Below, in pieces: positions 1 to 64,000 of a stretch of DNA of 64,000 bases. The stretch covers positions 1 to 64,000 of the forward strand of contig JASJCQ010000008.1 of NCBI GenBank assembly GCA_030065915.1, in the 5' to 3' direction. A program made the translations under genes and the position numbers. The notes beneath the pieces are model-generated. The model was not told the origin of the DNA. It ran no database searches and saw only the letters and a list, made by a program, of their open reading frames with translations. Numbering within the stretch: position 1 is the stretch's first letter; each line of letters starts with the position of its first letter. This DNA is from Woeseiaceae bacterium (lineage in GTDB: Bacteria > Pseudomonadota > Gammaproteobacteria > Steroidobacterales > Woeseiaceae).

Positions 1-756
1 CTCCGGGGACTGACCGAGCCGCAGCTGTTTGCCGTCATGTGTTCCGGCGTCGCGTCGATCGCCGGTACCGTGCTGGCGGGCTACGTGGGTCTCGGCGCCA
101 AGATCGAGTACCTGCTCGCGGCCAGCTTCATGGCGGCGCCGGGCGGTTTGCTGATGGCGAAGCTGCTGATGCCAGACACAGAGGTTACGCCGCCGTCCGC
201 CCACGAGAAGCTTAAGATCGAGGGCAGCATCCACGCCAACGTCATCATGGCCGCCGGTAACGGCGCATCGGATGGCTTGAGGCTCGCCGTCAACATCGGC
301 GCGATGCTGGTCGCTTTTGTCGGCCTGATCGCGCTGTTCAACGGCATCGTCGGCGGCCTGTTCGGGCTTGTGGGTGTCGAGGGGATCACGCTGCAGTGGA
401 TTCTCGGCAAGATATTCCAGCCGCTGATGTGGCTCTTGAGCATTCCGTGGACCGAGGCCGAAGTGGCTGGTGCATTGTTCGGCCAGAAGGTCATCCTGAA
501 CGAGTTTGTCGCGTTCCTGGACTTCGCCAACTACGTCGACAGCTTGAGTCCGCGCAGCGTCGCGATCATTACCTTCTCCCTGTGCGGCTTCGCAAACTTA
601 AGCTCGATTGCGATCCTGCTCGGCGGGCTTGGCGTGCTCGTGCCGGAAAAACGCGACCTGATTGGCAAATACGGCCTGCGAGCCGTACTCGCCGGATCTC
701 TGTCCAACCTGATGAGCGCCGCGCTCGCCGGCCTGATGCTGCCCGCAACGATGTAA
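1..756 (+). CDS. Concentrative nucleoside transporter, NupC/CNT family (5' end outside window)
   Basis: The reading frame is open from base 1, so the gene starts upstream; the last 251 codons are present. CNT proteins import nucleosides across the inner membrane by H+ or Na+ symport. The visible part has the conserved C-terminal core, with the glycine-rich segment APGGLLMAKLLMPDTE followed by several long hydrophobic helices, GASDGLRLAVNIGAML, the NEFVAF motif near residue 165, and SLCGFANLSSIAI near the end, all typical of NupC. Five bases separate it from the nucleoside hydrolase, so the two are probably one transcript: uptake followed by cleavage. Whether purine or pyrimidine nucleosides are preferred cannot be read from this part. 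Confidence 0.92.
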   Translation, partial: LRGLTEPQLFAVMCSGVASIAGTVLAGYVGLGAKIEYLLAASFMAAPGGLLMAKLLMPDTEVTPPSAHEKLKIEGSIHANVIMAAGNGASDGLRLAVNIGAMLVAFVGLIALFNGIVGGLFGLVGVEGITLQWILGKIFQPLMWLLSIPWTEAEVAGALFGQKVILNEFVAFLDFANYVDSLSPRSVAIITFSLCGFANLSSIAILLGGLGVLVPEKRDLIGKYGLRAVLAGSLSNLMSAALAGLMLPATM

Positions 757-761
757 GGCCG

Positions 762-1706
762 GTGAGGCGCAGGATTATCATCGACTGCGACCCCGGGCAG
801 GACGATGCCATCGGGCTTTTCCTCGCGTTCGCATCACGCGATGAACTCGACCTTCTGGGTGTCACGACCGTTGCGGGCAATGTCCCGCTTGCGTTGACCC
901 AACAGAACGCGCGCCAGATGTGCGACATCGCGAATGTTCGTGACGTCCCGGTGTTCGCCGGCTGCGATCGCCCGCTTCGCCGCGCGCTGCTGACGGCGGA
1001 ACATGTGCATGGACGCACCGGCATCGACGGTGTCGATGTCATCGATCCGTTGACACCGCTTAACGATCAGCACGCCGTCGACTTCATCATCGAGAGTCTT
1101 CGACAATACGACGCCGTCACGCTGGTTCCCACCGGTCCGATGACGAACATCGCGACGGTCATTCAGCGTGAGCCGGCGTTGTTGCCTAGTATCGAGCGCA
1201 TCGTCCTGATGGGCGGCGCGATGCGTGAAGGCGGAAACTATTCGCCGTCAGCGGAGTTCAACGTGCTTGTCGATCCCGATGCGGCAGACATCGTCTTCAG
1301 TTGCGGCCGGCCGATCACCGCCTTCGGTCTGGACGTTACGCACAAGGTGTTGTCGACCCGCGAGCGTGTGGCGAGAATCCGGGGAATCGGCAACGCGGTC
1401 AGCGATGCGACGGCCGGCATGTTGAGTTTCTTTCAGCGCCACGACTCGAAGAAATACGGTGCCGACGGGGCGCCCCTGCACGATCCCTGCACGGTTGCCT
1501 GGTTGCTCAAGCCCGAGCTGTTCAAGACGAAACCGGTCAATGTCAGCGTCGAGACGGACTCCGAGCTGACGATCGGGCACACGGCCGTAGACTTCTGGCA
1601 CGTCACCAGCCGACCGGTGAATGTAGACTGGGCTTACGATGTCGACGCCGACGGATTCTATGAGCTGTTGTTCGATCGCCTGGCGCGCTTCGGAGGAGAG
1701 ACATGA
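762..1706 (+). CDS. Nucleoside hydrolase (inosine/uridine-preferring family)
   Basis: It hydrolyses the N-glycosidic bond of (deoxy)ribonucleosides to base plus free pentose in the cytoplasm. The N-terminus IIIDCDPGQDDAIG is the calcium-binding D-x-D-P-G-x-D-D signature of the family, and VPTGPMTNIA and MGGAMREGGN are the family's downstream blocks. At 314 residues it has the usual length. The frame is open much further upstream, but homology begins at the GTG at 762, five bases after the transporter stop; I chose that start although no strong ribosome site precedes it. The free pentose released fits the ribokinase gene that overlaps its stop by four bases. Substrate preference is not visible. 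Confidence 0.92.
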   Translation: MRRRIIIDCDPGQDDAIGLFLAFASRDELDLLGVTTVAGNVPLALTQQNARQMCDIANVRDVPVFAGCDRPLRRALLTAEHVHGRTGIDGVDVIDPLTPLNDQHAVDFIIESLRQYDAVTLVPTGPMTNIATVIQREPALLPSIERIVLMGGAMREGGNYSPSAEFNVLVDPDAADIVFSCGRPITAFGLDVTHKVLSTRERVARIRGIGNAVSDATAGMLSFFQRHDSKKYGADGAPLHDPCTVAWLLKPELFKTKPVNVSVETDSELTIGHTAVDFWHVTSRPVNVDWAYDVDADGFYELLFDRLARFGGET

Positions 1707-2563
1707 CCCGTATCGTCGTCGTTGGATCCATCAACCTGGACCTGTCGGCGTCCACGCCCAGACTGCCGCAGCCGGGCGAGACTGTCACCGGCGCAACGCT
1801 TAGCCGCTTTCCCGGCGGCAAGGGGGCCAACCAGGCGCTGGCCGCGAAGCGGTTAGGTGCCGACGTACGCCTGATCGGCTGCGTGGGGGAGGATGCCTAC
1901 ACGGAAGAGGCGCTGGCCTTGTTGAGAGCGGAGGGGGTTGAACTCGATTCGCTGAAAGTCGACCCGTCGTCGCCCACAGGCGTCGCGATGATCTGCGTCG
2001 ATCCATCCGGCGAGAATACGATTGTCGTAGCACCCGGCGCGAATACGAAGCTCTCGATGGATTCCGTTCTTTTCGACGACGAAGACGCACTGATCTGTCA
2101 GCTCGAAGTGCCGGTGGACACCGTCGCTCACGCGGCAAAGAACTTCGAGGGTTTCTTCACGGTCAATCTCGCACCGACGAAAGAGATCGATGTCGCCGTC
2201 CTCCAGAGAGCGGACCTCGTCATCGTCAATGAGGTCGAAGCCGCCTGGTACGGCGCGACGCTGTCGGCCTGCAACGGCTACGTTGCGACGACCTTCGGCG
2301 CTGCCGGTGCTGTGCTCGAGCTCGATGGTGATGAAATCGCGCGCGCGAGCGCGCCGAGAATTCATGCCGTCGATACCGTCGGGGCCGGGGACAGTTTTAC
2401 GGCGGCACTGACGGTTGCGCTCGTTGAGAAACAGGACCCGGCAGACGCTTTGCGATTTGCGTGCGCGGCGGGCGCCTGCGCCGCGTCAAAGCCGGGTGCC
2501 CAGACGAGTCTGCCGACGCGCAGCGATGTGGTGTCAATGCTCGAGGTGGAACAATCGCGGTAG
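1703..2563 (+). CDS. rbsK: Ribokinase (PfkB family)
   Basis: It phosphorylates ribose, and possibly deoxyribose, at O5 using ATP. The N-terminal signature GGKGANQALAAKRLGADV (about residues 35-52) and the C-terminal ATP/anion-hole motif DTVGAGDSFTAALT (about residues 225-238, with the catalytic Asp in GAGD) are both intact. At 286 residues it is slightly shorter than typical ribokinases of about 305. The ATG overlaps the hydrolase stop (ATGA), indicating translational coupling, so the pentose released by the hydrolase is the likely substrate. Deoxyribokinases belong to the same family and would feed DeoC at 10 kb; the sequence does not decide between them. Its 3' end overlaps the convergent cdd gene by 30 bases. 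Confidence 0.88.
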   Translation: MTRIVVVGSINLDLSASTPRLPQPGETVTGATLSRFPGGKGANQALAAKRLGADVRLIGCVGEDAYTEEALALLRAEGVELDSLKVDPSSPTGVAMICVDPSGENTIVVAPGANTKLSMDSVLFDDEDALICQLEVPVDTVAHAAKNFEGFFTVNLAPTKEIDVAVLQRADLVIVNEVEAAWYGATLSACNGYVATTFGAAGAVLELDGDEIARASAPRIHAVDTVGAGDSFTAALTVALVEKQDPADALRFACAAGACAASKPGAQTSLPTRSDVVSMLEVEQSR

Positions 2564-2929
2564 CAGATCGGCCCTTCGGAATTCTTCGATCTCGCCCTCG
2601 GCGTTCATAACCAGGATGCGCGTGTCGCTGTCCGCGAACTCGGCAATCTTCTGCCGGCAGCCGCCGCAAGGTGTGCAGATTTCCAGATCGTCGTGACCGC
2701 CGGCGACGGCGATCGTCACGATCCTGCGACCGCCCGACGCTATCATCGAGCCGATCGCGTTAGCTTCCGCGCAGGTGCCTTCGGGGTAGGCAGAGTTTTC
2801 GACATTGCAGCCGACGTGCAGCTCACCTTGGTCATCGATCAAAGCAGAACCAACCGAAAAACCCGAGTACTCGCAGTAGGCGTTCTCTCGAACGAGCATC
2901 ACGGCTTTGAACAGTTCCTCGTCGTTCAT
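2534..2929 (-). CDS. cdd: Cytidine deaminase
   Basis: It deaminates cytidine and deoxycytidine to uridine and deoxyuridine. At 131 residues it has the size of the small, homotetrameric class. Zinc ligands and the proton shuttle are visible in TCAEANAIGSM (Cys and catalytic Glu) and in the PCGGCRQ motif (two Cys). The convergent arrangement with rbsK, sharing 30 bases, keeps it next to the nucleoside uptake and cleavage genes. Its product would be a substrate for the uridine-type nucleoside hydrolase next door. Upstream is a long intergenic region shared with the divergent TonB-dependent receptor gene. Confidence 0.93.
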   Translation of the reverse strand: MNDEELFKAVMLVRENAYCEYSGFSVGSALIDDQGELHVGCNVENSAYPEGTCAEANAIGSMIASGGRRIVTIAVAGGHDDLEICTPCGGCRQKIAEFADSDTRILVMNAEGEIEEFRRADLLPRLFHLEH

Positions 2930-3672
2930 CGATTCTCCAGTAGCGTTCTCATGGCTGGGTCTTGGATCGTTACAGACTGCGGCTCCGCCGACCTTGGGCG
3001 TTGCGGCGAAAAAGGGTAGCAGGTTCTGCGCATTGACCGCGTAACTTTGCGCGAATCGGAACTGAAATACTTAACGCGCCATGAAATCACGTTCGCCCCC
3101 AGGCAGACAGGAAATATCGGTCGGATCACCGGACCCAGGTGTCGACGTACCCATAACATCAAAAACCGGAATGCAACGCGAGTCCGATATGCTGTTGCTT
3201 TGCAGCAACAAGTGAACTCAAAAATACGTACTTCTACCCACTTACGGGCTGTCTGGCAAAGCAATTTGGGCCGATTGGTGCATCAGACGCGCGGATCGCC
3301 AAGAACCGCTCTCAACAGCACTGTAGAGGACTCTATAAAAAACAGTTGCTTACGGTATTAATCGTAAAAAATGTATCATAAATCGGTACTTAGTCACTGA
3401 CAAAGCTATGGTTTCCGGAATGTTACGGTGTGGCTTGCAACCCCCTACCCGACACCGAAAGCGGCTCGATAGACCGCCTCCGCTGTAACCTGGCTGTCAA
3501 ACTTCCTCGTTACTCTTTCGGGCACTGTCGGCTGCGGCCCACTGTTGTTGTATTTGTCCCACGACTTGGGCACGATACGCAGGGTCGATCAGACGACAGA
3601 CGATCGTTTCCGCCAGGATGCTGACAAACACATAACAAGCACCGGCATTTTTACTGAACCAGAGGAAATCAA
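2930..3672. other. 743-bp intergenic region between cdd and the TonB-dependent receptor gene
   Basis: This is the longest non-coding stretch in the window. It lies between two divergently transcribed genes and should hold both promoters. I see a perfect 7-bp dyad with a 4-base loop at 3193-3210 (TGTTGCT/AGCAACA), an AT-rich segment at about 3330-3400, and a clear ribosome site (AGAGGA, 3661-3666) before the receptor start. No convincing sigma-70 hexamer pair and no recognised riboswitch was found. Short open frames here, such as 3430-3624, show no protein-like features. The distance from the AT-rich segment to the receptor start suggests a 5' leader of over 250 bases, which is an inference. 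Confidence 0.5.
3193..3210. promoter_or_regulatory. Inverted repeat upstream of cdd, possible operator
   Basis: The half-sites TGTTGCT and AGCAACA are perfect complements around a 4-base loop, about 265 bases upstream of the cdd start and 460 bases upstream of the receptor start. It lacks a T-tract, so it is not an intrinsic terminator. It could be an operator or a chance hairpin; no regulator gene lies nearby. Confidence 0.25.
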
Positions 3673-6600
3673 ATGAACACATGGCGTACATGCACGCGTG
3701 CGGTTGCTGCGCTTGCGTTGGCTGCATTCATGGTGCTGCCGGCCATTGCCCAGGAGACCACGTCCGGTATCCGCGGCAAGGTCATTGACGACAGCGGCGC
3801 TCCCGTCGCTAACGCCGAGGTTGTCATTCGTGACGACCGTACCGGCATTCGTCGTCAATTTGCGACGAACTCGAGCGGTGTCTTCCTGGCGGCGCGTCTG
3901 CCGGTAGGTGGCCCCTACGAAATCACGATCAACAACACGAAGTCGGTCATCGTACCGTTCATCGAGTTGGGTGATACCTACAACCTGACAGTGAATCTGC
4001 AGGAAGCGGCTGCGATCGAAGAGATCGTTGCTATCGGCCAGGCGGCTCAGATGATCGACACGGCGCCGGGCCCGCAGGCGAACTTCGACTTCGCTGAAAT
4101 CAACAGCGCCGTTGCGTTCGAGCGTGACATTAAAGACGTCTACTCCATTGACCCGCGTATCAACCTTGACGGTGGTCCGTCACGTGGTACCGAAGTCAAC
4201 TGTGCCGGTAAGCACCCACGCTTCAACAGCGTAACGCTTGACGGCATCAGCCAGAACGATCGCTTCGGCCTGAACAACAACGGCTACTCGACGGCGACCG
4301 GCATGCCGTTCCCGTTCGACGCTGTTCAGCAGGTATCTGTTGAGCTGGCTCCGTTCGACGTCACCTACGGTGGCTTCTCTGCCTGTAACGTCAACGTCGT
4401 AACCCGCTCGGGCACGAACGAATTCACCGCCGGCGTCTTCTACGAGTACACCGACCAGGACCTGCGTAAAGACACGCTGGACGGCCAGGACTTCTCCGGT
4501 CCCGACTACGAGGAAGAGAAGTACGGCTTCAGCGTTGGCGGCCCGATCATCGAAGATAAGCTGTTCTTCTTCGCCGCTTACGAAGAGACCGAAGAGCCGC
4601 GCTTCCTGGCCATGGGCCCGGCGGGCTCGAACAACGGCATCGAGCGCCCGTGGCTGTCACAGGCGGACTTCGATCGCGTGAACTCGATCGCGCAGACGCT
4701 GTACAACTATGACACCGGTGGCGCACCGGGCGATGGCGCCCAGACCGAAGAGAAAATCTTCGCGCGCTTCGACTGGAACATCACGGACCTGCACAACGCG
4801 ACGTTCATCTACAACTACTACGATGGCATCCAGCTGCGTGCATCAGATGATGACTCCAACGAGTTCGAGTTTGCGAACCACTTCTACAACAAGGGTTCCG
4901 AGACCGAGACGTTCACGACGATCCTGCAGTCGCAGTGGACCGATAACTTCTCGACCGAGTTGTTCTACAGCTCGAATACGATGGACGACCTGCAGCAGAC
5001 CGTGGGCCCGGCAGACTTCGGTGATCACCAGATTACGGTCGAAGGCGATCGCCGCAACACGATCTACCTCGGCGCGGACGATTCCCGCCAGGCGAACCAG
5101 CTCAACACGGAAGCTGAGTTCATCAAGCTGAAGGCCCAGTACCTGCTGGGTGACCACGTCATCACGGCGGGCTACGAAGCGGAAGACCTGGAAATCTTCA
5201 ACATCTTCGTCCAGCACTCAAACGGTGGTGAGTGGGATTATTTCGATGACTCCCAGGGCAACCCGGCGTCTTGCGACGCACTGACCGCCCAGGGTCGATT
5301 CGACGATCCGCTTTGCGGCACATCCGGCATCGACAAGTTCGAGCTGGGTCGTCCGAGCCAGGTCTACTACGGCTCTGGTGGTGGCACGAACATCGCAACC
5401 GACGCTGCGGCGAATTTCTCCAACACCAATCACGCGGTCTACATTCAGGACGAGATCTTCTTCGATCAGTACAACCTGTCTGTTGTCGCCGGTCTGCGTT
5501 ATGAGTGGTTCACGTCGGATGACACGCCGATCTTCAACCAGGCCGTCAGCGATGCCATTGGCGTTCGTAATGACGCCGGCCTCGACGGTGTCGATCGCCT
5601 GATGCCGCGCCTCGGCTTCACGTGGGAAGCCACTGATGACGTCAGCGTTCGCGGTGGTATCGGCATGTACTCCGGCGGTAACCCGAACGTCTGGATCTCG
5701 AACGCGTGGTCCAACGACGGCATTACCAACGTGCAGCTTCGTCGCCGTGACTTCAGCGCTGTGTCCGTTTTTGACGGTACCCTGCCGCTGTCAGGCGCAG
5801 GACGCCCTGGCTTCGACGTTCCGCAGTCACTGGTTGACCAGGTTGCGGCTGTCACGCCTGCTGACGGTTCAACCGAAGGTGTCGTTCTCCTGGATCCGGA
5901 CTACGAACAGCCGAACGAGCTGAAAGTCAGCCTGGGTGCAACGTGGCTGTCGCCGATCTGGGACATGCAGATCGACGCGGACCTGCTGTACACACAGCTG
6001 CAGGACCCGGCGATCTACGTTGACCTGTCTCAGGAAGTCGTCGGTGAAACGTCACTGGGTCAGCCGATCTACGATTACGCTGAGTCCGGCGTTGAAGACA
6101 TCCTGATGTTGACGAACACGGACGAGGAAGCAACCGCAACGGTCTTCTCGCTGACGTTGAACAAGGAGTTCGACTACGGCCTCGACGTTCGTCTCGGCTA
6201 CGCGCTGACCGATGCCGAGGACGTCAGCCCGATGACGAGCTTCACGGCGGGTTCCAGCTGGTCCAACCTCGCGACGAACGACATCAACTTCCCGGGTCGT
6301 GGTTACTCCAACTACCTGACGAAGCATCGTTTCACGCTGCGCGCAGCACTGGCTCGCGAGTTCTGGGGCGACAACCTGACCCGTATCACGCTGATGGGCT
6401 ACACGAAGTCCGGCCAGCCGGCTAACTTCGTGCAGAGCTCGTCCGACCTCGAAGGTAACGGCCGCTTTGGTCGCCACCTGATTTACGTTCCCGACGGCCT
6501 CGATGACCCGAACGTCATCTTTGCCCCGGGCTTCGACTCAGCCGGCTTCTTCACGTGGGCCGTAGACAATGGCTTCAACAAGGGTGAGTTCATCGAGCGC

Positions 6601-6903
6601 AACGCGAAGTTCTCCAGGTGGAGCACGCGCTTCGACCTGCGTGTCGACCAGGAGATCCCGTTGTTCCGGGATGACCTGAAGGCTCGCGCGTTCCTGAAGG
6701 TGTACAACTTCGGCAACTTCCTGAACTCGAGCTGGGGCCGTCAGTACGACGCTCCGTTCTTCTCGCAGGAAGTTGTTGAGTCAAGCATCGACAGCGAAGG
6801 CCGCTACGTCTACGAAGACTTCTCGCCGGCCGAGGCCACCGAGATCGACGAGTTCGCCTCACTGTGGGAAATGCGCGTAGGCTTCGAGATCAACTTCAAC
6901 TGA
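3673..6903 (+). CDS. TonB-dependent outer-membrane receptor with N-terminal carboxypeptidase-regulatory-like domain (Oar type)
   Basis: A 1076-residue protein with a Sec signal peptide ending near LPAIAQ (residue 26). Residues about 28-100 form a carboxypeptidase-regulatory-like beta-sandwich (SGIRGKVIDDSGAPVANAEV). A plug domain follows (PSRGTEVNCAGKHPRFNSV..., then FDVTYGGFSACNVNVVTRSG), and the rest is an alternating beta-barrel pattern rich in aromatic and acidic residues. The domain order matches the Oar-like branch of TonB-dependent receptors. The substrate is unknown; placement between nucleoside genes and a DNase-I-fold lipoprotein makes nucleic-acid fragments one possibility, which is only an inference. 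Start choice rests on AGAGGA upstream. Arg codons are nearly all CGT/CGC, unlike neighbouring genes, suggesting high expression. A strong terminator follows. Confidence 0.9.
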   Translation: MNTWRTCTRAVAALALAAFMVLPAIAQETTSGIRGKVIDDSGAPVANAEVVIRDDRTGIRRQFATNSSGVFLAARLPVGGPYEITINNTKSVIVPFIELGDTYNLTVNLQEAAAIEEIVAIGQAAQMIDTAPGPQANFDFAEINSAVAFERDIKDVYSIDPRINLDGGPSRGTEVNCAGKHPRFNSVTLDGISQNDRFGLNNNGYSTATGMPFPFDAVQQVSVELAPFDVTYGGFSACNVNVVTRSGTNEFTAGVFYEYTDQDLRKDTLDGQDFSGPDYEEEKYGFSVGGPIIEDKLFFFAAYEETEEPRFLAMGPAGSNNGIERPWLSQADFDRVNSIAQTLYNYDTGGAPGDGAQTEEKIFARFDWNITDLHNATFIYNYYDGIQLRASDDDSNEFEFANHFYNKGSETETFTTILQSQWTDNFSTELFYSSNTMDDLQQTVGPADFGDHQITVEGDRRNTIYLGADDSRQANQLNTEAEFIKLKAQYLLGDHVITAGYEAEDLEIFNIFVQHSNGGEWDYFDDSQGNPASCDALTAQGRFDDPLCGTSGIDKFELGRPSQVYYGSGGGTNIATDAAANFSNTNHAVYIQDEIFFDQYNLSVVAGLRYEWFTSDDTPIFNQAVSDAIGVRNDAGLDGVDRLMPRLGFTWEATDDVSVRGGIGMYSGGNPNVWISNAWSNDGITNVQLRRRDFSAVSVFDGTLPLSGAGRPGFDVPQSLVDQVAAVTPADGSTEGVVLLDPDYEQPNELKVSLGATWLSPIWDMQIDADLLYTQLQDPAIYVDLSQEVVGETSLGQPIYDYAESGVEDILMLTNTDEEATATVFSLTLNKEFDYGLDVRLGYALTDAEDVSPMTSFTAGSSWSNLATNDINFPGRGYSNYLTKHRFTLRAALAREFWGDNLTRITLMGYTKSGQPANFVQSSSDLEGNGRFGRHLIYVPDGLDDPNVIFAPGFDSAGFFTWAVDNGFNKGEFIERNAKFSRWSTRFDLRVDQEIPLFRDDLKARAFLKVYNFGNFLNSSWGRQYDAPFFSQEVVESSIDSEGRYVYEDFSPAEATEIDEFASLWEMRVGFEINFN

Positions 6904-6930
6904 TCTTAACCCTCGCAAGCAAGATCAAAA

Positions 6931-6956
6931 GGCCAGCCCTCGGGCTGGCCTTTTTT
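6931..6956 (+). terminator. Rho-independent terminator after the TonB-dependent receptor
   Basis: A GC-rich perfect stem (GGCCAGCC with GGCTGGCC, tetraloop CTCG) is followed by six T residues, 28 bases after the receptor stop. A smaller GATCTT/AAGATC repeat at 6902-6926 lies just before it. Confidence 0.92.
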
Positions 6957-7149
6957 ATGCACCTTAACTCGAGATTCAGCTGCTCTGTTCGAACGGCGCA
7001 ACTTGTTTCTAAACCTGGAGGTACGGTTCTGTAGTTCCAGCAGTCGTCATTTCGCGCCGCGAACTGGCGTCACGACTCTCCTATCAAATCAGTCTTTTCC
7101 GGTCCAAAGCAGGCTCAAACGTTTGAGTGGATTGCCCGGATCGCTCGCG

Positions 7150-8232
7150 CTACTCGCCAGCCCGGCTGATCGTTACCAGCACCGGGTAGTGATCCGAGAT
7201 GCCGCTCATGCCAGTCATGTCGAAACGCTTTGGCGCGAGAATGCCCGGCTTGATCTCCCGACTCTGTTCCGGCGCATCTTTAGGAATGGCGACTGAGTCA
7301 GCATCGAGAGTCCATCCACCTCCATCCGACCAGATCACCATGTCGAGGAAGGACCAGTCGTCGCGCGGTTGGAAATACGACGTGCCCGGGCATTCCTCGC
7401 ATCCGACTTCGTGTGCGATGGTCCACTCGTTGCGAACGAAGCGACCAAGCATGTCCTTGTCGGCGTCCTCGACGGATGTCGTGTTGAAATCGCCCGCGGC
7501 GAAGCTCGGCCGGTTGTCCGGCAGCGCGCTCTTGAGCGTATTCAGGTGCCGGTAGGCTGCCTCTCTCATCTCTGTCGGGTGAAAGGGTGCCGGGAAGTGC
7601 ACAGAGAAGCCGGTCAGCGTGTTGCCGTCCGGTAACTCAAAATCTGCCTGCAGCACACCGCGCGTATCCTGTTCGCGTTCCTTCGGAATGCTGTCGTCGA
7701 AGCGCAGGTCATGCAGCACCGGATCGCCGGCGAGCGGCAGGCGCGACAGGAAGGCGACGTCGATGCCGCGCAGGTCCTGGCCTTCGATAAGCACAGCGGG
7801 ACCGTAGCCGGCCGCCTGGAGATGCTCGGTACGCAGCCGCTCGAGAATGCCCAGGTTCTCTATTTCCTGCAGTGCGACGATGTCCGGGCCGCGTCCGTCA
7901 TTGACCTGCAGGATGGCGCTGGCAACGCGTTCGAGCTTGATCGCCAGCGCTTCATCGTTCCAGTCCCATTCGAGGCACTGGCGGCGCCAGCGATCGACCT
8001 CGATTTCGTTGCATTCGGCGATATGCGCGTCGCCCTGCTTCATGGCAAGTGGCAGGAAGGTCTTGTCGTCCTTGCCCGCATCGTCGGTCGTATCGAACAG
8101 GTTTTCGACATTGAACGCCATGATCGAGACAGGCGATACGGAAACGGGTAACTCCGTCTCGGGCGGTGCTTCGACGTCTGCGGTGCAGGCGGACAGGCAA
8201 GCGGCGCCGATCGCGAGCTTCAGTTTATTCAC
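7150..8232 (-). CDS. Endonuclease/exonuclease/phosphatase-fold lipoprotein
   Basis: A 360-residue protein starting with a lipoprotein signal (AIGAACLSAC; lipidated Cys at residue 16). The EEP (DNase I-like) fold motifs are all present: MAFNVENLFDT near residue 39, IVALQEIEN (catalytic Glu), the FAAGDFNTT block (Asp/Asn), and a terminal SDHYPVLV (catalytic Asp-His). The FNVENLFD variant is typical of exported bacterial EEP nucleases and phosphatases. The protein should be anchored in the periplasm or on the outer membrane. Its start overlaps the stop of the upstream lipoprotein gene by four bases, so they form an operon. Nucleic acid as substrate is inferred from the neighbouring nucleoside genes; a phosphoesterase acting on lipids or sugars is possible. 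Confidence 0.85.
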   Translation of the reverse strand: MNKLKLAIGAACLSACTADVEAPPETELPVSVSPVSIMAFNVENLFDTTDDAGKDDKTFLPLAMKQGDAHIAECNEIEVDRWRRQCLEWDWNDEALAIKLERVASAILQVNDGRGPDIVALQEIENLGILERLRTEHLQAAGYGPAVLIEGQDLRGIDVAFLSRLPLAGDPVLHDLRFDDSIPKEREQDTRGVLQADFELPDGNTLTGFSVHFPAPFHPTEMREAAYRHLNTLKSALPDNRPSFAAGDFNTTSVEDADKDMLGRFVRNEWTIAHEVGCEECPGTSYFQPRDDWSFLDMVIWSDGGGWTLDADSVAIPKDAPEQSREIKPGILAPKRFDMTGMSGISDHYPVLVTISRAGE

Positions 8233-9131
8233 TGTAAGTCCTCTTGTGGGATTGGGGCACGGTAGAACGGGGGCTTCTTTCTCTCGACGGTGATAAAGGC
8301 GGCCGAATGATCCGCGCCGATCGTGGCCGACTCCGCACCGGGAATGCGTCCCAGCGATTGCGCCGTTGGCGTGCGGTTCAGCGTATCGAACCAGCTTTCG
8401 TCCGGCTGCCGTTTATACCAGTACAGCGCGCGATAGGTCAGGATGATGGCCGTGTCGCCATGCAGGTCCATGGCCGTCGGTTGCCAGAACCAGCTCTTCG
8501 TCTTCGGCGCCGCCATGACGTCGCTGCGCTTCGGCGGCGGCAGACTGCGGACCGCGCCCAAGCGAGTTGCCGTGACGCGGTCTCCGGTCGGCCTGAGCGG
8601 AACGGAGTACAGCACCGGGGGCAGGTTGCGTTTCGACAGCAGGAGCACACGCTCGTTCTTCACGTCGACCGCGACGGCCTCAACGTCTCGAGGCCCGTCC
8701 GGAAACTGGATCTTGATCTCCCACGCCACGTCGGTCCTGACCTTGTCGTCATCGGCCAGGTCGGGTTCTTCGACGATGTAGAGGAATACCGATTTGCGCC
8801 GGCGCATGTTGTCGCCCACGTCCGCGATCAACAGGTATGGCTCACCGTCGAGCGTGAACGAACTCAGGTCCTCCCAGTCGCGGTTCTTCACATCCTCGAG
8901 CGTCAGTCGGCCGCGCGTCTCACCAGCTTTGTCGAACGCGTATACACGCGGCTTGCCGTCGTCGTTGTGAACCCACATCACGTCCGGATCGAGCTGCGAT
9001 CGCGCGAGCCCAGAGGCCTCATCGAGTTCCGGAATATCGATTCGACCGACGAGCTCGAGCCTCGGCGGTTCCGCCGTTCCGGCGGTACACGCTGTGAGAA
9101 GGATCGCAAGAATGAGCAGCCTGAGTCCCAT
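8229..9131 (-). CDS. Uncharacterised lipoprotein, probable beta-propeller
   Basis: A 300-residue protein with a lipoprotein signal (LAILLTAC; lipidated Cys at residue 15). The mature part has repeated short strands with W, G and D (MWVHNDDGKPRVYAFDKAG, DGEPYLLIADVGDN), resembling an SdiA-regulated or esterase-like beta-propeller. No catalytic signature could be identified. It is the first gene of a two-gene operon with the EEP-fold lipoprotein and is transcribed divergently from deoD; the 119-bp gap must contain both promoters. Function unknown. A role with the EEP protein at the cell surface is suggested only by the gene pairing. Confidence 0.75.
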   Translation of the reverse strand: MGLRLLILAILLTACTAGTAEPPRLELVGRIDIPELDEASGLARSQLDPDVMWVHNDDGKPRVYAFDKAGETRGRLTLEDVKNRDWEDLSSFTLDGEPYLLIADVGDNMRRRKSVFLYIVEEPDLADDDKVRTDVAWEIKIQFPDGPRDVEAVAVDVKNERVLLLSKRNLPPVLYSVPLRPTGDRVTATRLGAVRSLPPPKRSDVMAAPKTKSWFWQPTAMDLHGDTAIILTYRALYWYKRQPDESWFDTLNRTPTAQSLGRIPGAESATIGADHSAAFITVERKKPPFYRAPIPQEDLQ

Positions 9132-9250
9132 AGGGCACAGTGTATCGGCAGATCGCCCGCAGTAAACGGCTTATGCTGTCCGAAACGATGCCGAACACTC
9201 CCAAAATGCGCCGCAGAGGAGTATCGTTCGGGGATTCCAACGAGGTTCTT

Positions 9251-9955
9251 ATGGCCAAACATATCAATGCGGCCCCGGATGACTTTGCCAAGACGGTTTT
9301 GATGCCCGGGGACCCACTCAGAGCGCAATACATCGCTGAGACCTATCTCGACGATGCCAGGCGCGTCACCGACGTTCGTAACATGTGGGGGTTTACCGGC
9401 ACCTATCAAAGCCAGCCGATTTCGGTCATGGCGCATGGCATGGGCATACCGTCCGCGTCCATCTATGTCCACGAACTCCTAGGCGACTACGGTATCGAGC
9501 GCATCATGCGCGTCGGAAGTTGCGGCACGACACACCCCGATGTGAAGCTCCGCGACCTCGTCATCGCACAGGGCGCGTCGACGGACTCCGGTGTCAATCG
9601 CATGCGTTTCGGCGGCTATGACTACGCTGCACTGGCGACCTTCGACCTCGTAAGGAAAGCCGTTGACGCTGCCGAGCGACTCGACGTCCGCTATCACGTT
9701 GGCAATGTCTTCAGCGCCGACCTGTTCTACACCCCGGACCCGGACATGTTCCAGACGATGGCGAAGTACCAGGTTTACGGCGTCGAAATGGAGGCCGCCG
9801 GCATCTTCCCGATCTGCGCCGAGTTCGGCGCCGAGTGCCTGGCGATCTGCACGGTCAGCGACGATATTATCGGCGGCGCTGCACTGACGACCGATGAACG
9901 AGCCACGACCTTCGACGAGATGATCAAGGTCGCGCTAGAAACGGCGGTGGCCTGA
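9251..9955 (+). CDS. deoD: Purine nucleoside phosphorylase, DeoD type
   Basis: It phosphorolyses purine (deoxy)ribonucleosides to base and (deoxy)ribose-1-phosphate. The 234-residue length matches the hexameric trimer-of-dimers class. Family motifs seen are [15 protein letters not shown] (phosphate site), the RVGSCGTTH block, [10 protein letters not shown] (ribose/purine site) and CTVSDDI with the catalytic Asp. The frame is open from 9140, but homology to DeoD starts at MAKHINA; GAGG at 9242-9245 supports ATG 9251. One base separates its stop from deoC. Conversion of deoxyribose-1-phosphate to the 5-phosphate would need a phosphopentomutase, which is not in this window. Confidence 0.95.
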
Positions 9956-9956
9956 C

Positions 9957-10892
9957 GTGTCTTCAGCAAGCGTTTCCCGCCTGCCCGGCGCAACGAGGCT
10001 GCCCGACCTGTCTCGTGTGCCGGCCGTCGACGAAGTCGGCGTCAACGAACGCGTCGCCCGCTTCCAGAGCCGCAGCATCAAGGCAAAAGCCAAGATCGAA
10101 GGTCTGAAGCTAACGCTGAGCATGATCGACCTGACGACACTGGAGGGCCAGGACACGCCAGGCAAGGTGCAGCAGCTGTGCCAGAAGGCCATTCACCTGC
10201 ACGACTCGATGCCGGGGTTGCCGCACGTAGCCGCGGTCTGCGTGTACCCGACAATGGTGTCGGTCGCGAAAGACGCGCTCGAGGGTCACGACATCAACAT
10301 CGCCTCGGTAGCGACCGCGTTTCCCAGCGGCATGTCATCTCTGGATATCAAGCTCAACGACACGCGCATCGCCGTGGACGCCGGTGCGAACGAGATTGAC
10401 ATGGTGATTTCCCGCGGTGCGTTCCTGGCTGGGGACTACCAGCTTGTCTTCGACGAGATCGTCGCGGTCAAGGAGGCCTGCGGGGACGCACACCTGAAAG
10501 TCATCCTCGAGACGGGCGAGCTCGGCACGCTGGATCGTGTAAGACGTGCGAGCGTGCTGGCGATGCACGCCGGCGCCGACTTCATCAAGACATCCACCGG
10601 CAAGATTCATCCGGCGGCGACGATGCAGGTCACGCTGACGATGCTGCAGGCGATCACGGACTTCTACTACGAAACCGGCCGCATGGTCGGCATGAAGCCG
10701 GCGGGCGGCATCTCCAGCGCCAAGCTGGCCTTGCACTATCTCGTCATGTTGCAGGAGACCCTGGGTAACGCGTGGATGACGCCGGAGTGGTTCCGCTTCG
10801 GCGCGAGTTCCCTCGCAAATGACGTCTTGATGCAATTGAAGAAACAGGAGACCGGCGTGTACCAGTCTCCCGACTATTTTTCCAAGGACTGA
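9957..10892 (+). CDS. deoC: Deoxyribose-phosphate aldolase
   Basis: It cleaves 2-deoxyribose-5-phosphate to glyceraldehyde-3-phosphate and acetaldehyde. The Schiff-base lysine is in ADFIKTSTGK (Lys211), and the second catalytic lysine is in MVGMKPAGGIS (Lys247). At 311 residues it is longer than the usual bacterial enzyme of about 220-260 residues; the N-terminal extension of some 60 residues is reminiscent of the longer DERA branch that includes the animal enzymes. It starts with GTG one base after the deoD stop. The two aldehyde dehydrogenase genes directly downstream fit removal of the acetaldehyde produced. Confidence 0.95.
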   Translation: MSSASVSRLPGATRLPDLSRVPAVDEVGVNERVARFQSRSIKAKAKIEGLKLTLSMIDLTTLEGQDTPGKVQQLCQKAIHLHDSMPGLPHVAAVCVYPTMVSVAKDALEGHDINIASVATAFPSGMSSLDIKLNDTRIAVDAGANEIDMVISRGAFLAGDYQLVFDEIVAVKEACGDAHLKVILETGELGTLDRVRRASVLAMHAGADFIKTSTGKIHPAATMQVTLTMLQAITDFYYETGRMVGMKPAGGISSAKLALHYLVMLQETLGNAWMTPEWFRFGASSLANDVLMQLKKQETGVYQSPDYFSKD

Positions 10893-10894
10893 TC

Positions 10895-12367
10895 ATGGCT
10901 ACGCCAGAGAACAAACTGGCTTTCGATGGCGGCTGGGAGTATGCGCCGGCCCCCGAAAGCACTGACCACATCTCCATCAAGAAACGCTACGAGCTGTTCA
11001 TCGACGGTGAATTCGTCAAGCCCGAAAGCGGTAAGTATTTCGAGACGATCAACCCGGCGACGGAAGAGCGGCTGTCCCGCGTCGCTGAAGCATCGGCCGC
11101 CGACGTCGACAAGGCCGTCAAGGCTGCGCGCACGGCGTACGCCAAGGTCTGGTCGAAGATGAAGCCCGCTGAGCGCGGCAAGTACATTTATCGCATCGCA
11201 CGGATCATGCAGGAGCGAGCACGCGAATTCGCGACGATCGAGTCGCTGGACGGTGGCAAGCCGATACGCGAGTCGCGCGATATCGACATCCCGCTCGCGG
11301 CCGCACACTTCTTCTACTACGCCGGATGGGCTGACAAGCTCGAGTATGCGTTCCCGGGCCGCAGGCCGAAGCCTTTAGGCGTCGCCGGCCAGATTATCCC
11401 GTGGAACTTCCCGCTGCTGATGGCGGCCTGGAAGATTGCGCCGGCGCTCGCCTGCGGCAACACGGTCGTCATCAAGCCGGCTGAGACGACGCCACTGACC
11501 GCGATGAAGCTCGCCGAAGTCATCGCCGACGCCGGCCTGCCGCCGGGCGTCGTCAATATCGTCACCGGCGCCGGCAAGACCGGTGCCGATATCGTTCAGC
11601 ACCCCGGTATCGACAAGATCGCATTCACCGGATCGACCGAAGTCGGTCGGATCATCCAGAAGGCGCTCGCAGGCACGCGCAAGAGCTACACGCTGGAGCT
11701 GGGCGGCAAGGCTGCCAACATCATCTTCGCGGACGCCGCGCTCGACCAGGCGGTCGAGGGCATCGTCAACGGTATCTTCTTCAACCAGGGTCACGTTTGT
11801 TGCGCAGGCTCGCGCCTGCTCGTGCAGGAGTCTGTCGCGGACGAGGTTATTCGTCGCTTGAAGGACCGCATGGCGACGCTCAGGGTTGGCAATCCGCTGG
11901 ACAAGAATACGGACATCGGCGCGATCAACTCGCGGCAGCAGCTGGAGACGATCCAGAAGTACCTGAAAATCGGCAAGGAGGAGGGCGCCGAGGTCTACCA
12001 GAGCGCCGCCCGACTGCCGAAGAAGGGCTTCTTCTGCAAGCCGACGCTGTTCACCGGCGTGTCGCAGTCGAATCGTGTCGTGCAGGAAGAGATCTTCGGT
12101 CCGGTGCTCGCTGTCCAGACATTCCGGACTTTTAACGAGGCGATCGCGAAGGCCAACAACACGCCGTACGGACTTTCGGGCGGCGTCTGGACCGACAAGG
12201 GTGCCAAGATCTTCAAGATGACACAGGATATTCGCGCCGGCGTCATCTGGGCGAACACGTTCAACAAGTTCGATCCAACGTCGCCGTTCGGCGGTTACAA
12301 GGAGAGCGGTGTCGGGCGCGAAGGCGGCCTTCACGGCCTCGATGCTTACCTGAGACTGGAGGCCTGA
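10895..12367 (+). CDS. Aldehyde dehydrogenase, catalytic half of a split ALDH16-like enzyme
   Basis: An NAD(P)-dependent oxidation of aldehydes to acids. The 490-residue protein has the full ALDH fold: IIPWNFPLLMAAWKIAPAL, the cofactor motif FTGSTEVG, Glu268 in TLELGGK and the nucleophile Cys302 in GHVCCAG, both at canonical numbering. It follows deoC by two bases with AAGGA upstream, so acetaldehyde from DeoC is the likely physiological substrate. The next gene, one base downstream, encodes only an ALDH nucleotide-binding-like half. Together (490 plus 286 residues) they match the size and order of ALDH16, in which a complete ALDH domain is fused to an inactive ALDH-like C-terminal domain; here they are separate chains. 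Confidence 0.9.
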   Translation: MATPENKLAFDGGWEYAPAPESTDHISIKKRYELFIDGEFVKPESGKYFETINPATEERLSRVAEASAADVDKAVKAARTAYAKVWSKMKPAERGKYIYRIARIMQERAREFATIESLDGGKPIRESRDIDIPLAAAHFFYYAGWADKLEYAFPGRRPKPLGVAGQIIPWNFPLLMAAWKIAPALACGNTVVIKPAETTPLTAMKLAEVIADAGLPPGVVNIVTGAGKTGADIVQHPGIDKIAFTGSTEVGRIIQKALAGTRKSYTLELGGKAANIIFADAALDQAVEGIVNGIFFNQGHVCCAGSRLLVQESVADEVIRRLKDRMATLRVGNPLDKNTDIGAINSRQQLETIQKYLKIGKEEGAEVYQSAARLPKKGFFCKPTLFTGVSQSNRVVQEEIFGPVLAVQTFRTFNEAIAKANNTPYGLSGGVWTDKGAKIFKMTQDIRAGVIWANTFNKFDPTSPFGGYKESGVGREGGLHGLDAYLRLEA

Positions 12368-12368
12368 T

Positions 12369-13229
12369 ATGAGCAGACTATCGGTCGCCAAGACCTACAA
12401 GATTTACATCGGCGGCAAGTTTCCGAGAACGGAATCCGGCCGCTATTTTCCTTTGCACGACAGCAAAGACCATGTCATCGCCAACATCTGTCGCGGCAGC
12501 CGCAAGGACTTCCGCAACGCGGTCGTCGCCGCTCGCAAGGCACAGCCGGGCTGGGCGGGTGCGAGCGCCTACCTGCGCGGCCAGATCATCTACCGCATCG
12601 CAGAGATGCTCGAAGGTCGGCGTGAGCAGTTCATCGCCGAGCTGAAACAGCAGGGCTCGACTGCAAGCGCTGCCGAGAAGGAAGTCGATGCGTCAATCGA
12701 TCGATTGATCTACTACGCGGGCTGGTCGGACAAGTACCAGCAGGTGTTCAGTGCCGTCAATCCCGTGAGTTCGTCGCACTTCAACTTCTCCGTGCTGGAG
12801 CCAACCGGTGTCGTTGGCATTATCGCGCCCGATGACACGAGCTTGCTTGGCCTCGTCTCGAACCTGGCGCCGTGCATCGTCGGCGGCAACACCTGCGTCG
12901 TTCTCGCATCGGAGTCGAAACCGCTGAGCGCGATCAGTTTCGCGGAAGTCTTGCACTCATCTGACGTGCCGGCCGGGGTCGTGAACATACTGACCGGGTA
13001 TCGCGAGGAGCTGACCGGCCAGTTCGCGTCGCATATGGACGTCAATGCGGTCGTGTACTGCGATGGATCGAGGAAGGTGGCGACGGCTATCCAGACGGCC
13101 GCTGCGGATAACATCAAGCGCGTCGTTTCGCGCGTCAATACCGACTGGGGCAAAGACGCGGCGCAGGATCCCTACCTGATCAAGCAGACACAGGAAGTCA
13201 AAACGACCTGGCATCCGATAGGTTCCTGA
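12369..13229 (+). CDS. Truncated ALDH-family protein without catalytic residues, C-terminal-domain counterpart of ALDH16
   Basis: A 286-residue protein that aligns with the N-terminal half of aldehyde dehydrogenases: YKIYIGGKFPRTESGRYFPL, GWAGASAYLRGQIIYRIAEML and TGVVGIIAPDDTSLLGLVSN resemble the cofactor-binding fold. The segments that would carry Glu268 and Cys302 are absent; the protein ends shortly after NIKRVVSR. GGAGG at 12357-12361 and the single base between stop and start indicate translational coupling with the preceding ALDH. It is in a different frame from that gene, so this is not a simple in-frame stop. It is unlikely to be a decayed gene, since the frame is intact and well conserved in style. 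A structural or regulatory subunit is most likely. Confidence 0.82.
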   Translation: MSRLSVAKTYKIYIGGKFPRTESGRYFPLHDSKDHVIANICRGSRKDFRNAVVAARKAQPGWAGASAYLRGQIIYRIAEMLEGRREQFIAELKQQGSTASAAEKEVDASIDRLIYYAGWSDKYQQVFSAVNPVSSSHFNFSVLEPTGVVGIIAPDDTSLLGLVSNLAPCIVGGNTCVVLASESKPLSAISFAEVLHSSDVPAGVVNILTGYREELTGQFASHMDVNAVVYCDGSRKVATAIQTAAADNIKRVVSRVNTDWGKDAAQDPYLIKQTQEVKTTWHPIGS

Positions 13230-13328
13230 ACTCGAGCAACCGGTAGCGGTCACAAGGATCAGTCGGACACGGCTCGGATTCGCTCTGCTCCGCAGGGCCG
13301 GGTCTGGGTTTTGAAATGGGAGAGTCTA

Positions 13329-14051
13329 ATGGGGGTATTGCGCGTGCGTATCGGTATTCTGTTACTGGCGGTGTTGGGCGTCTCGGGTTGCGCGTCCTAT
13401 ACGACGCCGGGCGGTCCCGTAGACCTGACCAGGATCCAGTCCGCGGACATCCGGGAGTTGATGTCTCGTGAGCCCGCTGCCGAATTCCCGGCCGGCCTGT
13501 CGTTTGCCAGGGTTCAATCGGCTGCCTACCGGTCGATGACGGCAGAGACCTACGGAAACGGTGCGTTCCTGATCGTGTCCAATCGCGAGTTCATGACGGA
13601 TGCGGCGCTCGAGACCCTGTCGGAGTGGGACGCCGTCCGAGGTGTTGCACCGCTCACCCGTTTATTGATTCCGGCAAGCCTCGACGATATCGACGACCTG
13701 CGCACGGCTGCGGCCAGGGTGAAAGCCGACGTTTTGATTGTCTACACGCTGGATACCGCCTTTCGCGTCGACGGCAAGTCGATTGGTCCGTTGAGTGTTA
13801 TCTCACTGGGCCTGATGCGCGACAGGGACACCGTCGTTAGCACGACCGCCTCCGCCGTGTTCGTCGATGTGCGCACGGGCTTCGTTTATGGGGTTGCCGA
13901 GTCGACGGCGACCAAGACACAGACGACCAGCGCCTGGGGCACGGTGAACGCGGCGGACCAGGGTCGGCTTGATACCGAGCGTGAAGCCTTCGACGGCCTT
14001 CTGCAGGAGCTTGCAAAGACCTGGCGAGGCATCGTCGCCGAGCACGGGTAG
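13329..14051 (+). CDS. Uncharacterised lipoprotein
   Basis: A 240-residue protein with a lipoprotein signal peptide (LLLAVLGVSGC; lipidated Cys near residue 21). An upstream ATG at 13311 is in frame, but GGGAGAG at 13314-13320 is correctly spaced for ATG 13329. The mature protein has an alternating alpha/beta pattern (FLIVSNREFMTDAALETL, ADVLIVYTLDTAFRVDGK, SASAVFVDVRTGFVYGVAES) like other small periplasmic lipoproteins that report metabolic state, but no named domain is recognised. It stands alone after the ALDH pair, with about 100 bases of non-coding DNA before it. Function unknown. Confidence 0.75.
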   Translation: MGVLRVRIGILLLAVLGVSGCASYTTPGGPVDLTRIQSADIRELMSREPAAEFPAGLSFARVQSAAYRSMTAETYGNGAFLIVSNREFMTDAALETLSEWDAVRGVAPLTRLLIPASLDDIDDLRTAAARVKADVLIVYTLDTAFRVDGKSIGPLSVISLGLMRDRDTVVSTTASAVFVDVRTGFVYGVAESTATKTQTTSAWGTVNAADQGRLDTEREAFDGLLQELAKTWRGIVAEHG

Positions 14052-14071
14052 GATTCGTCCGGCTACGCAGC

Positions 14072-14458
14072 CTAATCTTCACAAGGAGGTCGGCTGTCAA
14101 TCATGATCGCGTCGAGGGCTCGTTGCGCGCGTCTCGGGTTTTCCAGGTCGCCGGCCTCCAGCATCTCGCAGCCATCCTTGACCATGTCGTCGATACTGAC
14201 CGGATAGAATCGACAATCTTCCGGACGGTCTTCGTAGATGTCGCAGGTGAACTTGTTGCCGCCGTCGGACGACTTAAGCCACGGGCAGTGCTCGAAATAG
14301 TCTCCGGCCTCCGGATCGATCCAGAGTTTATCGCCGACGACGAAGCGAGCGATGTCGGGCCGGTAGGTTTCCCAGCGTTCGATGTCCTCAGCGGACGCTG
14401 ACAAGCCACTTCCGCCCCAGTTCTGGCAACACCGGCCGCATGAGTTGCAGTCCTTCAT
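14072..14458 (-). CDS. YkgJ-type cysteine-cluster protein (putative zinc or iron binding)
   Basis: The N-terminus carries MKDCNSCGRCC, the hallmark of the YkgJ/CxxCxxCC family, followed by CPWL, CDIYEDRPEDCRFYP and a last Cys near the end, giving the usual set of metal ligands. The frame continues upstream to 14512, but family members start just before the cysteine cluster, so I place the start at 14458 (128 residues). Family members are thought to bind zinc or an iron-sulfur cluster; the function is not established. It is transcribed toward the preceding lipoprotein gene and divergently from the next small gene. Confidence 0.8.
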   Translation of the reverse strand: MKDCNSCGRCCQNWGGSGLSASAEDIERWETYRPDIARFVVGDKLWIDPEAGDYFEHCPWLKSSDGGNKFTCDIYEDRPEDCRFYPVSIDDMVKDGCEMLEAGDLENPRRAQRALDAIMIDSRPPCED

Positions 14459-14581
14459 GCGACCAGAGTACAGCAATACGCGCAGCTTACGCTCGATGTC
14501 GCCGGTTCGCATTTCAAGCAGCGGACCGGGTGATAGACTCGACGCGTTGTCCGTACGCTTATCTACCAGGACCGATTGCCC

Positions 14582-14995
14582 ATGACGATTCGCATGAAGT
14601 ACTTCGGAACCAATGACGAAGTCAGTCCCGGCGATCGAATCGAATACACGACTTTACTACTGCGTCGCAGGAAGCAAGGCACGGTCGTGTGGATTCCGGA
14701 AAGGACAGCCCTCGAGCTCGATGCCGCTGGCAAGCAACCCGAGGACTGGTTGATCAAGTTTGACGACGGGACGTTTACCGGATGGATGTATCACCCGGAA
14801 GAGTTGCAGCCTCCGAAACGGCTGCGCTTGATGGCGCGGAGCCAAGAGTACGAGCCGGTTTCCAACGAAAAGCTCGAACGGCAGGACAATGAGATCTCGA
14901 GTCAGATGGGTGTGCTCGAACAGGCGTCAGGCTGCGCTTTTGTTATCCTGCTCGTCGTCGCCACTATCGTCCTGGCCGTGTCCCTGTTCTCGTGA
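14582..14995 (+). CDS. Small unknown protein with a C-terminal membrane anchor
   Basis: A 137-residue protein. The N-terminal 75 residues look like a small beta-barrel (RIEYTTLLLRRRKQGTVVWI, DWLIKFDDGTFTGWMYHPE), a pattern seen in SH3-like or Tudor-like folds. The last 22 residues (GCAFVILLVVATIVLAVSLF) form one transmembrane helix, so the protein is probably tail-anchored with its domain in the cytoplasm. A TTG at 14576 is also in frame, but AGGA at 14568-14571 is better placed for the ATG. No family name is recognised. Confidence 0.65.
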   Translation: MTIRMKYFGTNDEVSPGDRIEYTTLLLRRRKQGTVVWIPERTALELDAAGKQPEDWLIKFDDGTFTGWMYHPEELQPPKRLRLMARSQEYEPVSNEKLERQDNEISSQMGVLEQASGCAFVILLVVATIVLAVSLFS

Positions 14996-15097
14996 CGCCT
15001 GTCGCCACGGCCGCCTTGCTCCGAGCACGGACACCCGGAGCTGGCCAGCGATAGCGGGCCAGTGCCGACTGCCGCTCGGTTGAGCTGAGGACCAAAA

Positions 15098-15379
15098 ATG
15101 GATAACCAGACCGCTGCCCCGAACATTCTCGCGCTGTTGGACGCCTATGAGAAAACCCGCCTCCGGGACGCATGGACGCTTGCCGGATTCGCATGGCTTA
15201 CCTGGGCAGGTGTCATGTGGTCGGGCATCGGCTCAGATTTCACGTCCGGCGTGTTTATGGGCGTCTCCATCGTCGCACTCGCGAGGGCATTGCAGGCGCA
15301 GACGAAGCGCTCCCCGGAGGATCAGCTGCTTGAGCTGATGCGACGGCATGTCACTCGCCATCAGCAGCCGGCACAGTGA
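15098..15379 (+). CDS. Small unknown two-helix membrane protein
   Basis: A 93-residue protein with two likely membrane segments (AWTLAGFAWLTWAGVMWSGI and FTSGVFMGVSIVALARALQA) and a polar C-terminus rich in His, Arg and Gln. GAGGA stands just before the ATG. It precedes hslR by 46 bases on the same strand. No family is recognised, and the small size makes the call moderate. Confidence 0.55.
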   Translation: MDNQTAAPNILALLDAYEKTRLRDAWTLAGFAWLTWAGVMWSGIGSDFTSGVFMGVSIVALARALQAQTKRSPEDQLLELMRRHVTRHQQPAQ

Positions 15380-15425
15380 GCGTCGATGCCGCCAGCCAAC
15401 CCCGGATCTTAACGGCGTTTCGTAC

Positions 15426-15815
15426 ATGACCCAGTCTGCCGATTCGCTGCGTATCGATCGCTGGTTGTTCTTCTGCCGCTTCTTCAAGACGCGCACGAAG
15501 GCATCGGATGCCGTCGCCGGCGGACACGTGAAGCTGAACGACGAGCGCGTGACTCCGGGGACGCGAGTCAAGGTCGGCGACACCATTGATCTCGTGCGTG
15601 AACGGCTGCACTTTCGTCTGGACGTAACAGCGATTCCCGCCCGTCGCGGTCCGGCCGCCGAAGCGCGGTCCTGTTACGTCGAAGACGAAGAGACGGTGCG
15701 ACAACGCAACGAGCAGGTCGCGGCGCTGAAGCAGGACAGGTACCTGTTGCCGAGAACCAGCGGTCGCCCGGACAAGCACACACGCCGCAAACTGCGGGAG
15801 CGCAAAGGCCAGTGA
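15426..15815 (+). CDS. hslR: S4-domain RNA-binding protein, heat shock protein 15 (HslR)
   Basis: Hsp15 binds free 50S ribosomal subunits that carry a stalled nascent chain and helps recycle them. The 129-residue protein begins with the S4 domain: LRIDRWLFFCRFFKTRTKA, then VAGGHVKLNDERVTPGTRVKVGD. The C-terminal third is highly basic (RPDKHTRRKLRERKGQ), as in HslR. The frame is open upstream to 15348, but the S4 domain and family length fit ATG 15426. The stop is overlapped by the GTG of the next gene. Confidence 0.9.
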   Translation: MTQSADSLRIDRWLFFCRFFKTRTKASDAVAGGHVKLNDERVTPGTRVKVGDTIDLVRERLHFRLDVTAIPARRGPAAEARSCYVEDEETVRQRNEQVAALKQDRYLLPRTSGRPDKHTRRKLRERKGQ

Positions 15816-16423
15816 AAGAACCGCGTTCAGACATAGCCGTCGATGCTCCCGCCATCCGGTACGCTACGGATACATCGGCCTGGGCGGATTGGCAGCGGGC
15901 CTACCGGTTCGGAGTCTTGCTCATCCTGCCACCGGCCGGGATAGCCGAGGAATTCAACCGGCTGAGACAACGCTATGATCCCGCGTCGGCTGCGATCAGT
16001 CCGACGCACATCTCGGTGTCGAGACCGCTGGTAGCGGAACTCACGGACACTGTCCGCGAGGAAATCAGCGGGATTCTATCTGGCGTTGAGCCGTTCGAGC
16101 TTTACTTCGAGAAACCGCATGCGTCGCCCGACTACGCCGGTGTGTCATTTCCGGTATACCCCCAAAGTGCAATCGACAAACTGAAGCAGATCGTACATCG
16201 TGCATCCGTATTCGATAGTGCAGGGCACGAGCGAGACGACATTCCTGCCCACATAACCGTTGCTGAGTTCATTTCGATTGACGAGAGCCTGGCGCTCGCG
16301 GCAAGACTGGAAGCAAAGGCAACGAAAACGACGTTCACTTGCGATCGATTGACGCTTGTCGTGCCCGATGAGCATTTTCGATTTCGTGAAATGGCCAGTT
16401 TTGCGTTCAAAGGCGTCGACTGA
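15812..16423 (+). CDS. 2H phosphoesterase (2'-5' RNA ligase-like)
   Basis: A 203-residue protein with the two H-x-[ST]-x motifs that define the 2H superfamily: THISVSRPL near residue 67 and AHITVAEF near residue 149. Members hydrolyse cyclic phosphodiesters of RNA or nucleotides; the bacterial ligase-type activity is known for ThpR. The start is GTG, overlapping the hslR stop by four bases, so the two are translationally coupled. The pairing with an RNA-binding ribosome-rescue factor hints at an RNA substrate, which is an inference. Confidence 0.82.
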   Translation: MKEPRSDIAVDAPAIRYATDTSAWADWQRAYRFGVLLILPPAGIAEEFNRLRQRYDPASAAISPTHISVSRPLVAELTDTVREEISGILSGVEPFELYFEKPHASPDYAGVSFPVYPQSAIDKLKQIVHRASVFDSAGHERDDIPAHITVAEFISIDESLALAARLEAKATKTTFTCDRLTLVVPDEHFRFREMASFAFKGVD

Positions 16424-16454
16424 CTATGGGTCGCATGCGCCCTGGAGAAGGCTA

Positions 16455-17165
16455 ATGAAGACAATTGGATTGCTGGGTGGCATGAGCTGGGAGAGCACCG
16501 AGATCTATTACAAGCTGATCAACGAGGAGACCGCGCGCGTCCGTGGCGGGCTGCATTCGGCACCTATCGCCATGTTCAGCGTCGATTTCCAGGCGGTCGA
16601 GGCCCTGCAGAAGATCGGCGACTGGGACGGCGCCGCCGCCATGCTGGCAGGCAAGGCGAAGCAGATTGAATCGGCTGGTGCTGACCTGCTCTTGATCTGT
16701 ACGAACACGATGCACAAGGTCGCTGACGAGGTCTCGGCGGCGATTGATATCCCTCTGCTGCATATCGCGGACGCGACCGCCAGGGCGGTGCTGGCATCCG
16801 GTGTAGAGACTGTCGGGTTGCTCGGTACCCGCTTCACGATGGAGCAGGACTTTTATGTCGGCAGGCTCAAGCAGCATGGATTGTCGGTCGTTGTTCCGCC
16901 GGAGCCCGATCGGGAGATCGTGCACCGTGTCATCTTCGAGGAGCTCTGTCTCGGCGAGATTCGCGATGACTCCAGGGCACACTACGTAAGAATCGTCGAC
17001 GACCTGGCCAGCCGAGGCGCGGAAGCGGTCATTGAAGGCTGCACCGAGATCGGCATGCTGATCAAGCAGCAACATACCGCCGTGCCGCTATTCGATACCA
17101 CCGCGATACATGCGCACGCGGCTGTGAGCGAGGCGCTTGCTGATACTTGGAAAGCGATTCCGTGA
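16455..17165 (+). CDS. Aspartate/glutamate racemase family protein
   Basis: It interconverts L- and D-aspartate (or glutamate) without a cofactor by a two-cysteine mechanism. Both catalytic cysteines are visible: Cys82 in LLICTNTMHKV and Cys196 in IEGCTEIGML. The N-terminus MKTIGLLGGMSWEST is typical of the YgeA/AspR branch. At 236 residues it is full length. The frame extends upstream into the previous gene, but GGAGAAG at 16444-16450 and homology fix the start at 16455. It may supply D-amino acids or act on hydantoin-like compounds; the exact substrate is not visible. Confidence 0.9.
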   Translation: MKTIGLLGGMSWESTEIYYKLINEETARVRGGLHSAPIAMFSVDFQAVEALQKIGDWDGAAAMLAGKAKQIESAGADLLLICTNTMHKVADEVSAAIDIPLLHIADATARAVLASGVETVGLLGTRFTMEQDFYVGRLKQHGLSVVVPPEPDREIVHRVIFEELCLGEIRDDSRAHYVRIVDDLASRGAEAVIEGCTEIGMLIKQQHTAVPLFDTTAIHAHAAVSEALADTWKAIP

Positions 17166-17217
17166 GCGGCCAGACTCGGGGCGGGCCTCGTCGAGGCGCG
17201 ACGGCGACCGAGTGTCA

Positions 17218-17670
17218 TCAGTTCCGCTTCGTGCTCTTTCGCTTCGACTCGGTCGGAGGATTTTTTTGAATGTATCGGTGGCTCTCGACCAGCCTCAGGA
17301 GGTCGAACGCACTTAACATGCCGACGACCTTCTTCTCGTGAGTGACGATGACATGGTGGATCTTGTGATTGCGCATGACGCGCGCCGCGATGCTGACGTC
17401 CTCGTATTGCGGTATAACGAAGACCTTCTCGGTCATGATCCTGCTAATCGGTGAGCCCGGCTTGAGTTCGTGCGCGAGATCGGTTGCCGAGACGATGCCC
17501 ACGGGTTCGCCGTCCGTATTAACGACGGGAAGTGAGCCGATCTTGTTCCTGCCGAGGATCTTTCGAACGTGGTCGACACTGTGATGAGGCTCCGCTGTCA
17601 GGACGCTTTCGCTCATCAATTCACAGACTTTCGTATTCAAGGTTCCCCCGTTCGGCACGTTTTCCAGCAT
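17218..17670 (-). CDS. CBS-domain protein
   Basis: A 150-residue protein made almost entirely of two CBS domains: residues about 12-70 (CELMSESVLTAEPHHSVDHV ... GSLPVVNTDGEPVGIVSATD) and about 78-135 (IMTEKVFVIPQYEDVSIAAR ... VIVTHEKKVVGMLSAFDLLR). Paired CBS domains bind adenine nucleotides and regulate other proteins. The C-terminus is basic and probably disordered. It is a stand-alone gene, convergent with the racemase gene; no partner is evident. Confidence 0.88.
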   Translation of the reverse strand: MLENVPNGGTLNTKVCELMSESVLTAEPHHSVDHVRKILGRNKIGSLPVVNTDGEPVGIVSATDLAHELKPGSPISRIMTEKVFVIPQYEDVSIAARVMRNHKIHHVIVTHEKKVVGMLSAFDLLRLVESHRYIQKNPPTESKRKSTKRN

Positions 17671-17848
17671 GCAGCATCGGGCGAACCAAGTGGCTCAGTA
17701 GTTTCCGCAGCAACTGAACTGCATTCCGTATGGCGTGTCCATGAAAACTCGGGCACGTTCGAAGCGAACCGGAGAACAGCCTGCTAGACTGCGAACCGCG
17801 AGCGAATTGTTTTCAGCAAACGCGGCGTTGTATCGCCGGGAGAACCTT

Positions 17849-18430
17849 ATGGGTACCGTAGAGTGGATTGTTCTTATCAGTGTCGGCGTTCTGGTTGGCC
17901 TGGGGTTGGGTTTCTTCGCCGGCAGATTCAGCACCCGCGGAAACAACCGTAAGCTCGCCGATGTCGAAGCGGAGCTCGAGACCTACCGCGAACGTGTCAC
18001 GGAGCACTTCAGTCAATCGGCCGAACACTTCCAGGCAATCGGCCGCCAATACCGGGAGCTGTACGAACACATGGCGGCGGGCTCGGAGAAGCTCTGTGTC
18101 GGCGCGCCGTCGGATGCGCAGCTGAGGTTCCCGCGCCCGGATGAGATGAGCGCAGAGTCGAAAGCCGCCTCTGCGGAAACGACGCCTGCCGAGCCTTCTG
18201 AGGAGACGATTGAAGCGGAAGCGAGCACGCCGTCAGAACAGGTGTCCTCAGCCGATCCCGGGACGGTTGCCGCGGAGCAGGAGGCAGATGCCGTGCCGAA
18301 GCCGGCCGACGCAGCGGATATCGTCGAAGAAAAGGCGGCAGATGCGGCCGAAGAGAAGGTAGACATCGAGACGCCGAAAGCGCCTGCTGACTACGCAAGC
18401 GATGACCCCAAGGATCGTCAGTACCACTGA
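17849..18430 (+). CDS. YhcB/ZapG-like DUF1043 membrane protein with long acidic tail
   Basis: The N-terminal helix VEWIVLISVGVLVGLGLGFFAGRF anchors the protein in the inner membrane. It is followed by a coiled coil (LADVEAELETYRERVTEHFS) and by QSAEHFQAIGRQYRELYEHM, which matches the DUF1043 (YhcB, ZapG) family, linked to cell division and envelope growth. Unlike the about 130-residue enterobacterial proteins, this one has 193 residues, because of an acidic Ala/Glu/Ser-rich tail. The frame is open from 17735, but GGGAGAA at 17838-17844 and the family N-terminus fix ATG 17849. Confidence 0.82.
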   Translation: MGTVEWIVLISVGVLVGLGLGFFAGRFSTRGNNRKLADVEAELETYRERVTEHFSQSAEHFQAIGRQYRELYEHMAAGSEKLCVGAPSDAQLRFPRPDEMSAESKAASAETTPAEPSEETIEAEASTPSEQVSSADPGTVAAEQEADAVPKPADAADIVEEKAADAAEEKVDIETPKAPADYASDDPKDRQYH

Positions 18431-18443
18431 CGCCTAACGCCCG

Positions 18444-19520
18444 CTAAAGGGCGGACAATTCCTCGACCGAGCGGCCCGCAATACCGAGTGTCTCGGGCGT
18501 GCGCAATGCTTCAGCGCGGTAGTCGCGATCCATGACGATCGATGCAACATTGATGACGGAGTCGATAGCGATTGTCTCAACGCCGACCTGGTCTCCCAGC
18601 ATCGACATAAAGACGAGGCCGTAGCCAACGTCCTCGTTAAGATAGCGATGGTCAAGGCGCGGTTGTGCAGCGATACCCTTGAACCCCGGGGCCTCGCGGT
18701 AGGCGCTGCCGTAATTGGCTTCCAACATGTAGCCTTGTTCCATGCCGATTTCCGGGTCCGGCAAGACGGTGATGCCGAGTTTCTCGCCGATCGCGATTCG
18801 TTCCATGTCCAGTGCCTGGATCAGCCTGCCTACCGAGTCGCTGACGCCTTCCTCGTAGAACAGGAAGTCGCCGCCCGTCATCTCGATACGTGCCGCGTTC
18901 GACAGCGTGACGGCCGGGTGAATGATCGGATTCGCATTCTGAAGGCTGGTCTGCAGAACGCTGCCGGCGGGTTCCATGCTGGAGTACACATCCGATACCA
19001 GGTCGAGAATTGCCCCCGTGTGCTTGCCGGGCAGCGCGGCCAACAGGTTGCCGGCCTTCAGCTTCAGGAATACCCGAATGCAGCCCGGCTCGGTCAGACG
19101 CACGGCATAGTGCAGCGTCGAGGTCTCTGCAACGCGAATGGAGTCGTCGTCGACGTCGAGGCCAGCAGCTCGCTTAAAGGCCAGTGCGCCGCCGCAGGAC
19201 CCCGGTGTGACGATCACCGTTTGCCCGGCGACGAGCTTTCCGGCCACGGCCTGGCCAAAGGGTTCCGTGCTGTAGGCGGGACCGACGACGTAGATCAGCT
19301 CGGCGCCCTGCATGGCCGCGTCGATATCGTGGCCGGCGTAACTGATCGGGCCGAAGCCCGAGATGTCACCGTCGGCGTGTATTCCGCCCGCCTCGGCGAT
19401 TCTTGCGATGTTATCGGGGAACTGCTCGAAGTCGAACAAACGAACGTCATGGCCGTGCGAAGCGCAATCAAACGCGACCGCAGTTCCGCCGGCACCGGCG
19501 CCTAGTACCGTGATCTGCAT
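18444..19520 (-). CDS. NAD/NADP octopine/nopaline dehydrogenase family protein
   Basis: The 358-residue protein starts with a Rossmann dinucleotide motif (ITVLGAGAGGTAVAFDCASHG), then has an acidic end of the second strand (VRLFDFEQFP). The central HPAVTLSNAARIE resembles the conserved H-P-x(2)-L-x-N segment of opine dehydrogenases, with the catalytic His. Such enzymes reductively condense an amino acid with a 2-oxo acid, or oxidise the product. The substrate here is unknown. The gene is monocistronic and convergent with the YhcB-like gene. Confidence 0.85.
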   Translation of the reverse strand: MQITVLGAGAGGTAVAFDCASHGHDVRLFDFEQFPDNIARIAEAGGIHADGDISGFGPISYAGHDIDAAMQGAELIYVVGPAYSTEPFGQAVAGKLVAGQTVIVTPGSCGGALAFKRAAGLDVDDDSIRVAETSTLHYAVRLTEPGCIRVFLKLKAGNLLAALPGKHTGAILDLVSDVYSSMEPAGSVLQTSLQNANPIIHPAVTLSNAARIEMTGGDFLFYEEGVSDSVGRLIQALDMERIAIGEKLGITVLPDPEIGMEQGYMLEANYGSAYREAPGFKGIAAQPRLDHRYLNEDVGYGLVFMSMLGDQVGVETIAIDSVINVASIVMDRDYRAEALRTPETLGIAGRSVEELSAL

Positions 19521-19641
19521 GGCTGAATCCTGCTCTTAAGAATCGTCTCAGTGTATCCCGGAGACTCTAGCGCAGTTCAGGCTGCCGCCGTCATCCGTAC
19601 TTCGCGCAAGCGAGCCTGCAACCGACGGGAATTCAACGATG

Positions 19642-20217
19642 TCAGCCATTCTCCTGTTCGGCGAGCCAGTGGTCTCGGGTGACTGTATAGCGCGGGGCGT
19701 CGACGCCGTAGGCTCGGCCGAAGCCGCGGTCGACGAAGCCGAGCTTTGTCAGGAGGCCGCGCGAGGCGCTGTTCGCGGGATCGAAGTTCGCAACGATTTC
19801 CGTCAGGGGCGATTCCTCGAACACGAAGCCCAGGACGCGACGGCAGGCCTCGACGGCGTAGCCCTGCCGCCAGACGGACGGTTTCAGGAAGAAACCAATC
19901 TCGATTTCGGCGTCGGGATACTCGCCGGGTACGACGCTGTCAAAGTCCGTCGCCTGCGTGTCGACCGGCATCGGTAACAGCGCTACGGTGCCGAGCTTCT
20001 CGCCGTCCTCAGTCCTGACGATCGTCCAGATGCCGATGCAGCCATTGCCGCCGCGACGCGTCGAAACACGCATCTCTTCTCGAATCGAAGCCTCGGACTG
20101 CGGCCCGCCCGTGTGTTTCTTCACGACCGGATCCGTGAACAGCTCAACGACCAGGTCCGCATCGTCCGGGCTGAGAGGCTTTAGCGTGAGTCGCGCCGTT
20201 TTCAGAATCGCTTTCAT
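19642..20217 (-). CDS. GNAT-family N-acetyltransferase (RimJ/RimL type)
   Basis: A 191-residue protein beginning with KTARLTLKPLSPDDADLVVE, the typical start of the RimJ/RimL-like GNAT branch. The acetyl-CoA loop is in the segment KPSVWRQGYAVEACRRVLGF, and the C-terminal block SASRGLLTKLGFVDRG is the conserved last helix and strand. It transfers acetyl from acetyl-CoA to an amine; the acceptor is unknown. It is divergent from the membrane protein gene at 20331. Confidence 0.88.
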   Translation of the reverse strand: MKAILKTARLTLKPLSPDDADLVVELFTDPVVKKHTGGPQSEASIREEMRVSTRRGGNGCIGIWTIVRTEDGEKLGTVALLPMPVDTQATDFDSVVPGEYPDAEIEIGFFLKPSVWRQGYAVEACRRVLGFVFEESPLTEIVANFDPANSASRGLLTKLGFVDRGFGRAYGVDAPRYTVTRDHWLAEQENG

Positions 20218-20330
20218 TAATGTTAGTCCTGTATCTATTGACGACCGGTTTTGGCCATCTTTGCCTGATGACCGGCAGGGCCGGGATGCGTAGTATCGTT
20301 AAATCCACAGAAGCTGCAACAGGGTGGCCC

Positions 20331-21155
20331 ATGCCGTATCGCAAGGCGCACTATTTCATCGCGCTGACTCTCGTAGTCATCGTGATTGGATTCTGGGGCA
20401 GCTACTTTCAGCCATTTAGTTCGGTTCCGCTAGCGTTTCACGTACACGCAGGCACAGCGATAGCCTGGGTCGTGCTACTGCTGTTCCAGCACTGGAGTAT
20501 TCACAATCGGAAACGTCATCTCCACAAGACCGCCGGACTGCTGAGCCTCGCACTGTTCCCGTTCCTGATCGTCGGCTTCGTCATGATCGTCAATACGTCC
20601 GCCGTTGCTTTCATCGAAAGCGAGGAGCGGGGCGCTTTTTCGCTCGGTCCCAGTTTTGGCCTGTCGATGCTGTTTGCGATCATTGCCTATCTCGTACTCT
20701 ACTACCTGGCGCTTCGACACAAGCGAAACGTCTTCCTGCATTCGGGCTACATGCTGACCACGCCGCTGGTGCTGTTCGAGTCGCCCTTCAGCCGCATCAT
20801 GCTGAAGTACCTGCCATTCATGATCTTCACGGGTTCTGACTTCCCGCAGCGAATACTCGATGCCATCGCTATCTCGATGGGACTCTCCATTGCATTCGCG
20901 ATCTGGCTGTATCGGCGGGATAAAAAGTACGGTACGCCGTTCCTCGTCGCTGCGGTCCTGATGGCGCTGCAGGCGGTGTCGATGCTGGCCGGCGCGCACT
21001 CCGAGTGGGTGAGAGAGGCGTTCAGACGCTACGCAGAGATTCCCGAGGCCATGACTATAGTCGTTGGCTTCCTGCTCGGCGCCGCCGTCTCTTGGGCGGG
21101 TTATAGAAGTTCGGGCCAGCGACCAACGTCGAATCCGGCGGCGGCCGCAACTTGA
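20331..21155 (+). CDS. Unknown multi-pass membrane protein
   Basis: A 274-residue protein with about seven hydrophobic helices. Two His-rich segments stand out in the first third (LAFHVHAGTAIAWVV and QHWSIHNRKRHLHKTAG), a layout resembling haem- or metal-binding membrane proteins of the cytochrome b561/DUF2306 type, although I cannot confirm relationship. The frame is open from 20220, but family-like hydrophobic structure starts at MPYRKAHYFIALTL and AGGGTGG at 20319-20325 precedes that ATG. Function unknown. Confidence 0.68.
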   Translation: MPYRKAHYFIALTLVVIVIGFWGSYFQPFSSVPLAFHVHAGTAIAWVVLLLFQHWSIHNRKRHLHKTAGLLSLALFPFLIVGFVMIVNTSAVAFIESEERGAFSLGPSFGLSMLFAIIAYLVLYYLALRHKRNVFLHSGYMLTTPLVLFESPFSRIMLKYLPFMIFTGSDFPQRILDAIAISMGLSIAFAIWLYRRDKKYGTPFLVAAVLMALQAVSMLAGAHSEWVREAFRRYAEIPEAMTIVVGFLLGAAVSWAGYRSSGQRPTSNPAAAAT

Positions 21156-21268
21156 GAACCTGACGCTGCTAAGGTTGCCGACGCAGCTTCGTGCGAGGAA
21201 GCGTAGTCGAGGTGCGGGTTGGCTGCCGATAGTGAGTTCATCTGGAGCGATCGACATAAGGAGCAATC

Positions 21269-21655
21269 ATGAACAAGAGTTGGTTCGCAGCATCTTTGTT
21301 GTCCGCCGTTGCCGCAGTCATCCGGACGATAGACGGCCACGGCGGGCCGCTTGCCGATGCACGGGAAAGCGCGATGCTCCAATCCTCAATCACGTTTTTC
21401 CATGTGACCTGGTACGTGTTGTCGGCGTTCTTTCTCATCGCGGCATTCGTCTTCCTGCGATTGGCCAGGGGCGATCAGGACGCCGCCGCGGCCGGCCAGG
21501 CGAATATTCTTGCCGCTTTCTTTCTCGCGACGGCGGCCGTACTCGTCGCGAATGCGTTCGTGTTCGGCTGGTTCCCGGCCGTGGCAATAGCCTCGACGGT
21601 GACGGGCCTGGTCGGAGTTCTCGCCCTGGCCGGAGGCCGGGGCATACGTCCCTGA
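21269..21655 (+). CDS. Unknown four-helix membrane protein
   Basis: A 128-residue protein with four hydrophobic helices: an N-terminal one, FHVTWYVLSAFFLIAAFVFL, ILAAFFLATAAVLVANAFVF and a last one ending LALAGG. AAGGAG at 21258-21263 gives a very good ribosome site. A His in the second helix (FFHVTWYVL) recalls the His-containing helices of the preceding gene. No family is recognised. Confidence 0.6.
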   Translation: MNKSWFAASLLSAVAAVIRTIDGHGGPLADARESAMLQSSITFFHVTWYVLSAFFLIAAFVFLRLARGDQDAAAAGQANILAAFFLATAAVLVANAFVFGWFPAVAIASTVTGLVGVLALAGGRGIRP

Positions 21656-21726
21656 TCCCGGACGGTCTCGGTCGCAAGACAACAAACGAACCCTCGATGG
21701 TCGGGTAGTCGAAGGAAAAGCCAGGG

Positions 21727-22935
21727 ATGCAGGATACAAAACTACCCGTAGATGCACTCGGCAAGTCTCTCGAGGAACTCAGGGACTACCTGGATCTGCC
21801 AGCCGGCGGGCAACGCTTCGATATCAGCGACGACACCGCGCTCTGGTCGCTTCGGGGAGCGGGTGTGGCTGCCTTGCTCGTCGATGGCCGCGTCAACACG
21901 CTGTTCCTGTATTCGGACGGTTACGAAGGATTCTCAGGCTACCAGGGCGAGACGGGCGGACTGCGCCTCGACTCGTCGAAGCAGGTGGTTCGCTTCAAGT
22001 TCGGTTACCCTACGATGCACCGGGAGAGCGAAACAACGGAGGTCCTGGGCACCGTCCCCAATTTCGACCGCTACGACTACGACGATTACTCGCTGCACTT
22101 CCAGTACGACGAGCCCGGTACCAGGATGACCATGCTTTCGATCATGTCACCCCACGAAGTGAGGCGATTTGACGGCGCTTTGGGTGCAAGGCCCGGGGAC
22201 CCCGTCGTCTACGACAAGGCGAAGTACCACTTCGATTCCGTACAGGAACTCGGGCTCCCTGACGAACAAGCTTACGTCCATACCGCCTTCTTCCTCGGAT
22301 GGCTCATGGACAACGATCTTTGCAGCGAGGAATTCGTAGAGGACAGTCGCGAGCAGATCGAGGCCTACAAGCGACGCGAGACAACGGCACTCGATGTGTA
22401 CGCACGGTGGGATGGCTGCCTGATAGACGACATGCTAAGCGATAGGGGAAACGCGTTTGCGCAGAGCTACTTCGACTTCAGTACCGGAAAGTACATCGAT
22501 GACTATGCCGAGTTGCTGGTACGAAAAATGAAGAGCGAGTTCCACGTTCCGTATACGTGGCAGAACCAGAAGAAGATCGATCATCGTATCAATAAGCGTT
22601 ACGTCGACTGGCAGGAGCCGGGGCGTTCCAGGCCGCCTGAGTCGAAACGCAGGCAACACGCAGCAAAAGCCAGTCAACAGCGTTCGACGGCAGAGCAGCG
22701 CGTGGAGAAGAAGCCGACCGCAGAGCCTGCACCCGAGCGTGAAGCAACAGGGAAACAATCACAGGCGCCGGCGCCTGCAACGGAAAGGCCAGCGTCCAGT
22801 CTGCCAGGGCAGAAATCGCTGGCGAGGCGCCTGCAGCAGTCCGCAAGACTCCAGTGGTTCCTCAAGTTCATCATTTTCCCGATACTCGCCGTGGCGATTG
22901 GCCTCGCTATCGTTGCCTATTCGATGAGCCTGTAA
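21727..22935 (+). CDS. Unknown protein with C-terminal transmembrane anchor
   Basis: A 402-residue protein. Residues 1-300 look globular and soluble, with several acidic clusters (FDRYDYDDYSLHFQYDEPG). Residues about 300-370 are a low-complexity linker rich in Ala, Pro, Glu and Gln, and a terminal helix (FLKFIIFPILAVAIGLAIVA) anchors the protein at its C-terminus, so the bulk should face the cytoplasm. No named domain is recognised. Its TAA overlaps the ATG of the nucleotidyltransferase-like gene by one base, which suggests a linked function. Confidence 0.65.
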   Translation: MQDTKLPVDALGKSLEELRDYLDLPAGGQRFDISDDTALWSLRGAGVAALLVDGRVNTLFLYSDGYEGFSGYQGETGGLRLDSSKQVVRFKFGYPTMHRESETTEVLGTVPNFDRYDYDDYSLHFQYDEPGTRMTMLSIMSPHEVRRFDGALGARPGDPVVYDKAKYHFDSVQELGLPDEQAYVHTAFFLGWLMDNDLCSEEFVEDSREQIEAYKRRETTALDVYARWDGCLIDDMLSDRGNAFAQSYFDFSTGKYIDDYAELLVRKMKSEFHVPYTWQNQKKIDHRINKRYVDWQEPGRSRPPESKRRQHAAKASQQRSTAEQRVEKKPTAEPAPEREATGKQSQAPAPATERPASSLPGQKSLARRLQQSARLQWFLKFIIFPILAVAIGLAIVAYSMSL

Positions 22936-23510
22936 TGGTGCTCCCCGATGAAATCAGGCTTGCCGTGGAAGCGAACCCCGTTCTGTCCGAGGTTCTGAGC
23001 AACTGGGATGACGTTGCTTTGCCCGACTGCTGGATCGTTGCGGGGGCGGTTGTGCAGAGCTACTGGAACGCAGCACACCATTTTCCCCGGCTGTACGGCA
23101 TCAGTGACATCGACTTGGTCTATTTCGACCCCGACGACTTGAGCGAGACATCCGAGTCACGTCACGCCGTTCGAATTGCCGACCGGTTCGATGAGGCCGG
23201 TATCAACTTCGACGTGAAAAACGAAGCCCGGGTCCACCTGTGGTATGCAAGCAAATTCGGCTACCCGATCAAGCCATACACGTCATCCGCGAGCGCCATC
23301 GATACATTTCCAACCACCGCCGGCAGCATTGGAATCCGCCCGGGGCGGGGCGGGCTGGAGTCGTACGCATCGTTCGGCTTTGACGATCTGCTTGACCTGG
23401 TGGTACGGCCGAACAAACGCCAGGTTTCTCGGCAGGTCTACAATGCAAAAGTGTCTCGCTGGCGTAGTCTTTGGCCCAAGCTCCGAATCGTTGACTGGAA
23501 TGACGAGTAG
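22935..23510 (+). CDS. Nucleotidyltransferase family protein (NTP_transf_6/DUF925)
   Basis: A 191-residue protein. The segment WIVAGAVVQSYWN followed by GISDIDLVYFDPDDLS has the layout of the DUF925 branch of the polymerase-beta-like nucleotidyltransferases, with the acidic pair in DIDLVYFD as probable metal ligands. FDVKNEARVHLWYASKFG and FPTTAGSIGIR are the later conserved blocks of this family. The substrate is unknown. It is coupled to the preceding anchor protein through a TAATG overlap. The frame is open further upstream only as a shadow of that gene. Confidence 0.8.
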   Translation: MVLPDEIRLAVEANPVLSEVLSNWDDVALPDCWIVAGAVVQSYWNAAHHFPRLYGISDIDLVYFDPDDLSETSESRHAVRIADRFDEAGINFDVKNEARVHLWYASKFGYPIKPYTSSASAIDTFPTTAGSIGIRPGRGGLESYASFGFDDLLDLVVRPNKRQVSRQVYNAKVSRWRSLWPKLRIVDWNDE

Positions 23511-23578
23511 GTCTCGATATGCCGAGCGCAAGGATTCCACGCTAGATTGGTGGTTCATGGAAAGGAGACGGTCAACAC

Positions 23579-24142
23579 ATGCGCAGGTCGGTTGAGAGAA
23601 AGTCGGAAGCGGAAATGCTCAAGGCCTATCCGATCGCCGGCCGACTCCCGAATTGGTACTTCAGGGCAAACGAAACCTCGGCCAACGCGTGGCTGGTCGA
23701 AGGTAGCGACGTTTGGGGTAGGACCGTGGCCCGCCAAGGGGCCAACCAGGACGAGCTGCTCACGCAGTGTGTCAAAGAGGCCGCTGCCGTTACGCTTCGA
23801 TCGGAGCCCATCTCATACCACGAGAATCGCTTGTTCCTGGGTTCCGAGCGCCTGGCGACGTTCGATTATTCGATTGTCGACGCTTACTCGAATGGAAGGT
23901 TGGTTATCGTGCTTCTGAATTACGGCGACTATCCAAAGGCGATCAAACGATGCAAGAACCTGTTCGCGATCGACTTGAACGGGCAGGTCAACTGGGCGGC
24001 GCAGCTCCCTACTCAAACGCGTGCCGATGCTTACTACAAGATAGCGAGCCACTCGCCGCTGGTTGCCTACTCGGTCGCATCCTATGAATGCGAAATTGAT
24101 CCCAACACGGGGCGAATCCAAAAGAGGCTGTTCTACAAGTAG
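23579..24142 (+). CDS. Unknown protein
   Basis: A 187-residue soluble protein. The N-terminal half is mixed (LPNWYFRANETSANAWLVEG), and the C-terminal half looks like propeller-type strands (NLFAIDLNGQVNWAAQLPTQ, SVASYECEIDPNTGRI). The N-terminus has no signal peptide. GGAG at 23561-23564 lies about 14 bases before the ATG, which is long. It may be co-transcribed with the two preceding unknown genes. No family is recognised. Confidence 0.55.
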   Translation: MRRSVERKSEAEMLKAYPIAGRLPNWYFRANETSANAWLVEGSDVWGRTVARQGANQDELLTQCVKEAAAVTLRSEPISYHENRLFLGSERLATFDYSIVDAYSNGRLVIVLLNYGDYPKAIKRCKNLFAIDLNGQVNWAAQLPTQTRADAYYKIASHSPLVAYSVASYECEIDPNTGRIQKRLFYK

Positions 24143-24182
24143 GCTCGCCCGGTGCTTCAGTCAGGGCGTGCAAGCAGCCGCG

Positions 24183-24202
24183 CAGCCCGCCAATCCGGGC
24201 TG
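24183..24202 (+). terminator. Hairpin downstream of the 21.7-24.1 kb unknown genes, possible terminator
   Basis: A 7-bp GC-rich stem (CAGCCCG/CGGGCTG) with a 6-base loop lies 40 bases after the stop of the unknown gene. There is no T-tract, so it could be a weak or Rho-assisted terminator. Confidence 0.35.
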
Positions 24203-24254
24203 TCTCAGGACAACACCCTCGCTCGCCGGAGAAACCGGCAGCTCGATGTAGCGG

Positions 24255-24449
24255 TCAGGTATTGCCGACTACGATCGTGGCAAGTAACAAGACAATGATT
24301 ACTGCCTGCAGCGCAACCCGCTCCCACATGAATTTTTCACTGTGCGTGCGATCGTATTCGCCGCCGATCGACATGGACCGCAGTCCAAGCGCAAGCGTCG
24401 TGACCGCCGCCAACAGCGCCGCAACGATGAGAAAATTAACAAGACTCAT
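24255..24449 (-). CDS. HIG1-domain twin-transmembrane protein
   Basis: A 64-residue protein with two helices (NFLIVAALLAAVTTLALGL and VALQAVIIVLLLATIVVG) joined by a polar loop ending in RTHSEKFMWERVALQ. This matches the bacterial HIG1 (hypoxia-induced) pattern, in which a basic residue, a short motif and then W/M-x-R-V-x-L-Q start the second helix. Bacterial HIG1 proteins are thought to associate with respiratory cytochrome oxidase, as their mitochondrial relatives Rcf1 and HIGD do. No oxidase genes are nearby. It stands alone, upstream of about 170 bases without features. Confidence 0.75.
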   Translation of the reverse strand: MSLVNFLIVAALLAAVTTLALGLRSMSIGGEYDRTHSEKFMWERVALQAVIIVLLLATIVVGNT

Positions 24450-24621
24450 TACCGTCTCCCCAATACGCAGCTCAAAGTCCGCGCATAGACAGCGTAGGGC
24501 GAGAGGAGCGCGACGGCAATCGAGGTTAATACGGACCGATGTCCGTAAGGTGGCCGCCGTTTGGTGGCCTGGAGGCTTTCATCGCCGCACTGGTCGGCAC
24601 AGGCGACCAGTCCTTAGGCTT

Positions 24622-25602
24622 CTACCGATCGAAGCTGTCCATCAGGCCTGGTTTGATACGAGCGCCTACTCGCTGAATGACGCTGGTGGCCACGTGAGTG
24701 CCCAGTCTTGCGGCATCTTCGAGACTCCACTCATTGGCCCATCCATACAGGAAGCCGGCTGAATAGGCATCGCCGGCGCCGGTCGTGTCGATGACATGCT
24801 CAACCGGGATTGCCGACTGAATCACCGTATTTCCGCGATGATAAATGACCGAGCCCTCTTCCGAACGCGTGATGACGAACAGGTTGTCACGGTCGCGTAT
24901 CGCCTCAAGCGTATCGTCGATGTTATCGGTGCCCAGCAGCATGTTGATCTCGTCTTCATCAGCGAGAACGATATCGACGTGGTTGGCTACGGCGTCTGCG
25001 AACGACGCCTTATGGCGTTCAACGCAGAAGGAATCCGACAGAGACAACGCGACGGCCGTCTGTGACTCCTTCGCGAGTTCCATAGCCCGCTGTGCCAGTG
25101 CCGGGCCCTCGGCGATGTCCCAGACGTAGCCCTCGATCAGCGTGGCTTTCGGTCGTCCAAACGTGGACTCGGTGATGTCCGCCGTGGCGAGTTCCGTACA
25201 GGCGCCGAGGTAGGTACACATCGTTCGCTGCCCGTCGTCGGTGATCAGCACGTGACTCCTGGCCGTCGGGGCGCCGTCGGGCGCTGGTTGCAGGCGAATG
25301 TCGACGCCGAGCGCTCGCATGTCGTGATTGAAGATCTCACCTAGCTGATCGTCCTTCACTTTGCCGATGTAGGCAGCCGAGCCGCCGAGAAGCGCAAACG
25401 CCGCTACGGAATTGGCTACCGAGCCGCCGGACATCTCCGTTGCCGGCCCCATCCGGTCATAGATAGCGTGAGCCTGGGTTTCGTCAACCAGCGTCATCGA
25501 TCCCGGGACGGTGCCGATATCGGACAGGAAGCTGTGATCGACGTTGGCAAGTACGTCGACGATGGCGTTGCTGATCCCCAGCAACTGGACGTCGTGGCGC
25601 AT
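24622..25602 (-). CDS. PfkB-family kinase, adenosine kinase-like
   Basis: A 326-residue sugar/nucleoside kinase. The N-terminal signature is SGGSVANSVAAFALLGGSAAYIG in two overlapping blocks, and the C-terminal DTTGAGDAYSAGFLYG contains the catalytic Asp and anion hole. The start GISNAIVDVLANVDHSFL and the overall size resemble the adenosine kinase branch found in proteobacteria, which converts adenosine to AMP. The frame runs 17 codons further upstream, but GGAG is well placed for the ATG at 25602. It is divergent from the DUF4956 gene. Another small-molecule substrate is possible. Confidence 0.8.
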   Translation of the reverse strand: MRHDVQLLGISNAIVDVLANVDHSFLSDIGTVPGSMTLVDETQAHAIYDRMGPATEMSGGSVANSVAAFALLGGSAAYIGKVKDDQLGEIFNHDMRALGVDIRLQPAPDGAPTARSHVLITDDGQRTMCTYLGACTELATADITESTFGRPKATLIEGYVWDIAEGPALAQRAMELAKESQTAVALSLSDSFCVERHKASFADAVANHVDIVLADEDEINMLLGTDNIDDTLEAIRDRDNLFVITRSEEGSVIYHRGNTVIQSAIPVEHVIDTTGAGDAYSAGFLYGWANEWSLEDAARLGTHVATSVIQRVGARIKPGLMDSFDR

Positions 25603-25695
25603 GAAGGGCTCCGTGTGAGAAATCGGCGTAAAGCCTATCATTGTGTGCCGCATGATGCGCTATGATTGGCGCGGGGGAAATCGGAAGGGACGTCC

Positions 25696-26343
25696 ATGAG
25701 AAAGTCGACCGGCCTGGCCATACCGATGACGGTAATCATCCTGTATTACGGGTTCTGGCTGGCGCTGGCGTTATTCGTTCAAACGCGCTACCCGACTATC
25801 GCGAACTATTTGCCGCTGGGCGGTATCAGCGACCTGATGTCCGACAGTCTCGATTCACTTGAGCCGGTCTACACCAGTATCGGGCCCTCGTTGCTCGAGC
25901 CCGCCGGTCCGATTCGGCTCGCCATCGCGAGCTTCAGCGCCGTGATCCTGATCATCCCCGTCTCATGGGTGTACTTCATGACGTCACGCAGTGCGAAGAT
26001 GGACCAGGCATTTATCCAGACGATTGTCATACTGCCGGTCGTCGTGACCGGCATCGCGATGATCGTGATGAACAGCATCGCACTCGCCTTCAGCCTGGCG
26101 GGTATCGTCGCAGCCGTACGCTTTCGCTTCTCACTGGCGATTCCGTCGGACGCGATGTACATCTTCGTCTCCATTGGCGTCGGCCTCGGGGCCGGCATCG
26201 GCGCCGTGGGTATCGCAATGGTCATCTCCGCCGCCTTCGTGCTGACGACGTTGGCAATCTGGCGCCTCGAATATGGCAAGTCGGCATCCGGCCCCTTCCT
26301 GCGCATGATGGCGCGTCGTGGTACAGGCGACGACGACTTCTAG
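25696..26343 (+). CDS. DUF4956 membrane protein
   Basis: A 215-residue protein with an N-terminal helix (TVIILYYGFWLALALFV), then a block of helices containing ALAFSLAGIVAAVRFRFS and MYIFVSIGVGLGAGIGAVGI. The arrangement hydrophobic-VRFR-polar-hydrophobic-GVGLG is the DUF4956 signature. DUF4956 genes are known to occur with CotH-kinase and VTC-type polyphosphate polymerase genes; here CotH-like genes follow within 5 kb, but no VTC domain is seen. GGAAGGGA at 25681-25688 supports ATG 25696; an upstream in-frame ATG at 25666 has no ribosome site. Function unknown. Confidence 0.78.
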   Translation: MRKSTGLAIPMTVIILYYGFWLALALFVQTRYPTIANYLPLGGISDLMSDSLDSLEPVYTSIGPSLLEPAGPIRLAIASFSAVILIIPVSWVYFMTSRSAKMDQAFIQTIVILPVVVTGIAMIVMNSIALAFSLAGIVAAVRFRFSLAIPSDAMYIFVSIGVGLGAGIGAVGIAMVISAAFVLTTLAIWRLEYGKSASGPFLRMMARRGTGDDDF

Positions 26344-26350
26344 GCGCGCA

Positions 26351-27319
26351 ATGACAGAGAACAACGCAACGCCGCCGAGGCGAATCATCTATGTGCACGG
26401 TTATTCCCTGAAGCCGTCCGAGTCCGTTCTCGAAGAATTCACTCGTCACGCGATACGTTCCGGTATCCAGCGGGACTATCCCGAAGACATAGCGGCGTTC
26501 GACGAGGCTGACGTTGGTCTGGCGTACTACGGGGACCTGACCCGGCCTCTCTTGAAGGACCGCGGCAGGGAGTACGACGAAGAACTGGATATCGGCGATC
26601 GCAAGAACGCGCTGATTGCTCTGCAATCGGTGTCCCGGCGCAAGAAATTCGGCTTCCGGCAGTACGACAGCCTGCCGGGCAAGTCGGCGAAGAAGGAGTT
26701 TCTCGCCGGGATCATAGCGCCGGTGATGGGACTACTCGGCCAGACCATGCGATTGCTCGGTCGCGTCGCCCCGGTGTTCGCCGCTTATCTTCAGAATGAA
26801 GACGGGCTCGGCACGAGGATACGCGACCGGGTCAGAGGCGAGATTATCGAGGCGATGGAATCCGGTGCGACGCTGATGATCGTGTCGCACGGCATGGGCA
26901 GCATCGTCGCTTACGACGTGCTCTGGCAGCTGTCGCGTGACCCGAGGTTTTCGGACCACGCGACGACGAAGGTTGACTGTTTCGTCTCGATGGGCGCGCC
27001 GTTGTCCGACAATTACATTCGCAAATACCTGTTGGGCGCGAAGTCGGCAGGGATCGAGCGCTATCCCGGCAACATCATCAATTGGCTCAATCTCTCGGCG
27101 GAAGATGACTATCTCTGTCACGATGGCACCGTCGCCGACGATTTCCGTGAGATGATGCGGGAGCATATCGTCAGCCGGATCACGGACTTCCGGATCTACA
27201 ACCAGACGGTACGCTACGGCAAATCAAACCCGCACAGTTCGGTGGGTTACCTGATCCATCCGCGCTTGTCGAAGATCATCCGCGACTGGCTCTGCGAGCG
27301 GCCCGGCCTTATTCAGTGA
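26351..27319 (+). CDS. Alpha/beta-hydrolase-like protein lacking the usual Ser nucleophile
   Basis: A 322-residue cytoplasmic protein. The first strand and turn IIYVHGYSLKP resemble the oxyanion region of lipase-like alpha/beta hydrolases, and LMIVSHGMGSIVAYDVLWQL occupies the nucleophile elbow. The usual G-H-S-x-G there reads Ser179-His180-Gly181-Met182-Gly183, so the nucleophile position is Gly. A later CFVSMGAPLSDNY and a C-terminal HSSVGYLIHP might supply Asp and His. It starts seven bases after the DUF4956 stop, so they are likely co-transcribed. Either the enzyme uses another Ser or it is a non-catalytic fold. The 3' end overlaps the convergent kinase-like gene by seven bases. Confidence 0.72.
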   Translation: MTENNATPPRRIIYVHGYSLKPSESVLEEFTRHAIRSGIQRDYPEDIAAFDEADVGLAYYGDLTRPLLKDRGREYDEELDIGDRKNALIALQSVSRRKKFGFRQYDSLPGKSAKKEFLAGIIAPVMGLLGQTMRLLGRVAPVFAAYLQNEDGLGTRIRDRVRGEIIEAMESGATLMIVSHGMGSIVAYDVLWQLSRDPRFSDHATTKVDCFVSMGAPLSDNYIRKYLLGAKSAGIERYPGNIINWLNLSAEDDYLCHDGTVADDFREMMREHIVSRITDFRIYNQTVRYGKSNPHSSVGYLIHPRLSKIIRDWLCERPGLIQ

Positions 27320-28344
27320 CACCTGCCCTCGAGGCGTTTTTCCACCAATCTCGGGTCGTCGATGATTTTATAGAAATCGTCCATTAGGCGCGTCGTTAGC
27401 TTCCGGCTGTACTTCGACAAGTGGGGGAAGGTCTCTACCAACGCATAGAACTCATCGCGCTTCTCGTCGAATTGCTTCAGCGTTTGCGGCAAGTGTTCAT
27501 TGTTGACGCAGTGACCCCGGTAGTAGCGCTGCGTGATCCTGCGCAATCCGTAACGGGGATTAGGCACCGCGTACTCAGCCGATACGAAACCGGACATGTC
27601 GAAGTCGTACGGGATTGAGTAGTACAACTCCTCGCCTTCGCCAAACAGGATGTGGTTGTGACAGCAGTCATCCTCTTCAGCAGCCGCGAAGGTGGAAAAG
27701 TCAACGTTGGCGATCAGGTAGTGGAACATCGTGGCCAGGTTCACGAAGTCGCTGTGCAACTTGCCCAGCTGAGCCGGGCCTATGAGCTCGACGGGCTTGG
27801 CATCGATTCGTTTGCCTAGCCGGTTCTTGTGTTCGATCAGGAACCCGAATTCGGTTATCGGACGACGTTTTACCTCGCTGTACTCGTAGGTGATCTCAAG
27901 CAGCCGCACCCGGAAACTCCTGTCAGTCAACAGGTTGAACATCCGGTAGACCAGGTACTCCCGCAACAGGCCCTGTTTGTGAACGACCGAATCGCTCTTG
28001 CAGTGCGTGACCAGCTTCAGCTTGTCCTGTTTATCAAAGAGCGTGTCCTTCGTCTCGGACTTCTTGAAGTTCAGGCGAATCGGCGGAAAGTTGCAGGTCG
28101 CCGGTTCTCTCCGCGATTTGCCACGGGCGCGAATCTGGATAGCGAACTGATGCTCCTGTCCGGCTTCGTCGGTATAGGTGAACGTTCCTTGCTCTTCGTC
28201 CTCCAGCGAGCGGGTCTGGAGGATGCGCTTGAATGGCGCCTCGATGGTTACTTTCAGCGTGTCATTGGACTCGAACAGCGGGTCGGTCTTGCCAAGTGCA
28301 GGACCCGCAATGCACAGCACCAGGAGGCACACGATCCGTCTCAT
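27313..28344 (-). CDS. Secreted CotH-like atypical kinase candidate (paralogue 1)
   Basis: A 343-residue protein with a Sec signal peptide (CLLVLCIAGPALG). The N-terminal half has IQIRARGKSRR and FPPIRLNFKK, the CotH-style RG-x-S followed by a P-x-x-L-x-F strand. The middle EYLVYRMFNLLTDRSFRVRL is helical. The catalytic-type segment follows: Asn213-x-Asp215, Cys227-Cys228-His229-Asn230 and IPYDFD (Asp247, Asp249), matching in order the N-x-D, H-N and P-W-D-x-D elements of CotH and related atypical kinases. If active it would phosphorylate proteins or other targets in the periplasm or outside. The paralogue at 30235 shares every one of these elements. Family uncharacterised; kinase activity is an inference from the motif pattern. 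Confidence 0.7.
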   Translation of the reverse strand: MRRIVCLLVLCIAGPALGKTDPLFESNDTLKVTIEAPFKRILQTRSLEDEEQGTFTYTDEAGQEHQFAIQIRARGKSRREPATCNFPPIRLNFKKSETKDTLFDKQDKLKLVTHCKSDSVVHKQGLLREYLVYRMFNLLTDRSFRVRLLEITYEYSEVKRRPITEFGFLIEHKNRLGKRIDAKPVELIGPAQLGKLHSDFVNLATMFHYLIANVDFSTFAAAEEDDCCHNHILFGEGEELYYSIPYDFDMSGFVSAEYAVPNPRYGLRRITQRYYRGHCVNNEHLPQTLKQFDEKRDEFYALVETFPHLSKYSRKLTTRLMDDFYKIIDDPRLVEKRLEGRCH

Positions 28345-28460
28345 CGTTCAGCTTTCCTTAAGCAACCTCATGCGATCTTAACATGCGGGTAATCGTGCAT
28401 TACCTTGACTGTCGCTCTAAAATACAGGGACGCAGGACACATCGTATTTTGTGAAATCCT

Positions 28461-30248
28461 ATGCCGCTTCTTTTGTTAATCATCCTGTTGTTCTCAGTGC
28501 CCGCCGCGGCAAGCTGGCAGTTCGACGGGGTGCAGCGCGTCGTCGCGGTATCCGATGTTCACGGCGCACACCCGGCCTTCGCCACTACATTGAAGGGCGC
28601 GGGTGTCATTGACGACGAGCAATCGTGGAGCGGCGGAACGTCTCACCTGGTCATCGTCGGCGATCTGTTGGATCGCGGACCTGATTCGCGCCGTTCGATG
28701 GACCTGCTGATGAAGCTCGAGCAGGAGGCGGAGGCGGCCGGCGGCAAGGTGCACGTCCTGATTGGCAATCACGAGGCGATGAACCTGATCGGCGATCTTC
28801 GCTATGTCGCGACGCAGGAATACGCGGCCTTCGAGAGAGACGAAACCGAAGACGAACGGAACGCCTGGTTCGAGAAACACAGGGAGTCCCGTGAGACGCC
28901 GGACTACTCGCGCGACGAGTTCGACAAGGCATTTCCGCCAGGCTACTTTGCGCATCGACGCGCATTTGCCGCCGACGGATACTACGGCGCCTGGTTGCTG
29001 TCGAAGCCTGTCATCGTAGTTATCAACCAGACCGCATTCGTACACGGCGGCGTATCGCCGATGATCGGCGAGTATGGATTGGACGGGGTGAACGGCAAGC
29101 TCGTCGGAGAGATGGCGGAGTACCTGCGTCTCCTCGATACGCTATACGCCGACGGCATACTGTTGCCGACCGATAGCTTCTACGACCATCCGGGTTTGCT
29201 GGAAGCCTGGATGCCGCCGCTGGACACTTCGCCGGAGGTGCTGGACCGTGTCGCGAAGACCCGGATTCTCAACGCTTCCCGCCTGCACGATTCCGACGGG
29301 CCCCTCTGGTATCGAGGCAACGCCGCGTGCAGCCGTGTCATCGAGGAGACGCGACTGCTCGAAACGCTCGAGATCATAGGTGCGAATCGCGTCGTCATCG
29401 GTCACACGCCGACCCCGACACGCCGAATCCTGAGCAGGCTCGACGGCGCCATCATCGAAGTCGATACCGGCATGAATCGCCAGTCATACGGCGGCACGGG
29501 CAATGCGTTGCTGCTCGAAGCAGGGCGCTTAAGCGCGATTAACGAAGTCGGTGCCGAGGCTTACGCGGTCGAGGCGCATCCCAGGCAGGTTGGTACCCGG
29601 CCCGGCGGCTTCCTGAGTCTCGACGACACGCTCGACCTGCTTGCGACGGGAGAGGTCGTCGAAGAAATCACCGACGAGCAGGGCCGACAGATTGTCAGGT
29701 TGCAGAAAAGTGATCGCAGTATCGAGGCGGTTTTCTCGCCACGCTCGGCCCGTGGTTTCTACCCGGAACTCGCCGCGTTCGCGCTCGACCAGTTGCTCGA
29801 GCTCGACATGGTGCCGGCGACGGTGCGCCGCAAACTGGGCCGACGGGACGGCACGCTGCAGTTCCTGGTGCCCGGTACGTTGAACGAGGAACAACGATCG
29901 GCGTCCGGCCGTGGCAGCGGCGCGCAGTGCCCGTTGCCCGATCAGTGGGACGCCATGTACGTGTTCGACAGCCTGATTCACAATGAGGCCAGGACCCGCG
30001 ACCGCATGCTCTACGATCCGGAGGGTGGCTGGGACCTGGTGTTGATCGGACACAGTCGCAGCTTTTCCACGAAGAAGGGTGTGCCGGATTATCTGTCCGG
30101 GATCGAACTCAATCTGACTGACAGCTGGCGCAAGGGGCTGTCCGGCCTGGCCGATGACGTGCTCGATGAGGAACTCGAGGATGCCCTCGACAAGCGAAGG
30201 CGCAGGGCGCTGGCGAATCGTCGAGACCTGTTGCTCAGCGGCGACTAG
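28461..30248 (+). CDS. Secreted PPP-type metallophosphatase fused to a degenerate kinase-like domain
   Basis: A 595-residue protein with a hydrophobic signal peptide (LLLIILLFSVPAAA). Residues 25-350 are a complete calcineurin-like phosphatase: Asp32-x-His34 in VSDVHGAHP, Asp68 in GDLLDRG, Asn103-His104-Glu105 in IGNHEAMN, and the later FVHGG and VIGHTPTP histidines. This looks like the Shewanella-like phosphatase branch. Residues about 410-590 resemble a kinase-type fold (AVFSPRSARGFYPELAAF; LDMVPATVRRKLG; FDSLIHNEARTRDRML; LVLIGHSRSF), but the Lys of the first block is Ser426, the catalytic Asp is Ala510 and the metal-binding Asp is Gly530. Its stop region overlaps the second kinase-like gene by 14 bases. 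The target is unknown. Confidence 0.82.
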   Translation: MPLLLLIILLFSVPAAASWQFDGVQRVVAVSDVHGAHPAFATTLKGAGVIDDEQSWSGGTSHLVIVGDLLDRGPDSRRSMDLLMKLEQEAEAAGGKVHVLIGNHEAMNLIGDLRYVATQEYAAFERDETEDERNAWFEKHRESRETPDYSRDEFDKAFPPGYFAHRRAFAADGYYGAWLLSKPVIVVINQTAFVHGGVSPMIGEYGLDGVNGKLVGEMAEYLRLLDTLYADGILLPTDSFYDHPGLLEAWMPPLDTSPEVLDRVAKTRILNASRLHDSDGPLWYRGNAACSRVIEETRLLETLEIIGANRVVIGHTPTPTRRILSRLDGAIIEVDTGMNRQSYGGTGNALLLEAGRLSAINEVGAEAYAVEAHPRQVGTRPGGFLSLDDTLDLLATGEVVEEITDEQGRQIVRLQKSDRSIEAVFSPRSARGFYPELAAFALDQLLELDMVPATVRRKLGRRDGTLQFLVPGTLNEEQRSASGRGSGAQCPLPDQWDAMYVFDSLIHNEARTRDRMLYDPEGGWDLVLIGHSRSFSTKKGVPDYLSGIELNLTDSWRKGLSGLADDVLDEELEDALDKRRRRALANRRDLLLSGD

Positions 30249-31227
30249 CGCCCAGGCAGCGCCGATCGAACTTGTTGACGAGCCGCTCCGGATTCTTCGC
30301 TTGTTTGAAGAAGCCGGCCAGGTAACGTTTCTTCTTTGCTTTGTCTTTCTGCGAGAGCAACGGCAGGGAGTCGATCAGTTGCATGAACTCCGTTTCTTTC
30401 TCGATGACTCTGTCGAGCGCTCGCCGCAGTGTGCCGCGATCGGTGCAGTAGCCGCGGTAGCGGCGCTGAGTGACGCTCGACGTGCGTAGACTCGCATCGG
30501 GCTTCGCGTATTTCGCGTCAACGAAGCCCGCGAGATCGAAGTCATAGGGCACCACCAGCAGCCTGCCCTCGTCCTGCTCAACGACGATCTCATTATGGCA
30601 GCAGACCGTGTCGCCATCGGCGGTCACCAGTGACCAGTCCGTGTTGCCGACCATGAAAGCAAACACGTATACGAGTGCAGCCTGCTCCTGGTCTATCCAG
30701 CTGCGCGACAGCGCGCCGAGCCCAGACAGGCGGGTTCCGATGCGCTCCGCCATGTCCTTTTCGGGCTCGAGGAAGAACGTGAACCGGGAGAAGTCGTTCC
30801 CTTCGGTATCGACATACGTCATTCGGGCTAGCCGGACCTGCAGGCTGTTGTCCGTCAGCAGGTTGAACATCCGGTACACGGCGTACTCCTCCACGACGTC
30901 CGTCTCGGAATGATCGACGTTGCGGCAGTGCGTCACCAGCTTCAGTTTGTCCGCGCCTTCAAAGACACCGCCCGCTCCCTTGAAATTCAGCCTGAGCGGC
31001 GGGAAAGCACAGACGCGCAGACGGCTGTTGCCCCGGGCACGGACCTTGATCTCGTAAGTGTTGCCGGCGTGCTCGAGCGTGAAGGGGTATTGCTGTTTCG
31101 CCTCTTTATTTTCCACGACCGACGTGAGGGGACCCTCGAGACGAAGTTCAAGCGTGTCCGTGCCGCCAAACAGCGGAGTGCCGCTACCGGCCAGCGAAAC
31201 CAGCAATGCTGTCATGACCGTCTTCAC
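30235..31227 (-). CDS. Secreted CotH-like atypical kinase candidate (paralogue 2)
   Basis: A 330-residue paralogue of the protein encoded at 27313-28344, with a Sec signal peptide (MTALLVSLAGSGTPLFGG). Shared blocks are VRARGNSR, FPPLRLNFKG, KLKLVTHCR, EYAVYRMFNLLTDNSLQVRL, the Gly194-Asn195-Thr-Asp197-Trp segment, Cys209-Cys210-His211-Asn212, VPYDFDLAGFVDAKYAKP (Asp229, Asp231) and RRYRGYC. The Gly-Asn-x-Asp form is closer to the textbook atypical-kinase loop than in paralogue 1. The Cys pair before His-Asn is conserved in both and could form a disulfide in the periplasm. It converges on the phosphatase gene, overlapping its last 14 bases. Kinase activity is inferred only. Confidence 0.7.
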   Translation of the reverse strand: MKTVMTALLVSLAGSGTPLFGGTDTLELRLEGPLTSVVENKEAKQQYPFTLEHAGNTYEIKVRARGNSRLRVCAFPPLRLNFKGAGGVFEGADKLKLVTHCRNVDHSETDVVEEYAVYRMFNLLTDNSLQVRLARMTYVDTEGNDFSRFTFFLEPEKDMAERIGTRLSGLGALSRSWIDQEQAALVYVFAFMVGNTDWSLVTADGDTVCCHNEIVVEQDEGRLLVVPYDFDLAGFVDAKYAKPDASLRTSSVTQRRYRGYCTDRGTLRRALDRVIEKETEFMQLIDSLPLLSQKDKAKKKRYLAGFFKQAKNPERLVNKFDRRCLGASRR

Positions 31228-31304
31228 GATGTAACAAGTGTAGCGCGAACTGGAACTCAGGCCACCCGGGCTGGCAAACTGTCAGCTTTTGCGCCGGTAC
31301 CCCA

Positions 31305-32345
31305 TTGAACCTCGACGACCTCCAACCCATCCCGGTCTACACCGATGTCGACAAGGCGCGGTTCGAAAACGACATCCAGCCGCTGCACAGGCCCGCGATC
31401 CTCAAGGGTCTCGCGAAGGACTGGCCGATAGTCGCCAAGGCGAAGGACTCCAACCGGACGTTGGCCGACTATATCGAGAGTTTCGAACCGGGGCGTCCGG
31501 TCAAGGCGTTCTTCGCCACCCCGGACGTCGAAGGTCGGTATTTCTACAACGACGACTTTAGCGGCTTCAATTTCCGGCAGCGCGAGCTGCCGCTGGCCGA
31601 ACTGCTTGGCACGCTGCGTCGCCATGAGGACGACGACCGTCCGCCGTCCGTCTATGCCGGCGCGATTCAGCTCACCGGCCGGCTCGAGGCCCTGCGCGAT
31701 TCCAATCACCACGTGCTGCTCGATGAAGAGATGGAGCAGCTCGTATCGATATGGATCGGCAACCGGGGCAAGACCGCCATCCATTGGGACCTGCCGCAGA
31801 ATATCGCCTGCGTCGTTGCCGGGCAGCGCCGATTTACGCTGTTCCCGCCGGAGCAGCTGCCGAATCTCTACATCGGGCCTCTGGACGTTACGCTCGCCGG
31901 CCAACCAGTGAGCCTGGTCGATCTCAACGATCCGGACCTGGATAAATTTCCGAAGTTCAGCGACGCGCTGGAGGCCGCGCAGACCGCCGTCATGGAGCCG
32001 GGCGACGCGATCTACGTGCCGAGCATGTGGTTCCATCACGTCCAGAACATGAGCGCACTCGGGGTGCTGATCAACTTCTGGTGGCGCGACGCCGCGCCGC
32101 ACATGTTCACGCCGCTGTTCACGATGTTCCATGCGCTACTGTCCATCCGGGACCTGCCATCAGACGAGCGCGAGCACTGGCGACGGATGTTCGATCACTA
32201 CATCTTCCGTGAGGATCATGACCCGATGCCGCACGTGCCCGAGCACGCGCGAGGCGTCTTCCGGGACATGACGCCCGAGCGGGTCGTTGCTCTGCGAAAC
32301 TTCCTCGTGCACAGGCTTGGCGGCGAACTTCGTCGCGACAAATGA
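31305..32345 (+). CDS. JmjC-like cupin-8 protein
   Basis: A 346-residue protein of the cupin_8/JmjC-like type, related to Fe(II)/2-oxoglutarate hydroxylases. The N-terminal LHRPAILKGLAKDWP is a family block. The iron ligands are probably His-x-Asp in TAIHWDLPQNI and the distal His in SMWFHHVQNM, with a Lys/Arg strand between (GQRRFTLFPPEQL). A TTG start at 31305 gives the best N-terminus; a weak ribosome site precedes it. The stop overlaps the next ATG by four bases. Cupin-8 proteins in related bacteria often sit near TonB receptors and halogenases, which is not the case here. Substrate unknown. Confidence 0.85.
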   Translation: MNLDDLQPIPVYTDVDKARFENDIQPLHRPAILKGLAKDWPIVAKAKDSNRTLADYIESFEPGRPVKAFFATPDVEGRYFYNDDFSGFNFRQRELPLAELLGTLRRHEDDDRPPSVYAGAIQLTGRLEALRDSNHHVLLDEEMEQLVSIWIGNRGKTAIHWDLPQNIACVVAGQRRFTLFPPEQLPNLYIGPLDVTLAGQPVSLVDLNDPDLDKFPKFSDALEAAQTAVMEPGDAIYVPSMWFHHVQNMSALGVLINFWWRDAAPHMFTPLFTMFHALLSIRDLPSDEREHWRRMFDHYIFREDHDPMPHVPEHARGVFRDMTPERVVALRNFLVHRLGGELRRDK

Positions 32346-34564
32346 ACGACGACGAGTTCTACCAGGCCGAGGCGCAGCCCTGGCGACGGGAGTTGCCCCG
32401 GTTCTACTACCATACCCACTTCGTCGAGATGCTCGCATTCGTCAAGGCGCACTACACCCACGTGTTCTCCGATCGGGAGCAGGCGTTTTTCGACGATTTC
32501 GACGAGCTGCCGTTCGAGGCGCAGTGTCTGTATGTGCGGCTCGTCAATCGAAAAGGCCGGGTCTTTGCCCGCTCGCGCCTACGCTATCCCGAAATCGGCG
32601 ATTCAGGTCGGTTGCTGGCTGCACTCGATGCCGCCGGCTGGCTGGCGAGGCCCGGTGCCGAACACGTTGATGAGGTCTTGAGTTTCATGACGCGCAGCCA
32701 GCTGCTCGACGCGCTGCGGCCGCGCTTTGTGGGCATGAAAACGTCAATGAAGAAGGCCGAGCTGCTCGAGTTTGCGAAGGCTCACGCCACGGCCTCTGAG
32801 CTCGTCGAGCTGCTGCCCACCGACGGCGTCTTCATCCAGGGCCGGGAAGCGGTCATCCGGTTTCTGCTGTTTCTGTACTTCGGTCGCATCAGTGATGGCC
32901 TGTCACGATTCACGATGCGAGACCTTGGTCTCGTGCGAACCTCGGCGCAGGCTGCCAGCTACGAGCCCCGCTTCCAGGATCGCGCGGAAGCCATGGAGAC
33001 GTACTTCTACGCCTGCATGCTGGCGGACTTCGGTCGTTTCCCCGAGCGCCTGCAGCAGATGGCGCACGGCGTCGACGAATGGCCCGAACCACAGCAGGGG
33101 TATGCGGCCAGTCTGCGAGACAAGCTCGCGTACCGCCTCGGCCGCGCACTGGAGCGGAACAAGGAGACTTACGCTGCGTTGCGGCTGTATCAAAAGGGAG
33201 AGAATACGCGCTGCGCAGAGCGGGTCGTTCGCCTTCTGCTGGCGAGCGGGCAACGGGTGGAGGCGGAGCAATTCCTGGAACGTTGCCTGACCGACCCGGC
33301 CAGCGATGCCGAGGCCTTGCTCGCGGCTGACCTGTACGCAAGGAAGTTCGGCAAGAAAAGAACGTCCTCCTTGACAGACCTGCTGCGGGCTGCCGACGTT
33401 ATCGACATTGACGAGGCGCACAGCGGCTCGCCCGAGAACGCGGCCGTTGCCTACTATGAGCAGCGCGGTATCGCAGCTTATCGAGTCGAGAACACGCTGT
33501 GGCGAACGTTTTTCGGCCTGCTGTTCTGGGACCTGCTGTTCGGCAAGGCGGCGTCAGGCAGGCACTCGCCGTTCGAGAGCCTGCCGGGTTCCGTGCAGAG
33601 CGGCCGCTTCCTGGCCGAGAATCAGGACGCCATCGCAGCACGTCTTGCTCTACTGAATAAGCCCGCGGCGCTCAAGCAGGCGCTCCTAAAGACGAGCGTT
33701 AGTCACTACGGCACAGCCAACGGCGTGTTCCGCTGGCGCCAGCGGACCCTCGACGCGCTCCATGCAATGATCGACAAGGCGCAGGCCAAAGCCATGCGCC
33801 CGATGTTGATGCGTTTCTGCGCAGACTATGACGATGCGCGCAGCGGCTATCCGGACCTGATGCTGATCGATGGAGACACGGTGCGCTTCATTGAAATCAA
33901 GACCGACGGCGACAGCGTCCGGCGGAACCAGCTATTGCGCATCGAACAACTGCGTTCGGCGGGCTTCGACGCCGACGTCGTCCAGGTCCGGTGGATACTG
34001 GACCCCGAACAGGACTACGTCGTCGTAGACGTAGAGACCACGGGCGGGCGAGGGGAGCAGCATCGCGTCACCGAACTCGGCGCCGTCCGCGTCAGGAACG
34101 GGGAGATCGTCGACCGTTACCAGACACTGTTGAATCCGCAGCGCGGGATTCCGGCCAACATTACGCGCCTTACCGGCATCACGCCGGCGATGGTCGCCGA
34201 TGCGCCGTACTTTTCAGACGTTGCGGATGAGTTCGCGACGTTTCTCGAGGGCGGCATCTTCGTCGCGCACAACGTCGACTTCGACTACCGCTTCATTGCA
34301 CAGGAATTCGGCCGGCTCGGGCGAACATTCCGCATGCCCAGGTTGTGCACCTGTGCGTCAATGCGAAAGCTCTATCCGGGCCGCAAATCCTACAGCCTGG
34401 CGGCGCTGACCAGCGATTTCGGTATCAGGCTGGACAGCCACCACAGGGCCCTGTGCGATGCAGAGGCCGCGGCCGAGTTGTTGCTACTGATTAACGAGAA
34501 GCGCCTGGAGCAGCTCAGTCCCGCTGAGAACGCTGTTCCATCTGTCGCTCGAGGCGGTCGATGA
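32342..34564 (+). CDS. FAN1-type VRR-NUC nuclease fused to a DnaQ-like 3'-5' exonuclease
   Basis: A 740-residue protein. Residues 20-85 (FYYHTHFVEMLAF, FEAQCLYVRLVNRKGRVFAR) and 100-180 resemble the FAN1 N-terminal and SAP-like regions; the centre (200-400) is helical and repeat-like (KETYAALRLYQKGENTRCAE), as in the FAN1 TPR part. The VRR-NUC domain (about 440-555) has Pro-Asp in SGYPDLMLID near residue 503 and E-I-K in FIEIKTDG, completing a PD-(D/E)xK site. Residues 560-725 are a DEDDh exonuclease: Asp563-x-Glu565 in VVDVETTG, AHNVDFDYRF and HHRALCDAEAA. FAN1 repairs interstrand crosslinks. The exonuclease fusion would add 3'-end trimming. Its end overlaps the convergent gene by 50 bases. 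Confidence 0.85.
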   Translation: MNDDEFYQAEAQPWRRELPRFYYHTHFVEMLAFVKAHYTHVFSDREQAFFDDFDELPFEAQCLYVRLVNRKGRVFARSRLRYPEIGDSGRLLAALDAAGWLARPGAEHVDEVLSFMTRSQLLDALRPRFVGMKTSMKKAELLEFAKAHATASELVELLPTDGVFIQGREAVIRFLLFLYFGRISDGLSRFTMRDLGLVRTSAQAASYEPRFQDRAEAMETYFYACMLADFGRFPERLQQMAHGVDEWPEPQQGYAASLRDKLAYRLGRALERNKETYAALRLYQKGENTRCAERVVRLLLASGQRVEAEQFLERCLTDPASDAEALLAADLYARKFGKKRTSSLTDLLRAADVIDIDEAHSGSPENAAVAYYEQRGIAAYRVENTLWRTFFGLLFWDLLFGKAASGRHSPFESLPGSVQSGRFLAENQDAIAARLALLNKPAALKQALLKTSVSHYGTANGVFRWRQRTLDALHAMIDKAQAKAMRPMLMRFCADYDDARSGYPDLMLIDGDTVRFIEIKTDGDSVRRNQLLRIEQLRSAGFDADVVQVRWILDPEQDYVVVDVETTGGRGEQHRVTELGAVRVRNGEIVDRYQTLLNPQRGIPANITRLTGITPAMVADAPYFSDVADEFATFLEGGIFVAHNVDFDYRFIAQEFGRLGRTFRMPRLCTCASMRKLYPGRKSYSLAALTSDFGIRLDSHHRALCDAEAAAELLLLINEKRLEQLSPAENAVPSVARGGR

Positions 34565-35114
34565 TATCGCCGAGACCGGGCCGCGTTGCTCGCAGCTCCC
34601 CGATACTCAAGCCTGACAGCTCGTAAGGAAGAACCAGCCAGTCGTGGGTCTTGTGCATGTAGTAGTCGGGCGCACGTAGCGTCCGGTCAGTCTCGCGGAA
34701 CCAGACTGACGCGGTTCGGATGTCACCGGGCAGGTTCCGCCGCGTCTTCCTCGACAGTTGCTGTATCACCGCCGCGACGCTGGACCCGGTGCTGTAGACG
34801 TCGTCGACGATCAGCATCTTGTGCCGGGAGGAGACGTTGTCGATCAGGTACTCGAGGCCGTGCACGCGGATTTCGTCGGCGCGGTCAACCATGTCGGCGT
34901 AACTCGCCGCGCCGCGGTATGACGTCCGCACGGCGATATGATCGGTCGGGATGCCGAATTGCTCGAGACCTTCCTGCACGGCGATACCCACCGCGCTGCC
35001 TCCGCGCCAGAGTCCGACGAGAAAGTCCGGCCGGAAGCCATCTTCGGCGATTGTTGCGGCCAGCCTGAAAGAGTCGGTCAGCAGATCGTCGGCGGCGATG
35101 AAAGTCTTTTCCAT
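34515..35114 (-). CDS. Phosphoribosyltransferase (paralogue A)
   Basis: A 199-residue type I phosphoribosyltransferase. The PRPP-binding motif is MLIVDDVYSTGSSVAAV; the flexible-loop and base-side region FLVGLWRGGSAVGIAVQEGL is also typical. Such enzymes join a purine-type base to PRPP. The base is not evident, and it is not clearly Hpt, Apt or Gpt. A close paralogue lies divergently 58 bases away. The last 50 bases overlap the end of the nuclease gene on the other strand. Confidence 0.85.
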   Translation of the reverse strand: MEKTFIAADDLLTDSFRLAATIAEDGFRPDFLVGLWRGGSAVGIAVQEGLEQFGIPTDHIAVRTSYRGAASYADMVDRADEIRVHGLEYLIDNVSSRHKMLIVDDVYSTGSSVAAVIQQLSRKTRRNLPGDIRTASVWFRETDRTLRAPDYYMHKTHDWLVLPYELSGLSIGELRATRPGLGDIIDRLERQMEQRSQRD

Positions 35115-35172
35115 GGGCTGGTCAGCAAGGCTAGAATGGCGAGCGCCGCATTATAAGCCCAGACGGATACCC

Positions 35173-35751
35173 ATGAACAAAAACATCTTCACCGCGCAGG
35201 ATCTCCTCGAAGACTCGTTTCGCTTGGGGCTGGAAGTGCTGGAGAGCGGGTTCGAGCCAACGATGATCATCGCGATCTGGCGTGGTGGAACGCCCGTTGG
35301 CATGGCTGTCCAGGAGATCCTCGCCTACTGTGGCGTCGATGCCGATCACATCGCTATCCGGACATCGTCCTACAGCGGAATCGACAAGCGGGGCGCCGTT
35401 GCGGTCCACGGGCTGAACTACGTCATCAAGAAAATCTGTCACGACGACCGCGTACTGATCGTTGACGATGTCTTCGATACCGGTAACACCATCGTCGCCG
35501 TTATCGAGGAGATTCGTAAGCGCGCAAGGGACAACGCGCCCGAGGATATTCGCGTCGCGGTCCCGTGGTTCAAGCCCGAACGCAACCAGACCGACATGAC
35601 ACCGGACTTCTTCCTTCGCGAGACCAGTGACTGGCTGGTTTTTCCCCACGAGATCGACGGCGTCACCGTCGAGGAGCTGGAAGCCGCACGACCTGACGTT
35701 GCCGACGTTATGGCCCCGGCAATGCGGAAGGCCGCGCCGGTACGGTCGTGA
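35173..35751 (+). CDS. Phosphoribosyltransferase (paralogue B)
   Basis: A 192-residue protein paralogous to the divergent neighbour: IFTAQDLLEDSFRLGLEVLE aligns with its FIAADDLLTDSFRLAATIAE, MIIAIWRGGTPVGMAVQEIL with its FLVGLWRGG block, and VLIVDDVFDTGNTIVAV is the PRPP motif. Upstream open frame in this strand is a shadow of the divergent gene; ATG 35173 matches paralogue A. The stop overlaps the GTG of the LOG-family gene, so transferase and putative nucleotide phosphoribohydrolase are translationally coupled. Confidence 0.87.
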   Translation: MNKNIFTAQDLLEDSFRLGLEVLESGFEPTMIIAIWRGGTPVGMAVQEILAYCGVDADHIAIRTSSYSGIDKRGAVAVHGLNYVIKKICHDDRVLIVDDVFDTGNTIVAVIEEIRKRARDNAPEDIRVAVPWFKPERNQTDMTPDFFLRETSDWLVFPHEIDGVTVEELEAARPDVADVMAPAMRKAAPVRS

Positions 35752-36326
35752 GGCGAATCTGCGTTTACTGCGGCTCCAACCGCGGTGCGCAACTCGCCTA
35801 CGTCGACGCCGCCGAACGGCTCGCCGCTGTACTCGTCGATAACGACATCGAGCTGGTCTACGGCGGCGCCTCGGCCGGGATCATGGGCGCTATCGCCGAC
35901 ACGGTGCTGGCGCTTGGCGGACGCGTTCATGGTGTCCTGCCGAGGTCGATAACGCACAAGGAACTGGCTCATTCCGGCCTGACCCATTTGCATACCGTCG
36001 ACACCATGCACGAGCGAAAGGCACTGATGGCCGATCTGTCCGACGGTTTTGTCGCCTTGCCGGGCGGGTTCGGGACGCTCGAGGAGATCATCGAGATCGT
36101 TACCTGGGGGCAGCTACAGTTCCACGACAAGCCGTGTGGCCTGTTGAACGTCGACGGTTACTTCGATCACCTGCTCGCGTTCCTGTCTCACGCCGAGCGG
36201 GAGGGCTTCATTCGGGCGGAGAATCGGCGCATGTTGATGGCAGACCCGTCAGCCGAGGGCTTGCTACAGCAGTTCAGCGATTATCAACCGCCGTCGGTGA
36301 CCAAGTGGGTGGACGGCGAGCCCTGA
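35748..36326 (+). CDS. LOG-family protein (putative nucleoside 5'-monophosphate phosphoribohydrolase)
   Basis: A 192-residue protein with the two hallmark motifs of the LOG family: CVYCGSNRG at the N-terminus and LPGGFGTLEEIIE (PGGxGTxxE) near residue 108. LOG enzymes release the free base from (modified) nucleoside monophosphates, for example cytokinin activation in plants; many bacterial members are misannotated as lysine decarboxylases. The GTG start overlaps the preceding phosphoribosyltransferase stop by four bases. The pair could recycle or remodel bases: one enzyme breaks and the other makes the base-ribose-5-phosphate bond. Confidence 0.9.
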   Translation: MRRICVYCGSNRGAQLAYVDAAERLAAVLVDNDIELVYGGASAGIMGAIADTVLALGGRVHGVLPRSITHKELAHSGLTHLHTVDTMHERKALMADLSDGFVALPGGFGTLEEIIEIVTWGQLQFHDKPCGLLNVDGYFDHLLAFLSHAEREGFIRAENRRMLMADPSAEGLLQQFSDYQPPSVTKWVDGEP

Positions 36327-36423
36327 GAAAGCGATTGTCGTCCGCCTCACACTCGGTCCGCAGGACGGATTATGTAAAGCAGAATTCGCACGCGTCGGCG
36401 CATCGCCGGCTGAAGCTATGTCC

Positions 36424-36470
36424 TTGACCAATATGGTCCAAAATGAACGATTGGCCCTTATTTTTAAGGG
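36424..36470. promoter_or_regulatory. Two adjacent inverted repeats before the diguanylate cyclase gene
   Basis: TTGACCA-ATA-TGGTCCAA (36424-36441) is a near-perfect dyad like an operator. It is followed by CCCTTA-TTTT-TAAGGG (36455-36470). They lie 78-124 bases upstream of the ATG at 36548, between the LOG gene and the cyclase. They may be operator plus promoter elements or a weak terminator of the upstream operon. Confidence 0.3.
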
Positions 36471-36547
36471 GTAAGCTGAGAAGCACGTCGCAGCAGCCCG
36501 TGTGCGCCGCGTCTAGGATTACGTTCAGTTGACGATTCCTTGCGCCT

Positions 36548-38500
36548 ATGGACCTGAACCTGCCACTTGCTGTTCTTCTGTTCGTAAGCAGTGCCGCCTA
36601 CGTGGCGCTCGGCATTCGGCTGGTTGTTGCCAGGCGGGAAGTCGGCACACTGCCGCTCGGCGCACTGTTTATCGTCATGGCCTTCTGGGTAGTCGGCGGC
36701 GCCGTCGAACTCGTCGCCGACTCCTACTACGTTTTCTCGATAGGGCGCACCGGTCACTTCATCGGCACGGCGCTGCTGCCGCTGGTTGCGCTGGTCTGCT
36801 TCCGCGAATACACCGGGTCGAGCACGAGCCTGCACGCGATGATCCTGCTGGCCGTTATCCCCTTCGTCTCCGTGGTGTTCGCGGCCACCAATCAGTACCA
36901 CGAGTTCATGTGGCTGCCGCCAATGACGAACGCCGCGGGCGAGTTCCTGACGCGACCCGAAACCTGGGGCCGATGGTTCCTGTTCGTACACGCGCCCTAC
37001 AGCTATGGCCTGATCTCGGTCGCGATCCTGGTATTGATCATCCGCAGCGCGATCGTGCCGCCGGCGCACCGCCGAGGCTTGCTGATCCTCGTGGCGGCCT
37101 GCCAGGTACCCCTGTTAACGACGCTCGCCTATGACTTCGGCTACGGCCCCGATACGGTTTCGTTCGTTCCCTTCGCGCTGGCGGCGATGCTGCCGGTCTA
37201 CGCCTGGTTGATCATCGGCGGTCGCCTGATTGAAATGGCGCCGCTGGCCTACGAGACTGTATTTCAGAACATGGAAGACCCGGTCGTGGTCATCGACGAC
37301 CAGGAGCGCGTCATCGGTTTGAACCGGGTTGCCGAAGACATGCTGTGTATTCGCGAAGCCGACGCGCTTCGCCTGCCGCTGGCCGATGTGTTCGGCCAGG
37401 GTTCGACCGGTGTCTTCGATGCGCTGAATACCGGCAAGCCGCAAAAGATGCTGACCGATACCGGGCGCTTCCTCCACGTGCGTGCGTCGCCGCTAAGTTC
37501 GACGAAGAGCAGCGCCAGGGGCGGGCGGGTCCTCATGTTCCGCGACGTCAGCGACGTCGAGCGCGCTCAGAGCGACGTTCGCAAGAGTGAGAAGCTGCTA
37601 CGCACGCTGATCGATCACTCGGTTAACGGCATCATCCGCCTGCGGTGGATTCGCGGCGACTCCGGCATGCCTTCCTTACGCTGCATATTCGCCAATCCTG
37701 CTGCCGCAGAACTGCTCAACGTCGATGCGCAGGAATTGCAGGAATACGAGGCGGAAGAGCTAATCCAGCTGGCGACCAGTGGCATGGACGAGCGGGACCG
37801 CAGCGAGGTGCTGAAGCAGTCGCGCCGTGCGCTGGAAGGCGGTCCCACCGTGGATCGCGAGGTTGTCTGCGGCGAGGGAGTTCGGTCACGCTGGCTGCGC
37901 ATGATCCTGGTGCCGGCCGGGGACGACGTCACGATCACGTTCATGGACCAGACCGACAGCAAAGCGCGTGAGATCCAGATGGAGTCGATGGCATGGACCG
38001 ACCCGCTGACGGGTGTCCTGAATCGTCGTGGCTTCGAACGGGATGGCGCGCGACATCTGTCCAAAAGCCGGGACGATGCAACCGGTGCGCTGCTGTTTAT
38101 TGACCTGAACGAATTCAAGCCAGTCAACGATCGCTACGGCCACGAGGTTGGCGATCAGTTGCTGTCAATCGCCGCCGGCCGACTGAAGAAGTCCCTGCGT
38201 TCCTGCGACATTATCGGGAGGCCGGGCGGCGATGAATTCGTCGCGCTGGTGCCGGATGTCACGGATGAGGTGGCGGACCGGTTGGCGTATCGCCTGTCAG
38301 AGGCGCTCGAGCAGCCCTACGTCATCGATGGTAAGACGCTCAATTGTGCAGCGAGCATCGGACTCGCGACCTACCCGAAGAACGCCAGTACGCTGACGGG
38401 CCTGATGCGGGAGGCCGACCAGGCGATGTACCGGGCCAAGGCTCGCTGCCGCGGCACACAGAACGTGCACTTCGCCGACCTGCTGGAAAAAGCGATCTAG
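36548..38500 (+). CDS. Diguanylate cyclase with 7TM sensor, two PAS-like domains and GGDEF
   Basis: A 650-residue membrane signalling protein. Residues 1-225 form seven hydrophobic helices of the histidine-kinase N-terminal 7TM type. A PAS domain follows (about 235-330, ENMEDPVVVID-like segment FQNMEDPVVVIDDQERVIG), then a second PAS-like region (about 350-465, LIDHSVNGIIRLRW, CIFANPAAAELL), and the catalytic domain (475-645). GGDEF is intact at residues 560-564, and RSCD at 551-554 lies exactly five residues before it, forming an inhibitory I-site. It therefore should make cyclic di-GMP from GTP and be product-inhibited. No EAL domain is present. The signal sensed is unknown. Confidence 0.92.
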   Translation: MDLNLPLAVLLFVSSAAYVALGIRLVVARREVGTLPLGALFIVMAFWVVGGAVELVADSYYVFSIGRTGHFIGTALLPLVALVCFREYTGSSTSLHAMILLAVIPFVSVVFAATNQYHEFMWLPPMTNAAGEFLTRPETWGRWFLFVHAPYSYGLISVAILVLIIRSAIVPPAHRRGLLILVAACQVPLLTTLAYDFGYGPDTVSFVPFALAAMLPVYAWLIIGGRLIEMAPLAYETVFQNMEDPVVVIDDQERVIGLNRVAEDMLCIREADALRLPLADVFGQGSTGVFDALNTGKPQKMLTDTGRFLHVRASPLSSTKSSARGGRVLMFRDVSDVERAQSDVRKSEKLLRTLIDHSVNGIIRLRWIRGDSGMPSLRCIFANPAAAELLNVDAQELQEYEAEELIQLATSGMDERDRSEVLKQSRRALEGGPTVDREVVCGEGVRSRWLRMILVPAGDDVTITFMDQTDSKAREIQMESMAWTDPLTGVLNRRGFERDGARHLSKSRDDATGALLFIDLNEFKPVNDRYGHEVGDQLLSIAAGRLKKSLRSCDIIGRPGGDEFVALVPDVTDEVADRLAYRLSEALEQPYVIDGKTLNCAASIGLATYPKNASTLTGLMREADQAMYRAKARCRGTQNVHFADLLEKAI

Positions 38501-38592
38501 GCGCGTGCAGTCAGTCGGCACGCCATTGCCGAAACGCTTATCCTCATTCTCGTAATAATTCGGTACCTCGTCAGGTCTTTGTAACCCGACTA

Positions 38593-39297
38593 ATGAGTAA
38601 CGAGTACCGACCAATGCCAGCGATTGCCGCCAAACGATTCTTCAATGCTCTGCCGCTTTTCCTGGGCGTCACGCTAGCCGTGAGTCTTGCCTGCAGCTTG
38701 AGCATCCGGCAGGGACATGCTGACACGCCGATTGCCCCCGACGCAGCGTCGGTCCAGCCACTGGCGGTCGGCGATCAGGCACCGACCTTTGTCGTCCAGG
38801 ACGTCGACGGTGAAAATTTCATCTTCAACCCGTCGACCCTAGACCGCCCGGTGATTCTGATCAGCTTCCGCGGCGGCTGGTGCCCCTACTGCAACCTGCA
38901 CCTGTCTGAACTGCGTCACGTGCTGCCCGAACTCTCGGAACGCGACATCGATGTCTATTTCCTGAGCGGTGATCGTCCCGATCAGCTCGTCTCCGGACTT
39001 GCTCCAGAGACGCAGGACGACGTGATCGAGCTGGACTACACGCTCTTTTCCGACGCGTCGGCCACGGCCGCCCAGGCGCTCGGCATCGCGTTTCGCTCGG
39101 ACGAGTCGATCGCCGAGCGGCTGACGATGCGCGGCCGCGATATCGAGGGGTCTTCGCTCAAGACGCGCGGACTACTGCCGGTGCCCGCCGTCTTCGCTAT
39201 CGATTCGACGGGCCGCATCGCGTATGCCTACGTCAACGCGGATTACAGGGTTCGACTGTCCGCCGACGAGCTGCTCGAGGTCGCCACGGACCTCTAA
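38593..39297 (+). CDS. Exported redoxin / AhpC-TSA-type thiol protein
   Basis: A 234-residue protein with an N-terminal hydrophobic export segment (FFNALPLFLGVTLAVSLACS), then a thioredoxin fold: VGDQAPTFVVQDVDGENFIF, the redox site RGGWCPYCNLHLSEL (C-x-x-C), and a cis-Pro-like LLPVPAVFAIDSTG. The arrangement resembles the peroxiredoxin-like AhpC/TSA proteins with CPYC. It should act in the periplasm, by reducing thiols or peroxides. The ATG at 38593 or 38614 could be the start; an open frame upstream to 38344 overlaps the cyclase and is a shadow. A Cys in the export segment leaves open lipidation. Confidence 0.8.
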   Translation: MSNEYRPMPAIAAKRFFNALPLFLGVTLAVSLACSLSIRQGHADTPIAPDAASVQPLAVGDQAPTFVVQDVDGENFIFNPSTLDRPVILISFRGGWCPYCNLHLSELRHVLPELSERDIDVYFLSGDRPDQLVSGLAPETQDDVIELDYTLFSDASATAAQALGIAFRSDESIAERLTMRGRDIEGSSLKTRGLLPVPAVFAIDSTGRIAYAYVNADYRVRLSADELLEVATDL

Positions 39298-39350
39298 ACC
39301 CCCGGCCACTATGCTACGCTTCAACTCCGTTAATTGGAGTGGCACAGCCT

Positions 39351-39629
39351 ATGGTCACCGCAATTGTCCTGATTGAGGCCGAGACGAGCCGCATTCCCGA
39401 ACTCGCCGATCAGATCGTCAACATGGATGGGGTCCAGGAGCTTTTTTCGGTTGCCGGGCGGCACGACCTTGTCGCTATCGTAAAAGTTGCAAAGAACGAA
39501 GATCTTGCCGACGTGATCAGCGACAAGATGCGCAATCTCGAGGGTATCGTCGCAACGGAGACGATGATTGCGTTCCGGGCCTATTCGAAGCGAGAACTCG
39601 AAGCAGGGTTTGAGCTTGGACTTGACTGA
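39351..39629 (+). CDS. Stand-alone Lrp/AsnC ligand-binding (RAM) domain
   Basis: A 92-residue protein consisting only of the RAM domain (VTAIVLIEAETSRIPELADQ, VQELFSVAGRHDLVAIVKV) that normally follows a helix-turn-helix in Lrp/AsnC regulators. With no DNA-binding part, it may bind an amino acid and modulate a full-length Lrp protein, as described for similar small proteins. GGAGTGG at 39334-39340 is compatible with ATG 39351; an in-frame GTG at 39339 is less likely. It is followed by the transporter gene after 41 bases on the same strand. Confidence 0.88.
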   Translation: MVTAIVLIEAETSRIPELADQIVNMDGVQELFSVAGRHDLVAIVKVAKNEDLADVISDKMRNLEGIVATETMIAFRAYSKRELEAGFELGLD

Positions 39630-39670
39630 CACAGTCCTGACGGCTCGCCGGTCGCTTCCGGGAGTGTCCG

Positions 39671-40996
39671 ATGGCTGACAAGCCGAACGCCATCCAGCGA
39701 GTTCTGGATTCGGTATCGAAGGTCCGACCCAACGAATTCCAGGCGACCCTGTTGTCGTTCACCTGGGTATTCACCGTCATGGCGGCGTACTACATCATCC
39801 GCGCGGGGCGCGATGCGCTGTCGTCCGACTGGACCGATGCCCAGCTGAGCTGGCTCTGGACGTCGACCTTCGTCTTCAGCGCCGTTGCGGTGAGTGTCTA
39901 CGGGCTCGTCGTATCCAATATCCGCTTCCGTGTCATAGTGCCGACGATTTACGGATTGTTTGCTGCGACCTTTATCGGATTTTATCTGTCCGGCACGTTT
40001 CTCGGCGACAACGACTTGGTCAATCGAAGCTTCTATGTCTGGGTCAGTGTCTTCGCGCTGTTTCACCTGTCCGTGTTCTGGACCTTTATGTCCGGCCTCT
40101 ACAATCGCGAACAGTCCAAGCGGCTATTCAGTGTGATAGCGACCGGGACCATCCTGGGCGCAATTGCAGGTTCAGGCTTCGTTTCGGCGTGGGGCGAACA
40201 GATCGGATCCCTGAACGGATTGCTGATTGCATCCGTCATGCTCCTCGCGCCGATACCGATCATGTCGCGCCTCGACCAGTTGCGCGGCACCGATCTTGGC
40301 AACGCCGACGGGCAAGCGCAGCTGCCGCGCGACGAAAAGCTCGGAGTGAATCCGTTCGCAGGCTTCACCCGTTTTGTCAGCAATCCGTATTTGTTGTGGA
40401 TCGGTCTGTTCATCTTGCTCTACGTCACGATGAATACGTTCCTGTACTACGAAATCCGAAAGGTGTTCTCAGGCATGGAACGCGCTGCGCGTTACGCTGC
40501 ATGGGCCAACATCGATCTTGCGGTAAACACGCTGGCGGCGCTGACTGCGCTGTTTGCCACCGGGCGCATTACGACCCGCCTCGGGGTTTCTTTCACGCTG
40601 GCGCTGGTGCCGCTTATCATGCTGGGCGGCTGGGTCGTGGTGGCCATGAGCCCGGTCCTTGCCTCTGTAGTCGGAACCCAGATCATCCGTCGCGCAGGCA
40701 ATTACGGCATAACCCGGCCCGGCCGGGAGATGTTGTTCACCGCCCTGGACACCGAGACTCGAGTCAAGTCAAAGCCTGTGATCGACACCGTGGTCTACCG
40801 TGGCGGTGACGTCGCGACCGGCTGGTTTTACACCCTGCTGGCGAGCAAGCTGGGGCTGGCATTATCCGGGATCGCTGTGGTGGGTGCCGTCATTGCCGGC
40901 ATCTGGGCGCTGGTGGGCGTCAAACTCGGTCGATTGTTTGACCGCCGGCAGGAAGGCGGGCAAAGCAGCGCCGAGCAGCACGAGTCGACAGCGTGA
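39671..40996 (+). CDS. NTP/NDP exchange transporter-like protein (Npt/Tlc, MFS fold)
   Basis: A 441-residue protein with about 12 hydrophobic helices. TWVFTVMAAYYIIRAGRDAL near the N-terminus, FHLSVFWTFMSGLYNREQSKRLFS split over the fourth helix, and RAGNYGITRPGREMLFTALD resemble the Npt/Tlc nucleotide exchangers known from obligate intracellular bacteria and plastids, some of which also occur in free-living bacteria with unknown substrate. Its stop overlaps the thiolase GTG by three bases. The transported compound cannot be deduced; an MFS carrier for a different anion is possible. Confidence 0.65.
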   Translation: MADKPNAIQRVLDSVSKVRPNEFQATLLSFTWVFTVMAAYYIIRAGRDALSSDWTDAQLSWLWTSTFVFSAVAVSVYGLVVSNIRFRVIVPTIYGLFAATFIGFYLSGTFLGDNDLVNRSFYVWVSVFALFHLSVFWTFMSGLYNREQSKRLFSVIATGTILGAIAGSGFVSAWGEQIGSLNGLLIASVMLLAPIPIMSRLDQLRGTDLGNADGQAQLPRDEKLGVNPFAGFTRFVSNPYLLWIGLFILLYVTMNTFLYYEIRKVFSGMERAARYAAWANIDLAVNTLAALTALFATGRITTRLGVSFTLALVPLIMLGGWVVVAMSPVLASVVGTQIIRRAGNYGITRPGREMLFTALDTETRVKSKPVIDTVVYRGGDVATGWFYTLLASKLGLALSGIAVVGAVIAGIWALVGVKLGRLFDRRQEGGQSSAEQHESTA

Positions 40997-42195
40997 ACGA
41001 AGCCTACCTCTTTGATGCCGTTCGCACGCCGATCGGCCGTTATGGTGGCAGCCTGTCGGCTGTCCGCGCCGACGATCTCGGCAGCATTCCGCTAAAGGCC
41101 CTTTTGGAGCGCAATCCGCAGCTCGATGCCGCCGCAATCGACGACGTCGTCATGGGCTGCGCGAACCAGGCCGGCGAAGACAATCGCAACGTCGGCCGCA
41201 TGGCCAGCCTGCTGGCCGGCCTCCCGGCAAGCGTTCCGGCGTGCACGGTCAATCGCCTGTGCGGCTCTGGCATGAACGCGGTGGGCAACATCGCGGACGG
41301 CATCCGCGCTGGCAGCATCTCGGTTGGCATCGCCGCGGGCGTCGAGTCGATGTCGCGGGCACCCTTCGTCATTGGCAAGCAGAACACGGCTTACGGCCGG
41401 AACGCCGAGATGTACGATACGACCCTCGGTTGGCGTTTCATTAACAGGAAGATTGAAGAGCAGTACGGCGTGGACTCGATGGCTGAGACCGCCGAGAACG
41501 TCGCGGAGCAGTTCAGCGTCAGTCGTGAAGACCAGGACGCGTTTGCACTGGCGAGTCAGCACAAGGCCGAGGCAGCGATGACGGCCGGGGCCTTCGCCGA
41601 CGAGATCGTTGCAGTGACGGTCCCGCGTCGCCGCCAGGATCCCCTCGTTATCGATGCCGACGAACATCCTCGTCACGGCGCAACGATCGAGGGCCTGCAA
41701 AAGCTACGGCCGATTGTCCGGCCCGATGGAACGATCACGGCGGGCAATGCGTCCGGTATCAACGACGGTGCCTGTGCGCTGTTGATCGCATCCGAGTCTG
41801 CCTCCGCGTCTCTTGGTGAGCCGCTAGCGCGAATCGTCGCCTGGGCTTGCGTCGGTGTCGAGCCTCGGATCATGGGCATCGGGCCGGCGCCGGCGGCAGA
41901 GAAAGCGCTAGCGCTCGCCGGTCTGACCATTGACCGGATGGACGTCATAGAACTGAACGAGGCTTTCGCGGCGCAGGGGCTCGCGACGTTGCGTATGCTC
42001 GGTGTGGACGACGATGCCGCTCACGTCAATCCAAACGGCGGCGCTATCGCGCTCGGTCACCCGCTCGGCATGTCCGGTGCCCGACTGATTACGACCGCGG
42101 CCTACCATCTGAAAAGGTCCGGAGGGCGATACGCGCTTTGCACGATGTGTATCGGTGTCGGGCAGGGCATTGCCGCGATCATAGAGAGACCATGA
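40993..42195 (+). CDS. Acetyl-CoA C-acyltransferase (thiolase), 3-oxoadipyl-CoA thiolase-like
   Basis: A 400-residue degradative-type thiolase. The nucleophile Cys is in TVNRLCGSGMNAV (about residue 90), and the His and second Cys are in ALGHPLGMSGARL and TMCIGVGQG. The pattern DAVRTPIGRYGGSLSAVRAD and NVAEQFSVSREDQDAFALAS is most like PcaF/PaaE, but no other aromatic-degradation genes are here, so beta-oxidation or acetoacetyl-CoA chemistry is equally possible. The start is GTG overlapping the transporter stop; the stop overlaps the nitroreductase ATG by four bases. Confidence 0.9.
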   Translation: MNEAYLFDAVRTPIGRYGGSLSAVRADDLGSIPLKALLERNPQLDAAAIDDVVMGCANQAGEDNRNVGRMASLLAGLPASVPACTVNRLCGSGMNAVGNIADGIRAGSISVGIAAGVESMSRAPFVIGKQNTAYGRNAEMYDTTLGWRFINRKIEEQYGVDSMAETAENVAEQFSVSREDQDAFALASQHKAEAAMTAGAFADEIVAVTVPRRRQDPLVIDADEHPRHGATIEGLQKLRPIVRPDGTITAGNASGINDGACALLIASESASASLGEPLARIVAWACVGVEPRIMGIGPAPAAEKALALAGLTIDRMDVIELNEAFAAQGLATLRMLGVDDDAAHVNPNGGAIALGHPLGMSGARLITTAAYHLKRSGGRYALCTMCIGVGQGIAAIIERP

Positions 42196-42776
42196 AGAAG
42201 CCAGCACCCAGTTTCGAAACGCCCGACATGCGAGAGCTCGAGGAGGTGATCCGCGGACGGCGCACGATCGACCAGTACCTGCAGACGAAGGTGCCCGACG
42301 CGTTGGTGCAGGAAGCGATCGATATCGCGATGTGGGCGCCCAACCATCACGTAACCGAACCCTGGCGGTTCTATCTCCTCGGCCCGGAGACCGTTGCGAA
42401 AACCATCGAGCTGACGCGAAGCATCGTTGCCACAAATAAGGGCCAGAAGGCGGCGGACTTCAAGGCGAAGTCCTGGTCAGAAAAACCCGGCTGGTTGCTG
42501 GTGACCTGCCAGCGTTCCGAAGACGACTTACGACAACGAGAAGACTACGGTGCCTGTTGTGCCGCATTGCAGAATTTCGCGCTGTACCTGTGGCGTGCAG
42601 GCCTGGGAACCAAGTGGACGACGGGCCCGATCACTCGAGACGAGAGGTTCTTTGAAATTGTCGGCGTGGACCCCGACCAGGAGTTCGTCGTCGGCCTGGT
42701 CTGGTACGGCTATCCCAAGCTGACGCCCGAGCAGAAACGTAAAGACGTCAGTGAGGTCATCACGAGACTTCCGTGA
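42192..42776 (+). CDS. Nitroreductase-family FMN oxidoreductase
   Basis: A 194-residue protein with the standard nitroreductase layout: VIRGRRTIDQY (FMN phosphate contact), VQEAIDIAMWAPNHHVTEPW, CCAALQNFALYLWRAGLGTKW and EFVVGLVWYGYPK. It would use NAD(P)H and FMN to reduce nitro compounds, quinones or flavins. It is translationally coupled to the thiolase by an ATGA overlap, although the functional link is unclear. An inverted repeat lies immediately after its stop. Confidence 0.9.
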   Translation: MKKPAPSFETPDMRELEEVIRGRRTIDQYLQTKVPDALVQEAIDIAMWAPNHHVTEPWRFYLLGPETVAKTIELTRSIVATNKGQKAADFKAKSWSEKPGWLLVTCQRSEDDLRQREDYGACCAALQNFALYLWRAGLGTKWTTGPITRDERFFEIVGVDPDQEFVVGLVWYGYPKLTPEQKRKDVSEVITRLP

Positions 42777-42778
42777 CT

Positions 42779-42802
42779 CGCTGGCCCGACTTCTCGCCAG
42801 CG
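42779..42802. terminator. Inverted repeat between convergent genes, possible shared terminator
   Basis: A perfect 7-bp stem (CGCTGGC/GCCAGCG) with a 10-base loop sits between the nitroreductase stop and the end of the convergent efflux gene. It has no T-tract, so confidence is low. Confidence 0.35.
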
Positions 42803-42819
42803 TATCGCGTTGACAGGCC

Positions 42820-44034
42820 CTAGTCTCGAGCGAGCTCGTCCGGGTGACGCACGAAGGGCTTCGGACAGATCAGCGGCCTGGCCAGGTAAACAACGACGAT
42901 CGTCGTTGCCACGGTCGCCATGATCAGCACGCTGTTACGCACGGACCCGTCATACAGCATCGCTCCGAAGATAGCGCCGCTGGCGCCGGCCACGTTGTTT
43001 AGCGTTCCGATGATCGAGGACGCCACGCCCGCAATCCTTGGCAGCGGGTCCAGCGCCAGCACGGTGGCATTCGGCAGCAGGATGCCTGCCGTAAACATGA
43101 ATACGCAGAAATTCGGCCACAGCCACCAGAACACGGCGGCGTCCGCCCAGGCCATATAGCCGAGCTGCAGCGCCGTAATTGCGGCAAGTGCGGCGCAAAG
43201 GCCAAGAAGCTGCAGGGGCTCGAAACGATTGACCAGCACACGATTGAACGACGAGCCCAGCAATATCGAGATACCGAACATCGCGAACAACAAGCCGAAG
43301 GCCTCAAGCGAATAGCCGTAGGTCTCAGTTGTCAGGGCTGCCGCAATTGTGATGACGGACATGAACCCGGCCGGCGCCGCGATGATCATCAGCAGCGCAA
43401 AGATGCTTTGACGATGGCTGAAAAACTCGGCGATGCTTCGCTGTAACTGACGTAGCGGATGACCCTCAGGACTCGGTACATGAGTCTCGTGAAGGTTGGA
43501 CCGGATCGCCGCCAGGATAAACAGGCTGCAAACCGCGATGGCGTAGAAAGGTGCTCGCCAACCGAAGGCTGCCACGAGGATCGCGCCGAGCGTCGGGGCG
43601 ATGACCGGAGCCGCTGTGAAGATCATCGTCAGCAACGACATCAGGCGCGCGGCGTCCTTGCCATCGGCGACGTCACGCACGATCGCCCGCGCAACGACGA
43701 TGCCCGATGCAGCGCCCATGCCCTGGACAAAACGCGCCGCCAGCAGGACGTCAATGCTGTTGGCGAGCGAGCCGGCGATAGCGCTTAGCGCGAATATCGT
43801 CATACCGATGTAGAGCGCGGGAAGACGCCCCAGTCGATCACTCAGAAGCCCGGCAGGAATCTGCCCACAGGCCATGCCCGCGATAAATACGCCTATGATT
43901 TGCTGGCCCTTGCCCAGGCTCGTAGCCAGTGCCTCCGCCATGGTGGGCACGGCCGGCAGGCTCAGGTCGACCGTGAGCGCCGCGATGCCGGTCAGGAGAC
44001 CGAGCGTCAGCACGAATCGTTTGGAGTGAGCCAT
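42820..44034 (-). CDS. Bcr/CflA-family drug-resistance MFS transporter
   Basis: A 404-residue inner-membrane pump with 12 predicted helices. LSLPAVPTMAEALATS, the loop motif LLSDRLGRLPALYIG and RFVQGMGAASGIVVARAIVRD are characteristic of the Bcr/CflA subfamily of H+-coupled exporters, which move bicyclomycin, chloramphenicol or cysteine. The actual substrate is not visible. It is monocistronic, convergent with the nitroreductase gene and divergent from the SYLF gene with a 177-bp gap. Confidence 0.9.
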   Translation of the reverse strand: MAHSKRFVLTLGLLTGIAALTVDLSLPAVPTMAEALATSLGKGQQIIGVFIAGMACGQIPAGLLSDRLGRLPALYIGMTIFALSAIAGSLANSIDVLLAARFVQGMGAASGIVVARAIVRDVADGKDAARLMSLLTMIFTAAPVIAPTLGAILVAAFGWRAPFYAIAVCSLFILAAIRSNLHETHVPSPEGHPLRQLQRSIAEFFSHRQSIFALLMIIAAPAGFMSVITIAAALTTETYGYSLEAFGLLFAMFGISILLGSSFNRVLVNRFEPLQLLGLCAALAAITALQLGYMAWADAAVFWWLWPNFCVFMFTAGILLPNATVLALDPLPRIAGVASSIIGTLNNVAGASGAIFGAMLYDGSVRNSVLIMATVATTIVVVYLARPLICPKPFVRHPDELARD

Positions 44035-44211
44035 CAGGACTGCCGGCGGCCGGGGACAAGGCCGAGCAGCATAGAGAGCTGTTCATTCAGAGTAAAGCGG
44101 GGCATCGAGCCGAGACCCTGTTCATACGCTGTTCAGCTGCAGCGGCTAGCCTTGTCGGCTATCATTCTCCCACTTTGCCCACCCGGGCTGATCAGTCAAT
44201 GGAGTTCAGCA

Positions 44212-44748
44212 ATGAAGTTCAAATTTCTGCTTGCGGGTATCGCGTTGGTGCTGTCCGCTAACGCCTTCGCCTCTTCGGCCGCCAAGATCGACGAACGCGC
44301 CAATGAGGCCATCAGGACTTTTCAAAAGGATATAGACGGGTCCGAGGTATTCCTGTCTCAGGCCGCCGGCTACCTGGTGTTCCCGCGCGTCGTTAAAGTC
44401 GGTATCGGCGTCGGCGCTGAGTACGGCGAGGGCGCACTCCGCGTCGGCGGGAAGTCGGTCGCCTACTACAGCACGACCAGCGGCTCCGTCGGTTTCCAGC
44501 TGGGCGCGCAGGCGAAGTCGATCATCATCGCTTTCATGACCCAGGATGCGCTCCGCAAGTTCCAGAACAGCAAAGGCTGGAAAGTCGGCGTTGACGGATC
44601 TGTCGCCTTGATCGATCTGGGTGGCGGTAAGACCATCGACTCTGACAATGTGCGGGACCCGGTCGTCGGTTTTATCTTCGGTTCAAAGGGGCTGATGTAT
44701 AACCTGACGCTGGAAGGCACGAAGTTCGCGAAGATCGAAACAGACTGA
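44212..44748 (+). CDS. SYLF-domain (YSC84-like) lipid-binding protein, exported
   Basis: A 178-residue protein with a Sec signal peptide (LLAGIALVLSANAFA). The rest is one SYLF domain: AAGYLVFPRVVKVGIGVGAEYGEG in two blocks, GFQLGAQAKSIIIAFM and WKVGVDGSVALIDLGGG, as in YSC84/SH3YL1, which bind phosphoinositides in eukaryotes; bacterial exported members are thought to bind lipids in the envelope. Upstream open frame to 43900 is a shadow of the divergent efflux gene. It is followed nine bases later by a small membrane protein gene. Confidence 0.88.
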   Translation: MKFKFLLAGIALVLSANAFASSAAKIDERANEAIRTFQKDIDGSEVFLSQAAGYLVFPRVVKVGIGVGAEYGEGALRVGGKSVAYYSTTSGSVGFQLGAQAKSIIIAFMTQDALRKFQNSKGWKVGVDGSVALIDLGGGKTIDSDNVRDPVVGFIFGSKGLMYNLTLEGTKFAKIETD

Positions 44749-44757
44749 CCTGGATCC

Positions 44758-45291
44758 ATGAGCGAAGACTCGCCTGAGACACAGCCGGCGAAACCGCGGC
44801 TGGGGGAACGCGTTGCGGCTGTTAGTCGCAAAGGGCGGGAGGAGCTGACCCGGAAGGGCGGCATTCCCGACCAGGCGCACGGTTTGTTCCGCCAGTGGTT
44901 TCGCAAAGTCTGGGCGGCGCGCGGCGGCGGGCTCTACGCCGTTGGATTCGCCGTTGCATTTCTCTACTTCGAAATCAATGACATCCTCTTCGACGACATA
45001 CCGAAGCTCACGACGATCAACGTCATGAGCGCCGATCTGATCGGCTTCATCATTGAATTCATCATCGATACGTTTATCAATATGGGGCTGGCTTTCGCGT
45101 GGCCCGTCTGGGTTATCCAATGGCAACCACCTTACGGGCTCGCCCTGCTGGTTGCAGCTTTCATCCTGTTCCCGAAATTCGTCAAGGCGCCGTTGGAACA
45201 CTGGTTGTTTGAAGGCAAGGAACCGCCGCCGCCCGAAAAGCGCGAGAAGACAAAGCGAGAGAAAAAGAAACCTCGTGCGAAAGACGAGTAA
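44758..45291 (+). CDS. Unknown membrane protein with basic C-terminal tail
   Basis: A 177-residue protein with three hydrophobic segments (GLYAVGFAVAFLYFEI, LIGFIIEFIIDTFINMGLAF, GLALLVAAFILFPKF) and a Lys/Arg/Glu-rich C-terminus (EKREKTKREKKKPRAKDE). The charge pattern suggests the tail is cytoplasmic. It is probably co-transcribed with the SYLF gene, nine bases upstream. Its end faces the end of fdsA, 11 bases away. No family is recognised. Confidence 0.65.
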   Translation: MSEDSPETQPAKPRLGERVAAVSRKGREELTRKGGIPDQAHGLFRQWFRKVWAARGGGLYAVGFAVAFLYFEINDILFDDIPKLTTINVMSADLIGFIIEFIIDTFINMGLAFAWPVWVIQWQPPYGLALLVAAFILFPKFVKAPLEHWLFEGKEPPPPEKREKTKREKKKPRAKDE

Positions 45292-45302
45292 GCGCGGCCA
45301 GG

Positions 45303-48140
45303 TTACTCCGTCGATTCCAGCAAATCCGCCTGCTTGCGCTGCCGCTGCCTGAACGCTTCCTGCCAACTCGACCGGTGTGACGCGGGCGTAACCTGCACGG
45401 CCGTTACCTTGTACTCCGGACAGTTCGTCGCCCAGTCGCTGTGTTCCGTCGTCACAACATTCGCACCCGTCTCAGGATTGTGGAAGGTCGTGTAGACGAC
45501 GCCGGGTTTGACGCGCTCGGTAATCTCCGCGTGCAGCGAAATATCGCCCTTGCGGCTGGCCAGCGAGACGAGGTCGCCCTGTCGAATACCGCGCAGTTCG
45601 GCATCCGATGGGTGGATCTCCAGGGTGTCTTCAGAGTGCCAGCGGTTGTTGTCGGTCCGCCGGGTCTGCGCTCCAACGTTGTACTGGCTGAGGATTCGTC
45701 CCGTCGTGAGCAGCAGCGGGAAGCGACGGTTGCTGCGCTCTTCGGTCGGCACGTAGTCAGTCTCGACGAACAGGCCCTTGCCCCGGACAAACTGGTCGAT
45801 ATGCATGATCGGAGTTCCCATCGGTGCCGACTCGTTGCACGGCCACTGAACACTGCCGACCGAATCGAGAAAACCGAAACTGACGCCGGAAAAGGTCGGC
45901 GTGAGCGCTGCAATCTCATCCATGATGTCGGCTGCCGACGAGTGGTCCATCGGGTAGCCGAGCTTGCGCGCGAGTTCCTGCGTAATGCGCCATTCGTCCA
46001 TGCCCTGCGCGGCTGGCATCACCGGTCGTACCCGATTAATGCGTCGTTCCGCGTTGATGAATGTGCCGTCTTTCTCGAGGAACGAGGTGCCGGGCAGGAA
46101 GACGTGGGCGAACTTCGCGGTCTCGTTGAGGAACAGGTCCTGCACGACGACACACTCCATCGCGCGAAGCGCGGCTTCGACATGCGTCGTGTCCGGGTCC
46201 GACTGCGCGATGTCTTCGCCCTGGATGTAGATGCCCTTGAATTCACCCGCGCAGGCGGCGTCCAGCATGTTGGGTATGCGGAAACCCGGCTCCGGGTCCA
46301 GTGTGACGTTCCAGCGGGTTTCGAAGCTGTGCCGGACCGCATCGTCCTGCACCGGTCGATAGCCCGCCAGCTCGTGCGGGAACGATCCCATGTCGCAGGA
46401 ACCCTGCACGTTGTTCTGCCCGCGCAGCGGATTGACGCCGCAACCCGAGAAGCCCAGGTTGCCCGTCGCCATCGCGAGATTCGCCATTCCCATGACCATC
46501 GTCGAACCCTGGCTATGTTCGGTAACGCCGAGCCCGTAGTAAATCGCCGAGCGTTCGCCGCCGCCGTACAGTCGCGCCGCCGTGCGAATGTCGTGGGCCG
46601 ATACGCCGGCGATGTCCGCCACCGACTCCGGCGAGTTTTCCGGGCGCATGATCGATGCCTTCCACGCCTCGAAGGACTCGAGGTCGCAGCGTTCCCTGAC
46701 GTAGTCCTCGTCGACGAGGCCTTCTTCCACGATCACATACGCCAGTGCGTTGATGATCGGCACGTTCGTACCGGGTTGCAGCGGCAAGTGAATGTCGGCC
46801 TTAACACGGGCCGATCTGACAAGCCCGATGCGCCGCGGGTCGACGACGATTAACTTCGCGCCTTCCCTGAGCCTGCGCTTCATCTGCGATGCAAACACCG
46901 GGTGACCTTCGGTCGGATTGGCGCCGATGACGACGATGACATCGGCATCCATGACAGACTCGAACGGCTGTGTGCCGGCCGACGTGCCGAGTGTCTGTTT
47001 CAGGCCATAGCCCGTCGGCGAGTGACAAACGCGGGCACAGGTGTCGACGTTGTTGTTGCCGAAAGCCGTGCGAACCAGCTTTTGTACGACGAAGACTTCC
47101 TCGTTCGTGCATCGTGATGACGTGATGCCGCCAATCGATTTCGGTCCGTGTTGTTCGCGGACCGCGAGGAGTCTCTCGGCGGCAAACGACAAGGCTTCGT
47201 CCCAGCTGACTTCCTGCCAGCGGTCCGAGGTGCTGTTGCGAATCATCGGGTTCAGGATGCGATCCTTGTGCGACGCGTAGCCCCACGCGAACCGGCCCTT
47301 GACGCAGCTATGACCCCGATTGGCCTGGCCGTCTTTGTGCGGGGTCATGCGCACGACCTTGTCGCCCTTCATCTCGGCCTGGAATGAGCAGCCCACGCCG
47401 CAGTAGGCACAGGTCGTCAGCACCTTGTGTTCCGGCTGGCCGTGTTCGACGACGCTTTTCTCCATCAGCGTAGCCGTTGGACAGGCCTGGACACAGGCGC
47501 CGCAGGACACACACTCGGAATCGAAGAAGTCTTCGCTGATACCGGCCGACACCTTGGAGTCGAAACCGCGGCCCTCGATCGTCAGGGCGAACGTACCCTG
47601 CACCTCGTCGCAGGCCCGCACGCATCGTGAGCAGACGATGCACTTGCTGGAATCAAACTGGAAATACGGGTTGCTTGTATCGACGTTCGACTCCAGGTGA
47701 TTCTTGCCGTCGAAGCCGTAGCGCACGTCTCGCAGCCCGACCGCGCCGGCCACATCCTGCAGTTCGCAGTCGCCATTGGCCGAGCAGGTCAGGCAGTCGA
47801 GCGGATGGTCGGAGATATACAGCTCCATGACGTTGCGCCTGAGCTTCGCCAGGGCATCGGTCTGCGTCCTGATCTTCATGCCCGCTTCGACGGGCGTCGA
47901 ACAGGATGCCGGGTAGCCTTTTCGCCCTTCGATCTCGACGAGGCACATCCGGCAGGATCCGAATGGCTGCAGGCTGTCGGTTGCACAGAGTTTCGGAATG
48001 TTGACGCCGGCTTCCGAGGCCGCACGAAGCACGCTGGTGCCTTCGGGTATCGACGTCGGCATGCCGTCTATCTCGATGTCGACCCAGCGGTCCGTTTTGA
48101 CGCTCGGTGTGCCGTGGTCTGTCTGTCTGACTTTGTTCAT
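45303..48140 (-). CDS. fdsA: NAD-dependent formate dehydrogenase, catalytic alpha subunit
   Basis: Oxidises formate to CO2 at a molybdenum (or tungsten) bis-MGD centre in the cytoplasm. The 945-residue protein starts with a NuoG-like 2Fe-2S domain (CATDSLQPFGSCRMCLVE), a His/Cys cluster region (HPLDCLTCSANGDCEL), two 4Fe-4S motifs (CIVCSRCVRACDE, CVSCGACVQACPT), another cluster at TCAYCGVGC and the large Mo-bisPGD domains. The Mo-ligand Cys372 followed by His in ARVCHSPTGYGL is the formate-dehydrogenase signature, with Cys rather than selenocysteine. GGGGAAG before ATG 48140 excludes the longer upstream frame. Last gene of the fdhD-fdsG-fdsB-fdsA operon. Confidence 0.95.
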   Translation of the reverse strand: MNKVRQTDHGTPSVKTDRWVDIEIDGMPTSIPEGTSVLRAASEAGVNIPKLCATDSLQPFGSCRMCLVEIEGRKGYPASCSTPVEAGMKIRTQTDALAKLRRNVMELYISDHPLDCLTCSANGDCELQDVAGAVGLRDVRYGFDGKNHLESNVDTSNPYFQFDSSKCIVCSRCVRACDEVQGTFALTIEGRGFDSKVSAGISEDFFDSECVSCGACVQACPTATLMEKSVVEHGQPEHKVLTTCAYCGVGCSFQAEMKGDKVVRMTPHKDGQANRGHSCVKGRFAWGYASHKDRILNPMIRNSTSDRWQEVSWDEALSFAAERLLAVREQHGPKSIGGITSSRCTNEEVFVVQKLVRTAFGNNNVDTCARVCHSPTGYGLKQTLGTSAGTQPFESVMDADVIVVIGANPTEGHPVFASQMKRRLREGAKLIVVDPRRIGLVRSARVKADIHLPLQPGTNVPIINALAYVIVEEGLVDEDYVRERCDLESFEAWKASIMRPENSPESVADIAGVSAHDIRTAARLYGGGERSAIYYGLGVTEHSQGSTMVMGMANLAMATGNLGFSGCGVNPLRGQNNVQGSCDMGSFPHELAGYRPVQDDAVRHSFETRWNVTLDPEPGFRIPNMLDAACAGEFKGIYIQGEDIAQSDPDTTHVEAALRAMECVVVQDLFLNETAKFAHVFLPGTSFLEKDGTFINAERRINRVRPVMPAAQGMDEWRITQELARKLGYPMDHSSAADIMDEIAALTPTFSGVSFGFLDSVGSVQWPCNESAPMGTPIMHIDQFVRGKGLFVETDYVPTEERSNRRFPLLLTTGRILSQYNVGAQTRRTDNNRWHSEDTLEIHPSDAELRGIRQGDLVSLASRKGDISLHAEITERVKPGVVYTTFHNPETGANVVTTEHSDWATNCPEYKVTAVQVTPASHRSSWQEAFRQRQRKQADLLESTE

Positions 48141-49687
48141 GTCTTCCCCTCGGCCCGAGGCCGGAAATGCTGTGGGAAATGCTGCAGGGCGCTCCTGACC
48201 GGGTAGGGCGTCATCCCGCCCATCGCGCATAGCGACGCGTGCTCCATCGTGTCGCAGAGCTCGAGCAACAACGCCTCATGATCGGCGCCGTTTTCTCCCG
48301 ACCGGATCTTGCTGATCAGTTCGCTGCCGCGTTGCGAGCCGATCCGGCAAGGCGTGCACTTGCCGCAGGATTCTATGGCGCAAAACTCCATCGCGAACTG
48401 GGCTTGTTCCGCCATGTCTACGCTGTCGTCAAAGACAACGATGCCGCCGTGGCCGATCAGTGCGCCGATGTCGGCGAAAGCCTCGTAGTCGAGCGGAGTG
48501 TCAAGCTGCGCTTCCGACAGGTAGGCGCCCAGCGGCCCGCCGACCTGTACCGCCGCGACCGGCCGTCCCGTCGCGGTGCCGCCGCCGAAGTCATCGATCA
48601 GTTGCCGTAGCGTCAAGCCGAATGCCTTCTCGACGAGCCCGCCGCGCTTGACGTTGCCGGACAGCTGGAAAGCGAGAGTGCCCAGCGATCGTCCGACACC
48701 GAGTCCGGCGTAACGATCCGGGCCAAGCCGTAGAATGTTCGCGACCGACGCTAAGGTGACGACGTTGTTCACGACGGTTGGGGCGCCGAACAATCCGCTG
48801 ATCGCAGGCAATGGCGGTTTCGACCGAACGATGCCGCGCTTGCCTTCAAGGCTTTCCAGCATCGCCGTCTCTTCGCCGCACACGTAGGAGCCGGCACCCA
48901 AGTGAACGTCGATTTCGAAATCGAATCCCGATTCGCGGATGTTGTTGCCCAGCCAGCCCGCGTCTCGGGCCATCGCAATGGCCTTGTCCAGGATGCGCTG
49001 TGTCATCGGGTATTCGGAGCGAAGGTAGATATAGCCCTTGCTCGCACCGACGGCGAAGCCCGCAATCAGCATGCCCTCGATCAAACCGAACGGATCGCCT
49101 TCCATCAGCATGCGGTCGGAGAACGTGCCGCTGTCGCCTTCGTCCGCGTTGCAGGCAACGTACTTTTGCGAGGCCTCCGTCTTCGCGACGGTTCGCCACT
49201 TGATGCCGGTCGGGAACCCGGCGCCGCCGCGGCCGCGGAGGCCAGACTCTGTAACCCTGTCGACGACTTCGTCGCTGCCAGCGGCAAATGCTGCCTCGAT
49301 GCCGGCAAAGCCGCCACGAGAACGGAAATCCTCGAGCGACAGGGACTCAGCCAGGCCGCAGCGGAAGAACGTCCATCGATCCTGGTTGCGGAGGTAGGGA
49401 ATCTCGGCTGTCGGGCCGAGGCGCTTCTGATGTTCGCCACCGGCCAGGAATCCGGCATCGAACAGGCTGTCGACGTCTTCGACATCGACATTGCCGTAGG
49501 CGATCCGCTGATCGTCAAACTCAACCTCGACCATAGGCTCCAGCCAGCTGGCGCCCCAGGACCCGTTTCGTACGAGGCGGACGATGTCGCCGCGGCGTTT
49601 GGCCACGCGGGCGATCTCGAGCGCGACGGCCTCGGCACCGACCGATGCGGCGGTCGTCTCCCTGGGCACATAAACGCGGACGGTCAT
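48137..49687 (-). CDS. fdsB: Formate dehydrogenase beta subunit, NuoF-like diaphorase
   Basis: A 516-residue FMN/4Fe-4S subunit that passes electrons from the alpha subunit to NAD+. An N-terminal thioredoxin-like segment precedes the NuoF core: GLRGRGGAGFPTGIKW, YVACNADEGDSGTFSDR, GAGSYVCGEETAM (FMN and NADH site), and the C-terminal cluster ESCGKCTPCRIG with a later Cys. The fused N-terminal domain plus NuoF core is the FdsB/HoxF arrangement. The start overlaps the fdsG stop, and the stop overlaps the fdsA ATG, so translation is coupled on both sides. Confidence 0.95.
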   Translation of the reverse strand: MTVRVYVPRETTAASVGAEAVALEIARVAKRRGDIVRLVRNGSWGASWLEPMVEVEFDDQRIAYGNVDVEDVDSLFDAGFLAGGEHQKRLGPTAEIPYLRNQDRWTFFRCGLAESLSLEDFRSRGGFAGIEAAFAAGSDEVVDRVTESGLRGRGGAGFPTGIKWRTVAKTEASQKYVACNADEGDSGTFSDRMLMEGDPFGLIEGMLIAGFAVGASKGYIYLRSEYPMTQRILDKAIAMARDAGWLGNNIRESGFDFEIDVHLGAGSYVCGEETAMLESLEGKRGIVRSKPPLPAISGLFGAPTVVNNVVTLASVANILRLGPDRYAGLGVGRSLGTLAFQLSGNVKRGGLVEKAFGLTLRQLIDDFGGGTATGRPVAAVQVGGPLGAYLSEAQLDTPLDYEAFADIGALIGHGGIVVFDDSVDMAEQAQFAMEFCAIESCGKCTPCRIGSQRGSELISKIRSGENGADHEALLLELCDTMEHASLCAMGGMTPYPVRSALQHFPQHFRPRAEGKT

Positions 49688-50145
49688 GCGTCCATCTCAC
49701 TCGCGATCAGCGCGTCGAACCTGTCTGACGTTACGCGCCCCCAGGTCTTCCCATCGATCATCACGGCCGGCGCGCAGGCGCAGTTTCCGAGACAGTAGAC
49801 GGGCTCCAGCGAGATGGCCTCGCTGTCCTGGTGCAGTTCCACGCCCAAGCGCTGTTCGGCGTGTTCTGTCAGCTTGCGGCTTCCCATCGCCTGGCAGGCC
49901 TCGGCCTGGCAAATCTTGACGACATGCCGGCCGGGTATCTCGGTACGAAAGTCGTGGTAGTAGCTCACGACGCCGTGAACGTCCGCGCGAGAGACGTTGA
50001 GCTCGTCGGCAATCAGGCGTACTGCGTCATTCGATACGAATCCGAACTTGTCGACGAAACCGTGCAGCAACTGGATGAGCATCTCGGGTCTCGCGTCGAA
50101 CGAGCGGATGATCGCAACGGCGATTTCTCTATCTTGCGGGCTCAT
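49684..50145 (-). CDS. fdsG: Formate dehydrogenase gamma subunit, NuoE-like
   Basis: A 153-residue 2Fe-2S thioredoxin-like subunit. The four cluster cysteines are in KICQAEACQAMG and VYCLGNCACAPA. It relays electrons within the FdsGBA diaphorase. The N-terminal region (FVSNDAVRLIADELNVSRAD) is the helical NuoE lead segment. It overlaps the fdhD stop and the fdsB start by four bases each. Confidence 0.94.
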   Translation of the reverse strand: MSPQDREIAVAIIRSFDARPEMLIQLLHGFVDKFGFVSNDAVRLIADELNVSRADVHGVVSYYHDFRTEIPGRHVVKICQAEACQAMGSRKLTEHAEQRLGVELHQDSEAISLEPVYCLGNCACAPAVMIDGKTWGRVTSDRFDALIASEMDA

Positions 50146-50990
50146 ACGTCAGACACTCGTTGATCGCCGGCGTAAACGTTGAATCTCGGACCGCGCAGGA
50201 AACCGACCAGCGACATGTCGAAGTCCTTCGCGAGTTTGACGGCAAGACTGGACGGTGCACTGATCGCCGCAAGCAGCGGCATTCCGGCGCACAGCGTTTT
50301 TTGCATTAATTCGAAGCTCGCTCGACCGGACACGATGAGCCCCAGCTTGCCCGCTGGCAGCTGGTCGTCCAGCAGCAGCCTGCCGATCACCTTGTCGACC
50401 GCGTTATGGCGGCCCACGTCCTCGCGCAGGCAGACGATCTCGCCGTCTGAAGTGAATGCGGCCGCCGCGTGCAGACCGCCGGTTTGCTCGAAGACGTCCT
50501 GTTGCTCGCGCAGGCGCTCGGGCATGACCGACAGCACGTGCCGGGAAAACGTCGTCGCATTTGCCGTCATCGGGCTCATACCGGCAATTTCGAGCGCTTC
50601 GAGCGATGCTTTACCGCAGACGCCGCAACTCGATGTCGTATAGAAATGGCGTTGCAGGCGAGCGGTGTCGACCGTGACGTCGTTTGCGAGCTCGACCCTG
50701 ACGACGTTCCGGAGTCCGCTGTCGGGAGCAGGTTTGCCGCAGTACTCGATTGAAACGATGTCTTTGCTGTTGCGGATTATGGATTCGGAGACGAGGAAGC
50801 CCGCGGCGAGCTCGAAATCGGCACCTGGCGTCCGCATCGTGATCGACAGGCTCCTTGTCGCGCGCCCGTCAGGCACGGAGTAGCCGAGCCGAATCTCCAG
50901 CGGCTCTTCGATGGCAACGCTGTCGGCCAGCTGATCGAGGCGTGAGCCATTGACCTTGCTGACATCGACCGCAAGACTGCTCTGTGACAT
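50142..50990 (-). CDS. fdhD: Formate dehydrogenase accessory sulfurtransferase FdhD
   Basis: FdhD transfers sulfur from a cysteine desulfurase to the Mo-bisMGD cofactor of formate dehydrogenase, which is needed for activity. The 282-residue protein contains SSCGVCGKASLEALEI, with the C-x-x-C used in sulfur transfer, and GLHAAAAFTSDGEIVCLRED and DVGRHNAVDKVIG blocks typical of the family. The frame is open to 51089, but that part runs into the neighbouring gene; the family starts near the ATG at 50990. First gene of the fds operon here; the small FdsD subunit gene found in some operons is not seen. Confidence 0.95.
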   Translation of the reverse strand: MSQSSLAVDVSKVNGSRLDQLADSVAIEEPLEIRLGYSVPDGRATRSLSITMRTPGADFELAAGFLVSESIIRNSKDIVSIEYCGKPAPDSGLRNVVRVELANDVTVDTARLQRHFYTTSSCGVCGKASLEALEIAGMSPMTANATTFSRHVLSVMPERLREQQDVFEQTGGLHAAAAFTSDGEIVCLREDVGRHNAVDKVIGRLLLDDQLPAGKLGLIVSGRASFELMQKTLCAGMPLLAAISAPSSLAVKLAKDFDMSLVGFLRGPRFNVYAGDQRVSDV

Positions 50991-51048
50991 AGATGCTATC
51001 CCCGCGTCTCTATGACAATCGGCGCGCCGGGCGCACCGAATCCCAATT

Positions 51049-52482
51049 CTATCGCAGTGCGGGCCGTTTATCGGTGCCGGAGGCCCCAATCACCGTCGAA
51101 ACCGGTACCTCGGTAATGGAATCCCGAAGACCCGCCAGTTCTGCGCTGTCATTCAGGTAGACCGTGTCCCGCCGGACGGTGAGTCCCAGCTCATCAAAGG
51201 TCTTGCGGTAATCAGGAAAGCCCGGTGCGTCGGCGTAGCGACGGTACAACGGCATGAACAGCGGCTCGTCTACCAGCGTGTCGAGCTTTCGAAACAGCTC
51301 CTCCGCCGTCCAGACACGCGGTGACGGCAGACAGCACCGCTGCATATCATCGAGGACGTTGTCCAGCGATTTTGCCCCGCCGGACCGCCGCCTGAGCTCG
51401 ACGTCGGCCTTCATGAACATCGCAGCGCCGCTCCAGTAAATCTTCATCAGCGATCCGCTTGCGCGGTTTCGTGACGCATTGTTCGGCGACAACTCCGGCC
51501 GCGATACACGGCCACGCTCGAAGCCTTCGTAGAGCTTCTGCCACGCCTTCTGCGCGTCGTAGATCCCGGCACGCGCGAGCAACACGTTCTGGTAGTACTG
51601 CGCAAAGCCCTCGGAGACCCAGCGTTGCCGGATCGTCACGTAGGGCAACATCAGGTGACTGAACTCATGCGTCGCGGTCCAGTCTTCGCGAAACTCGGCA
51701 ATCGGTCGCCGGGTATTGACGAACAACTCGATCGACTCACCTCCATCGCGCAACACGCGGCCGAAAGTAACCGGAGAGATGCCCCAGCTATTCGTGGGGA
51801 TGACGAGCACCTGCGGTGACGGGTTCGGGAAGCGGCCATAAGACAGTGTGATGTTTCTCGCCGTTTCGACCAGCCAACCTTCGAGGCCGTCAGAGTCAAT
51901 TTCACGCCGTGGTTTCATGATTGCGATTCGCAGGCGGGTGTCGGCAACTTCCGGCTCCGCGGAGTAGAAGTCCCCAAATGCTGTCACCGCGCGCCCGCTG
52001 CCGGGTGACTCGCTCAGGCGGTAGCGACCCGTCCCGACCGGCTGCCAAGGCACCGAGACTCGCTCACCGTCTTCGACGTCGAAGCGGATGTCCAGGTCGG
52101 GACCGCCCCGCGGACGCCACAACCACAGTGACGCAGAGACAAGGACGTTGGTTTTCGAGAGCTGGGCGTTGCGCCTGTCGTCCTGCGCCGCGCGCCGAAG
52201 GTCGACGCGGTAACGCAGGCAACGAGTGCCGCGACCGGACAGGGTCATTCCCCACTGACTCCTGTTCAGGGAACGCCCTGCTTCGCAGTCTGAAGCGTCG
52301 AGCAGGTAGCGTGACGCGTTCCGGTCCCGGGCGCTTATTCGCCGTACTGGCTCGCTGAAGCGCGCCTCTACATCAATCGACGCGAGCTCGGGGTCGATCC
52401 GCACCGTGTATTCGTGCATGGTCTCGGCGGCCGCGTAAGCCGGCAAAAAACACAGCGTCCAAATGATAATGATTATCAACAT
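51049..52482 (-). CDS. Exported gluzincin (M1/M61-like) metallopeptidase
   Basis: A 477-residue protein with a hydrophobic N-terminal export signal (LIIIIIWTLCFLPAYAAA). The zinc site is His272-Glu-x-x-His276 in THEFSHLML, with third ligand Glu291 in RWVSEGFAQYY, the M61/M1-type layout. The N-terminal 180 residues are beta-rich, as in M61. It would cleave peptides in the periplasm or outer membrane. The first codons are Ile-rich because they coincide with the Fur-box-like sequence at 52465-52483, so transcription may start elsewhere or a different start may be used. It is followed 58 bases later by fdhD on the same strand. Confidence 0.75.
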   Translation of the reverse strand: MLIIIIIWTLCFLPAYAAAETMHEYTVRIDPELASIDVEARFSEPVRRISARDRNASRYLLDASDCEAGRSLNRSQWGMTLSGRGTRCLRYRVDLRRAAQDDRRNAQLSKTNVLVSASLWLWRPRGGPDLDIRFDVEDGERVSVPWQPVGTGRYRLSESPGSGRAVTAFGDFYSAEPEVADTRLRIAIMKPRREIDSDGLEGWLVETARNITLSYGRFPNPSPQVLVIPTNSWGISPVTFGRVLRDGGESIELFVNTRRPIAEFREDWTATHEFSHLMLPYVTIRQRWVSEGFAQYYQNVLLARAGIYDAQKAWQKLYEGFERGRVSRPELSPNNASRNRASGSLMKIYWSGAAMFMKADVELRRRSGGAKSLDNVLDDMQRCCLPSPRVWTAEELFRKLDTLVDEPLFMPLYRRYADAPGFPDYRKTFDELGLTVRRDTVYLNDSAELAGLRDSITEVPVSTVIGASGTDKRPALR

Positions 52483-52483
52483 T
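52465..52483. promoter_or_regulatory. Fur-box-like sequence between the peptidase and HiPIP genes
   Basis: GATAATGATTATCAACATT matches 15 of 19 positions of the Fur consensus (GATAATGATAATCATTATC) by direct comparison, including an unbroken GATAATGAT half-site. It overlaps the start of the minus-strand peptidase gene and lies 129 bases upstream of the HiPIP gene. Iron-dependent repression of either gene would be plausible. Confidence 0.55.
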
Positions 52484-52611
52484 ATTTGTTAATGATTTCA
52501 GTCATTTACCGTTCAGCTTCGACAGTTTATGATCGCGCCCAGCTCGTCCAGATTCCTATGTAAACACGGGTCCACTGACCCGTATGACAAGATAATGAAG
52601 AGGAGAATCCC

Positions 52612-52929
52612 TTGAGTACACGTCGCCAGTTTATGAAATTGTCCGCCGCTGCTGCTGCCGGCTGCATGCTGCAACCGTCTCGCGAGGCCCTGGCAGGTGA
52701 TATGCCGAAGCTTGCCGAGGACGATCCGACTGCGGTGGCCATGAAGTACGTGCATGACGCGAGCAAGGTCGATCCGGCCAGCCGTACGAACCCGGCCCCT
52801 GAGCAGAACTGCGCGAATTGCGCGCTGATCCAGGGTGCCGATGGTGATGAATGGCGTCCGTGCCCGATCTTCCCGGGCAAGGCTGTCGCAGCCGCCGGTT
52901 GGTGCTCGGTCTGGGCGCCAAAAGCGTAG
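52612..52929 (+). CDS. High-potential iron-sulfur protein (HiPIP)
   Basis: A 105-residue precursor with a twin-arginine signal (STRRQFMKL) for export of a folded protein. Four cysteines (Cys67, Cys70, Cys84, Cys98; spacing C-x2-C-x13-C-x13-C) bind the 4Fe-4S cluster, and the surrounding EQNCANCALIQ, WRPCPIFPGK and GWCSVWAP are classic HiPIP. It carries single electrons in the periplasm, usually between cytochrome bc1 and a terminal oxidase or reaction centre. The start is TTG, supported by AGGAGAA at 52601-52607. It ends with a strong terminator. Confidence 0.95.
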   Translation: MSTRRQFMKLSAAAAAGCMLQPSREALAGDMPKLAEDDPTAVAMKYVHDASKVDPASRTNPAPEQNCANCALIQGADGDEWRPCPIFPGKAVAAAGWCSVWAPKA

Positions 52930-52951
52930 CTCAACCGTAACCGCCAGAAAG

Positions 52952-52981
52952 AACGCCGGCCATGTGCCGGCGTTTTTTTTT
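52952..52981 (+). terminator. Rho-independent terminator after the HiPIP gene
   Basis: A perfect 9-bp stem (AACGCCGGC/GCCGGCGTT) with loop CATGT is followed by a run of T residues. Confidence 0.93.
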
Positions 52982-53084
52982 GGGTTAACCGTGGCCGCTG
53001 CAACTGTTTCCAAAAGCCAGCCAAGTGGTGATAATCGGGCAGTGCCGGGCGCGAGGGGCGCCCGCCTGAATCCTGGGAATGACA

Positions 53085-54266
53085 ATGTTTCAAGAGCTCC
53101 AAGCGGCACCGGCCGACGCTATCCTGAGCCTGATCGTCGAGTACAAGAACGACCCGCGCCCCGAAAAGATCGACCTGGGCGTCGGCGTATTCAAGACGGC
53201 CACCGGAGAAACGCCGGTGCTCGAGGCGGTCAAGGAGGCCGAGAAGCGCTTGTTGAAGGGCCAGTCGTCCAAGGCCTACATCGGCTCGGCGGGTGCGCAG
53301 GACTTCAATGTTGCGATGAGCGAGCTGACCTATGCGGATACGCTGGACGCCGACCGCGTGGCGTCACTGCAAACACCGGGCGGCTCGGGCTCGCTTCGCG
53401 TCGCTGCTGGCCTGATCCAGCGCTGCGGTGCCAGCAGCACCGTCTGGGTCGGTGAGCCCACCTGGGCGAATCACATCCCGCTGCTCGGCGGCGCAGGCCT
53501 CGAGCTGAAGATGCACGCTTACTACGACTCGAACACGCATAAGCTCCGCGAGGCCGACATGCTCGAGGCACTCAGCAAAGCGCCCAGGGGAGACATGGTG
53601 TTGCTGCACGCGTGCTGCCACAACCCGTCCGGCATCGACCCTACCGAGGAGCAGTGGCGGGCCATCGCAGACGTCATTGTGGAGCGCGAGCTGGTGCCAT
53701 TCATCGACATGGCCTACCAGGGCTTCGGCAGCGACCTGGACACCGACGCCTTCATGATTCGTCACCTGGCGGGGCGCGTTGAGGAGATGATCGTCTGCAA
53801 CAGCTGCTCGAAGAACTTCGGCCTGTACCGCGACCGCGTCGGCGCGCTGTCCTTCCTGACAGCGAATTCGAAAACGCGCGACATCGTGCAGTCTCAGGCG
53901 AACAATGTCGTGCGGACCATGTACTCCATGCCGCCTGATCACGGCGCCGCGGTCGTTTCGATCATTCTCCACGACGAGGCGCTGCGCGCGCAGTGGGTCG
54001 AAGAGGTCGACGAGATGCGCGAGCGTATCTTCGATATGCGGACGCTTCTGGTCGATACCTTGCGCGACAAAGCCCCGGACCATAATTTTTCACATCTCGC
54101 CGTCGCGAAGGGCATGTTCTGTTTCTTAGGCATCACGGCCGAGCAGGTTGAAAAGCTCAAGAAAGAGCACGGCGTCTACATGGTGAACTCGAGCCGTATC
54201 AATGTCGCAGGCATTACCGCAGGCAACGTGGAGTACCTCGCGTCATCGATCGCCGCGGTGCTTTAA
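53085..54266 (+). CDS. Class I aspartate/aromatic aminotransferase
   Basis: A PLP-dependent transaminase of about 393 residues. Homology to AspC/TyrB is clear: FQELQAAPADAILSL, DLGVGVFK, YIGSAGAQDF, LLHACCHNPSGIDP, the PLP-lysine in NSCSKNFGLYRDRVGAL, and the C-terminal GMFCFLGI and NSSRINVAGI. TyrB and AspC swap amino groups between aspartate or aromatic amino acids and 2-oxoglutarate; the preferred substrate is not clear. ATG 53079 is also in frame, but GGGA is better spaced for ATG 53085. It converges on the DUF192 gene with three bases between. Confidence 0.92.
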   Translation: MFQELQAAPADAILSLIVEYKNDPRPEKIDLGVGVFKTATGETPVLEAVKEAEKRLLKGQSSKAYIGSAGAQDFNVAMSELTYADTLDADRVASLQTPGGSGSLRVAAGLIQRCGASSTVWVGEPTWANHIPLLGGAGLELKMHAYYDSNTHKLREADMLEALSKAPRGDMVLLHACCHNPSGIDPTEEQWRAIADVIVERELVPFIDMAYQGFGSDLDTDAFMIRHLAGRVEEMIVCNSCSKNFGLYRDRVGALSFLTANSKTRDIVQSQANNVVRTMYSMPPDHGAAVVSIILHDEALRAQWVEEVDEMRERIFDMRTLLVDTLRDKAPDHNFSHLAVAKGMFCFLGITAEQVEKLKKEHGVYMVNSSRINVAGITAGNVEYLASSIAAVL

Positions 54267-54269
54267 GGC

Positions 54270-54716
54270 TCAGAGCAGCAGGTAACTGTCCGTATCGATA
54301 CCCAGCGTTTCGGTCTCGCCGGCATTGAGCTCGAGCACGAAGCGGACTGGCTCTACGGCTGCGACAGACTTCAATGACTGCGGCTCCGTGTCAGTCTCGA
54401 TATTGGCGATCGTGCCGTCGCTTCTGATGAACAGCATGTCCAAGGGAATGAATGTGTTCTTCATCCACATCGACAGGTAATCGTCGCTGTCATAAATGAA
54501 GAGCATGCCGGTCATGCTCGGCAGGTCGCGCACGAACATCAGGCCGCGGCGGCGCTGGTCAAAGTTGGCGGCGACGTAGACCACGATGTTGTAGCAAGCC
54601 GGGGCCGTTGCGACGATGATGACGTTCGTCTTGCCGAAATACTCGTCGAGCGAAGCGCCTTCCTCCGCCACCGAGGCATAAGGAAACAGCAGGAAGAGCA
54701 ACAGCAGCCTTCTCAA
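54270..54716 (-). CDS. Exported DUF192 protein
   Basis: A 148-residue protein with a short signal peptide (LLLLFLLFPYASVAEE). The DUF192 core is evident: RRRGLMFVRDLPSMTGMLFI, MWMKNTFIPLDMLFI and VRFVLELNAGETETLGI. The family is uncharacterised; most members are periplasmic. The ATG overlaps the stop of the upstream lipoprotein gene by four bases. Confidence 0.88.
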   Translation of the reverse strand: MRRLLLLFLLFPYASVAEEGASLDEYFGKTNVIIVATAPACYNIVVYVAANFDQRRRGLMFVRDLPSMTGMLFIYDSDDYLSMWMKNTFIPLDMLFIRSDGTIANIETDTEPQSLKSVAAVEPVRFVLELNAGETETLGIDTDSYLLL

Positions 54717-55312
54717 GACGCACTCCAGTCAATGCGTCCGGCGAAGACGATATCGCTGACGCTCATCGTTGCACTGCCATTTACTTCGTTAATCGGCGTA
54801 ATGCAGTAAATCCGGCCGGCCACGGAGTCACCGTGTTCGCCTGCGGCTTCGTTCTGCTGAATGTCGGCCCAGCAGATATCGAAGTCGGGCGATGTGAAGA
54901 AACGCCCCTGGCCCTCTTCGATGACGGTCAGGCGTGTTGGCAGCTCGCTCCCGTCGCTGTCGCGCTCGAGGTCCGGAATCGCGGCAATAAGGACCAGCTG
55001 TCCGGTGCCGGCAGGGTGCGGCCCGGAGAACCGCAGGCGCGCCCCTTCGCCGTCGGGCCGCGGCATGCCCTCGCAGGCCATGTCCGACGAGCGCCACTTT
55101 ATGTCGCCTTCGACAGCGCCATACAGTGTCGTCTCGAGCCGGCCGCCGTCGACGCAGCCCGCCACAACCACCTCCTCGACGGATTCCGGCGAGACGGACT
55201 CCGGCTCGGGCGCCGATGCTGCGCCGCAGCCCGAGGCGAGCGAGGCAAGCAAGATCGGCTGGAAACGCCCTATGCGGCGAAGAAACGGGTATTTTCCGGT
55301 AATTCGATGCAA
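54713..55312 (-). CDS. Uncharacterised lipoprotein
   Basis: A 199-residue protein if the TTG at 55312 is used; GGAAG lies eight bases before it. That start gives a basic N-region (RITGKYPFLRRIGRF) and a lipobox LLASLASGC. The open frame runs to 55525, but the extra part overlaps the moxR promoter region and has no protein-like character. The mature protein contains strands such as GTGQLVLIAAIPDLE and VIEEGQGRFFTSPDFDICWA; it has three or more Cys that could form disulfides. It forms an operon with the DUF192 gene. Function unknown. Confidence 0.65.
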   Translation of the reverse strand: MHRITGKYPFLRRIGRFQPILLASLASGCGAASAPEPESVSPESVEEVVVAGCVDGGRLETTLYGAVEGDIKWRSSDMACEGMPRPDGEGARLRFSGPHPAGTGQLVLIAAIPDLERDSDGSELPTRLTVIEEGQGRFFTSPDFDICWADIQQNEAAGEHGDSVAGRIYCITPINEVNGSATMSVSDIVFAGRIDWSAS

Positions 55313-55448
55313 TCTATCGACTTCCGCGTGGTCACAGTTGAGATCTGAGTACAGCAACGACGGTCCGCTGGCGCCACTATCCGGCGACGAGTTGGACAGT
55401 CGGCGCATCATCACTAGAATGGCACGCCCTTGCAACACGGAGTACCCA

Positions 55449-56416
<968 letters not shown>

Positions 56417-56417
<1 letters not shown>

Positions 56418-57361
56418 TGACGCGGCTCGATCACATGCCGGAGGACGCATCACCGGTCAGCATCAGCCAGAGCGGGCTGATCCGGCTCAATGGTCCTGCG
56501 CGCGCGATCGCGCTGGACGTATTGCGGGTAAGCTCACTGCAGACCGGCGCCTACGTGTCGCATTTCCGCGGCCGCGGCATGGAATTTGACGAGTCCCGGC
56601 CCTACCAACCGGGCGACGACCCGCGCAGCATCGACTGGCGCGTGACGGCCCGGAGCACCGAGGCGTATACCAAGTTGTTCCGCGAAGAACGCGAGCGGCC
56701 GGTATTCGTGGTTGTCGATCTGCGATCGTCGATGCACTTTGCGACACGAGGTTGTTTCAAGTCGGTCAATGCCTGTCGCGGCGCATCGCTGATCGCCTGG
56801 GCGGCGCATCATCGTGGCGACCGGCTGGGAGGCCTGATCTTCGGCGACAACGTGCACCGTGAATTGAAACCGCGACTCGGTCGCCAGGCCGCGCTGCACT
56901 TCCTGCACGAGCTGGTCGAGCACCCGGCCTGGAAAACGTCCGAAGAACCGTCCGGCGATCCACAACAGGCGCTCTCGTCGGCGATGGCGGCATTGCGGCG
57001 AGTCGTCCGGCCGGGCAGCCTCGTCGTTATTTTCAGCGACTTCATCGGCTTGAGTCGACAGGGGCAGTCCTGTATTTCCGGCATCGCTCGCCACAATGAA
57101 GTGCTCGCCGTCAACGTCAGCGACCCGCTCGAACGGGAACTGCCGCCGCCCGGCCGATATCGATTGCTGGAAGGCGACGACGAACTGGCGATAGATACCG
57201 TCGCTCCCGCTGCGCGACGCGACTACGAGCAGGCTTACGAGGCCCGCACGAAGGAATTGGACGCGTTTTGCCAGCGTTACGGTGTGCACCTCCTGCCGTT
57301 GTCGACCCAGGACGACCCCGTGACCGCGCTGCAGACCGCGTTGGGCCGGAGGACGCATTGA
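56417..57361 (+). CDS. DUF58 protein (Bat operon)
   Basis: A 314-residue protein. The conserved DUF58 block is GMEFDESRPYQPGDDPRSID, followed by WRVTARSTEAYTKLF. The remaining part is a divergent VWA-like fold (VFVVVDLRSSMHF; LVVIFSDFIGL). DUF58 proteins co-occur with MoxR and are thought to be assembly partners. The start is GTG, overlapping the moxR stop by one base. Confidence 0.92.
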
Positions 57362-57852
57362 TGGATCCGTCGCAGATCCCGATCAGAGACTTGCACCTGC
57401 CCGCCGAGATCGGGTGGTGGCCGCTGGCGCCGGGCTGGTGGGGCGTGATCGCGATCATCATCGTGCTACTACTCGTTTTGCTCCGCGTTGCGTTACGCCA
57501 TATCGCGGCGAACAGCGCGCGTCGCGTTGCGCTCAAGCAGGTCGAGCAGGCCCGGGCGGACTATGCGCAGGATCAGAATATTGTGAAGCTCGCCGCAAGG
57601 CTGTCGGAACTGCTGCGCCGCACGATGCTCGCGTATGCGCCTCGCAAGGATGTCGCCGGCCTGACCGGCCGCGACTGGGAAGCCTGGCTCGATACCGGCC
57701 TCGACCAGCCGCTGTTCACGCAGGGGTCCGGCAGCGAACTCAGTCGCTTGCCGTACCGCAACCCAGAGGGCGACTTCAGCGATGTGAACGTCGACGAGTT
57801 GATCGGGGCTGTGCGCCAGCGCATTCGTACGCCGATCCGGAGCGTAAGCTGA
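57361..57852 (+). CDS. DUF4381 membrane protein (Bat operon)
   Basis: A 163-residue protein. LPAEIGWWPLAPGWWGVIAI followed by IIVLLLVLLRVAL forms an anchored N-terminus, and the cytoplasmic part contains AARLSELLRRTMLAY, typical of DUF4381, always found between DUF58 and BatA genes. Function within the complex is not known. ATG overlaps the DUF58 stop by one base, and its own stop overlaps the batA ATG. Confidence 0.9.
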   Translation: MDPSQIPIRDLHLPAEIGWWPLAPGWWGVIAIIIVLLLVLLRVALRHIAANSARRVALKQVEQARADYAQDQNIVKLAARLSELLRRTMLAYAPRKDVAGLTGRDWEAWLDTGLDQPLFTQGSGSELSRLPYRNPEGDFSDVNVDELIGAVRQRIRTPIRSVS

Positions 57853-58886
57853 TGATCTCGTTGGCCTGGCCATGGGCGTTGCTGGCGTTGCCGCTGCCTT
57901 TTTTTGTCTGGAAGCTGATGTCCGAGTCCAACGTGACCGACGAGGCAGGCCTTCGCGTCCCGTCGCTCGCCCAGTTCTCGATGCTCAGGGGACGCAGCAA
58001 GGCTGAGCAGTTCCTGAACTGGCGCGTATGGGTGGCTGTGCTGGCGTGGATACTGCTGGTGCTCGCTGCGGCGCGGCCCGAGCGCATTGGCGATGAGCTC
58101 GACGTACCCGTATCCGGCCGCAACCTGATGCTCGCGGTCGACCTGTCGGGCAGCATGGACCAGAAAGACTTCGAACTCCGCAACCGGCGCGTCGATCGAC
58201 TGACAGCGACCAAGGCTGTCGCGAGCGACTTTATTCGTCGTCGTGAAGGCGACCGCATTGGCCTGATCCTGTTCGGCGAGCGCGCCTACCTCCAGGTTCC
58301 GCTGACGCTGGACCGTGAGACAGTCAACGTCCTCTTGATGGAGGCGTTTATCGGGCTGGCCGGCGAGAAGACCGCTATCGGCGATGCCATCACGCTGGCC
58401 GTCAAGCGCGTCTATGACCAGCAGGCCGATGCCGGCGAGCAGGTACTCGTGTTGCTGACCGATGGCGCCAACACGGCTGGAGAGGTCCAGCCGCTAAAGG
58501 CTGCCGAACTGGCCAGCCAGATCGGCTTGCGGATCTACACGATCGGCATCGGCGCGGAGCAGCTCGAGGTGAACTCGCTGATCGGCGGTCGGCGACGTAT
58601 CAACCCGTCGGCTGACCTCGACGAGGAAACGCTGACTCAGATAGCAGAGCTGACCGGTGGCCGCTATTTTCGGGCAACCGATACGGCGACGCTGCAGGAC
58701 ATCTATCGCCTGGTCGACGAGCTCGAGCCGGTCGAAGAACCGGAGGCCGGATTCCGGCCCGTCAAATCCCTGTATTTCTGGCCGCTGGGCGCCGCGATGG
58801 CGTTGGCGGGCCTGCTCTGCCTGACCAACCTGCTGCGCTCGCTTCGAGTGCGTCGAATTCGGGAGGCTGCGCGCGATGCTGTCTGA
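57852..58886 (+). CDS. batA: BatA-like VWA membrane protein
   Basis: A 344-residue protein. An N-terminal membrane pair (WPWALLALPLPFFVW and VWVAVLAWILLVLAA) precedes a VWA domain with an intact MIDAS motif in LMLAVDLSGSMDQKD and later T/D elements (LLTDGANTAGE). A C-terminal helix ends the protein. Bat proteins were linked to aerotolerance in Bacteroides; the molecular role is not settled. Stop and start of the next VWA gene overlap by 11 bases. Confidence 0.92.
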   Translation: MISLAWPWALLALPLPFFVWKLMSESNVTDEAGLRVPSLAQFSMLRGRSKAEQFLNWRVWVAVLAWILLVLAAARPERIGDELDVPVSGRNLMLAVDLSGSMDQKDFELRNRRVDRLTATKAVASDFIRRREGDRIGLILFGERAYLQVPLTLDRETVNVLLMEAFIGLAGEKTAIGDAITLAVKRVYDQQADAGEQVLVLLTDGANTAGEVQPLKAAELASQIGLRIYTIGIGAEQLEVNSLIGGRRRINPSADLDEETLTQIAELTGGRYFRATDTATLQDIYRLVDELEPVEEPEAGFRPVKSLYFWPLGAAMALAGLLCLTNLLRSLRVRRIREAARDAV

Positions 58887-60672
58887 CCTGAACTTCATCA
58901 GACCGGAGCTCTTGTGGGGCATCCCCGTTGTGATTGTCACCGCCTTCCTGCTCGCGCGGCGCCACCTGGCGGCGGGCAGCTGGATGGACGTGATCGACGA
59001 GCGCCTGGCACCGCACGTCCTGTCCGGCACGCAGCACCAGTCGTCGTCCCTGCCGTGGTGGTTGCTGGGAATCACCGGGTCACTCGCTTTCGTCGCGCTC
59101 GCCGGACCTACCTGGGAGCGCGTGCAGCAACCGGTGTACCGGTCCGACCAGGCCATGGTCGTAGCGCTGGACCTGTCCCGGTCGATGGATGCACAGGACG
59201 TCGCGCCCAGTCGACTTCTGCGGTCGAGGCTGAAGATCCTCGACCTGCTCGAACGCCGTGCAACGGGCCAGACTGCCTTGGTTGTCTATTCGGCCAATGC
59301 CTTCACGGTAACGCCGCTGACGGACGACACTGACACGATCGCCGCACTCGTCAACAGTCTTGGCACCGACATCATGCCCAGTCGCGGCAGCTACCCGGTG
59401 GCTGCCATCGAAAAGGGGCAGCGATTGCTGGAACAGGCCGGCGTGTCGTATGGCGAGGTACTATTGATCACCGACGGCGGCACATCGCCGGCCGCAGAGC
59501 GTTACGCAAGGGAGCTGCTAGAGTCCGGATATACCCTGTCGATTCTCGGTGTCGGAACTCGCGAAGGCGCGCCGATACCACGGCAGAACGGCGGTTTCGT
59601 CACTGATGGTTCGGGCAATATCGCCGTGCCCAGGCTCGAGGAATCTGACCTGCGCAAGCTGGCAAGCGCGGGTGGCGGCCGGTACGCGACGCTGTCTGCG
59701 GATAGCCAGGACCTGGACTACCTGTTGTCGGGCGAAGTCACCGGCGATGTGGGTGCTGAGGGCAGTGCCGCGGATGAGTCATTGTCGACAGACCAGTGGC
59801 GCGAGGAAGGTCCGTGGCTCGTACTGTTGATACTGCCGCTCGCGGCCCTTGCGTTCAGGCGCGGCTGGGTTCTGCTGTTGCTCGTGTTCGTACTTCCAGT
59901 CATGCCTGCGCAAGCCTCGGTATTTGATGATTTCAAGGCGTTGTTCCAGAACAACGATCAAAAGGGTCGTGCTGCGTTAGCTGATGGCGATCCGGAGCGA
60001 GCAGCTGAGCTATTCGAGGACCCGGATTGGCAAAACGTCGCGCTGTATCGCAATGGCGACTTCAAAGAGGCAGCCGCCCGCTTCGCCGAGTCTGGCGATG
60101 CGCGCAATCTCTACAACCTGGGGAACTCAATGGCAAAGCTCGGCGAATTCGAATCCGCGCTGGATGCCTACGAGCAGGTACTGGAAATGGACCCGGCTGA
60201 CGAGGACGCCGCCTACAACCGCGACCTGGTGCAGGAGTTGATGAGCCAGCAGGAGCAACAGGAGCAACAACAGTCCGAGCAGGGCGAAGGCGACGGCGAA
60301 GAATCGGACAGCGAGAATTCCCAACAGAGCGAGCAGGAAGGCGAGCAGTCAGACGGTCAGTCCGACGGTGAGTCGCAGAACTCCGATGCCGAGCAGCAGG
60401 ACCCGAACGAGGAAGACCTGGAGGCGTTGCAGGAGGAGCTGCAGCGGGCCGCCGAAGAGCAGCAGCAGTCCGAACAGCAACTGTCGGAGGCTGAGCTGAC
60501 TAAGCTTCGATACGCGCAGGAGCAGGAGCAGGCGATGGAGCAATGGCTGCGTAGAATCCCGAACGACCCTGGCGGCTTGCTGCGGCGGAAGTTCCGCTAT
60601 CAGTATCAGCGCGAGGGACAGGATCAGGACGGGAACAATTTGTGGCCCGACAATGAGGTGCAGCCGTGGTGA
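58876..60672 (+). CDS. batB: BatB/BatC fusion: VWA domain plus TPR and low-complexity tail
   Basis: A 598-residue protein. Residues 1-80 hold two helices, residues about 85-285 a VWA domain with MIDAS DLSRSMDAQD, then a helix pair (LVLLILPLAALAFRRGW, LLLLVFVLPVMPAQAS) and a TPR-containing part (ARNLYNLGNSMAKLGEFESA, about residues 395-455), which corresponds to BatC. The tail (about 455-560) is a Gln/Glu/Ser low-complexity stretch. The last residues are LWPDNEVQPW. Copies of that short tail recur twice downstream in the 50-bp repeat. Confidence 0.92.
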   Translation: MLSDLNFIRPELLWGIPVVIVTAFLLARRHLAAGSWMDVIDERLAPHVLSGTQHQSSSLPWWLLGITGSLAFVALAGPTWERVQQPVYRSDQAMVVALDLSRSMDAQDVAPSRLLRSRLKILDLLERRATGQTALVVYSANAFTVTPLTDDTDTIAALVNSLGTDIMPSRGSYPVAAIEKGQRLLEQAGVSYGEVLLITDGGTSPAAERYARELLESGYTLSILGVGTREGAPIPRQNGGFVTDGSGNIAVPRLEESDLRKLASAGGGRYATLSADSQDLDYLLSGEVTGDVGAEGSAADESLSTDQWREEGPWLVLLILPLAALAFRRGWVLLLLVFVLPVMPAQASVFDDFKALFQNNDQKGRAALADGDPERAAELFEDPDWQNVALYRNGDFKEAAARFAESGDARNLYNLGNSMAKLGEFESALDAYEQVLEMDPADEDAAYNRDLVQELMSQQEQQEQQQSEQGEGDGEESDSENSQQSEQEGEQSDGQSDGESQNSDAEQQDPNEEDLEALQEELQRAAEEQQQSEQQLSEAELTKLRYAQEQEQAMEQWLRRIPNDPGGLLRRKFRYQYQREGQDQDGNNLWPDNEVQPW

Positions 60673-60719
60673 TTGGGTATTTTCGTTCCCTGCGTTCTAA
60701 TGAAAAGGTGCAGATCTGA
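60666..60719 (+). CDS. Mini-ORF 1 in the 50-bp repeat (17 codons)
   Basis: GTG-GTG start directly overlapping the batBC stop (GTGGTGA), preceded by GAGGTG. It encodes a peptide with the sequence VVIGYFRSLRSNEKVQI and ends at TGA 60717-60719, whose last base begins the next ATG. It shares FRS...NE.VQ with the following two mini-ORFs. Expression is unproven. Confidence 0.35.
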   Translation: MVIGYFRSLRSNEKVQI

Positions 60720-60772
60720 TGATGGGACACTTCCGTCCAGGGCGGCCCAACAATGAGGTACAGCCGTGGTGA
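60719..60772 (+). CDS. Mini-ORF 2 in the 50-bp repeat (17 codons)
   Basis: ATG-ATG start overlapping the mini-ORF 1 stop by one base, with AAGGTG eight bases upstream. The peptide is MMGHFRPGRPNNEVQPW; its last residues repeat the end of the BatB/C protein (PDNEVQPW). Its stop overlaps the GTGGTG of mini-ORF 3. Expression is unproven. Confidence 0.35.
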   Translation: MMGHFRPGRPNNEVQPW

Positions 60773-60822
60773 TTTGGCAATTTCGTTCTGTACGGCCGGA
60801 CAACGAGGTGCAACCGTGGTGA
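60766..60822 (+). CDS. Mini-ORF 3 in the 50-bp repeat (18 codons)
   Basis: GTG-GTG start after GAGGTA. The peptide is VVIWQFRSVRPDNEVQPW, again ending PDNEVQPW. Its stop overlaps the second GTG of the batD start (60819), so ribosomes finishing here could restart on batD. Expression is unproven. Confidence 0.35.
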   Translation: MVIWQFRSVRPDNEVQPW

Positions 60823-62453
60823 GGCGTTTGATCGTATTGATGTTGTTTGGCGCTACAGCGCAGGCTGAAGTGGTTGTGACCGTCGATCGCAACCGCGTCG
60901 AACTGAACGAGTCGTTCACGCTGGAGATATCTGTCGATTCGAATACGACATCGGACCCCGATATCAGCGCGCTGGAGGTGGACTTCATCATCGGCCAGCG
61001 TCGCGACCTGTCCAACACGACGATCGTCAACGGCCAGATCAAGCGCAGCCGAAGCTGGTCTTACAGCATGATGGCCAGACGCGCCGGTGACCTTACAATT
61101 CCGCCGATCAGCGTAGACGGCGAACTGAGCCAGCCGCAGTCGATCCGGGTCATTGAACCGACCTATGAGCCACCAGGTGAAGCAGACGTCTTCATCACGA
61201 CCGAAGTCGATACGACGGAGACCTACGTGCAGGCGCAGGTGCTATACCGGATCAAAGTCTACAGAGCTGTAGCAACGCGGCAGCCAACGCTGAGGGAGCC
61301 GATCTTCACCGGCGCCGAGGTGGTGATTGAAGTCGCCGGCGACGAGCGCAACTACGAGTCGATCCTCGGCGGCAAGGCCTACGCGGTCAACGAGCGCGTG
61401 TATGCGGTCTTTCCGCAGGAAAGCGGACAGATAGAGATTTCGCCGGCACGATTCGAAGCGCGCGTGCTACGCGACGGCCGCATCACGGGACGCAAGGTCT
61501 TTACGTCCGAGTCACAAACCGTTGACGTCAAGCCTATTCCGCCCGCGCCTGCCGAATTCCAGGGCGCCGCCTGGCTACCCGCGAGGGATGTCACGTTGTC
61601 GGAGGAGTGGTCTGAGGATATTGAACAACTGGTGGCCGGCGAGCCTGTGACGCGCAACGTGACGATTAGCGCACTGGGTCAGCTCGAGACCCAGATTCCG
61701 GTCATCGAACCGCCGAGCGCGGCGGGCGTCAACGTCTACCCCGATCAGCCGGAGCTGAATCGCCGCAGTGAGACTGACGGCATTCGAGGCATACGCAAGG
61801 AACAGTACGCGATCATCGCCGTCACCGGCGGTGACGTTCGACTGCCGGGACTCGAACTGCCCTGGTATAACGTCGAGACCAACGAGTGGCAGGTCGCCAG
61901 GTTGCCCGAACGCGATGTCAGCATACTGCCGCCGGACGTGCTGGTCGCACCGCCGGCGGAGGTTGCCGTGACGCCCGAATCGGATGCGGCGGCGGTCGTC
62001 GCCGTGCAGTCGCCGTTCTGGCGCCGCACCGCTGAACTGCTCGGCGCACTCTGGGTGCTGACGCTCATCGCCTGGTGGTGGTCGTCGAGGCCGAGTCGCG
62101 AAGAACGCGAGCCGCCGCAACTCCCGGTTTACAAGCAGCAGGCCAGGTTGTTGAAGCAGGCGCGCAAAGCCGCGCTGGCAGGCGACGCCTCCGGACTGAG
62201 AACAGCGATGATTGAATGGGCCGCACTGCAGTGGCCGGACCGGCCGCCGCGCAGTATCGGTGAGCTCGCCGGGCGTGTGTCGTCGCCACTGGCGGATGAG
62301 TTGAAGCTGCTGTCTCGCAGCAGCTACGGACCCGGCGAACCGGCATGGGACGGAGACGCGATAGCCAAGGCGATCCGGTCATTCTCGTTGCTGCCCGAGG
62401 CTGGCAAGGAGGCCGGTGCCGATACACTTCCGCCGCTGATGCCCCAGACCTGA
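60816..62453 (+). CDS. batD: BatD-like exported membrane protein
   Basis: A protein of about 545 residues. The start GTG-GTG-AGG-CGT gives a signal peptide (RRLIVLMLFGATAQAE), and GAGGTG at 60805-60810 precedes it; an upstream in-frame ATG at 60753 is within the repeat and gives a poor N-terminus. The periplasmic part is a chain of beta-sandwich modules (VVVTVDRNRVELNESFTLEI; VDTTETYVQAQVLYRIKVYR), typical of BatD. A helix near residue 430 (ELLGALWVLTLIAWWW) leads to a cytoplasmic C-terminal domain. Last gene of the Bat operon. Confidence 0.88.
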   Translation: MVRRLIVLMLFGATAQAEVVVTVDRNRVELNESFTLEISVDSNTTSDPDISALEVDFIIGQRRDLSNTTIVNGQIKRSRSWSYSMMARRAGDLTIPPISVDGELSQPQSIRVIEPTYEPPGEADVFITTEVDTTETYVQAQVLYRIKVYRAVATRQPTLREPIFTGAEVVIEVAGDERNYESILGGKAYAVNERVYAVFPQESGQIEISPARFEARVLRDGRITGRKVFTSESQTVDVKPIPPAPAEFQGAAWLPARDVTLSEEWSEDIEQLVAGEPVTRNVTISALGQLETQIPVIEPPSAAGVNVYPDQPELNRRSETDGIRGIRKEQYAIIAVTGGDVRLPGLELPWYNVETNEWQVARLPERDVSILPPDVLVAPPAEVAVTPESDAAAVVAVQSPFWRRTAELLGALWVLTLIAWWWSSRPSREEREPPQLPVYKQQARLLKQARKAALAGDASGLRTAMIEWAALQWPDRPPRSIGELAGRVSSPLADELKLLSRSSYGPGEPAWDGDAIAKAIRSFSLLPEAGKEAGADTLPPLMPQT

Positions 62454-62469
62454 CGCTGGGTCGGCCGGC

Positions 62470-62889
62470 CTACCAGCGGCCGCTGTTCTCCATCGATGCC
62501 CACGGCTCCTGCGGCGGCAGCGCGTCGCCGGCCTGCAACAATTCGATCGAGATATTGTCCGGCGAACGGACGAAGGCCATGTGCCCGTCGCGAGGGGGAC
62601 GATTGATTGTGACGCCCCCGTCCAGGAGGCGCTGGCAGGTCTCGTAGATGTTGTCGACGCGATAAGCGAGGTGCCCGAAGTTGCGACCTTCCCCGTACTC
62701 CTCGGGATCCCAGTTATAGGTCAGCTCGACCTGCGCAGCCTCGTCGCCCGGGGCAGCAAGGAAGACCAGCGTGAAGCGACCCTTTTCGCTGTCGTATCGC
62801 TTCAGTTCGACGAGGCCCAACTTGTCGCAATAGAAGTCCAGCGACGCGTCGATATCCGTAACGCGGACCATGGTGTGAAGGTATTTCAT
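62470..62889 (-). CDS. gloA: Lactoylglutathione lyase (glyoxalase I)
   Basis: It isomerises the hemithioacetal of methylglyoxal and glutathione to S-lactoylglutathione. The 139-residue protein has the four metal ligands of the family: His5 (YLHTMVRV), Glu55 (AAQVELTYNW), His73 (FGHLAYRV) and Glu116 (NISIELLQ). The small size is that of the nickel-activated bacterial type. It converges on batD, with 16 bases between, and is divergent from the HAD gene. Confidence 0.95.
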   Translation of the reverse strand: MKYLHTMVRVTDIDASLDFYCDKLGLVELKRYDSEKGRFTLVFLAAPGDEAAQVELTYNWDPEEYGEGRNFGHLAYRVDNIYETCQRLLDGGVTINRPPRDGHMAFVRSPDNISIELLQAGDALPPQEPWASMENSGRW

Positions 62890-62989
62890 GTTGTCCTCTC
62901 GCGAATGCGCGCGACGTCACGGCGCGCGGGTCGATTTAATGAGTCAATGTGGCGACAATGTTCGGTCATAGCAAGGCTGCGAGCAAGAC

Positions 62990-63688
62990 GTGCAAGGCAT
63001 TCGGGCAATCACCATCGATCTGGACGACACGCTGTGGGACATCGCGCCCGTCATTCGTCGTGCCGAGGCCGCGCTGCGCCAGTGGTTGTCTGACAATGTG
63101 CCGGAAGTGATCGACTCGCATCCGCCCGAGCGGGTGTCGGGAATCCGGCGCGAGGTCATCAACGATCATGCTGACATGCTGCACGATCTGACCTTCATTC
63201 GCTGCGAAGTTCTGCGGCGCATGGGTCGGGCGGCCGGCGTAGGCGACGCGTTCGTCGCAGACGCCTTCCGGGCATTCGACATCGAGCGCAATAACGTCGA
63301 ACTGTTTCCCGAGGTCACCGGCAGCCTGGAATCGTTATCGCGTCGCTACACCCTGGTTGCTGTGACGAACGGCAATGCCCGGCTAGACCAGGTGGGCATC
63401 GATCAATGGTTCGCCGGCTGTGTCGCAGCCAGGGACGTCGGCCGCGCCAAACCGCACGCGTCCATGTTCGAAGCTGCACTGCTCGCCGGTGGGCATACGG
63501 CCGAGGCGACGCTGCACGTCGGCGACCACCCGGAGCACGATGTGCATGGAGCCAAGCAGGCAGGCCTGAAGTCGGTCTGGGTTAATCGCAACGGTGCCGG
63601 CTATCCCGAAGACCTGTCCGCGCCCGACGCGACGGTCGCGAACCTGGAGGAGCTGGATGAACTCCTGGCCCACTGGGAGCGTTCATGA
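62990..63688 (+). CDS. HAD-superfamily phosphatase (YigB-like)
   Basis: A 232-residue HAD hydrolase. Motif I is AITIDLDDTLWD (Asp nucleophile and acid/base Asp), motif II is VAVTNGNARLDQVG, the Lys is in VGRAKPHASMFEAA, and the motif IV acidic pair is LHVGDHPEHDVHGAKQAG. The helical cap in between is typical of class C1. The layout resembles YigB, a flavin-precursor phosphatase, but the substrate is not certain. The start is GTG; the stop overlaps the next ATG. Confidence 0.9.
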   Translation: MQGIRAITIDLDDTLWDIAPVIRRAEAALRQWLSDNVPEVIDSHPPERVSGIRREVINDHADMLHDLTFIRCEVLRRMGRAAGVGDAFVADAFRAFDIERNNVELFPEVTGSLESLSRRYTLVAVTNGNARLDQVGIDQWFAGCVAARDVGRAKPHASMFEAALLAGGHTAEATLHVGDHPEHDVHGAKQAGLKSVWVNRNGAGYPEDLSAPDATVANLEELDELLAHWERS

Positions 63689-64000
63689 CGTCGCCGCTGA
63701 TCATCTACATTCCCGGTCTGCTGCCCAAGCCCGAACCCGCAATGCACCGGGATGCCCTGTATCGGTCGTTGATGCATGGACTCACGGCGCATGCCCCGGA
63801 TGTCGCGGAGCGCATCGACGCGGATCACCAGGCCTTTGACCTGGTCAGCTGGACCTACGACTTCTACGGCGAGCACCGGGATATCGCACTGGATCAACCG
63901 TCCATCGATGCGATGCTCGAACATGCCGAGGCGCCCGACAGCGCCGTCGACGAAGCGAGTGCGTTTACTCGCCGATTGCTTCGGTGGTTCTACCTGCTCG
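63685..64000 (+). CDS. Unknown protein, 3' end outside window
   Basis: The frame opens at ATG 63685 overlapping the HAD stop (ATGA) and runs to the right edge (105 codons visible). The N-terminus MTSPLIIYIPGLLPKPEPAM suggests an alpha/beta-type fold with an early strand and a Gly-rich turn, like lipases or thioesterases, but too little is present to name a family. Translational coupling to the HAD gene is likely. Confidence 0.7.
   Translation, partial: MTSPLIIYIPGLLPKPEPAMHRDALYRSLMHGLTAHAPDVAERIDADHQAFDLVSWTYDFYGEHRDIALDQPSIDAMLEHAEAPDSAVDEASAFTRRLLRWFYLL

Follow-up and report, generated by a model that had tools for sequence, protein, structure and literature searches.

Two predicted exported CotH-type kinases flank a phosphatase with a pseudokinase-like domain in a Woeseiaceae bacterium

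The DNA analyzed here (the window) is a 64,000-nucleotide stretch from the genome of a Woeseiaceae bacterium (3.96 Mb, 39 contigs). A preliminary description had placed two kinase-like genes around a phosphatase gene, and we found the three ORFs at exactly the coordinates it gave. Gene A (27313 to 28344, minus strand) encodes a predicted exported CotH-type kinase of 343 amino acids. From an intergenic gap of 116 bases, read from the sequence (28345 to 28460), it diverges from a plus-strand gene (28461 to 30248) for a predicted exported PPP phosphatase of 595 amino acids with a C-terminal kinase-like domain. Gene B (30235 to 31227, minus strand), encoding a second predicted exported CotH-type kinase (330 amino acids), converges on the phosphatase gene, such that the gene ends overlap by 14 bases (30235 to 30248). 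All three proteins have hydrophobic N termini (maximum mean hydropathy over 10 residues of 3.6 for A, 3.4 for the phosphatase, and 2.4 for B), as do 56 of 70 relatives in a crude hydropathy test, and their export is predicted from this property. The kinase/phosphatase module shows purifying selection, as computed.

An alpha/beta-hydrolase-like gene (26318 to 27319, plus strand; weak LCAT match, E = 0.094) lies between A and a gene for a DUF4956 membrane protein (25666 to 26343, plus strand; PF16316, E = 5.8e-8). A Pfam scan also identified a PfkB-family kinase gene near the module (24622 to 25653), which we take to be an adenosine kinase; with two nearby phosphoribosyltransferase genes (34515 to 35751), it represents a possible purine salvage function. 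The window further encodes a single protein (32342 to 34564) with FAN1-type HTH, VRR-NUC nuclease, and RNase_T exonuclease domains. A scan of positions 25000 to 32500 found no sigma-70-like promoter site.

The proposed paralogy of A and B was borne out by BLASTP (34% identity, E = 3e-66), and every residue that had been named in the two proteins was present. The active-site series of A, computed from residue numbers to lie at 27598 to 27708 (minus strand), reads N213-x-D215, H229-N230, and P-Y-D247-F-D249, with N230 within CCHN and D247 and D249 within PYDFD; that of B, located by residue position (30535 to 30645, minus strand), reads N195-x-D197, N212, and P-Y-D229-F-D231. Alignment A2, with 65 rows (2 from the window and 63 from relatives), omits near-duplicates, cut-off genes (L004 to L006 and L009), the two-frame gene of L012/L013, and L078, which has a stop inside its ORF. 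D215, N230, D247, and D249 were invariant in all 65 rows, and N213 was kept in 63; because of this conservation, the series is far beyond chance, and a chance origin was ruled out. In a profile alignment, N230 and D247 (the H-N and PYDFD segments) aligned with CotH; D215 was not placed on the CotH Asp and is the catalytic Asp by motif order only. Judged from the profile alignment and the 65-row conservation, which support the CotH-type series suggested in the preliminary description, the A family appears to have the catalytic Asp, the Asn, and the metal Asp of CotH-type kinases.

In structure comparison A showed a kinase-like fold, the absence of which would have refuted the preliminary description, and this fold was of the CotH type. 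CotH appeared on realignment only, and Foldseek with the A model ranked other kinases first (best E = 0.028); on the predicted model, CotH is by far the best fold match of A. PDB sequence searches with A and with the A2 profile did not find CotH. The Pfam CotH family (PF08757) gave no match to A and a weak one to B (E = 0.056; 13.4 bits against a cut-off of 23.8), and a PF08757 profile search of the window's genome returned no match. Because they fall below the PF08757 cut-off, we regard A and B as divergent CotH relatives outside the Pfam family as drawn. They also differ from CotH, the Bacillus spore-coat kinase, in coming from other phyla and in not being spore associated.

A recent tandem duplication giving rise to A and B was ruled out by their 34% identity and by the kinase tree, in which B groups not with A but with further phosphatase-linked genes, although this fork is open and its support only 84. 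A third paralogue, 60% identical to A, is encoded elsewhere in the same genome (contig C13; L110, 2233 to 3348), directly downstream of a gene for an OmpA-like outer-membrane protein (1415 to 2200), and the 12-kb L110 stretch contained no phosphatase from the tested families. Six of the 369 genomes of the class, the window's own included, had a match to A, the nearest relative found being locus L014 of a Woeseiaceae metagenome-assembled genome (MAG), whose A is 92% identical. At L109 (8754 to 9744; G167, contig C6), the kinase gene nearest B (46%) is split over two overlapping frames and is either a broken gene or an assembly error. A tandem pair of kinase-family ORFs at L054 (5995 to 8149) means that side-by-side kinase copies also occur elsewhere.

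The phosphatase carries a PPP (Shewanella-like) domain at residues 26 to 360 (28536 to 29540, plus strand). Its model (pLDDT 89.3) has a PPP fold whose closest kinship is to the Shewanella enzyme. The intact metal site described earlier is indeed there, in the form of D32-V-H34-G (DxHG), GD68LLD71R72G (GDxxDRG), GN103H104E (GNHE), and the two histidines H195 and H315. In the 25-row alignment A3, H195 and H315 were invariant, and D32, D68, D71, R72, N103, H104, and E105 were at least 90% conserved, a list from which H34 is absent. Unlike the Shewanella-like PPP phosphatases (Shelphs; cold-active phosphatase 1v73), the window enzyme has an added C-terminal kinase-like domain, which is also missing from the phosphatase relatives of other loci (ORFs of 357 to 420 amino acids).

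This second domain (about residues 372 to 592; 29574 to 30236, plus strand), overlooked in the preliminary description, is related to atypical kinases. The SCO1664 model matched all 12 copies of the domain (best E = 8.5e-8, only 0.0082 for the window copy), all the listed matches falling below its cut-off of 172.4; HipA_2 matched 7 of the 12 copies, and PI3_PI4_kinase matched 3. Searched against the PDB, the domain profile matched FAM20A (E = 0.0028). Foldseek with the phosphatase matched PI4KIIbeta (E = 5.2e-6 over 201 columns, the range covered not being shown), and in the realignment of the full phosphatase the 50 rows were filled by the PPP domain. Taken together, the profile matches point to kinship of the C-domain with FAM20/HipA/PI4K-like kinases. 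Where FAM20A keeps its loop Asp (N-x-D-R), the window C-domain has lost it, reading N508-E-A-R511 (29982 to 29993, plus strand; alignment read by eye). The loop is N-x-G/A-R in 12 of 12 copies, the Asp being missing from all, and a later metal position, also read by eye, is Asp in 2 of 12. The possibility that the C-domain is a copy of the neighboring kinases was not supported (hhalign probability, 0.2%).

We then turned to the neighborhoods of kinase relatives, that is, loci among the matches listed, found with a few peptide patterns. The three-gene arrangement was not conserved as such: among the loci examined, the complete A-phosphatase-B set occurred only in the window and L014. What proved widespread was one kinase gene beside one phosphatase gene of varying family, so that the pairing is far from absent in relatives, occurring in 42 of 71 listed loci (PPP in 16, PhoA in 19, and PafA in 7); 29 were without a phosphatase in searches with profiles of PPP, PhoA, PafA, and purple acid phosphatases. 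The seeds of these profiles were phosphatase genes lying next to the kinase, gene calls were ORFs rather than annotations, and contig ends hide neighbors (at L022, the contig ends beside the kinase). Many of the loci are closely related to one another; a single cluster, for example, holds 14 of the 19 with PhoA. When 70 of the 71 loci (all except L078) were grouped into 37 clusters at 60% identity, 20 clusters had a phosphatase (PPP, 12; PafA, 5; PhoA, 3) and 17 had none. In 41 of the 42 paired loci no more than 330 bases separated the phosphatase from the kinase ORF, the exception being L082 (810 bases, with one gene between).

The kinase loci span Pseudomonadota (gamma- and alphaproteobacteria), Gemmatimonadota, and Bacteroidota, and their gene orders vary: Woeseiaceae-type loci have the two genes head to head, those of L026, L030, and Flavobacteria converge, and those of L027 stand in tandem, the phosphatase and kinase genes overlapping by 4 bases. 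Most pairs are convergent or divergent and not one operon. In Flavobacteriales, PhoA, PafA, and PPP genes were each found at the same convergent position, and a kinase tree of 63 selected rows, made by a quick method and having many weak forks, implied at least four changes of phosphatase family among linked rows, or 12 if "none" is counted as a state. Kinase and PPP pairwise distances correlated over 16 linked loci (r = 0.87; 0 of 10,000 permutations), a correlation not specific to pairing, because common descent would give the same. In the stretches L086 to L090, which come from other genomes, five PPP genes of the same type had no kinase-family ORF within the few kilobases covered. Loci without a phosphatase had mixed neighbors, and a Pfam scan covering some of the genes around the kinase at another 17 loci (20 proteins) revealed no shared phosphatase. 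As a small control, we examined 10 canonical CotH neighborhoods (L130 to L139, some stopping at contig ends), and 1 had a tested phosphatase, a PafA-type ORF at L132 (5263 to 6210; G184).

Other genes recur at these loci. A DUF4956 gene, also overlooked at first, is present in 12 of 17 proteobacterial loci (L014 to L030), overlapping the phosphatase gene by 4 bases in L030, and DUF4956 was near canonical CotH in 2 of the 10 neighborhoods (L137 and L139) and in a further case, L126. DUF4956 is known alongside cotH and a polyphosphate polymerase from Gram-positive Pel loci, as PMC7112168 describes. The CotH-type gene and DUF4956 are common to that accessory set and the window, which has a phosphatase in place of the polymerase; polyphosphate polymerase was found in 3 of 28 genomes searched and not in that of the window. 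The alpha/beta-hydrolase-like gene is kept in Woeseiaceae-type loci, beside A in L014, L015, L017, L018, L019, L021, L024, L025, and L107. In 39 of the 50 loci L035 to L084, the kinase gene has a divergent neighbor encoding a membrane protein of about 245 amino acids, of a family that Pfam did not match (e.g., L054, 5262 to 6125); that this Bacteroidota neighbor is a distant DUF4956 was not supported (hhalign, 0.3%).

The adjacency of kinase and phosphatase genes in many distant relatives is suggestive of an extracytoplasmic switch that works by reversible phosphorylation. The simplest account of the conserved kinase site, the exchangeable phosphatase, and the pseudokinase on the partner is a writer and an eraser, and we give about an even chance to the module being such an exported pair, in which CotH-type kinases oppose a PPP phosphatase with a docking or sensing pseudokinase. 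Against this stand the loci and clusters without the tested phosphatase families (29 of 71 and 17 of 37), the solitary PPP genes of L086 to L090, and the scarcity of pairs forming one operon. Substrate specificity also counts against the pairing, as the Shewanella phosphatase is Tyr specific (PMC535813), whereas CotH makes phosphoserine (PMC7821199).

The main rival, which we consider unlikely, is phosphate or nucleotide scavenging, in which the neighboring phosphatases would act on organic compounds to free their phosphate, with the CotH-like protein assisting this program instead of opposing it as a kinase. Enzymes of the PhoA and PafA families typically serve in scavenging and usually have a nutritional role. 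In seven loci (L036, L039, L040, L041, L045, L051, and L084) a purple acid phosphatase gene follows PhoA, giving two phosphatases beside the kinase, and in five (L028, L029, L031, L032, and L033) an Na/Pi cotransporter-PhoU gene lies within a few kilobases; the presence of all these genes near the kinase gene makes the rival a real one. Further in its favor, PF00245, counted in 16 genomes, gave 2 or 3 match pieces in each of nine PhoA-linked genomes, which read as one gene per genome, and the window has the PfkB-family kinase and phosphoribosyltransferase genes near the module. Against scavenging stand the full conservation of the kinase residues, the kept pseudokinase domain on the window phosphatase, and the lack of an E. 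coli-type Pho box at the locus (one match window-wide, at 3483, against 3.5 expected, with a consensus that may not hold in the host).

An accidental or inherited neighborhood, with the kinase-like and phosphatase genes functioning separately, would be compatible with a raw count made up largely of close kin and with the lack of shared operons. PafA adjacency is the weakest part of the pattern, because PF01663 genes are common: counted in 8 genomes, they gave 6 to 16 matches, some being pieces of one gene, in six PafA-linked genomes. We nevertheless think accident very improbable, given that the pairing occurs with three phosphatase families, in three gene orders, and in three phyla, with at least four family changes, and given the single tested phosphatase in the small control of 10 canonical CotH neighborhoods. 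It is also rather improbable, in our judgment, that the CotH-like enzymes phosphorylate an extracytoplasmic lipid, glycan, or small molecule that the phosphatase trims, as PMC7821199 describes CotH, which A matches best in fold, as a protein kinase and the window's genome lacks the polyphosphate polymerase.

Under the writer/eraser reading, A and B, acting beyond the cytoplasm, would phosphorylate an exported substrate, probably a protein, from which the exported PPP phosphatase would strip the phosphate. The FAM20/HipA-like pseudokinase domain may dock the kinases or the substrate, or may sense nucleotide, and would in this way unite kinase and phosphatase or put one of them under nucleotide control. 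We infer catalysis, a protein substrate, a single shared target, the docking role, a periplasmic location, and a source of ATP, although we know of no ATP source outside the cytoplasm; that of CotH is posed as an unanswered question in PMC7821199. A precedent is the activation of FAM20C by FAM20A, as given in PMC5413348. The window resembles that system in having a pseudokinase beside exported kinases and differs from it in the fusion of this pseudokinase to a phosphatase and in the CotH type of the partner kinases.

According to PMC7821199, the phosphorylation that CotH carries out may not be reversible, as no phosphatase for it is known, whereas many A-type loci do have phosphatase neighbors. 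In literature titles and abstract openings, largely from outside the subscription journals, we found no CotH-type kinase paired with a phosphatase partner. We tentatively propose, as a possibility we still hold doubtful, a dedicated reversible extracytoplasmic phosphorylation system in Gram-negative bacteria of three phyla, in which a phosphatase of interchangeable family commonly counters a CotH-type kinase and, in one lineage, a fused FAM20-like pseudokinase would join the kinases and the phosphatase into a single switchable complex. With a phosphatase gene next to a CotH-type kinase gene in different phyla, reversibility can be tested in simple bacteria, and the phosphatase-pseudokinase fusion offers a physical handle on the link between writer and eraser. 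If the C-domain binds A or B, writer and eraser would be one complex, like FAM20A-FAM20C but with the opposing enzyme attached.
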